From Pseudobutyrivibrio sp. (GTDB lineage: Bacteria; Bacillota; Clostridia; Lachnospirales; Lachnospiraceae), in NCBI GenBank assembly GCA_021442555.1, contig JABUSV010000046.1, positions 1-39,511 on the forward strand: a DNA stretch of 39,511 nt, in the 5' to 3' direction. Positions 1 through 39,511 of this stretch are shown here, one piece after another. The position numbers and the translations under genes are program-made. Each line of letters opens with the position of its first letter. Within the stretch, counting starts at the first letter, position 1. The notes below the pieces were generated by a model. The model was not told where the DNA came from. It was given only the letters and a program-made list of their open reading frames with translations, and ran no database searches.

Positions 1-1
1 A

Positions 2-23
2 CTGTATATATGTATATATACAG
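2..23. promoter_or_regulatory. Perfect 10-bp inverted repeat CTGTATATAT-GT-ATATATACAG; possible operator
   Basis: Read directly; lies at the window edge about 160 bp upstream of the first CDS. Confidence 0.3.
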
Positions 24-184
24 GATATGAACAGGTATGTCAACTCTTTAATAAAACCAGCAAAAAAAGCCATCCTAATAAAGATATATAAACAAATGTG
101 CATTATCCTCCGATATAGATAATACCCCAAAACGGATTTTAGGGGCGTTTCTGTTGATAATCATTAGGTCAAGGAGGACAAAGC

Positions 185-1333
185 ATGATTATTGAATCAA
201 GTAAAGTGGGCATGTCAAGCTCGCGATCCTATTTTCACTACGAAAATAAGGAGACAGTTTCCTTAGAGGTTTTAGGAGGCAAAGATGCAGTAGAACTCTA
301 TATCTCAGATGCATCCAAGACAAAACTAGAACAGTTGAAAGAAGCCAGTGTAAAAATCAAAGAAGAGGAAAAGGAAGCTGAAAAGCAGCGAAAGGAAGAT
401 GAAGCAAAAAATGCTATTGCAACTCTTCAACAACTGCCAGTACAGGACAAGGGACAGGCACCATTAGCAGCTCCAATCGAGGATGCGAAAATCACCATGC
501 TCAAGCGTATTCTTGCATTACTTAACGGCAAAGAATACAAAGATGTCAAGGACATGGGTAAAACAATAAGAACTGTGAACGGGTCGGTTCAGCCGATTTC
601 AGAGATTAAGTCATTGGGCAAACCTGTCAAGCTTGCAGAAGGTGTAAATCTTAATCTGAGAAGTGGAACTACGTGGACAAGAGCAATCGCTCAATCCAGC
701 TTTGTATCAGAGTCAGAGGTTACAACCTTTAGTTCAACGGGGGTTGCTAAGACCGCTGACGGACGACAGATAAGCTTTAACATCGATGTGGAGATGAGCA
801 GGTCGTTTGAATCCTACATGGAGTCGGTAACGATGGAGAGTATTTTTAAGGATCCATTAACCATCAACGTAGATTCTAATGTGGCATCCATATCTGACAT
901 GAAGTTTAGATTTGATATCGATGCAGACGGAAAAGAAGAATATATCTCCATGGCAAATAATAATAGCCGGTTTCTGGCCCTGGATAAGAATGGCGATGGA
1001 ATTGTAAATGATGGCTCAGAGCTGTTTGGAGCAAGAACAGGTGATGGCTTTAAAGAACTGGCAGAATACGACGAGGACAAAAACGGTTGGATAGACGAAG
1101 CAGACTCAATATTTAACAAGCTGTTTCTTTGGACCAAGGATGAGGATGGCAACGACATTAAGACATATCTGAAAGATGCCGATGTTGGCGCCATTTATTT
1201 AGGAAATGTCAATACTGATTTTTCTATAAAAAATGCAATTAACCAGACTAATGGACAGATTTGTTCTACTGGAATATACCTCAAGGAATCTGGTGGTGTA
1301 GGAACTGTGCAGCACGTAGATCTGGCATTATAA
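185..1333 (+). CDS. Protein with EF-hand-like Ca-binding segment (LDKNGDGIVNDGSELFGARTGDGFKELAEYDEDKNGWID); no signal peptide
   Basis: ORF with RBS aaggagga 6-13 nt upstream of ATG; DxNxDGxxNDGSELFG motif typical of RTX-adjacent/EF-hand-like proteins. Confidence 0.8.
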   Translation: MIIESSKVGMSSSRSYFHYENKETVSLEVLGGKDAVELYISDASKTKLEQLKEASVKIKEEEKEAEKQRKEDEAKNAIATLQQLPVQDKGQAPLAAPIEDAKITMLKRILALLNGKEYKDVKDMGKTIRTVNGSVQPISEIKSLGKPVKLAEGVNLNLRSGTTWTRAIAQSSFVSESEVTTFSSTGVAKTADGRQISFNIDVEMSRSFESYMESVTMESIFKDPLTINVDSNVASISDMKFRFDIDADGKEEYISMANNNSRFLALDKNGDGIVNDGSELFGARTGDGFKELAEYDEDKNGWIDEADSIFNKLFLWTKDEDGNDIKTYLKDADVGAIYLGNVNTDFSIKNAINQTNGQICSTGIYLKESGGVGTVQHVDLAL

Positions 1334-1345
1334 CCTGGACATATC

Positions 1346-1377
1346 AAGGCGAGTATTTTTACTCGCCTTATATTTTT
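1346..1377 (+). terminator. Rho-independent terminator
   Basis: AAGGCGAGTA-tttt-TACTCGCCTT followed by atattttt. Confidence 0.85.
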
Positions 1378-1434
1378 GCCTCGCATTTAAAATACATGTC
1401 TATTATAATAAGAAAGCATGCGAAGGAGTGTAAT

Positions 1435-2727
1435 GTGATTTATTTTATAGAAAATATCATTAACTATATTATCTATATTTGTATTCTAAGTTACGGATAT
1501 AAACTGACGGTTCGTAAGAATAGTATATGCGTTTTTATGTCAGGTATATCGGTACTGACAGGCGCAGCTGCAAACATATATCTTGGCTATAATAATCCAC
1601 TAGTATATATAGCATGGAGCATGGCTTCTATTTTATTATTATATAATGGTTCTATTATAAGGAATGCATTAATCAGTTTGGGAATAATGTATTTTACGGG
1701 CATGATAGATACCTTCAGCTTGACGTTAATACAAATAATACATATTGGAACAGGTGTAGATGCCACAAAACTTCAATGGTGGATGGAGACGGCTTATATA
1801 TTATCTTTTATCTTATATGTAGCCATATACAGATTGATTTTGAAAAATAGCAACGTATATTTAGGTGAAATCAAGCTTAAGTATAAGATTGCACTGTTGA
1901 TACAACTGAGAATTTTCCAAATGTTTTATAATCTTGTATTTGGCTTTTTTCAGATTAATCATGAGAGATATAGTACGGATGCATATTTGATATTTATAAC
2001 AAGTATTATTGGAGCTTACTATGCAATCTTTCACACATTGCAGCTGGCAGTAAGTAACACAGTGTCAGCTTCGCAAGTTGTCGAACTTGAAAAATATACT
2101 ATAATGCAAAAACAACAGTATGAATATCAGCTTAAAACAGATATTGAGTTAAGAAAATTAAGACATGATTTATCGAATCATCTTGGAGTAATTAGAGAAC
2201 TAATATATGACAATAAGTTAGATGAAAGTAAACGATATATTGATTCACTGTTGGAGGCTAAGGAAGTTTGTAACACTAAATATTATACAGGAGACAGTTT
2301 CTTGGATGTACTTGTAAAATATTATGCCTTCCTGTGCGAGACGGGTGAAATCACATTCGAGATTAAGGGCCATCTAAATGAAGAACTTATGCTTGAAATT
2401 ATAGATATGACGACTCTTATTGGCAATGCTTTGCAAAATGCATTAGAAGCAGCCTTAGAGGCGGATGTCCGTGAGATACACCTAGAGCTTGCTGATCACA
2501 GAAAGGAAGTATTTATTATTATTTCAAATACATGTAAAGATATTGTTGATGTAGATAAGAATTTTTGCCAGTCTAGCAAGACGGATAAAAAACGACATGG
2601 ATTCGGATTAAAGAATATTAATGGCGTTATAGAAAAATATGATGGTGAATATTACATTAATACACTTAATGATAATGGTATTAATTGGTTTAACATGACG
2701 TTGATTATACCTAAAGGGGAAAAATGA
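1435..2727 (+). CDS. Membrane sensor histidine kinase, GHKL (AgrC-like) family
   Basis: N-terminal hydrophobic helices, H-box RHDLSNHL, C-terminal ATPase motifs (NALQNALEAAL, GFGLKNI). The ORF track starts at 1261, but the GTG at 1435 (V59), after aaggag and after the 1346-1377 terminator, is the likelier start. Confidence 0.85.
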   Translation: MIYFIENIINYIIYICILSYGYKLTVRKNSICVFMSGISVLTGAAANIYLGYNNPLVYIAWSMASILLLYNGSIIRNALISLGIMYFTGMIDTFSLTLIQIIHIGTGVDATKLQWWMETAYILSFILYVAIYRLILKNSNVYLGEIKLKYKIALLIQLRIFQMFYNLVFGFFQINHERYSTDAYLIFITSIIGAYYAIFHTLQLAVSNTVSASQVVELEKYTIMQKQQYEYQLKTDIELRKLRHDLSNHLGVIRELIYDNKLDESKRYIDSLLEAKEVCNTKYYTGDSFLDVLVKYYAFLCETGEITFEIKGHLNEELMLEIIDMTTLIGNALQNALEAALEADVREIHLELADHRKEVFIIISNTCKDIVDVDKNFCQSSKTDKKRHGFGLKNINGVIEKYDGEYYINTLNDNGINWFNMTLIIPKGEK

Positions 2728-3428
2728 GAATACTAGTTGTGGATGATGAGTCCATTTGGAGAGACATAATTAAAGGAAATATAATTTCATATCTTGCCAA
2801 TATTGGATTGGAAGCTAGAATAGATTGCTGTAAAGACGCAAGTTTTATTGAAAGAATTAAGTTATATGATCTGATATATTTGGATATTGAACTTGATGAT
2901 GAGGTTGATGGATTTGAGTTAGCAGAGCAAATAAATAATAGTGATTTTGAAGGTAAGGTAGTGTTTATAACTTCACACACAGAATGGGCTAGATATGGGT
3001 ATCGAGTAAATGCCTTTAGATATGTTCAAAAGAATAACAAGGAAGAGCTTGAAGAATCAATAGAGGCCTATCTTGCGACAAAACATACTAAAACATATAT
3101 CACTTGTAAGACCAAACTAGGAGAAACTAAAACCGTTGAGACAGACAAAATAGAGTATGTTGAAAGCATAAATCGCCATATAGAATACAGCCTTATGAAT
3201 AGTATAAAGTTGTATGGTACTGGAACACTGGCAAATGTTCTGGAAGAACTGGAAAACAGAGGTTTCTGCCAGGTGCACAGATCTTATATTGTTAATTTCT
3301 GTAACACCAAACATATAAAACGAAGAGGTATTATGCTTAGCAGCGGTATAATTATTCCAGTAGGACGAACCTACTATAATGAGGTGAAGGAAAAATATGC
3401 TTATTGGAGACTGAAAAATGAAACTTGA
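2724..3428 (+). CDS. Response regulator, REC + LytTR DNA-binding domain
   Basis: VVDDESIWRD, DLIYLDIEL phosphoacceptor region, LytTR domain (VESINRHIEYSL...FCQVHRSYIVNFCNTKHIKRRGIML); ATGA overlap with the kinase. Confidence 0.88.
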   Translation: MRILVVDDESIWRDIIKGNIISYLANIGLEARIDCCKDASFIERIKLYDLIYLDIELDDEVDGFELAEQINNSDFEGKVVFITSHTEWARYGYRVNAFRYVQKNNKEELEESIEAYLATKHTKTYITCKTKLGETKTVETDKIEYVESINRHIEYSLMNSIKLYGTGTLANVLEELENRGFCQVHRSYIVNFCNTKHIKRRGIMLSSGIIIPVGRTYYNEVKEKYAYWRLKNET

Positions 3429-3481
3429 CCATGTTGTTTAGACGTATTTTATGTCGTTCAGACATGAATTATGGGCATTAT

Positions 3482-3512
3482 ATATACGTTGTGGTATAAC
3501 TTCAAGTGATAT
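3482..3512 (+). promoter_or_regulatory. Promoter-proximal box ATATACGTTGT-N4-T-N-ACTTCAA-N2-GATAT, shared with 6502-6532
   Basis: Two copies with identical internal spacing. Confidence 0.5.
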
Positions 3513-3542
3513 TGTTATTACTGTATACAAAGGAGGAGAATA

Positions 3543-4844
3543 ATGTCAGTATCATTTGGGAGTTGGGATTCTATTGGAATGCCCAAAAGACTTAAGAATC
3601 CAACCAGTGGGATTAATACAAATCAGGTAAGCAGTATTTCGAATGCACAACTTGAAAAGAATAATAGCACTGGAGTATCAGACAGAGCAGTAGTTCTTGA
3701 TTTATCAAAGGATTATGTAGCGCCAAAGGCTTCAGCACAGGTTATTGCAAAAGCAGCAGCCGTTACAACGCAAAGAACATTGAAAGTAGGTTCTTCCGGT
3801 GATGATGTTAGGCAACTTCAGTCTAATCTTAGTAAGTTAGGCTATAGTGTAGGAACACCAGATGGAAAGTATGGAAATGGAACCAAAAATGCAGTGATCT
3901 CGTTTCAAAAAACATTTGGGCTATCAGCAGATGGAATAGCAGGAAAAATGACTTTAGATGCAGTAGCTACGGCTTTAAACAGACAAAATAACGGTATATT
4001 GGCCAAAGGACAAATAAGTAATAATGTTAAAACATTACAAGAAAATCTGATTAAGTTAGGGTTTTTGTCTGGTAAAGCGGATGGAGCTTTTGGTACAAAC
4101 ACAGAAAATGCTGTTAAGGCGTTTCAACGAAAATATAATTTGACAGCTGATGGTCTGGCTGGCCAGACAACTTTAAAGAAAATAAATGAACTGATTAAAA
4201 ATCTCGGCAAGCCTTCTATACCAACAAAGCCAATAAACGGGGTATATACTCCTATAAATAACGGAAGTAAGCTTACACTTCCTAATCCTGGAGATAAGAT
4301 TACTGTTTCGCTTGGAACAGATAAAAATGATGTAAAAGCAGAGGTAAAGAAGGATAATTGCTGGACATTGGAGTACTCTATTGCAGGTTGTAGAAAAAAT
4401 TACCCAAATCAACCATGCTTGAAAAGGTTAGAATCAGCTATTAGCAAGTTTTCATATAATGAAGGCAGTCAGGATTTACTAAAGTTACAAGTGCCTGGTA
4501 TAGGTGAATGTTATGCAGGTGCAATGGTTGAAGGCTTTGCTAATATAGGGGATGTTGTGGAAGTGACGCTTGATAATAATACCAGGTTCAATTTTATGAT
4601 ATTAGACACCAAGTCTGTTACACATCCATCATCAGATTTGATTGACAATAATCAGTGTCAGATTAAAGGTATCGGCCACGGATATATGAGTGATAATAAC
4701 AGTAAGGTGCAGTTGAGCATATGTGAGTTTATTACATCACAATCTTTGAGTGGGAAATATAGTGCGAAGGATTATCCTAGTGGATCATTTTTAACTGACA
4801 GACATGTGACTAGTGCCCAGATAATAGGACATGCAAACATATAA
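3543..4844 (+). CDS. Protein with two peptidoglycan-binding (PG_binding_1) repeats and an uncharacterised C-terminal domain; no signal peptide
   Basis: Repeats LKVGSSGDDVRQLQSNLSKLGY...DGKYGNGTKNAVISFQKTFGLSADGIAGKMTL and ILAKGQISNNVKTLQENLIKLGF...DGAFGTNTENAVKAFQRKYNLTADGLAGQTTL. Confidence 0.85.
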   Translation: MSVSFGSWDSIGMPKRLKNPTSGINTNQVSSISNAQLEKNNSTGVSDRAVVLDLSKDYVAPKASAQVIAKAAAVTTQRTLKVGSSGDDVRQLQSNLSKLGYSVGTPDGKYGNGTKNAVISFQKTFGLSADGIAGKMTLDAVATALNRQNNGILAKGQISNNVKTLQENLIKLGFLSGKADGAFGTNTENAVKAFQRKYNLTADGLAGQTTLKKINELIKNLGKPSIPTKPINGVYTPINNGSKLTLPNPGDKITVSLGTDKNDVKAEVKKDNCWTLEYSIAGCRKNYPNQPCLKRLESAISKFSYNEGSQDLLKLQVPGIGECYAGAMVEGFANIGDVVEVTLDNNTRFNFMILDTKSVTHPSSDLIDNNQCQIKGIGHGYMSDNNSKVQLSICEFITSQSLSGKYSAKDYPSGSFLTDRHVTSAQIIGHANI

Positions 4845-5845
4845 TGGAGACAAAGGATTTGAATAGAAGTATTACTAATAGGTTAAAGAAAGCCGCTTTG
4901 TCAGGACTGATATTGATATGTTTTACTGGATGTGGCAAGGAATCAATATCTGATAATCCTGATATAGAGATTACATTTGAGGATAATGCGGAAAAAATCG
5001 ATAATGTTAAAGAAACAGACCCAAGTACTTCATTGATTGATTTTCAATCGCTTGGAGTACAAGAATTTGATTATACAGATAACTTTACGCTAGATGAAGA
5101 CCTAAAATCAGCACTGGAAAATCTAGCCTTGTCTTATGATTCATTTGATGAACAAGAGGTTCAAACATCTCAATGGAAAGAGTGGTTTATTTCAAAGTAC
5201 ATTTGTAATTCAAGGTATTCATTTGAATATCTGAATCAAGTAGCAGAGGAGAATAATGGCCTTATTGATGTAGACAATATCAACTACATGAATTATTCTC
5301 TGACAGGTGTAGAATCTGATTTTTCAGATGTTGTAAATGAACCTGTAGACAGCTATCAGAGCTCAAGTGGTGTAAGCAGAGGATTTATTACTGATTACAG
5401 TTGTACTCAGACAATAGATGGATATGATATTTCAGGTACCATGGAAGTATCTTATGATGGAAGTGATGCTGTATTATATAGGGAGATTAATGCCAAGTTA
5501 AAGAAAAATCCATACAGCTGTTTTGACGGTTACAGTATCATATTTCTAACTACGCAGAATATGGCAACACCAGTGACTGAACCTAAGCTATGCGAGTTTG
5601 TAGGTGGATGCTATTTAGACAGCATCAATGAGGAAACAAGAGTATGCACATTTGAAGTTTTTGGAGCTGATGAAGAACTGCCTATGGCACATTTTGTAGA
5701 GATCGATTTATCCGATTCTGAGGAAATGTACAACTATGTGTGTGAAAATGCAGGGAAGGATATGCGAATACAGTTTGAGTATTCTGGTGGAGTAACAGGA
5801 ATGATTGATGCTTGTCAGGCAAAAACGATTACATTAGTTGAATAA
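4844..5845 (+). CDS. Lipoprotein of unknown function
   Basis: Lipobox-like LILICFTGC; start overlaps the previous stop. Confidence 0.75.
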   Translation: METKDLNRSITNRLKKAALSGLILICFTGCGKESISDNPDIEITFEDNAEKIDNVKETDPSTSLIDFQSLGVQEFDYTDNFTLDEDLKSALENLALSYDSFDEQEVQTSQWKEWFISKYICNSRYSFEYLNQVAEENNGLIDVDNINYMNYSLTGVESDFSDVVNEPVDSYQSSSGVSRGFITDYSCTQTIDGYDISGTMEVSYDGSDAVLYREINAKLKKNPYSCFDGYSIIFLTTQNMATPVTEPKLCEFVGGCYLDSINEETRVCTFEVFGADEELPMAHFVEIDLSDSEEMYNYVCENAGKDMRIQFEYSGGVTGMIDACQAKTITLVE

Positions 5846-5878
5846 AAACACAGAGGCGGTCGTTGGGGAAAACGGAGT

Positions 5879-6400
5879 ATGAAAGATAGAAAATGTCTAT
5901 TAATGTCTTTAATAATGATATTATTGGTTTTTGTGGGTTGCAAAGACAATAGTGACGTAGCAGATGTAAAACCTGACATAATAATATCTAATGAAATAGC
6001 AGATGTGCCTGCGGCAGATTCAGATAATAATGCGGCTATGAAGTCAAATAAAGATAAGGCTAAAGTCATATATGACGAAGCAAAAAAGGCATATGACAAG
6101 GCTGGAGAACTGGCCAAGTCAGGTATTACCAGTGATATGGTAGAGGCGACGGCAAATCAGTATGAAATTGCGGACAAATGCCTAAATGATATATGGGCTA
6201 TACTAAAGGAAGAACTGTCGGCTGATGACTATTCAGTTGTTTTGGAAGAGCAGCGTGCATGGAATAAAACAAAAGAGGATACAGCAAAGCAGGCTTGTGA
6301 TGAGTATGGAGAATGTTCTTTTGCTACAGTGGCATATAGTGATACGTTAGCTACCATGACAATGGACAGATGCTTAGAGTTGATTTTATACTTAGAATAA
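5879..6400 (+). CDS. Lipoprotein with LprI/DUF1311-like domain
   Basis: Lipobox LLVFVGC; ADKCLNDIWAILKEELS...LEEQRAWNKTKEDTAKQ matches the DUF1311/LprI pattern (xDxxLNxxYxxL...LxxaQraWixyRD). Confidence 0.7.
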   Translation: MKDRKCLLMSLIMILLVFVGCKDNSDVADVKPDIIISNEIADVPAADSDNNAAMKSNKDKAKVIYDEAKKAYDKAGELAKSGITSDMVEATANQYEIADKCLNDIWAILKEELSADDYSVVLEEQRAWNKTKEDTAKQACDEYGECSFATVAYSDTLATMTMDRCLELILYLE

Positions 6401-6435
6401 AACACAGAATATAACTTAAGTCGCATAAAGGGTTC

Positions 6436-6475
6436 TGGGCAATCGGATAAGTATTTTTATCTGGTTGCCTTTTTT
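6436..6475 (+). terminator. Rho-independent terminator
   Basis: GGGCAATCGGATAA...TTATCTGGTTGCC then TTTTTT. Confidence 0.75.
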
Positions 6476-6501
6476 GTTGTAAAAACAACATACAAAAGTA
6501 A

Positions 6502-6532
6502 ATATACGTTGTAAACTTACTTCAAAAGACAT
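6502..6532 (+). promoter_or_regulatory. Second copy of the ATATACGTTGT...ACTTCAA box
   Basis: Same spacing as 3482-3512; followed by TGTAATAATATAAG. Confidence 0.5.
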
Positions 6533-6634
6533 GTAATAATATAAGCAGATTTCTTGAGGAAAGATTATGAAAAGGAAGTGGCAGTAACCATTGTTGGAAA
6601 GCTTGTAATGTTTTCGTTCGTAGGAGGTGTGTAA

Positions 6635-7663
6635 ATGATTAGAGTAGCAATGTTTGATACTAAATCGTATGATGAGGATTCATTTAGAAAAAATTGTCCA
6701 GACGAAGTGGAAATTACATATTTCCCAGTAAAATTAAATAAGGATAGCGTAATTCTTGCCAATGGGTTTGATGCTGTATGTACTTTTGTAAATGATACTG
6801 TAGATGAGGAAGTGGCAAATAAGCTTTATGATTACGGGGTTAAAATGATTGCCTTAAGATGTGCAGGTTTTGATAGTATAGATGTGAAAGCTTGCTATGA
6901 AAAGATTTGCGTGGTTAGAGTTCCTGCTTATTCACCAGAAGCAATTGCAGAGCATGCAATTGCCCTTCTTATGACTTCCGTAAGGAGGATTCACAAGGCA
7001 TACAACAGAACCAAAGAATTCAACTTTAGTTTAAATAATCTGGTGGGATTCAATCTTTATGGAAAGACTGTGGGGGTAATAGGAACAGGTAAGATTGGAA
7101 AAGCTTTTATCAACATCTGCAATGGATTTGGAATGAGAGTACTGGCATATGATAAATTCCCTTCTGAGGGAATAAAGGCTGAGTATGTTTCGTTGGATGA
7201 ACTATTAGCCCAAAGTGACATTATCTCACTACATTGTCCGTTGACTGATGAAAATACGCATATGATAAACAATGGTACAATTGCAAAGATGAAAAAGGGT
7301 GTGATTATTCTAAACACGTCGCGTGGTGGACTTATCAATGCAAATGATTTAGTTGATGGAATAAAGTCCAGACAGATTGGCGCTGCTTGTATGGATGTTT
7401 ATGAGGAAGAAGGAGATTTGTTCTTCAATGATAAATCAGGACATATTCTTGACGATGATGTTATGGCAAGGCTTCTTACAATGCCAAATGTAATAGTGAC
7501 ATCCCATCAGGCTTTTTTGACGGAGGAAGCGCTGGATAATATTTCATCTACCACAATAGATAATATTGTAAGATTTTTTAAATATGGTGAAAGGTCAAAC
7601 GAGGTATGTTACCGTTGCGAAAAGTATGACGAATGCAGCAGTAAGAGAGTAAAGGGGTGCTAA
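6635..7663 (+). CDS. ldhA: D-lactate dehydrogenase / D-2-hydroxyacid dehydrogenase with Cys-rich C-terminal tail
   Basis: VGVIGTGKIG Rossmann motif, SLHCPLTDENTHMIN, NTSRGGLIN, TSHQAFLTEEA; RBS aggaggtg before ATG. Confidence 0.85.
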   Translation: MIRVAMFDTKSYDEDSFRKNCPDEVEITYFPVKLNKDSVILANGFDAVCTFVNDTVDEEVANKLYDYGVKMIALRCAGFDSIDVKACYEKICVVRVPAYSPEAIAEHAIALLMTSVRRIHKAYNRTKEFNFSLNNLVGFNLYGKTVGVIGTGKIGKAFINICNGFGMRVLAYDKFPSEGIKAEYVSLDELLAQSDIISLHCPLTDENTHMINNGTIAKMKKGVIILNTSRGGLINANDLVDGIKSRQIGAACMDVYEEEGDLFFNDKSGHILDDDVMARLLTMPNVIVTSHQAFLTEEALDNISSTTIDNIVRFFKYGERSNEVCYRCEKYDECSSKRVKGC

Positions 7664-7692
7664 TAACTCAGCAAGAGTTCATTATAGTGAAG

Positions 7693-7728
7693 ATATAGTC
7701 CCACATTCATCTGGATGTGGGACTATAT
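7693..7728 (+). terminator. 14-bp perfect hairpin downstream of ldhA
   Basis: ATATAGTCCCACAT-tcatctgg-ATGTGGGACTATAT; weak T-tract. Confidence 0.6.
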
Positions 7729-7941
7729 TAATTGGTTAAACCGGCAGTGTATTCACTGCCGCTTATCTGTGCGCCCAGCGTAAATATTAGTGTTATACCT
7801 ATGCCGATATATGCCCCGGCAAACTTCTGCGGCCAGAGATTCATAGGTATAACCTTTTGATTTTTTTGCTGACTCAATAGCTGCTAGTTCTTCTGAAAAT
7901 TTTATTCTCTCCAGATATTCGAAATTGTTCATTGGTGTCAT
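7728..7941 (-). pseudogene. Frameshifted and truncated N-terminal remnant, probably a formate/nitrite transporter (FNT family)
   Basis: Minus-strand ORF from 7941 (RBS taggagg) MTPMNNFEYLERIKFSEELAAIESAKKSKGYTYES..., while the overlapping frame 7844..7728 reads MNLWPQKFAGAYIGIGITLIFTLGAQISGSEYTAGLTN*, resembling FNT first transmembrane segments (LAGAYxGxGxxLIFTxG). Confidence 0.4.
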
Positions 7942-8014
7942 GGATATTATTCCTCCTAAAAAAAGTGATTATTCATATTCGTGCGCGCTGGAATAGATGA
8001 TAAAATAAAACAAA

Positions 8015-8049
8015 AAAGGTGCTCACTTGCATGAACACCTTTGTTTTTT
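8015..8049. terminator. Hairpin terminator with T/A tracts on both sides
   Basis: AAAGGTG-c-TCA-cttgca-TGA-a-CACCTTT followed by gTTTTTT; minus strand also has a T-run. Confidence 0.6.
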
Positions 8050-8150
8050 GCGAATCGCTGTTTCATTTTTATGAAATATATAACATAAAAAAATAAATGT
8101 CAATCAATTTACAAAAATATTTTAAATTATAAGTTTGTAAGCCGAATATG

Positions 8151-8413
8151 ATTAAGGGTTCTTTTTATTTAGCTTATATCCAAGGATGCCATTACAATAA
8201 ATGCAAAAACTGTGCCACTTGCACCACACAACGCGGTGTTGGGAAGTAATCCCAATGTTCCGATAGTAATTACCTTTGGATCATCGCTGAAGATTGCCAC
8301 AAGAGTAGCGGCAAATTGTATGCCTAATAAGGCGGTGGTTGCCAAAAATACCTCGCCTACATCAAAGGTAAAAAAGGAAGGCCTGTCTTGCAGATATCAA
8401 GAAATACTGCTGG
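8151..8413 (-). pseudogene. Deletion-scarred relic of a rhomboid-MATE gene pair: four collinear segments matching 11679-11709, 11858-11925, 12526-12643 and 12863-12901
   Basis: By-eye alignment: 8151-8181 (31/31), 8182-8249 (about 61/68), 8252-8369 (about 105/118), 8375-8413 (about 35/39); same order and orientation as the intact copy. Confidence 0.93.
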
Positions 8414-8497
8414 CTTATATTAATAGAAGAACAGTATTTAATACAGATAGATAGATACAAAAAATGGACACAATTATAAAAAAGTCTAAAAAGCAAC

Positions 8498-8525
8498 TTG
8501 ACAAAAAAAGTGAGTAATATATAAT
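8498..8525 (+). promoter_or_regulatory. Sigma-70-type promoter for the bacteriocin peptide gene: TTGACA-N16-TATAAT
   Basis: Consensus -35 at 8498-8503 and -10 at 8520-8525. Confidence 0.75.
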
Positions 8526-8629
8526 TTTAACCAAGGATTACAGTTTTATCGATAAGACTAGGTACAAATGTTTGAAATTGCAGAAATATAGTGTGATATA
8601 GCAAAGCATTAAGGAGTAGAGGTATTCTT

Positions 8630-8935
8630 ATGGGATTTAAAAACAAACTATTAGGTTTTGCAGTTGCTATTATGTTAGTAGGAGTGCCTACAACGGTATT
8701 TGCAATTGATGTAGCTGGTGGTGATTTGTATTATAATGGCGGTCAAACAGATGAAAAAGTATATTCTGAAATCGGTCGTAAAGAGGGCGTAGAGCGCAAT
8801 TATATGGTTAAAGCAACTGTAAAGGTTGGAAATAACACATATACAAGTGGATACAAAAAAAACTATGCAAAAAAAGAGGCCAAAAGAGTTTGGTATGCAA
8901 ATGAAAAATCTTATTATGATTATTACCCATATTAA
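8630..8935 (+). CDS. Lactococcin 972-family bacteriocin precursor
   Basis: Sec-type signal peptide (MGFKNKLLGFAVAIMLVGVPTTVFA), GG...YNGG...VYSE...ATVKVGN..YTSGYKK..AKKEAKRVWYANEKSYYDYYPY; family-typical downstream partners. Confidence 0.75.
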   Translation: MGFKNKLLGFAVAIMLVGVPTTVFAIDVAGGDLYYNGGQTDEKVYSEIGRKEGVERNYMVKATVKVGNNTYTSGYKKNYAKKEAKRVWYANEKSYYDYYPY

Positions 8936-8963
8936 ATGTGGAAGTATGAGTGTTTAAGAATAG

Positions 8964-8992
8964 GCGGGGCTGATTGCCCCGCTTGTTTTTTA
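8964..8992 (+). terminator. Rho-independent terminator between precursor peptide and export genes
   Basis: GCGGGGC-tgatt-GCCCCGC-TTGTTTTTT. Confidence 0.85.
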
Positions 8993-9063
8993 AAATAAAG
9001 CATAAAAGATGGAGTAGTTTTATTCATATTATTTATTATTACATTTTGAAAGGGAGTTAAAGT

Positions 9064-11016
9064 TTGAGGAATTTTTTGAAGATATTTATATTCCTGGAAG
9101 TATTGTTGTTTACATATATTTTTAATACATCAATATATAGTATATACGAAAAAAATCACGTAGCTAATGAAGAATTAGCAGGATATGTGATAGTAGGTGC
9201 ATCACCAGAAATACTTGATGATTTTTATACATTGTTTATGGAATATAATTCAGGAAATAAATTGGAGATCGTTAATAATGCTATTTCTTCGACAAATCAA
9301 TCTGAATATGATATATATTGCTATCCAATCAACAAGTTCAAACAAAAGCAACCTATATCTCAATCTATTTTATTTCGATATCATGAACTAGAAAGAGAAG
9401 ACTATTTAGACAGTGTTGGAATATTCTATTCAGATTTAACGGATGATGAAATATCAGAAATGTCTTCACGACTATCTGTCTCGATAAATAATTATGAGGA
9501 TGAATCGATTCCCTACAGTATGATTTTACAACTAAGTTTTATGAACTATGTAATTTTGTTTATCGTGATACAAACAATCTATTGTATTTATACATCCTAT
9601 AGTATGAAAAAAATAGGTATTAAAAAGAGCATGGGATTTTCTACGTTACACATTTTAAAAGAACAGATTATACGTGTAGCAAAGATATTTGTATTAGGTT
9701 ATTTATTTATTTTTATTCTGCTTAACTTATATTATGTATTCACAAATCGATATGATTTTTCATATATAGCATTTAGTCTAATCTATTTTGGTATTGTTTT
9801 GATCATTAACATAATCAGTGTATTAAACACAAGTATTATGTTCAGACTAATTTCCTTAGAGTCGATGATTAAAAATAAGACCTTAAATAATAGTGTTAAT
9901 ATGATAGTTCAGGTCGTGAAAGTGGGATTATCAGTAATAATTGCAGTTACAATTATTATGCTGTTAAAACATGTAGATTCATATAAGCGAAGCCAACAAG
10001 ACGTGTTAGATTTTGAGTATTTGGAGGGATATTATACCGCTAATGGTTTCAATTCTTTGGAATATGATTATGCAATAAATAATCCTGATATTCTACAAGA
10101 GTATTCAGATAATACATTGAAACTATACAACAACAAATCTTTACTATGCGATTCTAGCAATTACAGTGATATTCAGTCATCAGGTAATGATTTTGAAAGC
10201 GCGATTATTGTGGCCAATTCTAATTATTTGAATGAATTTTCAAACATTTTGTTTAATAAGGAGGCATTGGGGAAAGAAATAATCAAAGAACCTACGGTAT
10301 TTATCCCGTATAAGTATAAGAATGATATAAATCAAATAAAAGCATACATAGATGAAGAGTATTATAGATTGATGAATTATAATCAGTTTTATGGATTGCA
10401 GAAAGAAAAGGATTATTTAGATGATTATGACATAGTTTACATGGATGATGATTCAAGTTTAAAGGTCAACATGGAAAATGGTTTTTCAGATGTGACTGAC
10501 CCTATTATTATTGTTGATACTGGAGATTTTGCAGGGCTTTACTATTTGGATTGTTTAAATATGAGATGTTTACTATTTCAAATGAAATCAAGGAATGAAT
10601 TTTCTTCACTGTTATCTAAGTGCTCCATGGATAAATTGGTTATAGCTGGAACATTACTTACTCCATATATGATGGAATTTGAAAATACAACATTTGTTCT
10701 TAAAACAATTGTTCTTTTTACACTGGTATTTATTATATCTTTAATCTTTATTATTTATATAGCAAATTATGTGGATATCATTGTAAATCGAAAAAAATAT
10801 GCAATAAAAGAAATCATGGGATACTCACATTTTTATATATTGAAGAATAGGTATGTTTTCTTTGGCATCAGCCTGATAATAATTACCGCCTTGATACCTA
10901 TCAATAAATTTTTTGTTTGTTTTATGATAATTTTGAGTATTGATTGTATTTTCTGTGAGCTGCTTTATAAAATGTACATCATAAATGCTTTATACGAAAT
11001 TGAAAAGGGGGCATAG
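9064..11016 (+). CDS. Bacteriocin-associated integral membrane protein (DUF1430-like), MacB/FtsX-like permease architecture
   Basis: Ordered as N-terminal helix, extracytoplasmic domain, multiple TMs, second domain, TMs; overlaps an ABC ATPase gene context. TTG start with gggag upstream. Confidence 0.75.
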   Translation: MRNFLKIFIFLEVLLFTYIFNTSIYSIYEKNHVANEELAGYVIVGASPEILDDFYTLFMEYNSGNKLEIVNNAISSTNQSEYDIYCYPINKFKQKQPISQSILFRYHELEREDYLDSVGIFYSDLTDDEISEMSSRLSVSINNYEDESIPYSMILQLSFMNYVILFIVIQTIYCIYTSYSMKKIGIKKSMGFSTLHILKEQIIRVAKIFVLGYLFIFILLNLYYVFTNRYDFSYIAFSLIYFGIVLIINIISVLNTSIMFRLISLESMIKNKTLNNSVNMIVQVVKVGLSVIIAVTIIMLLKHVDSYKRSQQDVLDFEYLEGYYTANGFNSLEYDYAINNPDILQEYSDNTLKLYNNKSLLCDSSNYSDIQSSGNDFESAIIVANSNYLNEFSNILFNKEALGKEIIKEPTVFIPYKYKNDINQIKAYIDEEYYRLMNYNQFYGLQKEKDYLDDYDIVYMDDDSSLKVNMENGFSDVTDPIIIVDTGDFAGLYYLDCLNMRCLLFQMKSRNEFSSLLSKCSMDKLVIAGTLLTPYMMEFENTTFVLKTIVLFTLVFIISLIFIIYIANYVDIIVNRKKYAIKEIMGYSHFYILKNRYVFFGISLIIITALIPINKFFVCFMIILSIDCIFCELLYKMYIINALYEIEKGA

Positions 11017-11018
11017 AT

Positions 11019-11669
11019 ATGTCATTAATTTCATTAAATAATATAAAGAAAGGTTATGATAAGAACCAAGTTATTCTAGATGATTTGTCGTTGGAAATCG
11101 ATAAGGGTGAATTTATTGGGTTTGTCGGAAAAAGTGGTGCGGGAAAGACTACTTTATTAAATGTAATAGGATTGATAACGGATATATCTGAGGGAGAGGT
11201 CGTTATTGACAATTGTATAATTAAATCAATTAATTGTAAAAAAGCAATGCTCTTGAGAAGATATACTTTGGGGTATCTGTTTCAAAATTATGGATTGATA
11301 GAAGATGAAAGTGTGCTTTGGAATTTAAAATTGGCTCTTGAGTATAAAAAGGTTCCCCGAAAAGAAAAAGAAAAAATAATCAAAGATAACCTGGAGCAAT
11401 TTGATTTAATACATTTAGTTGATAGGAAAGTATATCAGCTAAGTGGTGGTGAACAACAAAGAATTGCTATTGTTAAACTGATACTGCAGGGAAGCCAAAT
11501 AATACTGGCTGATGAACCAACCTCAGGACTTGATAAGGATAATGAAACGATAGTAATGGAGCTGCTAAAGGAGTTAAATGAAAAAGGTACCACCATAATA
11601 ATGGTAACGCACAATATGAACTTGTGTAGTTATTTCTCGAGAGTAATCAATGTGGAAGAGTTTAAATAA
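11019..11669 (+). CDS. ABC transporter ATP-binding protein, bacteriocin-export type
   Basis: Walker A GKSGAGKTT, signature LSGGEQQRIAI, Walker B IILADEPTSGLD, H-loop VTHN. Confidence 0.9.
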   Translation: MSLISLNNIKKGYDKNQVILDDLSLEIDKGEFIGFVGKSGAGKTTLLNVIGLITDISEGEVVIDNCIIKSINCKKAMLLRRYTLGYLFQNYGLIEDESVLWNLKLALEYKKVPRKEKEKIIKDNLEQFDLIHLVDRKVYQLSGGEQQRIAIVKLILQGSQIILADEPTSGLDKDNETIVMELLKELNEKGTTIIMVTHNMNLCSYFSRVINVEEFK

Positions 11670-11698
11670 AAAGAACCCATTAAGGGTTCTTTTTATTT
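11664..11698. terminator. Perfect 15-bp bidirectional terminator between convergent ABC and rhomboid genes
   Basis: AAATAAAAAGAACCC-ATTAA-GGGTTCTTTTTATTT; overlaps the 3' ends of both genes. Confidence 0.9.
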
Positions 11699-12279
11699 AG
11701 CTTATATCCGATTACACTTCCTATGAGACCACCAACTATGTGTGCGGTGTTGGATATGTTGTCTGTAACAAATATTCCCTGGAAGATTTCCTGTCCCACA
11801 TAGAGTATTACTACAAGAATAAAAGTAAGCGGAATCTCTTTATCGCTAAAGCTTGTGAAGGATGCCATTACAATAAAAGCAAAAACTACGCCGCTGGCAC
11901 CACACAACGCGGTGTCGGGAAATAACAGATTGTTAATTAATCCTGTTACTAAGGCTGTTATAAGAATGATTTCAAGCATTGCTTTGCTTCCATATTTTTC
12001 TTCAAGCAGTGGACCAATCAGTAACAGATACATCATATTTCCGATATAGTGTTGGAAATTAGCGTGACCCAATACGTGGGTAAATAATCTGACATAGGTC
12101 AGGGGACTGGTCCAATACCTGCCATAGGTCATGAACGCTATTTCTGTAATTTTATTTCCAGTCATTAATCCCAGAAGCAGGACCACAAAACTGATGATTG
12201 TAAAGCTTAATACAACAGGTGAGTTAAATTTGATTTTGATTTTCATTATTATTATTTGCCTCCATAATTTTAAGTTCAT
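11680..12279 (-). CDS. Rhomboid-family intramembrane serine protease
   Basis: HANFQHYIGNMMYLL, catalytic GASG, HIVGGLIG. Alternative start at 12246 (MKIKIKFNSPV). Confidence 0.88.
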   Translation of the reverse strand: MNLKLWRQIIIMKIKIKFNSPVVLSFTIISFVVLLLGLMTGNKITEIAFMTYGRYWTSPLTYVRLFTHVLGHANFQHYIGNMMYLLLIGPLLEEKYGSKAMLEIILITALVTGLINNLLFPDTALCGASGVVFAFIVMASFTSFSDKEIPLTFILVVILYVGQEIFQGIFVTDNISNTAHIVGGLIGSVIGYKLNKKNP

Positions 12280-13612
12280 GCAAGAATTTGACAGTATAAG
12301 GAATGGCAGTCAATGTTGTTAGTATATCAGATATTGCCTGAGATATCTGCACACCCAGTAATCCCAATATTGATGAGAGGATTAACAGTGTAGGGATAAA
12401 ATATAAGCCGCTTCTTAACATTGATAAGAGTGTGGCTGTTTTTACCCGTCCAACACTTTGAAACATCATGTTGGAGCATACAGCAACAGGCTGAAATACC
12501 TGGCCAAAAAACTGCACGGTTAGTGCCAATGTTCCGATTGTTATTACCTTAGGGTCATCTCTGAAGATTGCCACAAGAGGGGCAGCAAATTGTATGCCTA
12601 ATAAGGCGGTAGTTGCCAGGAATACTTCGCCTACACCAAAGGTGAATAGAAAGGCCTGACGTACTCTGTTGTATTTTTTGGCTCCATAGTTGAATCCACA
12701 TACGGGCTGGAATCCCTGTCCGATTCCAAGGGTGGTTGCAAAGGTAAAATAGCAGATTCTATTAACAATGGACATGGCAGCAACAGCAGCATCTCCATAT
12801 ACGCTGGCGCATTCGTTCAAAAGCATGGTAGAGATACTAGACAGACCCTGACGCATCATTGCAGGAAGACCCGTCTTGCAGATATCAAGAAATACCGTTG
12901 GTTTAAAGGATACATTTTTGATAGAAAGCTTTGCCAGGGTTTTTCCTCTTAAAAACATGGAAAAAAGTAAACTAAAGCTTAGATACTGGGAAAACGCAGT
13001 TGCTATACCAGCACCCATTACTCCCATGTTAAATTTGCTCATCAAAAGCCAGTCACCAAATATGTTGATGAGACCTCCTGATGTAAGACCTATCATGGCG
13101 AAGGCTGCCTGTCCTTCGTAACGCAATATATTGTTGAGTACACAGCTGCAGCACATGGCAGGAGCTGCCAGCAAAATGAATATTGCATAGGTTCTGGCAT
13201 AAGGAAGTATGGTATCTGTGCTTCCCAAAAGATACATTAGAGGGTCTAAAAATATAAGACCTGCTATTGTGATAAACAAACTGGTGGCAAGGGCTGAAAA
13301 GAATGCAGTGGAGGTGTAGCAGGAAGCTCTGTCAATATCCTTGGCTCCAAGTGCTCTTGAGCATATACTTCCTGAACCCTGCCCATACATAAAGCCAAAG
13401 GCTTGAATTATAGCCATTAAACCAAATACAATTCCGATGGCGCCAGAAGCGCTGGTTCCATATTTTCCAACAAAAAATGTATCAGCTACGTTGTAAATAC
13501 TGGTAACTAACATACTGATTGTTGTTGGAATACCAAGCTTTACTATCAGAGATGGTATTGGGGTTTCTGTCATTTTTTTGTATTGTAAGGTCTGTTGATC
13601 TGCTAAAGACAT
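12224..13612 (-). CDS. MATE-family multidrug/Na+ efflux transporter
   Basis: IPTTISMLVTSIYNVADTFFVGKYGTSASGAIGI and twelve-TM MATE pattern. Confidence 0.92.
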   Translation of the reverse strand: MSLADQQTLQYKKMTETPIPSLIVKLGIPTTISMLVTSIYNVADTFFVGKYGTSASGAIGIVFGLMAIIQAFGFMYGQGSGSICSRALGAKDIDRASCYTSTAFFSALATSLFITIAGLIFLDPLMYLLGSTDTILPYARTYAIFILLAAPAMCCSCVLNNILRYEGQAAFAMIGLTSGGLINIFGDWLLMSKFNMGVMGAGIATAFSQYLSFSLLFSMFLRGKTLAKLSIKNVSFKPTVFLDICKTGLPAMMRQGLSSISTMLLNECASVYGDAAVAAMSIVNRICYFTFATTLGIGQGFQPVCGFNYGAKKYNRVRQAFLFTFGVGEVFLATTALLGIQFAAPLVAIFRDDPKVITIGTLALTVQFFGQVFQPVAVCSNMMFQSVGRVKTATLLSMLRSGLYFIPTLLILSSILGLLGVQISQAISDILTTLTAIPYTVKFLHELKIMEANNNNENQNQI

Positions 13613-13703
13613 GTCTTTTCTCCTGATTTATATATAGAAATTCTATTCTGAGGAATATTACATATTATAGAAATAATCCATAAATTCCATCACACATTTT
13701 AAT

Positions 13704-13814
13704 ATTGTATCTACTTATATACAAGATACAATGTATAAATCTTAGTACATTGTTAATTTTTTGTCATTTTTATGTTATAGTAACAATGGGTAGAGGAGTT
13801 AGGCGTGCCTAACT
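13704..13814 (+). promoter_or_regulatory. pflB control region: overlapping dyads, extended -10 (TGTTATAGT) and leader palindrome
   Basis: ATTGTATCT-N11-AGATACAAT (13704-13732); ACAATGT-N12-ACATTGT (13728-13753); TGTTATAGT at 13773-13781; AGTTAGGC-GT-GCCTAACT (13797-13814). Confidence 0.55.
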
Positions 13815-13857
13815 AATGGCGACCTGACTTTTATTCAACTAAGAAAGGAAAAGATTA

Positions 13858-16116
13858 ATGAGTAGAGCAGAATTCGAACAGTGGAACGGATTTAAGGGAC
13901 GTGAGTGGAAGGAATCAGTAGATGTACGCGATTTCATCCAGAACAACTATGTTCCTTATGATGGAGATGAAACATTCCTTGCTGACCCAACAGAAGCTAC
14001 AAACAAGCTTTGGGGCAGACTTCAGGAGCTTCAGGCAGCAGAGAGAGCTAACAACGGAGTTCTTGATATGGAGACAGAGGTTGTATCTTCTCTTACAGCA
14101 TATCCAGCAGCATATATTGATGATTCAATGAAGGATCTCGAGCAGATCGTTGGTCTTCAGACAGACAAGCCTCTTAAGAGAGCATTTATGCCATACGGTG
14201 GTATCAACATGGCAGAGCAGTCATGCAAGATGTATGGTTATGAGCCATCAGCTGAGCTTCACAGAATCTTTACAGAATATCACAAGACACACAACCAGGG
14301 TGTATTTGATATCTACACACCAGAGATGAAGGCTGCTCGTCACGCTAAGATCCTTACAGGTCTTCCAGATACATATGGACGTGGTCGTATCGTAGGCGAT
14401 TACCGTAGAGTAGCTCTTTATGGTATTGATTACCTCATCGAAAAGAAGCAGAATGACTTCGCTAACACAGAGCGTCAGGGTATGAGACGTTATGACTTCC
14501 AGCTTCGTGAAGAGATTACAGACCAGATCAATGCTCTTAAGGGCATGAAGGAGATGGCAGCTCTTTATGGATTCGATATTTCCAAGCCAGCAGCAAACGC
14601 TAAGGAAGCTGCTCAGTGGTTATATTTTGGTTATCTTTCAGCTATCAAGACTCAGAATGGTGCAGCTATGTCAGTAGGACGTGTTTCAACATTCCTTGAT
14701 ATCTATTTCTCAAGAGATCTTGCTAACGGAACTCTTACAGAGGCACAGGCACAGGAAATCATCGACCACTTTACAATGAAGTGTCGTATGGTTAAGTTCG
14801 CTCGTATCGAGTCTTACAACCAGTTATTCTCAGGTGACCCAGTATGGGCTACTCTTGAGGTTGGTGGTATCGGTATCGATGGACGTCATCAGGTTACAAA
14901 GACCTGCTACAGATTCCTTCACACACTGGAGAACATGGGACCTTCACCAGAGCCAAACCTTACTGTTATGTACTCTTCAAGACTTCCAGAACAGTTCAAG
15001 AAGTACGCAGCTAAGATTTCTATCAACACATCTTCAATCCAGTATGAGAATGATGATGTAATGAGACCAGTATGGGGCGATGATTACTCAATCTGCTGCT
15101 GTGTATCAGCTACAGAGACAGGTAAGGAGCTTCAGTTCTTCGGTGCTCGTGCTAACCTTGCCAAGTGTCTTCTTTACGCTATCAATGGTGGTGTAGATGA
15201 GAGATACATGACTCAGGTTGGTCCTAACTACACACCTATTACTTCTGAGTACCTTGAGTACGATGAAGTTATGGCTAAGTTTGACAAGATGATGGATTGG
15301 TTAGCTCACCTCTATGTAGGTACACTTAACATGATCCACTATATGCATGATAAGTATTACTATGAGGCATGCCAGATGGCACTTATCGATACACACGTAC
15401 GTCGTTCATTCGCTACAGGTATCGCTGGATTCTCACACTGTGTAGATTCACTTTCAGCTATCAAGTATGCAAAGGTTAAGCCTGTAAGAAACGAGCAGGG
15501 CATCACTACAGATTTTGAGATCGAAGGCGACTTCCCACGTTATGGTAACGATGATGACAGAGCAGATGATATCGCTGTATGGCTTCTTAAGACATTTATG
15601 GAGAAGCTTCGTCACATCCATACATACAGAGATTCAGAGCCTACAACTTCAATCCTTACAATTACTTCTAACGTAGTATATGGTAAGGCTACAGGAGCTC
15701 TTCCAAACGGACGTCCAGCAGGCGAGCCACTTTCGCCAGGTGCTAACCCAGCATATGGTGCAGAGGTGTCAGGTCTTCTTGCTTCACTTAACTCTGTTGC
15801 TAAGCTTCCATATGAAGAGGCACTTGATGGTATTTCAAATACACAGACAATCAACCCAGACGCACTTGGACATTCTGAGGCTGAGAGAATCGACAATCTT
15901 GCTAACGTGCTTGACGGATACTTTGACCAGGGTGCACACCACCTCAACGTTAACGTATTTGGTAAGGAAAAGCTTGTTGATGCTATGGAGCACCCAGAGA
16001 AGCCTGAGTATGCTAACTTTACTATTCGTGTATCAGGTTACGCTGTTAAGTTCATCGATCTTACAAGAGAGCAGCAGATGGACGTTATCGCACGTACTTG
16101 CCACGGAACACTTTAA
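13858..16116 (+). CDS. pflB: Formate C-acetyltransferase (pyruvate formate-lyase)
   Basis: [25 protein letters not shown] catalytic Cys region and glycyl-radical motif [10 protein letters not shown]. Confidence 0.98.
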
Positions 16117-16122
16117 TCTATT

Positions 16123-16845
16123 ATGCAAGGATACATTCATTCAACTGAATCATTTGGCTCAGTAGATGGCCCGGGAGTAAGATATCTTATCTTCTTTTCG
16201 GGCTGTGCCATGAGATGTGCATTTTGTCACAACCCGGATACCTGGAATATGACAGAAGGCACCCTCATGTCAGCAGATGAGCTCATAGAAAAAGCAATAA
16301 GATACAAGAATTACTGGAAGGATAATGGCGGAATCACCGTATCTGGTGGTGAGCCATTGCTCCAGATAGATTTCTTGACTGAGCTTTTTAGAAAAGCCAA
16401 GGAACAGGGGATTAATACCTGTTTGGATACCAGCGGAAACCCATACAGGGCTGATGGTCAGTGGCACGATAAGTTTTTAGAGCTTATGAAATACACAGAC
16501 CTTGTGATGCTTGATATCAAAGATATAGATGAACAGGATCACTTGACTCTTACAGGTCAGCCCAATTCCAATATTCTTCAGATGGCAACAGAGCTTTCTG
16601 ATATGGGAAAAGCTATGTGGATACGTCATGTATTAGTGCCAGAGCACTCTGATAATGATGACAAGCTTTACAGACTCAGAGCCTTCATTGATACTTTGGC
16701 AACAGTTGAGAGAGTGGAGGTATTGCCATATCATACACTTGGCGTATTTAAGTGGGAGAGCCTTGGCATTCCTTACAGATTAGAGAATATATCAGCTCCT
16801 GCTCCCGACAGAGTAGTCAATGCTGAGCATATTTTAAGAGATTAA
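16123..16845 (+). CDS. pflA: Pyruvate formate-lyase activating enzyme (radical SAM)
   Basis: CAMRCAFCHNPDTW radical-SAM motif; GGITVSGGEPLLQ; directly after pflB. Confidence 0.97.
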   Translation: MQGYIHSTESFGSVDGPGVRYLIFFSGCAMRCAFCHNPDTWNMTEGTLMSADELIEKAIRYKNYWKDNGGITVSGGEPLLQIDFLTELFRKAKEQGINTCLDTSGNPYRADGQWHDKFLELMKYTDLVMLDIKDIDEQDHLTLTGQPNSNILQMATELSDMGKAMWIRHVLVPEHSDNDDKLYRLRAFIDTLATVERVEVLPYHTLGVFKWESLGIPYRLENISAPAPDRVVNAEHILRD

Positions 16846-16849
16846 TATA

Positions 16850-16912
16850 AGAGCATTCGATACAGATTTATGTGATTTTTTTGTAAAATCTGCATCGGAT
16901 GCTCTTTTTTGA
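16850..16912 (+). terminator. Rho-independent terminator after pflA
   Basis: AGAGCATTCGATACAGATTTA...TAAAATCTGCATCGGATGCTCTTTTTT. Confidence 0.85.
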
Positions 16913-17029
16913 TATAAAATAATCATCCCAAAGTGGTATTTAAGAAGATATAGTTTGGGATTTTGTTAAACTAATGTAATAGAGAAAGATTAACTTAATT
17001 ACGATACCGTAAAGGAAAGGCATAATACA

Positions 17030-18739
17030 ATGGCACAGGTTGATTTCGCACCACAGGACCCTACTGAAAAGGGCGCGTATTTTTACATAATGAAGGACAA
17101 GGATATCCAGGGCACACAGCAGCCTGATGGAGGCTATGTTCAGTTTATCTATCAGGACGATGGACGACTTATCAATGCATCCAGAATATGCGGTGGAATA
17201 GAAGATGACGCTATTTTGGACATGTTAAGGACCACAGCTGAATTCAGAAAGCTGGTGGCTGCTATTGGTGTGTCCGTACAGACTACCAATTTCAAGGAAA
17301 AAGTCACCTTCAGCTATCAGATGTACGGCAATAAGGACAAGTACTCTACAGGTACAACAATAAGCTCAAGCTTCATTACCAATGGTCTTGAGCAAATCAT
17401 AGACCTTGATAGTGTCGACTGGTCTGATGATGATATGGGGCCAGGTCAGCTTAGATTCACCTTCGAAAAAAAGAATGTCAAGGCACAGGCTACAGTCAGA
17501 TTTTACCTTAGAGAAGGCTATGATGTGCCTGAACCAATAGTCGACACCATGGTGGATGAGAGCTCGCCGGAATACAAGCTTATGATTCTGAGGTCTCTTT
17601 TGTCCATGGGCAACCCAACCAGAATCAAGAGAGCTATTGATAGAGCGAAAAATGGTGAGGATATTACCATTGCCTTCATCGGTGGTTCCATTACCCAGGG
17701 AGCGGGAGCTATTCCAATCAACACCAACTGCTATGCTTACAGATGCTTTGAGAACTTTGCAACCATGTATGGCAGTGGAAAAAATGTTCATCTGGTCAAG
17801 GCTGGTGTAGGTGGTACACCTTCTGAGCTTGGTATCGTCAGATTTGAGAAGGATGTACTAAGCTTTGGAGAAGTTAACCCAGATATAGTAGTTATAGAAT
17901 TTGCAGTAAATGATCACGATGATGAGACTGAAGGTGAGTTTTTCGAATCCCTTGTTCGTAAAGCTTTGAAGCTTCCTAATCATCCAGGTGTGGCGTTGCT
18001 GTTCAGTGTATTTGCCAACGATGAGAACCTTCAGGACAGGTTGATTCCTATAGGCAAAAAATACGACCTTCCAATGGTAAGTCTTAAAAATGCCGTAACG
18101 GACCAGTTCAGACTTCGCGCCGGCTTGGGACGTGTGTTGTCTAAGAATCAGTTTTTCTATGACATTTTCCACCCAACCAATCTAGGCCACAAGATTATGT
18201 CAGACTGTCTGTTGTACATGTTCAAGGAAATAGATCAGAATCAGGTATCAAAGGATGATTGCACAGAGGCACTGCTTAGGGAAGCAGCAGTATATGGCAA
18301 AAGATTTGATGATATCAGATACATGGACAGAAGTAACAGTGACCTCTACGCCAAGATTAGTTGCGGAGATTTTGATGGTACAGATAAGGATCTTCAGTGC
18401 TGTGAGATGAACGACGTGTTGGATAAGGTACCACAGTTTCCTGACAACTGGAACCATAATAAAGGAGCAGGTAATGAGGCCTTTGAGATGGATATTATCG
18501 CCAAATCTCTTGTTATGGTACACAAGGATTCGGGGGAGACCTGTTTTGGCAAAGCGGATGTTTTTGTAGATGAGGTTCTGGTAAAGATAATAGATCCTCT
18601 TGCAGTAGGATGGACACACTGCAATGCAAAGATTGTATTTAGTGAGGAGACAGCGGTAAGACATCACATCAAGGTGGCAATGCACCCAGGTGATGAGGAT
18701 AAGGCATTTACTATATTAGGTTTTGGAGTGGTTGAATAA
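17030..18739 (+). CDS. SGNH/GDSL-type carbohydrate (acetyl) esterase with N- and C-terminal beta-sandwich-like domains; no signal peptide
   Basis: AFIGGSITQGAG, VKAGVGGTPSELG, IEFAVNDHDDE, DIFHPTNLGH (Ser, Gly, Asn, Asp-His blocks). Confidence 0.8.
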   Translation: MAQVDFAPQDPTEKGAYFYIMKDKDIQGTQQPDGGYVQFIYQDDGRLINASRICGGIEDDAILDMLRTTAEFRKLVAAIGVSVQTTNFKEKVTFSYQMYGNKDKYSTGTTISSSFITNGLEQIIDLDSVDWSDDDMGPGQLRFTFEKKNVKAQATVRFYLREGYDVPEPIVDTMVDESSPEYKLMILRSLLSMGNPTRIKRAIDRAKNGEDITIAFIGGSITQGAGAIPINTNCYAYRCFENFATMYGSGKNVHLVKAGVGGTPSELGIVRFEKDVLSFGEVNPDIVVIEFAVNDHDDETEGEFFESLVRKALKLPNHPGVALLFSVFANDENLQDRLIPIGKKYDLPMVSLKNAVTDQFRLRAGLGRVLSKNQFFYDIFHPTNLGHKIMSDCLLYMFKEIDQNQVSKDDCTEALLREAAVYGKRFDDIRYMDRSNSDLYAKISCGDFDGTDKDLQCCEMNDVLDKVPQFPDNWNHNKGAGNEAFEMDIIAKSLVMVHKDSGETCFGKADVFVDEVLVKIIDPLAVGWTHCNAKIVFSEETAVRHHIKVAMHPGDEDKAFTILGFGVVE

Positions 18740-21633
18740 TGATGTTTAATCTTGTTACTAACAATTCAAAGGCATGTATTATGGTTGAGCCAGAGGCTTG
18801 GCCGGGAGTAAAGAGAGTTGCAAAAAAGCTTGCAGATGATGTATGTCTTGTAACAGATAAAAGAATAGAAATAGTGGAGAATACTGCGGGTAAAAAATGT
18901 GACAGAATAGTTGCAGCTACCGTAGGTCGCAGTGCATATCTTGACACAGTGTCGGATAAGCTTGATTGCCTGGATAAGATAAAGGGCAAGCGTGAGGTAT
19001 ACGCCATAAGATTTATTGAGGAGGGCGGATACACTACATGTGTTATAGCAGGTAGTGACAAAAGAGGTACTATCTATGGCCTCTTTCATATCTCAGAGCT
19101 TATGGGAGTATCGCCATGGGTTTATTTTGCAGATGTAAAGCCTGCAAAGAAGTTTCAGGTAGTATTTGATTCTTCTATAGAGATGATTTCCAAGGAACCA
19201 TCTGTAAAGTACAGAGGCTTCTTTATAAATGATGAGTGGCCGGCATTTGGTAATTGGACCTTCAAGAATTTTGGAGGATTTACAGCTGAAATGTATGACC
19301 ATGTTTTTGAACTGCTGCTAAGACTAAAGGGTAATTATCTGTGGCCAGCCATGTGGACATCTTCTTTTTCACTGGATGGACCAGGGCTTGAGAATGCCAG
19401 ATTGGCAGATGAATACGGTATTGTAATGTCCAACTCTCACCATGAGCCATGTCTTAGACACTCTGAGGAATGGGATATTGTAAGAGGTGAGGATTCTATC
19501 TATGGCAACGACTGGAATTTCGATAAAAACAGAGAAGGCCTCATAAAATACTGGGCCGATGCTTTGGATAGAAATGGAGCTTTTGAGAACATCATCACTA
19601 TCGGTATGAGAGGTGAAAGAGACAGTGAAATCCTGGGCAGAACAGCCACTTTAAAGGATAACATAGATTATCTAAGATCTGTAATTATAGAGCAGAACAA
19701 GCTGATAAAAGAGCATGTTAACCAGGATATAATGCAGGTTCCACGTATGATTGCTCTGTACAAGGAGGTTGAGGCATATTATTACGGAGACAAAAACACC
19801 AAGGGATTAGAAGGCTGGTCAGAGCTTGACGGTGTAACCCTTATGCTTTGTGATGATAATTTTGCCAATACAAGAACTCTTCCTACTAAAAAGCTCAAGA
19901 ATCGTCCGGGTGGATGGGGATTGTATTACCATTTTGATTATCATGGCGATCCGGTATCCTATGAGTGGGTTAACAGCACTCATCTATCAAAGGTCTGGGA
20001 GCAGCTTACAGGAGCATATGAGTTTGGTATAAGAGATATATGGATAGTAAACGTAGGTGATTTAAAGCCACAGGAACTTCCGCTTACATACTTTATGGAT
20101 TTGGCCTATGACTATGAAAAATATGGTCTAAGTAACTCTAATTCGACTGGAAAATATATGGCAGACTGGGCAAAGAAATGCTTTGGTCCATATTTTAACG
20201 ACAGAGATGTCAAAGAGATAACAAAGCTTTTGGATCAGTACACCTGGTATAATAATATCAGACGTCCTGAATCTATCATGCCTGATACCTATCATCCAAC
20301 TAACTATGGCGAAGCCAACATGATGTTGGATGTTATGGATAAGCTTACAAAATCGGCAAAAAGACTTCTCAAGAAACTTGTAACTGCAGGATTTGGACCA
20401 GATGACGAGGCTTACAGTGCTTTTTATCAATTGGTGTACTATCCAGTTGTAGCTTCAGCTAATGTATATAAGATTGCTCTTTTGGGAGGCAGGAATCATC
20501 TGTATGCCTCACAGGGCAGAGTAACAGCCAATTCTCTTGCAAAAGAGATATCAAAGGCTATTGCTTTTGACAGAAAGCTGTCTGATGAATATCACAGTCT
20601 GATGGGCGGCAAGTGGTATGGTATGACTCTTTCAAAGCATATAGGCTTTAACAACTGGAATGATGAGGAATGTCAGTATCCTGTTATGTGCAGCATCACA
20701 CCTGTGGAAGGACAGCGAATGATTGTATCTGCTACAAATCAGACCAAGTCTTCTCAGGGTGGGGACTGGACCAGACAGACTATCTATATTCCAGATATGT
20801 TAGATCCAAAGGTTAGAAATGCTTCAATAGATATAGCATCTGGTGGAACAGAAGCCTTTGAATATAATATAAGCTGTGACGCGTCATGGCTGATTATTGA
20901 TACTCCTTCTGCAGTGGTAAACACTGAGACTACAGTTCATTTTTCCATAGATGAAGCAAAGCTTATGCTGGATGCAAAGGATAAAAGCTATGCTGTGGCT
21001 TCACTTACAGTCAGCACCAAGTCTGCTCATGTGGATGTCAAGATAGCAACAGTTGTATTTAATGAAGATACTTTAAAACATCATTATATTCCTGTTATTC
21101 CAGAAGAATTGGTAACAACTGCCAATCTGACAGAGGATGAGGTTGGACTAAAAATAGAGGCCAAGGAATATGAAGCCTGTGATAATCTGCAGATTTTGAA
21201 GCATTTTGGAAAATACGATTCAGGTATTAAGGCTTGTGATATTACTGCAACATATAGTTTGCAATCCAAGGCTCCACACGCCATATACGAAGTGGTTGCT
21301 CCTAAGGCTGGAGAGTATGAGCTGACATTTATGTTTACACCAGCCAATCCGGTAGATGCCAAGGGCTTATTGGATTTTGGATTAGCAATCAATGACAGTG
21401 CCCCAAAGAAGCTGTCATCCATTCACAAAGACTTTGTTGGAGGAGACAGAACCAATCCACACTGGGGTCAGGGTGTAATGGACAATATCCATACTTGTAC
21501 AGTGAAGGTGAACTTTGAACAGGGTAATAATACAATAAAATATATTGCACTTAGTCCCAACGTAGTGTTGGAACGTATCTTGATTAAAAATACAATAACT
21601 AAGTTCAAACCAGGTTTTATGGGAATTATGTAA
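18739..21633 (+). CDS. Glycoside hydrolase family 115 (xylan alpha-1,2-glucuronidase)
   Basis: YRGFFINDEWPAFGNW...LRLKGNYLWPAMW...MSNSHHEPCLR characteristic of GH115, plus GH115 C-terminal domain-like region. Confidence 0.92.
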   Translation: MMFNLVTNNSKACIMVEPEAWPGVKRVAKKLADDVCLVTDKRIEIVENTAGKKCDRIVAATVGRSAYLDTVSDKLDCLDKIKGKREVYAIRFIEEGGYTTCVIAGSDKRGTIYGLFHISELMGVSPWVYFADVKPAKKFQVVFDSSIEMISKEPSVKYRGFFINDEWPAFGNWTFKNFGGFTAEMYDHVFELLLRLKGNYLWPAMWTSSFSLDGPGLENARLADEYGIVMSNSHHEPCLRHSEEWDIVRGEDSIYGNDWNFDKNREGLIKYWADALDRNGAFENIITIGMRGERDSEILGRTATLKDNIDYLRSVIIEQNKLIKEHVNQDIMQVPRMIALYKEVEAYYYGDKNTKGLEGWSELDGVTLMLCDDNFANTRTLPTKKLKNRPGGWGLYYHFDYHGDPVSYEWVNSTHLSKVWEQLTGAYEFGIRDIWIVNVGDLKPQELPLTYFMDLAYDYEKYGLSNSNSTGKYMADWAKKCFGPYFNDRDVKEITKLLDQYTWYNNIRRPESIMPDTYHPTNYGEANMMLDVMDKLTKSAKRLLKKLVTAGFGPDDEAYSAFYQLVYYPVVASANVYKIALLGGRNHLYASQGRVTANSLAKEISKAIAFDRKLSDEYHSLMGGKWYGMTLSKHIGFNNWNDEECQYPVMCSITPVEGQRMIVSATNQTKSSQGGDWTRQTIYIPDMLDPKVRNASIDIASGGTEAFEYNISCDASWLIIDTPSAVVNTETTVHFSIDEAKLMLDAKDKSYAVASLTVSTKSAHVDVKIATVVFNEDTLKHHYIPVIPEELVTTANLTEDEVGLKIEAKEYEACDNLQILKHFGKYDSGIKACDITATYSLQSKAPHAIYEVVAPKAGEYELTFMFTPANPVDAKGLLDFGLAINDSAPKKLSSIHKDFVGGDRTNPHWGQGVMDNIHTCTVKVNFEQGNNTIKYIALSPNVVLERILIKNTITKFKPGFMGIM

Positions 21634-24600
21634 TGAAAACATTATTTAATGACGGATGGTCATTTAAAAAGATTCCATTTCAAGAAAACTATGATTATGA
21701 CAAGGCTAGGACCCTGCAGGGTCTTAGCCTTGTTGCGCTTCCACATGATTATCTGATATATGACTGCCACAATCTCTATGAAAACAGTATTGGTGTATAT
21801 AAGAAGAATTTTTTTATAGACCGCATTTTAGACAAGCATTATGAGATATATTTTGAAGGAGTATATATGGATTCTTCAGTGTATCTTAATGGTGTTCATT
21901 TAGGAGACTGGAAATACGGATACAGCAGTTTTCATTATAATATGGATGAAGCAATAGTTGAAGGAGAGAATGAACTAACTGTAATAGTAAGACATCAGTC
22001 TTATAACAGTCGCTGGTATTCAGGGGCGGGAATCTATAGAAATGTATATCTGATATGCTGTGATGCCAATCATTTTGTTACAGATGGCTTTTACATTACC
22101 ACTGTGAAAAACAAAAGACATTACGATTTGGTTGTAGAATTCGACGTAGTGATGGATTTTAACAGCGAAGCATCAATAAGAATACAGCTTTATGATAATC
22201 TGATGCATGAGATAGTCGATGCGAAATATAAGCTGACTGAAGTGACGATAAATAACCATATACTTGTAACTATAGGGGACTTGCAGGTAAAGGAATGGAG
22301 TGCAGATGAGCCAAATCTTTACAGCTTTAAAGCCGGCCTTGTCTATAAGGATAAGATAATTGACGACTATAAAACTAATATTGGTTTTAGATATATAGAA
22401 TTTGATCCATCTAAGGGAATGGTGGTTAATGGGAAGCATACAAAGCTTAGAGGAATGTGCCTTCATCATGATTTGGGGGCCCTTGGTGCAGCAGTAAACA
22501 GGGCTGCTGTAAAAAGGCAGCTTGAAATAATGAAGAACATGGGCTGCAACGCCATAAGAACTGCTCATAATATGCCATCAGCAGAGCTTTTGGATATATG
22601 TGATGAGATGGGATTTTTTGTTGTGGATGAAGCCTTTGATATGTGGCAAAGCCCTAAGAATCCTTATGACTATGCAAGATTTTTTGACGAGTGGCAGGCA
22701 AAGGATGTAGCAAGCTGGATTAGAAGAGACTGCAACCATCCCTCTGTAATCATGTGGTCCATTGGCAATGAAATAGCAGATACACATACAAGTAAAGAAG
22801 GACCAAATCTTACCAGTCTTCTCAAATCCGAAGTGGAGGCTATAGACTATCGTGGACATGCCATGGTTACAATAGGATCAAATTATATGCCTTGGGAAGG
22901 GGCAAGGGCATGCGCTGATGTAGTTAAGCTTAGTGGCTATAACTATGGAGAAAAATATTATGATTCTCATCACGATATGTATCCTGACTGGTGTATCTAT
23001 GGTTCTGAAACTGGCTCGGTAGTTGCAAGCCGTGGCATATATCATTTCCCATACAGCGCATCTAAGTTAGCAGATGAGGATATGCAGTGCTCCGCTCTTG
23101 GAAACAGTTCTACCAGCTGGGGAGCTAAAAGCGTAGAACAGTGTATTTATGATGATGAAACAAGAGAGTATTCTCTAGGACAGTTTGTATGGTCAGGATT
23201 TGACTATATAGGCGAGCCAACGCCTTATCACACAAAAAACAGTTACTTCGGACAAGTAGATACTGCAGGCTTTCCTAAGGATTCTTATTATATATTCAAG
23301 GCAGCATGGACACCTATTGACAAGGAGTGCGTATTGCATATTTTTCCATACTGGTGCTTTAATGAGGGGCAGCTTATTGACGTCAGAGTAGCTACTAACG
23401 CGCCTAAGGTGGAGCTGTTTTTAAATGGTGTATCATTGGGTGTATCCCATGATAATATCTGGCAGTTAAAGTATGTGCCAGGAGAAATAGAAGCAGTAGC
23501 TTATGATGCAGATAATAAGATAATAGCAAGTACTTTGCGGCACAGTTTTGGCGACCCATACAGGTTGGATATCAGAGAGGTAAATGCGCATGAACATGTG
23601 GCTGGAACAAGAGATTTGATATTCTATGAGGTGAACTGTCTGGACAATGAAGGAAATCCTGTGGAAAATGCCAATAATCTGATACAGGTTATGGTATCGG
23701 GAACTGGAAGTATAGCTGGATTAGATAACGGAGACAGCACAGATTATTGCAACTATAAGTCTGATGCAAAGCGTCTTTTTTCAGGTAAGCTTTTAATTAT
23801 GATAGCTGTTCATGATGAAAAGGGGGATGTCGTTGTCGAGATTTCAAGCCCTGGTTTAGTAGGGACAACAATTACAACAGCTGTGACAAAACAGGATGTA
23901 ACAGCGGGTTGGGGGACTTATATACCAGAACCGCTATCACACACGGTGTTGGATTATACAATGGAGCCATACAGGGTAGAGCTAATCTGGCTTAATGAAT
24001 CAAAGCTTTGCGCAAAGCTACATCCTAAGTGCTGTAATAACAAAAAATACTGGGATAGACTACAATTTAAAGCTGTTTCTGAAAAGGGATATGAGCTGGG
24101 TTATGCAAGGCTCACAAAGAAGGATAACTTTGCGTATATTACTGCAATATCTGATGGAGATTACAGAATAAGATGTACCTATAGCAATAAAACTGGTGAA
24201 GTAAAATTGATTTCAGAGCTGGAGCACAGTATAAAAGGACTTAAAAAAGCCTGGGTGAATCCATATGAAATGATAGTTGGCAGCTCATACAGTAGAAGCG
24301 AAGGAGAGATAACAAGTGGCAATGAATATGGCGTTGCAACAGCAAGGGATGGACGAACAGTAGTATCCTATGACGGACTTGACTTTGGGGATTATGGTGC
24401 CAATACCATACATCTTCCAGTTTTTGAACTGGCCGGGGCAAGGTGCCCTATTGAGATATGGCAGGGATATCCTGGTGAGAAAGGTGCAGTATTAATTGAT
24501 ATTTTGATATACGAGAAGCCTAGTATATGGAATACATATCAGGAGCAGGTGTATATATTGCCGAATCGAGTACAGGGTGTTGCTACAATTTCTTTTGTAT

Positions 24601-25013
24601 TAAATCAAAAAATTCACCTCAAAGGCTTTTATTTTGACAGGCTAAAAAAGGCTTATGACAAGCTTACACCTAAGGAGGCTTCAAGTGTATATGGTGATGA
24701 TTTTGTAAGAACCGATGAGGCTATCTTGGGAATAGGCAATAATGTTACCATAGAATATGATGAAATGGATTTTGGATGTGAGGGTGCAACTAAGGTTATT
24801 ATATGTGGCAGAACCCAAAATCTTATTTTACCTATTCATATCGATGTGGAAGGTGATGGTGGAAGCAGTAGACAGATTGTAGAATTTACAGCCAGTGAGG
24901 AGTATAAAAATATGTCTTTTGATATAAAAAAGATAAGCAAAAACGTGAAGGTTTCGCTTATCTTTATGCCTGGTAGTCAATTTGATTTTAAGAGCATACA
25001 GTTTTTCTCTTAA
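21633..25013 (+). CDS. Glycoside hydrolase family 2 protein with long C-terminal beta-sandwich extension
   Basis: LPHDYLIYD, HHDLGALGAAVN, NAIRTAHNMPSAELLDICDEMGFFVVDEAFDMW, NHPSVIMWSIGNEI. Confidence 0.92.
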   Translation: MKTLFNDGWSFKKIPFQENYDYDKARTLQGLSLVALPHDYLIYDCHNLYENSIGVYKKNFFIDRILDKHYEIYFEGVYMDSSVYLNGVHLGDWKYGYSSFHYNMDEAIVEGENELTVIVRHQSYNSRWYSGAGIYRNVYLICCDANHFVTDGFYITTVKNKRHYDLVVEFDVVMDFNSEASIRIQLYDNLMHEIVDAKYKLTEVTINNHILVTIGDLQVKEWSADEPNLYSFKAGLVYKDKIIDDYKTNIGFRYIEFDPSKGMVVNGKHTKLRGMCLHHDLGALGAAVNRAAVKRQLEIMKNMGCNAIRTAHNMPSAELLDICDEMGFFVVDEAFDMWQSPKNPYDYARFFDEWQAKDVASWIRRDCNHPSVIMWSIGNEIADTHTSKEGPNLTSLLKSEVEAIDYRGHAMVTIGSNYMPWEGARACADVVKLSGYNYGEKYYDSHHDMYPDWCIYGSETGSVVASRGIYHFPYSASKLADEDMQCSALGNSSTSWGAKSVEQCIYDDETREYSLGQFVWSGFDYIGEPTPYHTKNSYFGQVDTAGFPKDSYYIFKAAWTPIDKECVLHIFPYWCFNEGQLIDVRVATNAPKVELFLNGVSLGVSHDNIWQLKYVPGEIEAVAYDADNKIIASTLRHSFGDPYRLDIREVNAHEHVAGTRDLIFYEVNCLDNEGNPVENANNLIQVMVSGTGSIAGLDNGDSTDYCNYKSDAKRLFSGKLLIMIAVHDEKGDVVVEISSPGLVGTTITTAVTKQDVTAGWGTYIPEPLSHTVLDYTMEPYRVELIWLNESKLCAKLHPKCCNNKKYWDRLQFKAVSEKGYELGYARLTKKDNFAYITAISDGDYRIRCTYSNKTGEVKLISELEHSIKGLKKAWVNPYEMIVGSSYSRSEGEITSGNEYGVATARDGRTVVSYDGLDFGDYGANTIHLPVFELAGARCPIEIWQGYPGEKGAVLIDILIYEKPSIWNTYQEQVYILPNRVQGVATISFVLNQKIHLKGFYFDRLKKAYDKLTPKEASSVYGDDFVRTDEAILGIGNNVTIEYDEMDFGCEGATKVIICGRTQNLILPIHIDVEGDGGSSRQIVEFTASEEYKNMSFDIKKISKNVKVSLIFMPGSQFDFKSIQFFS
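21701..21732. repeat. 32-nt near-perfect palindrome inside the GH2 coding start
   Basis: CAAGGCTAGGACCCTG/CAGGGTCTTAGCCTTG; 15/16 pairs plus one G-U. Confidence 0.85.
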
Positions 25014-25873
25014 GATACATAGGTATTTCTGTATTCTGAAGGCGTGCAGTTCAGGTTTTGCTTGAAGACTCTGTTAAATGTGGCCAGAGAGTTAAAACCA
25101 GAACGCATGGCAATATCCGATATACTAAGATCAGTGCGGTCCAGAAGTAATACTTCTGCGTAGCTGATCTTTCTTTTTGTCAAATATTCGTAGTAAGTAA
25201 CTCCTGTAAATTTTTTAAATAGTCGAATGAAGTGACTGGTGGAAAAACCTGTCATGGTGGCAAGCTCATCTACTGTCAAATCTTCTGTACAGTGGTCATT
25301 CATATATGAGCATAGATTATAGAATACATCTATGTAATATTGCTGCTTCTCGGCTTTTACATCGTTGAGAGTCTCTATTGAAGAAAACTGTATGCGACCT
25401 GCCTGAACAAAGAAGGCAATTATAAGAGAGTGTATGCTGGCTTCGTATAATGGAAGCTGTCTTGTATTCTCAGATACAATCTGCTTTAGTATGTTTTCTA
25501 AAATAGAATGTTCCTCAATATTATCTTTTTTTCTGAATACGGCACAAGGAAAGAATTTGGAATAAATAGAGTCAAATCCATTAACCTCTCGCAATACAGC
25601 GTGGTCAATGAGCATGATATATCGGTTACCGTTTTCAGGCGCAGACAGTTCGTGAAGCTCTCCTGAAGGAATAATCATTATATCTCCTGGTTCCAATATA
25701 TATGTAGTGTCTCGTAAAACCGCAGTGTAGTTGTTGGTTATTGGCATAATAACCTCAATATCTGTGTGCCAGTGAGGTGGATAGTTTTCTACCTGATCGT
25801 TGTTGTAGATTATGTAGTTGGCTTTACTGTTGTGGTTGACGATTTCCTGTCTTCCATGTAATTCTGCCTGCAT
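25010..25873 (-). CDS. AraC-family regulator with cupin sensor domain
   Basis: N-terminal cupin (HWHTDIEVIMPI...LEPGDIMIIPSGELHEL), C-terminal AraC HTH pair (FSTSHFIRLFKKFTG...DIAMRSGFNSLATFNRVFKQNLNCTPSEYR). Confidence 0.92.
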   Translation of the reverse strand: MQAELHGRQEIVNHNSKANYIIYNNDQVENYPPHWHTDIEVIMPITNNYTAVLRDTTYILEPGDIMIIPSGELHELSAPENGNRYIMLIDHAVLREVNGFDSIYSKFFPCAVFRKKDNIEEHSILENILKQIVSENTRQLPLYEASIHSLIIAFFVQAGRIQFSSIETLNDVKAEKQQYYIDVFYNLCSYMNDHCTEDLTVDELATMTGFSTSHFIRLFKKFTGVTYYEYLTKRKISYAEVLLLDRTDLSISDIAMRSGFNSLATFNRVFKQNLNCTPSEYRNTYVS

Positions 25874-25936
25874 ATTAACCTCCTAATACCTTCTCTTAAA
25901 TATTATCATAGATACTATCCCCTGCAATTGTACATA

Positions 25937-25964
25937 TTGACAAAAAATACAATGCCGGTATGTA
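25937..25964 (+). promoter_or_regulatory. Candidate promoter upstream of GH3: TTGACA-N16-TATGTA
   Basis: Spacing and -35 match; divergent AraC gene on the other side. Confidence 0.45.
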
Positions 25965-26138
25965 ACAATGTGCCTAAAAATAGTAATAATGACCAAATCA
26001 GTGATAATATTTGAGGACTAATGATAAAAAATGAGTAATAGATTTGAGAATATTTGATTATTCGAAAGTTGCTAACGAGAAGATTCAGACAACTAATCGT
26101 GTGATAATAATAATGTAAATTGACAAAGGAGAATAAAC

Positions 26139-28271
26139 ATGAGCAACATTCATAGCCAAGACAATATAGAAGCTTTGAAAAAACAGGCCATGGCTCTTAT
26201 AAGCCAAATGACTCTGGAAGAAAAAGTATCACAGACTCTGAACTGGGCGAAAGCTATTGATAGATTGGATATCAAAGCATACAACTGGTGGAATGAAGCG
26301 CTGCACGGTGTGGCAAGAGCTGGTGTTGCAACAGTTTTTCCTCAGGCTATTACAATGGCGGCAACCTTTGATGAGGATCTCATAGAAGAGGTGGCAGATA
26401 CTATCTCCACTGAGGGCCGTGCAAAATACAATTATCAGCAGAAATATAATGATACAGATATATATAAAGGTCTTACCTTCTGGTCTCCAAATGTAAACAT
26501 ATTCCGAGATCCAAGATGGGGACGAGGCCATGAGACCTTTGGAGAAGACCCTTATTTGACCTCCAGAATGGGAGTCAGATTCATCAATGGTATCCAGCAG
26601 GAAGATAATGGCGTGCTGAAAGCAGCGGCCTGTGCAAAGCATTTTGCAGTTCACTCTGGTCCAGAGGATATCAGACATGAGTTTAACGCTGAGGTTTCAC
26701 AACAGGATTTGAGAGAGACCTATTTACCAGCCTTTGAGGCCTGTGTTAAGGAGGCTCATGTAGAAGCTGTAATGGGCGCATATAACAGAACCAACGGAGA
26801 ACCTTGCTGTGGTCACAAACAGTTGTTGGGTGACATTCTTAGAAAAGAGTGGGGATTCACAGGACATGTGGTGTCTGACTGTTGGGCAATCAGAGATTTT
26901 CATCAGGGCCACAAGGTGACAAAGGATGCCTTTGAATCGGTATCTCTTGCCATGAACAATGGATGCGATCTCAACTGCGGTAACCTTTTTGAATGTCTGG
27001 TAGAGGCGGTAGAAAAGGGTATGGTAGAAGAGTCAAGACTTGATGAAGCTATCTGCAATCTCTATGTTACAAGAATGAAGCTTGGAATCCTCGGAGAGCA
27101 AAAACCAAGCAAATATGATGCACTTGGTGTGATGGATATAGATACACCACAAGCCAAGGCTCTTAATCTAAAGGCATCAAAGGAAGGTATGGTTCTTCTT
27201 AAAAACGACGGATTACTTCCTTTGGATAAAAAGAAATATAAGACAATCGGTGTTATTGGACCTAATGCAAATAACAGAAGATGTCTGGTGGGTAATTATG
27301 AAGGTACTGCATCAGAATATGTGACTCTGTTAGAAGGAATTAAAGCGGCGGTAGCGGATGATGCCAGAGTGCTTTTCTCGGATGGTTGCCATCTCTTCAA
27401 GGACAAGGTTGAAGAGCTTGGAACCAGTAATGACAGAGAAGCTGAATTGTTAAGTATATGTGATGCATCAGATGTGATTATCCTGTGCATGGGCCTTGAC
27501 TCTGGTCTTGAGGGAGAAGAAGGGGATCAGGGTAATGCATACGCATCGGGTGATAAGCCAAATCTTAATCTTCCTGGAATCCAACAGAAGGTTATAGATA
27601 TGGTAGTAGCTACAGCAAAACCAGTAGTGCTCGTACTGGTAGCAGGAAGTGCTTTGGCACTTACCAAGTCCTCCCAGGAGGTAGGTGCCTTCCTGTATGC
27701 TGGTTATCCTGGAGCTCAGGGTGGTAACGCAGTAGCATCCATACTGTTTGGAGAGCATAGCCCGGAGGGTAAGCTACCTATAACGTTCTATAAGACAACT
27801 GAGGAGCTGCCTGAGTTCACGGACTACTCAATGAAGGGCAGAACCTACAGATATATGACACAGGAAGCACTGTATCCATTTGGATATGGACTAAGCTACA
27901 CAGATTTTGAAATAACAAATGCAAAGATTTCAACAGATACCATATCTTCTGAAGATGTGACAGTAGAACTGGATATTACTAATTCAGGCGACTATGACGG
28001 TGCTCAGACTATACAGGTATATATTAAATTAAACAAAGAGGGTACGCCAAACCCTCAGCTTAAGGCTTTCAAAAAAGTCAGACTTAAGAAGGGTGAAAGT
28101 AATCACGTTAAGCTTACACTCGAGTCAGATGCATTTGCTTTATACAATGAGGAAGGTATTAAAGTAATCAATGAGGGCGATTACACAGTCTATGTTGGCA
28201 TTAGCCAGCCAGACACAAGAAGCATAAGTCTATTGGGCAAAAAACCAGTAGAGTTTAAGCTAAAGGCATAA
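26139..28271 (+). CDS. Glycoside hydrolase family 3, beta-xylosidase-like; no signal peptide
   Basis: NWWNEALHGVARAG, FPQAITMAATFD, SPNVNIFRDPRWGRGHETFGEDPYL, nucleophile region VVSDCWAI; C-terminal fibronectin III-like domain. Confidence 0.93.
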   Translation: MSNIHSQDNIEALKKQAMALISQMTLEEKVSQTLNWAKAIDRLDIKAYNWWNEALHGVARAGVATVFPQAITMAATFDEDLIEEVADTISTEGRAKYNYQQKYNDTDIYKGLTFWSPNVNIFRDPRWGRGHETFGEDPYLTSRMGVRFINGIQQEDNGVLKAAACAKHFAVHSGPEDIRHEFNAEVSQQDLRETYLPAFEACVKEAHVEAVMGAYNRTNGEPCCGHKQLLGDILRKEWGFTGHVVSDCWAIRDFHQGHKVTKDAFESVSLAMNNGCDLNCGNLFECLVEAVEKGMVEESRLDEAICNLYVTRMKLGILGEQKPSKYDALGVMDIDTPQAKALNLKASKEGMVLLKNDGLLPLDKKKYKTIGVIGPNANNRRCLVGNYEGTASEYVTLLEGIKAAVADDARVLFSDGCHLFKDKVEELGTSNDREAELLSICDASDVIILCMGLDSGLEGEEGDQGNAYASGDKPNLNLPGIQQKVIDMVVATAKPVVLVLVAGSALALTKSSQEVGAFLYAGYPGAQGGNAVASILFGEHSPEGKLPITFYKTTEELPEFTDYSMKGRTYRYMTQEALYPFGYGLSYTDFEITNAKISTDTISSEDVTVELDITNSGDYDGAQTIQVYIKLNKEGTPNPQLKAFKKVRLKKGESNHVKLTLESDAFALYNEEGIKVINEGDYTVYVGISQPDTRSISLLGKKPVEFKLKA

Positions 28272-28302
28272 AAGCCAAGATAAATAAAGGGAGAATGACA
28301 TT

Positions 28303-29223
28303 GTGAAAAAATCAAATCGTTTGGCCTATATCAAGAGATATTGGCAATTGTACGCGCTATTGTTGTTACCAATTATATATTTGATAGTATTCAAATATGT
28401 ACCTATGGCATACATTCAGATTGCGTTCAAAGACTACAGTATTGTACAGAGCGTTTGGGAGATGCCTGTGACATCTAATCACGGTTTTAAGTATTTCTTA
28501 CAGGCTTTCCAAAACAAAAATTTCCTGTTGGCTTTAAGAAACACAATTTCTTTGAATCTTTTGGATTTGGTAATTGGTTTCCCAGCACCAATTATATTTG
28601 CACTTATTCTTAATGAGCTGTCCTTTAAGTACTTTAAGAAAACAGTACAGACCATAGCTTATATGCCTCACTTTTTATCATGGGTAATAATCTATGGTGT
28701 AGCCCTTCAGTTGTTTGCACCATCTACTGGTTTTATCAACATGCTTATTACAAACATGGGCTTTGAGACAGTGCCATTTCTAAATGAGTCTGCACACTGG
28801 GTTAGAACCTACATCGGTGTGGGTGTATGGCAGAGCTTTGGTTGGAATTCAATCATCTATCTGGCTGCCATTGCTGGTATCAGCCCTGAGCTTTACGAAG
28901 CTGCATCTGTAGACGGCGCAGGTCGTTTCAGAAAAATGTGGCATATTACTTTGCCTGGTATCAAGCCTACAATCGTAGTACTTCTTATCATGGCATTGGG
29001 TAATATATTAGGCTCAAGCTTTGACAGACCATTTGTATTCCAGAACAATCTTGTAATGGATGTAGCTGAGGTTCTTTCGACCTTCGTTTACAAGTATGGT
29101 ATCAAGGGATTGCAATTCTCTCTATCAACAGCAGTTGGTTTATTCCAGTCTGTTGTAGGCGTTATCTTCCTGCTTCTTGCTAACTGGTTATCAAGAAGAC
29201 TCGGAGAACGAGGAATTTGGTAA
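28303..29223 (+). CDS. CUT1 sugar ABC transporter permease (LplB-like)
   Basis: Six-TM permease with EAASVDGAGRFRKMWHITLPGIKPT EAA loop. Confidence 0.92.
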   Translation: MKKSNRLAYIKRYWQLYALLLLPIIYLIVFKYVPMAYIQIAFKDYSIVQSVWEMPVTSNHGFKYFLQAFQNKNFLLALRNTISLNLLDLVIGFPAPIIFALILNELSFKYFKKTVQTIAYMPHFLSWVIIYGVALQLFAPSTGFINMLITNMGFETVPFLNESAHWVRTYIGVGVWQSFGWNSIIYLAAIAGISPELYEAASVDGAGRFRKMWHITLPGIKPTIVVLLIMALGNILGSSFDRPFVFQNNLVMDVAEVLSTFVYKYGIKGLQFSLSTAVGLFQSVVGVIFLLLANWLSRRLGERGIW

Positions 29224-29239
29224 AGAGGAGGCAAGAACT

Positions 29240-30112
29240 ATGAATATAAAGAATAGAAAAACTATAATAGGCGATTGGATTTTCGTATTAATCTGCCTTG
29301 TAGTATGTGTGGTGTGTCTGACACCTATGATCAACCTGTTGGCCAGATCCCTTAGTGGAACTGAGGCACTGGTAAAGCATGAAGTTTATCTTTTACCAAA
29401 GGGATTAAACTTTGATGCATATTCTACAGTACTTTCAGATATGAAGTACATTAGAGCATTTGTTTGGACAGTGTTTTTAACAGTAGTTTGTACATTTGTT
29501 TCATTGACAATGACAGTACTTTGCGCTTATCCATTGATATTTGAAAAGCTCAAGGGAAGAGGAATAATCAATATCTTCATAACAATTACCATGTTTTTTA
29601 ACGCAGGTACCATCCCCAACTACCTGTTAATGAAGAACCTCAATCTTCTTAGCAATCCTCTGGTATTGATTATTCCAAGCTGTCTGTCAGTGTACAATAT
29701 GATTATCATGAGAAGCTTTTTCTATGGTATTCCTGTATCGCTTAGAGAGTCAGCTGAGATTGATGGAGCATCATTTGTACAGATACTTATCAAGATATAT
29801 TTGCCATTGTCAAAGCCTGTAATGGCAACCTTAGCACTGTTTTACGCAGTAGGCAGATGGAATGGTTATACAGATGCATTACTTTATATGAATGATGCTG
29901 ATTATTATCCACTGCAGTTGTTGTTATATAACATTATTAACAATATCAATTCTGTTGAAGTAGCTGCTCAGGAAGGCTTTTCGACACCAGGTCTTTCAGA
30001 GTCTTTGAAGGCTGCAATCGTTATGTTTAGTACAATACCAATCCTTATTGTATATCCATTCCTGCAGAAGTATTTTATCTCAGGTGTTACATTGGGAGCG
30101 GTTAAGGAGTAA
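29240..30112 (+). CDS. CUT1 sugar ABC transporter permease (YtcP/AraQ-like)
   Basis: ESAEIDGASFVQILIKIYLPLSKPVMATL EAA loop; preferred ATG at 29240 after gaggagg (track start 29177). Confidence 0.92.
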   Translation: MNIKNRKTIIGDWIFVLICLVVCVVCLTPMINLLARSLSGTEALVKHEVYLLPKGLNFDAYSTVLSDMKYIRAFVWTVFLTVVCTFVSLTMTVLCAYPLIFEKLKGRGIINIFITITMFFNAGTIPNYLLMKNLNLLSNPLVLIIPSCLSVYNMIIMRSFFYGIPVSLRESAEIDGASFVQILIKIYLPLSKPVMATLALFYAVGRWNGYTDALLYMNDADYYPLQLLLYNIINNINSVEVAAQEGFSTPGLSESLKAAIVMFSTIPILIVYPFLQKYFISGVTLGAVKE

Positions 30113-30122
30113 GGTGCATAAA

Positions 30123-30186
30123 CGCGAAAGCGATATGTATACAGTTTTGGCTAAGCCAAAACAAAGAATCTCACCTAAGTGAGATT
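30123..30186 (+). promoter_or_regulatory. Three consecutive intercistronic hairpins before the solute-binding protein gene
   Basis: CGC-GAAA-GCG (30123-30132); GTTTTGG-CTAAG-CCAAAAC (30144-30162); AATCTCAC-CTAA-GTGAGATT (30167-30186). Confidence 0.7.
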
Positions 30187-30220
30187 GATTTCTAACATTC
30201 ATATTATGGAGGGTGAAAAA

Positions 30221-31906
30221 ATGAAAAAGAAGTTTTTATCCCTTGCACTTGCTGGAGCAATGGCTCTTAGCATGGTTGCATGTGGAGGTGCACAGGACAA
30301 TGCTCCTGCTGCAACAACTGACACAGGTGCTACTACAGATACTACAGCACCAGAGGTTGCCAGTGAACTTGTAGATGGAAAGTTTGCTGACACACGCCAC
30401 ATCACAGTAGAGGTATATGACCGTTCTATCGATGGTGGCTCAGATGTAACAAACAACAAGTATACAGATTACATCAAGCAGGGAATGCTTGATAAGTACA
30501 ATGTAGAGGTTGAATTTGTTGCGGTACCAAGATGGACAGAGGTTGAGCAGATTAACAACTTGCTTGCAGCTGGCGATGCGCCTGATATCTGTGTAACATA
30601 CGATTACGCTACAATTCAGACATACGCTAACATGGGTGGTGTATTAAACCTTGCTGACTATGTAGATACATATAAGAGTGATCTTCCAGAACTTTGGGAT
30701 TGGCTCACAGAATACAATATGTACTATGATAAGGATCCTAATACAGGAAACCTCTGGGCTCTTGAGGCTAAGCTTGCTGTCAGCAACCGTATCGTTACAT
30801 TTATCAGACAGGACTGGCTTGATGAGTTAGGACTTCAGGCTCCTACAACAACAGAAGAGTTTGAGAAGACAATGGTTGCATTTAAAGATAATGCAGACAA
30901 GCTTCTTGGCGCTGATGCAAGCAAGATGGTTCCATACTCTGCAAGTTATGATATTGGTTGGAGAACAGCTACTCTTATCGAATCATTTATCGATGAAAAT
31001 GTTACAGACAAGGAATACTACTTAAACGGATATGATGACAGAAAGCTTACAGAGAACGGTACAAAGGAAGCTATTCGTCTTGTAAACAAGTGGTATAACG
31101 ATGGCCTTATGTGGAATGATTTCACACTCTATGGATCGGGTGATTCTACAGAGGATGATATGATGAAGGCTGGTTATGTAGGCGCTTTCACACATAACTG
31201 GGATTATCCTTTCCGTAATGGCGAAGACTCAATCAACCATGTGCTTGAGTCTACAGTAGGACCAGATGCAAAGTTTGTTCCAATCGATCCTTTCAAGAAT
31301 GCTAACGGCAACTATACAAAGTTTGTTTCAGGACCTATAGATCGTAAGATCTTCTTCCCAAGCACAAACGATGAGCCACTTGCGTCTATGCTTTACCTCA
31401 ACTTCATATCTTCTCCAGAAGTTATTGAATATCTTCAGATTGGTGATGAGGGCGTAACACATAATGTACTTGAGTCAGGTGCTATAGAAATCGTTGCTGC
31501 TACAGGCGACGCTATCCAGAATTCTGGTTTCAATATTGATTACACAATCACATGTAACGGACTTAAGCTTCAGGATCAGGCTAAGACAGATCTTTCAAGA
31601 GCATACAGCTATGCATTCAATGATCCAGAGCTTGTACAGAAAGCACATGAGATTGCAAACACAGACCTAAAGGTTATCGCACATGCTTCTGTAGGTGAAA
31701 TCACAGCTGAGAGCGGTATGGGTGATGTTCTTTCTTCACAGAGAGACGTTGTATATGATCAGGCTGTAGTATGTAAGCCAGCTGATTTTGATTCTGTATG
31801 GGATTCAAATATCCAGACATACCTTGGTATGGGTGGACAGGCTATTATGGATGAAAGAGCTTCAGCTTGGGAGGCAACATACGGTTCAACAGAGAATCTT
31901 CAGTAA
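30221..31906 (+). CDS. Extracellular solute-binding lipoprotein of CUT1 importer
   Basis: Lipobox ALSMVACGG; MKKKFLSLALAG start after ggaggg; LplA-like size and domain layout. Confidence 0.9.
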   Translation: MKKKFLSLALAGAMALSMVACGGAQDNAPAATTDTGATTDTTAPEVASELVDGKFADTRHITVEVYDRSIDGGSDVTNNKYTDYIKQGMLDKYNVEVEFVAVPRWTEVEQINNLLAAGDAPDICVTYDYATIQTYANMGGVLNLADYVDTYKSDLPELWDWLTEYNMYYDKDPNTGNLWALEAKLAVSNRIVTFIRQDWLDELGLQAPTTTEEFEKTMVAFKDNADKLLGADASKMVPYSASYDIGWRTATLIESFIDENVTDKEYYLNGYDDRKLTENGTKEAIRLVNKWYNDGLMWNDFTLYGSGDSTEDDMMKAGYVGAFTHNWDYPFRNGEDSINHVLESTVGPDAKFVPIDPFKNANGNYTKFVSGPIDRKIFFPSTNDEPLASMLYLNFISSPEVIEYLQIGDEGVTHNVLESGAIEIVAATGDAIQNSGFNIDYTITCNGLKLQDQAKTDLSRAYSYAFNDPELVQKAHEIANTDLKVIAHASVGEITAESGMGDVLSSQRDVVYDQAVVCKPADFDSVWDSNIQTYLGMGGQAIMDERASAWEATYGSTENLQ

Positions 31907-31921
31907 TTTTTTCTTCATTCT

Positions 31922-31955
31922 TGGAGGCTGCAATAAAATGCAGTCTCCATTTTTT
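31922..31955 (+). terminator. Rho-independent terminator
   Basis: TGGAG-G-CTGCA...TGCAG-T-CTCCA then TTTTTT. Confidence 0.88.
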
Positions 31956-32011
31956 GTTATTTTGTTATATACTATCTATGTTGGTTTTTATTATTTTATT
32001 AGGAGAGTAAA

Positions 32012-33163
32012 ATGCGTCAATTCTACCTGAACAGATCAGGTCTTAATATATATTGCCAGGAATACCTGCCATGTGATTTTGACAATACAAAAAAGTATCA
32101 AGCCATACTAATTAGTCATGGCTTTGGTGCCACAATTGCAGACTGCAGTGACCACTACATGAGATTTACAGATAATGGGATTGCTGTGTATGGGCTGGAG
32201 TTTTTAGGTGGTGCAAGAAGCGATTCAACCCACAGCCAGGGCAGCTCATTGGATATGAGCATCTATACAGAGGTAAGTGATCTTGAGGCCTTAATCGATT
32301 ACGTCAGGGAGCTTGAATATATTGATTCTGAAAAAATGATGCTTATGGGCTTTAGTCAGGGGGCTTTTGTGTCAGGCATTACTGCAGCAAGGCGAGCTAA
32401 TGACATAGCCAGGCTTATTATGGTATATCCGGCACTGTGTATGTGTGATGATGCCAGAAGAGGTCAGCTGGGAGGTGCCACATATGATATTAATAACATT
32501 CCACAATCCTGGGATTGTCCAAATGGTATGGTTATTTCAAAACAGTTCCATGAGGCTGTTGTTGATATAGATCCTCTAGGAGAGCTTATGGGATATGACA
32601 AGGATGTTTTGATAATACATGGAATGGAGGATGATATAGTGCATTACTCTTATTCCATAAGAGCAAAAAACAAGGCCTACAGTAAGGAAAAAAGCCAGCT
32701 TCTTATTATGGAAAAAATGGGACACTGTGTACCCGACACCGTGTACGATGCAGTTTTTGACTCCATTAACTTTTTTATAGAAGGCAAAAAGGAGCTGCTT
32801 ACCATAAAGGTGATAATTACAGACAACGAAGTTATTGAGGATACACCAGGCAGACATGTAAATAAAATATATTTTACAGGATACTGTGACAGTCCTATGT
32901 TTAAGGGGGCAATCCTTCCTGGTGCCTGTGATACTCAGATAACGGAGGAAGGCGTTACAAGGTTAAGAGCCGTGTATACTCTCTTTGGTAAAGACAGCGA
33001 AGGTAATACATGTACAATCAATATTGTTAACAGCAGACAGGGACAATATTTCAGGCCTGTTATTACCACAGACTCCAAGGCTTTGGCATATCTAAATGAT
33101 GAAGCCTGCTACGGAACATTAGAACATCATGATTATGGCGTAACAATTAGGATTTGGAAATGA
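32012..33163 (+). CDS. Alpha/beta hydrolase (esterase-like) fused to a C-terminal DUF3237-like domain
   Basis: ILISHGFGATIADC, GFSQGAF nucleophile elbow, HGMEDDIVHYSYS and MGHCVP; C-terminal MFKGAILPGACDTQ...LRAVYTLFGKDSEG...GQYFRPVITTDSKALAYLNDEACYGTL resembles DUF3237. Confidence 0.75.
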   Translation: MRQFYLNRSGLNIYCQEYLPCDFDNTKKYQAILISHGFGATIADCSDHYMRFTDNGIAVYGLEFLGGARSDSTHSQGSSLDMSIYTEVSDLEALIDYVRELEYIDSEKMMLMGFSQGAFVSGITAARRANDIARLIMVYPALCMCDDARRGQLGGATYDINNIPQSWDCPNGMVISKQFHEAVVDIDPLGELMGYDKDVLIIHGMEDDIVHYSYSIRAKNKAYSKEKSQLLIMEKMGHCVPDTVYDAVFDSINFFIEGKKELLTIKVIITDNEVIEDTPGRHVNKIYFTGYCDSPMFKGAILPGACDTQITEEGVTRLRAVYTLFGKDSEGNTCTINIVNSRQGQYFRPVITTDSKALAYLNDEACYGTLEHHDYGVTIRIWK

Positions 33164-34212
33164 TATTTAAGAACAACACAAAAAGACGCAAATATAATAG
33201 AAGCAGTACTCTTATGAAGCTGTCTACTGTTGCTGTATGTTGTATGGTTCTGACAACAATTGTCAGTTTTATTATGCTTACGGGAAGAATGTCTGAAGTG
33301 AAAAAGCTAACAGCTCCTGAAAACTATGATACTTACGACAAGTATGTCTGTATGATTACCAGTGATGATGAGGGTCAGTTTTGGCAGGAGGTGTATCAGG
33401 TAGCCAAGGATGCTGGCAAGGAGATGGGAATCTGTGTAGACATGCTCTCTGATACAATCAATATCCAGCAGAATCCTGCTCAGCTTTTAAACATAGCCAT
33501 TGCATCACATCCAGATGGCATTATTCTTGAGGCAAACAGCTCTGATGAAATGACAATAATGCTGGAAAAAGCCAACGAGGCAGATATTCCCATAGTTACA
33601 GTACTGTCTGATGGTATGGCAAGTGACAGAATAAGCTACATCTCAGTTAATAACTATACCTTAGGACAGATATATGGCTCGCAGGTTATAGGAGTTGCGG
33701 AAAAAAATGCCAATGTTCTTATTCTTACCAGATCAGATACCAATGCAATAGGAGAAAATCTTATTATTACTGGTATTCAGGACACCATAATGGATAGTGA
33801 AGAATACAGAAATATTAATATTACCAGTAATACAATTATCGATGACGATGCTTTTGCCATAGAGGAGTCTGTGCGTAATATTTTTATGCATTCAAGGACT
33901 CTTCCTGATGTAATAATCTGTCTTGATGAGCAGATTACAACCTGTGTATATCAGGCCATGATTGATTACAACAAGGTAGGTCAGGTTCAGCTATTGGGTT
34001 ACTATGATTCAGATACCATATTAGAGGGTGTAAGACAAGGAGTAATTCACTCTACAATCGCTGTGGATACAGCAGCTATGGGGCAGGACTGCGTGGATGC
34101 ATTTGCTGAATACTGGGAGAGCGGATACGTTAGCGAGTATTACGATGTTGATGCCAAGCTCATTACAATCGAGAATATTAATAGTGTTGTGAAGGAGGGT
34201 AATAATGAATAA
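33154..34212 (+). CDS. Membrane-anchored periplasmic-binding-protein-fold sugar sensor (XylFII-like)
   Basis: Single N-terminal TM without lipobox; Peripla_BP_4-type fold (HPDGIILEANSSDEM...IPIVTVLSDG...SVNNYTLGQIYGSQVI). Confidence 0.82.
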   Translation: MEMIFKNNTKRRKYNRSSTLMKLSTVAVCCMVLTTIVSFIMLTGRMSEVKKLTAPENYDTYDKYVCMITSDDEGQFWQEVYQVAKDAGKEMGICVDMLSDTINIQQNPAQLLNIAIASHPDGIILEANSSDEMTIMLEKANEADIPIVTVLSDGMASDRISYISVNNYTLGQIYGSQVIGVAEKNANVLILTRSDTNAIGENLIITGIQDTIMDSEEYRNINITSNTIIDDDAFAIEESVRNIFMHSRTLPDVIICLDEQITTCVYQAMIDYNKVGQVQLLGYYDSDTILEGVRQGVIHSTIAVDTAAMGQDCVDAFAEYWESGYVSEYYDVDAKLITIENINSVVKEGNNE

Positions 34213-35695
34213 AAGACCCCTTTCTAATCTTACTGTTCGAAACAAGATGCTTTTGGCTTTCTTTTTGCCTACGGCATTACTGATTATCATCAATCTGTTT
34301 TTATATGCTAATACTAACAGAATGATGAAGTCCCTTGATACGGTATTCAAAAGCAATACTACACTAAATGAGATGTCTCAGGCGTTGGGGCTGGTACAGG
34401 CATCCATGACTGACTATTTGAATACAAGAACCTCCGACTCCATGGAGGATTACTATAGATACGAAGAAGATTATGAGGATATGATTGAGCTGCTTAACGA
34501 TGAGATTATTGATTCTGATAATTATTTGTTAGAGCGCAATATCAGAAAAGTATCAGAAGAATATCTCAGACTTACAACTGAGATTATTGAAGCCAAGCGT
34601 GGTGGCAATGTAGAAAAATACAGAGGGCTGTATGATGAGGCCAAGAATCTGTATGTTTCCATCAACAATATGATTTATTCTTTGAACAATGAACAGTTCA
34701 AGAAAAACACAGTAAGCTATAAGGCTTTAACCGACACCATGGGGTCCTTGGAAGGTATAAACCTTATGACTCTTATAATCATTGGCCTTGCAAACATGTC
34801 ATTTATCATTCTTATTGCTGCAACAATTACCAATCCTTTGAGCAAGCTTTCTGAAGCTGCCAACAAGGTTGCTGTGGGAGATTTTGAGGTAGAACCAGTT
34901 CCTGTTGTTAACAACGATGAGATTGGTGTGGTTTCTAAGGCTTTTAACTCCATGGTTGCAAGTATTGATGATTACATCAAGACCATTAAGATTAACATGG
35001 AGACTGAGCGATTGATGAAGGAAAAGGAACTTCTTATGGAAACGCATCTTAAGGATGCAAGGCTTAAGTACCTTCAGGCTCAGATTAATCCTCATTTTTT
35101 GTTTAATACGCTCAATGCCGGAGCACAGATGGCTATGATGGAGGGCGCAGATCGCACCAACGAATACATTCAAAAGGTAGCTGATTTCTTCAGATACAAT
35201 ATTAAGAAAGACCACGATATTGTTACCATTGAGGAGGAACTGGAGTTAGTAGAGACCTATATTTACATAATTAATGTACGTTTTGCAGGAGACATACATT
35301 TTGACATGGAAATTACAGATGAAAATCTGTTAAAGTATTATATGCCTAGTATGATTTTACAGCCTATCGTGGAAAACAGTATCAATTACGGTGTTCGCAA
35401 TATAGACTGGGAGGCACATATTAAGCTTAAGGTATATCGTATGGAGGAGACCATCTGCATCAGTATCGAGGATAATGGTGTTGGTATGTCAGAGGAGCTT
35501 ATTAACAGGATTCTTACTAAGGATTATGTTGCCAGTGAGGACAAGGTTGATTCCAACGGTGTGGGACTAAACAACGTAATTAACAGACTTGAATTATACT
35601 TTAAGGAAGAGGACATAATGTCCATAGAATCTGAAGGAGAGGGCAAAGGTACAAAAACGGTATTCTATTTGCCTATGAAAGAAAAGAATGTATAA
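34205..35695 (+). CDS. Sensor histidine kinase, LytS/YesM-like with HAMP
   Basis: LQAQINPHFLFNTLN, HAMP after TM2, HATPase GVGMSEEL...GVGLNNVINRL. Confidence 0.93.
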   Translation: MNKRPLSNLTVRNKMLLAFFLPTALLIIINLFLYANTNRMMKSLDTVFKSNTTLNEMSQALGLVQASMTDYLNTRTSDSMEDYYRYEEDYEDMIELLNDEIIDSDNYLLERNIRKVSEEYLRLTTEIIEAKRGGNVEKYRGLYDEAKNLYVSINNMIYSLNNEQFKKNTVSYKALTDTMGSLEGINLMTLIIIGLANMSFIILIAATITNPLSKLSEAANKVAVGDFEVEPVPVVNNDEIGVVSKAFNSMVASIDDYIKTIKINMETERLMKEKELLMETHLKDARLKYLQAQINPHFLFNTLNAGAQMAMMEGADRTNEYIQKVADFFRYNIKKDHDIVTIEEELELVETYIYIINVRFAGDIHFDMEITDENLLKYYMPSMILQPIVENSINYGVRNIDWEAHIKLKVYRMEETICISIEDNGVGMSEELINRILTKDYVASEDKVDSNGVGLNNVINRLELYFKEEDIMSIESEGEGKGTKTVFYLPMKEKNV

Positions 35696-37280
35696 GATTT
35701 TATTAGCTGATGATGAAGGTATCGTTATCGACTCACTAAAATTTATAATAGAAAAGGAATTCCCAGGAGAGTGTGAGTTCGCATCTGCAAAAACTGGCAG
35801 AGGCGTTATAGAGCTTGCCGAGACCTTTCAGCCAGATATCGCCTTTATGGATATCCAGATGCCAGGTATCAATGGTATCGAAGCCATGAGAGAGATAAAG
35901 CAGGTTAATAATCATATTATTTTTGTCGTAATGACTGCCTATGATAAGTTCGACTATGCAAAGGAGGCTATTAACCTGGGAGTGCTGGATTATCTTAACA
36001 AGCCAGTATCCAAGGACAAGATAGTAGCCACAATGAAGAGGGCTTTTGCTCAGTGTGATGCTCATAAGGCCAGAAGGTCTCAGGATCTTATGGTCAAAGA
36101 AAAGCTTGAGACGGTAGTGCCTATTATTGAAAACGGCCTGATTCAGGATCTGCTCTTTAAGGAGTTTTTTCAGGAGGATATTGATAATTATAAGAATCTG
36201 TTGTCCATCACCCAGGACTTTGGATATATGGCAGTTATTGTCATGGGTCGCGAGCTGGTAGGTAATCATATGACCAGTGCCGTGGCAGTTTCTATTGAGG
36301 CACAAAAGGTATACAACCAAATCAGAGCTCTTATTGAGGATTATGTACCCGGAAAAGTTGGAGCTGTAATGTCCAACAAGATTCCGGTGTTTGTACCTTA
36401 TGATTACAGTGAGATGGATTATTCCATTCGTGCTGAACTGGTGGAAAAAGGAAGAGCCCTTTGCAGACGTCTCAAAGAAAAAAACGAGGACATGAGCTTT
36501 AGAATAGGTTTTGGTCCAGTGCTTCCACTTAAACGTATGAATGAATCCTATGAGTTGGCTTTGGGTTCGTTGGTTCAAAGCACAAGCCATGTAGCCCATG
36601 CTGATGATGCTCCGGCTATGTGTTTGTATGAAGAGGATTATCCTGTTGAGCTGGAAAATCAGATTTTTGATGGTGTTCAAAGAGGGGCTGTAGCAGAAGC
36701 TTGTGCTGCTGCTTCGGATTTTTATGACTGGATGACTGGTAACTATCCTGAGAATATCGACAACATCAGACTTAAGGTTTTGGAGTTTGCTCTTTGGGCT
36801 GAACATGTGTCTTATTCTGTAGGTGGTAGAAAATATGAATTTTTGAGCCGAGGAGAATATATACCAGTAGTAAGTGATTTCGATAATTTTGATGATATGA
36901 AAATATGGTTTTTATCCAAGGTTAAAGCCGCCACAGAGGTTGTTGCTAACCGTAAGGAAGACCAGTCAACAAGCGTAATTTCCAAGGCTATTGAATACAT
37001 TGAAGAAAACTACAAAAAAGAATTGTCCTTAGATGAGGTTTCAAGAGCAGTAAATGTCAGTCCATACTACTTTTCTAAATTGTTTAAGGAAGAAAAGGGA
37101 GAGAATTTTGTAGAATACCTTACAAGGGTCAGAATGGAAACGGCCAAGAAGCTTTTGTCTACTACAGATATGTCCATGAAGGAGATATGCAGACAGATTG
37201 GATATTCTGATCCTAATTATTTCTCTCGAAATTTCAAAAAATATACAGGCATGACTCCAACTGAGTATGCCAAGAAATAG
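35688..37280 (+). CDS. Response regulator, REC + AraC HTH (YesN-like)
   Basis: LLADDEGIVID, AFMDIQMPGINGIEAM; C-terminal VSPYYFSKLFKEEKGENFVEYLTRVRMETAKKLL...QIGYSDPNYFSRNFKKYTGMTPTEYAKK. Confidence 0.95.
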   Translation: MYKILLADDEGIVIDSLKFIIEKEFPGECEFASAKTGRGVIELAETFQPDIAFMDIQMPGINGIEAMREIKQVNNHIIFVVMTAYDKFDYAKEAINLGVLDYLNKPVSKDKIVATMKRAFAQCDAHKARRSQDLMVKEKLETVVPIIENGLIQDLLFKEFFQEDIDNYKNLLSITQDFGYMAVIVMGRELVGNHMTSAVAVSIEAQKVYNQIRALIEDYVPGKVGAVMSNKIPVFVPYDYSEMDYSIRAELVEKGRALCRRLKEKNEDMSFRIGFGPVLPLKRMNESYELALGSLVQSTSHVAHADDAPAMCLYEEDYPVELENQIFDGVQRGAVAEACAAASDFYDWMTGNYPENIDNIRLKVLEFALWAEHVSYSVGGRKYEFLSRGEYIPVVSDFDNFDDMKIWFLSKVKAATEVVANRKEDQSTSVISKAIEYIEENYKKELSLDEVSRAVNVSPYYFSKLFKEEKGENFVEYLTRVRMETAKKLLSTTDMSMKEICRQIGYSDPNYFSRNFKKYTGMTPTEYAKK

Positions 37281-37297
37281 GGGAATAGATAATAGTT

Positions 37298-38410
37298 ATG
37301 AAGAAGGTTAGAGTATTGCCAGTATTATTATTGGCTTGCATGTTGATATGTACTGGTTGTGGGGCTGAACAAAAAGCAGTTCAGGTTAATGAAAACGTCG
37401 AGGATAACAGCGTAGAAATCGGTATATGCTTTGATTCCTTTGTTATAGAAAGATGGCAAAGAGACAGGGATATTTTTGTATCTTATGCCAAGGATCTGGG
37501 TGCTAATGTCAATGTACAAAATGCCAACGGAGATGTAGAAGAGCAACGAAAGCAGATTTCTTACTTTATCGATAAAGGAGTGGATGCTCTTGTTATTGTA
37601 CCGGTAGACTGTAGTTCTCTTGCAGATCTTGTAGAACAGGCCAAATCCAAGGGTATCAAGGTTATATCCTATGACAGACTTATTTTAAATGCCAACGTAG
37701 ATCTTTATATATCCTTTGACAATGCCATGGTAGGAAACATGATGGGTAACGCCATAGCAAAGCAAAATGCTTTCAGAGTACTTATGCTTAACGGCCCAAC
37801 AGCTGATCATAATGTTACCATGATTGAACATGAATTCAAAAAGGTTATGAGCTTAAAAGGCATAACTATCTTGGATACCTACTATGTAGATGGCTGGACT
37901 CCTGAATATGCTTCAGATTACATGTTTGAACATATGGATATTGTAAGACAGGCTGATGCTATTATGTGCGGAAATGATGATGTAGCGGCCAGCGTTATCA
38001 GAACGCTTGCGGTTAATCAGATGGCAGGTGAAAAAATAGTTGTAGGTCAGGATGCTGACCTTTTGGCTTGTCAGCATATTGTGGAGGGTACTCAGCTTAT
38101 GACTGTATATAAGCCTGTTGAAAAGCTTGCTTCTGAAGCTGCTAAGGCATCTTTTGCAATGGCTAGTGGTCAGGCGCTGGAGAATACTTTGTTAATTAAT
38201 GATGGTATATATGATGTCCCATATATTGCCATAGAACCTATAGCTGTAGATGTTAGCAATATGGACAGCGTAATAATAGAAAGCGGATTCCATTCCAGAG
38301 ATGATGTATACCTTAACGTAAACGTTATAGCTCCTGATGATGATGAATCTATGCTAGATGAGTTACCTGAGGAGGATGCTTCTGAAAGTGAGGATACGAC
38401 AGAAGAATAA
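37298..38410 (+). CDS. XylF/ChvE-like sugar-binding lipoprotein with acidic C-terminal tail
   Basis: Lipobox MLICTGCG; VISYDRLILNANVDLYISFDN; tail DDDESMLDELPEEDASESEDTTEE. Confidence 0.88.
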   Translation: MKKVRVLPVLLLACMLICTGCGAEQKAVQVNENVEDNSVEIGICFDSFVIERWQRDRDIFVSYAKDLGANVNVQNANGDVEEQRKQISYFIDKGVDALVIVPVDCSSLADLVEQAKSKGIKVISYDRLILNANVDLYISFDNAMVGNMMGNAIAKQNAFRVLMLNGPTADHNVTMIEHEFKKVMSLKGITILDTYYVDGWTPEYASDYMFEHMDIVRQADAIMCGNDDVAASVIRTLAVNQMAGEKIVVGQDADLLACQHIVEGTQLMTVYKPVEKLASEAAKASFAMASGQALENTLLINDGIYDVPYIAIEPIAVDVSNMDSVIIESGFHSRDDVYLNVNVIAPDDDESMLDELPEEDASESEDTTEE

Positions 38411-38423
38411 CGATAGCATTTTT

Positions 38424-38455
38424 TTGCCACCAGATTTATCTGGTGGCAATTTTTT
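38424..38455. terminator. Rho-independent terminator, T-tracts both sides
   Basis: TTGCCACCAGA-ttta-TCTGGTGGCAA-TTTTTT. Confidence 0.88.
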
Positions 38456-38490
38456 GCTAGCACACAAAATTATGCTAGTATGGTCTAGCA
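38455..38490 (+). promoter_or_regulatory. Three TGCTAG half-sites (38455, 38473, inverted 38485) upstream of binding-protein gene
   Basis: TGCTAG-N12-TGCTAG-TATGGT-CTAGCA. Confidence 0.5.
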
Positions 38491-38610
38491 ATAATGTGAA
38501 GAAAGTGTGAAGCAAAAACCTAAAAGTCTTTGTTATTATCTATACATGACAGGGAAGGAAATTGGAGAAGAACTTCCCAAATAACTTCGAAAACATAGGA
38601 GGGAAAAATA

Positions 38611-39511
38611 ATGAAGAAGAAGTTAGCAAGCCTTGTACTTGCAGGTACAATGGCAGCAACAATGTTAGTTGGATGTGGAGAAACTGCTGCAACAAATAAC
38701 ACAGCAGCTTCAGCTGATAACACAGCAGCAGCTACAACTACAACAACATCATCATCAGGTGAGACAAAGGTTGGTGTTTCAATGCCAACAAAGGATCTTC
38801 AGAGATGGAACCAGGACGGCGCTAACATGGAAGCAGAGCTCAAGGCAGCAGGTTATGATGTTGACTTACAGTACGCTTCAAACGACGTTCAGACACAGGT
38901 ATCACAGATTGAGAACATGATCTCTTCTGGATGTAACGTACTTGTAGTAGCAGCTATCGAAGGTTCATCACTTGGTGAGGCTATGGATATGGCTAAAGAG
39001 AACGGCATTCCTGTAATCGCTTATGACCGTCTCATCATGAACTCAGATGCAGTTTCTTACTATGCTACATTTGATAACTACATGGTAGGTACAAAGCAGG
39101 GTGAGTACGTAGTACAGGCTCTTGACCTTGAGAATGCAGCTGGTCCTTTCAATTTAGAGATCACAGCTGGTGACCCAGGCGATAACAATGCTGGTTACTT
39201 CTATCAGGGTGCTATCGATGTTCTTCAGCCATACATTGACAACGGCAAATTAAACGTTGTTTCTGGTCAGGTTAAGTTCGAAGATGTTGCAACACCTACA
39301 TGGGCAACTGATGTAGCTCAGAAGAGAGCTGAGAACATTCTTTCATCATACTATGCAGATGGCACACAGCTTGATGTATGGCTTTGCTCAAACGACTCAA
39401 CAGCTCTTGGTGTAGAGAACGCTCTTGCAGCTAACTACACAGGCGAATATCCAGTTATCACAGGTCAGGACTGTGACAAGGCTAACGTAAAGAACATGAT
39501 CGCTGGAAAGC
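38611..39511 (+). CDS. ChvE/XylF-type sugar ABC transporter substrate-binding lipoprotein, truncated by window end
   Basis: MKKKLASLVLAGTMAATMLVGCGETAAT...GETKVGVSMPTKDLQRWNQDG...IPVIAYDRLIMNSDAVSYYATFDNYMVGTKQGEYV; open to 39511, missing from ORF track. Confidence 0.92.
   Translation, partial: MKKKLASLVLAGTMAATMLVGCGETAATNNTAASADNTAAATTTTTSSSGETKVGVSMPTKDLQRWNQDGANMEAELKAAGYDVDLQYASNDVQTQVSQIENMISSGCNVLVVAAIEGSSLGEAMDMAKENGIPVIAYDRLIMNSDAVSYYATFDNYMVGTKQGEYVVQALDLENAAGPFNLEITAGDPGDNNAGYFYQGAIDVLQPYIDNGKLNVVSGQVKFEDVATPTWATDVAQKRAENILSSYYADGTQLDVWLCSNDSTALGVENALAANYTGEYPVITGQDCDKANVKNMIAGK

What the first reader, a model, noticed from the sequence alone, without database searches (positions are those of the whole stretch)
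8151..8413. Four-piece deletion relic of a rhomboid-MATE gene pair next to the bacteriocin cassette
Seen directly: 8151-8181, 8182-8249, 8252-8369 and 8375-8413 align in order and orientation with 11679-11709, 11858-11925, 12526-12643 and 12863-12901. The relic lacks about 148, 600 and 219 bp at three internal junctions and compresses about 1.2 kb into 263 bp. The rhomboid piece still encodes LCGASG, the catalytic serine motif. Inference: this was once a complete rhomboid-MATE locus that decayed by successive internal deletions, a clear fossil on a compact chromosome.
Basis: partly seen in the sequence, partly recalled or inferred. Interest (0 to 1): 0.75.

Follow-up and report, generated by a model that had tools for sequence, protein, structure and literature searches.

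The report
Deletion-shrunken relic of rhomboid-MATE genes
A 267-base stretch beside a horizontally acquired bacteriocin cassette is the shrunken remains of a second copy of the neighbouring rhomboid-protease and MATE-transporter genes, an ordinary bacterial gene fossil, though an unusually easy one to read.

Summary
Window 8151-8417 aligns in order and orientation with 11679-12905, the 3' two-thirds of a rhomboid + MATE gene pair, in the four pieces given (100, 90, 87 and 88% identity). I refine it. The second junction holds a fifth, 12-nt piece (8245-8256 = 12357-12368), so there were at least four deletions, and three junctions lie at short direct repeats in the intact copy. MATE differences fall mainly at third codon positions (15 of 19), so the copies diverged as working genes. 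The relic then broke residues near-invariant in relatives (rhomboid F120L and V131T, MATE R351S). It has no evident start codon for its frame, no RNA-family match, no unusual folding and no counterpart in 28 congeners or 396 sampled genomes of the family. It is a pseudogene relic, not a functional RNA. The two copies flank, in direct orientation, an AT-rich lactococcin-972-type cassette related to Enterococcus faecium plasmid genes. This suggests, without proving, that a second, divergent copy of the pair arrived with the cassette and one copy was then lost. No intermediates were found. Bacterial pseudogene erosion by deletion is well documented, so interest is low.

The parts
8151..8181 (-). 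relic piece 1: last codons of rhomboid (GYKLNKKNP*) and right half of its terminator hairpin; equals 11679-11709
   Evidence: 31/31 identical; translation
8182..8249 (-). relic piece 2: rhomboid codons around the catalytic GASG motif; equals 11858-11925
   Evidence: 61/68 identical; F120L and V131T break residues near-invariant in 30 relatives
8245..8256 (-). relic piece 3 (new here): 12 nt AGTAATCCCAAT from inside the MATE gene, 12357-12368, bridging the second junction; overlaps its neighbours through microhomology A(A/G)TAA and CCAAT
   Evidence: only other copy in the window is at 12357; 5/5000 shuffles, 0/370 real windows
8252..8385 (-). relic piece 4: MATE codons of about residues 324-362; equals 12526-12658 with a 1-nt indel near 8370
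   Evidence: 117/134; 11 of 14 ungapped differences at third codon positions
8375..8417 (-). relic piece 5: MATE codons of about residues 237-250; equals 12863-12905; overlaps piece 4 through an imperfect 11-nt repeat AGRAAGRCCYG
   Evidence: 38/43; junction sequences
8498..8525 (+). 12/12 consensus sigma-70-like promoter of the bacteriocin cassette, outside the relic
8630..8935 (+). probable lactococcin-972-type bacteriocin precursor, 101 aa with a signal-like N-terminus
   Evidence: no Pfam or NCBIfam match; 41% to an ORF just upstream of a homologous transporter gene in another genome (L181)
9064..11016 (+). bacteriocin-associated integral membrane protein
   Evidence: 59% over full length to E. 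faecium plasmid proteins; weak TIGR01654
11019..11669 (+). bacteriocin-export ABC ATPase
   Evidence: TIGR03608 L_ocin_972_ABC 242 bits, cut-off 255; 74% to E. faecium plasmid
11680..12279 (-). intact rhomboid protease gene
   Evidence: PF01694 E 2e-24
12224..13612 (-). intact MATE transporter gene
   Evidence: PF01554 E 2.5e-51; TIGR00797 above cut-off

Best explanation
8151-8417 is a dead remnant of a second copy of the adjacent MATE-rhomboid gene pair. The two copies diverged to about 88% identity while both were working genes (supported by the codon pattern). They came to lie in direct orientation on either side of an AT-rich, lactococcin-972-type cassette; arrival of the cassette together with a divergent copy of the pair is inferred. 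The redundant left copy was inactivated and lost about 1 kb in at least four internal deletions, three of them at short direct repeats, as expected of replication slippage or RecA-independent end joining (inferred from the junctions). It now has no function.
For: Collinear same-strand pieces. A fifth 12-nt piece inside the missing interval. Short repeats at three junctions: A(A/G)TAA, CCAAT, AGRAAGRCCYG. MATE differences 15/19 at third positions, P 6e-5 against 1/3 and P 0.005 against a rough relic-always-neutral expectation of 0.47. Relic-only losses at near-invariant residues: rhomboid F120L (F in 30/30), V131T (V/I in 30/30), MATE R351S (R in 78/80). The 75-aa open frame 8169-8396 has no evident start. 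No Rfam hit in the relic and folding z of -0.2 and -0.9. Not found in 28 other species of the genus or 396 sampled genomes of the family, apart from one 64-nt match to another genome's rhomboid gene. Cassette GC 26-30% against 34-44% in the flanks and 59-74% identity to E. faecium plasmid genes.
Against: No intermediate or intact two-copy state was found, so the route is inferred. Piece 1 is 31/31 identical while the rest is about 88%, which suggests constraint or a later exchange with the intact copy. The first junction shows no microhomology. Rhomboid-piece differences are not third-position biased (3/7). The host genome is an 84%-complete assembly in 248 contigs and read support could not be checked.
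Confidence: 0.88

Rival explanations
1. The compact sequence is a functional small RNA or regulatory leader of the bacteriocin cassette.
For: It lies directly upstream of the cassette promoter at 8498-8525.
Against: No Rfam match in the relic, folding no better than shuffles. No relative in the genus, the family sample, phages or plasmids. The promoter starts about 80 nt beyond the relic's end.
Confidence: 0.04
2. The relic came from one complex template-switching event rather than stepwise deletions.
For: Several junctions carry microhomology, which such events also leave.
Against: All pieces stay in the original order and orientation, which stepwise deletion predicts and template switching does not require.
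Confidence: 0.12
3. The relic is a misassembly of reads from related strains in a metagenome bin.
For: The host assembly is fragmented and 84% complete. Piece 1 is an exact 31-nt repeat.
Against: The other junctions share only 5 to 11 nt, shorter than usual assembly k-mers, and lie in the middle of a contig of at least 39.5 kb.
Confidence: 0.04

Closest known systems
Bacterial pseudogene erosion by deletional bias (Mira 2001 and Kuo & Ochman as cited in PMC5447742; Kuo & Ochman 2010, PMC2916853)
   Same: An inactivated copy shrinks by successive deletions while an intact homologue remains; accumulation of deletions is named as the main force eroding bacterial pseudogenes (PMC2916853).
   Different: This example has lost about 78% of the matched span yet keeps enough to map each deletion; [quoted passage not shown]
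Lactococcin-972-type bacteriocin cassette (precursor, integral membrane protein, ABC ATPase)
   Same: Gene order and family matches of the transporter proteins, with close relatives on E. faecium plasmids.
   Different: The cassette is a neighbour, not part of the relic; its precursor has no Pfam or NCBIfam match.

Membership tests
Deletion-eroded pseudogene | Collinear homology to an intact gene | tested here: met
Deletion-eroded pseudogene | Loss of the coding capacity of the parent genes | tested here: met
   About 960 of 1227 nt of the matched span are missing, together with both start regions; no evident start codon for the remaining 75-aa frame
Deletion-eroded pseudogene | Relaxed constraint after inactivation | tested here: met
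   Three relic-only changes at near-invariant residues; few sites, so modest strength
Deletion-eroded pseudogene | Intermediates or an intact orthologue of the second copy in relatives | tested here: not met
   None in 28 congeners or 396 family genomes; one genome per species only, so this does not exclude them among strains
Functional structured RNA | Conserved compact sequence or structure across genomes | tested here: not met
Lactococcin-972-type cassette | Family match of the ABC ATPase and membrane protein | tested here: inconclusive
   TIGR03608 242 bits against cut-off 255; TIGR01654 39 bits against 189; gene order and plasmid homologues agree

The most novel reading that the evidence does not exclude
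The relic marks how the bacteriocin cassette was fixed: the cassette arrived with a divergent rhomboid-MATE copy, leaving direct repeats able to recombine and eject it, and the shrinking of one repeat locked it into the chromosome.
Probability: 0.15. Interest if true: 0.4.

Novelty: new member of a known kind. Interest (0 to 1): 0.2.

Why it matters
It is a clean single-locus record of pseudogene decay, with the intact partner 3.5 kb away, so each deletion and its repeat can be named. It also hints at how a foreign bacteriocin cassette entered this chromosome. It changes no general understanding.

Tried and rejected
Functional RNA: no Rfam match and no unusual folding. Relic as part of a mobile cassette module: absent from plasmids and phages, and the other cassette loci checked carry no rhomboid or MATE nearby. 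Further homology beyond the relic edges: none above shuffles. Ancestral layout from congeners: only pflB is shared in the regions fetched upstream of it in 20 congeners, so they do not show the state before the cassette. The hydroxyacid dehydrogenase has no close match in the genus. A conserved rhomboid-MATE pair in relatives: none of 30 rhomboid loci (about 1.5 kb flanks) has a MATE gene, and no MATE locus outside this genome has the rhomboid.

Full report
Observation. The four pieces exist at the stated coordinates, in order and on the same strand, with E-values of 4e-42 to 4e-10. The right edge extends to 8417. No further homology is seen on either side of the relic, and the window holds no other duplication of this kind.

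Refinement of the junctions. Junction 1 (11709 to 11858) has no clear microhomology. Junction 2 contains two bases that the four-piece model does not explain. The 12-mer AGTAATCCCAAT at 8245-8256 occurs once more in the window, at 12357-12368, inside the missing interval and in the right order. A match this long covering the two orphan bases arose in 5 of 5000 shuffles and in none of 370 other real windows. It also explains the G at 8246. Junction 2 is therefore two deletions, of about 435 and 160 bp, at A(A/G)TAA and CCAAT. Junction 3 lies in an imperfect 11-nt repeat, AGAAAGGCCTG at 12648 and AGGAAGACCCG at 12863. Repeat-associated deletion is shown by the sequence; the enzymology is inference.

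Timing. In the MATE pieces 15 of 19 differences are at third codon positions (P 6e-5 against one third). A rough model in which the relic was neutral ever since the copies separated predicts about 47% and is disfavoured (P 0.005 for MATE, 0.019 for MATE and rhomboid together). The copies therefore diverged mostly as working genes. Afterwards the relic changed residues that are almost invariant in relatives: rhomboid F120L, rhomboid V131T next to the GASG motif, and MATE R351S. The intact copy keeps the common residue at all three. The numbers are small and the rhomboid piece alone shows no codon bias (3 of 7).

Function. The 75-aa frame that happens to join MATE to rhomboid codons (8169-8396, minus strand) has no evident start codon. 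The relic has no Rfam match and folds no better than shuffled sequence on either strand. It was not found in 28 other species of the genus, in 396 sampled genomes of the family apart from a 64-nt match to another rhomboid gene, or in plasmids or phages. The genus search also gave two marginal hits (E 7e-5 and 8e-4, 24-32 nt) that were not pursued.

Surroundings. Between relic and intact pair lies a cassette: a 101-aa secreted-peptide gene with a perfect sigma-70-like promoter, an integral membrane protein and an ABC ATPase. The latter two are 59% and 74% identical to E. faecium plasmid proteins. The cassette's GC is 26-30%, against 34-44% around it. Its membrane protein is absent from the other 28 genomes of the genus and found in only three others of the family sample. 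The rhomboid has one good match in the genus (61%, G004) and the best MATE match found elsewhere is 68%. No other rhomboid-MATE pair was found, so the relic and intact copies share an unusual gene order and must derive from one pair.

Interpretation. How the second copy arose is open: a cassette arriving with a divergent copy of the pair, for example by single-crossover integration, would place direct repeats on either side of it as observed, but no genome showing the earlier state was found.

Novelty. Pseudogene erosion by deletions is established for bacteria (PMC2916853, PMC5447742). This is a well-preserved example of a known kind.

Noticed in passing
8630-11669: AT-rich lactococcin-972-type bacteriocin cassette, absent from other species of the genus and closest in the collections searched to E. 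faecium plasmid genes; the precursor peptide matches no Pfam or NCBIfam family.
   Followed up: partly
6635-7663: D-2-hydroxyacid dehydrogenase with best NCBIfam score to VanH-type D-lactate dehydrogenases (242 bits, cut-off 540) and no close match in the genus; no vanA or vanX partner was looked for.
   Followed up: no
11669-11689: Hairpin AAAAAGAACCC-ATTAA-GGGTTCTTTTT between the convergent ABC and rhomboid genes, probably a shared terminator; the relic begins exactly in its loop and lacks the left arm.
   Followed up: partly
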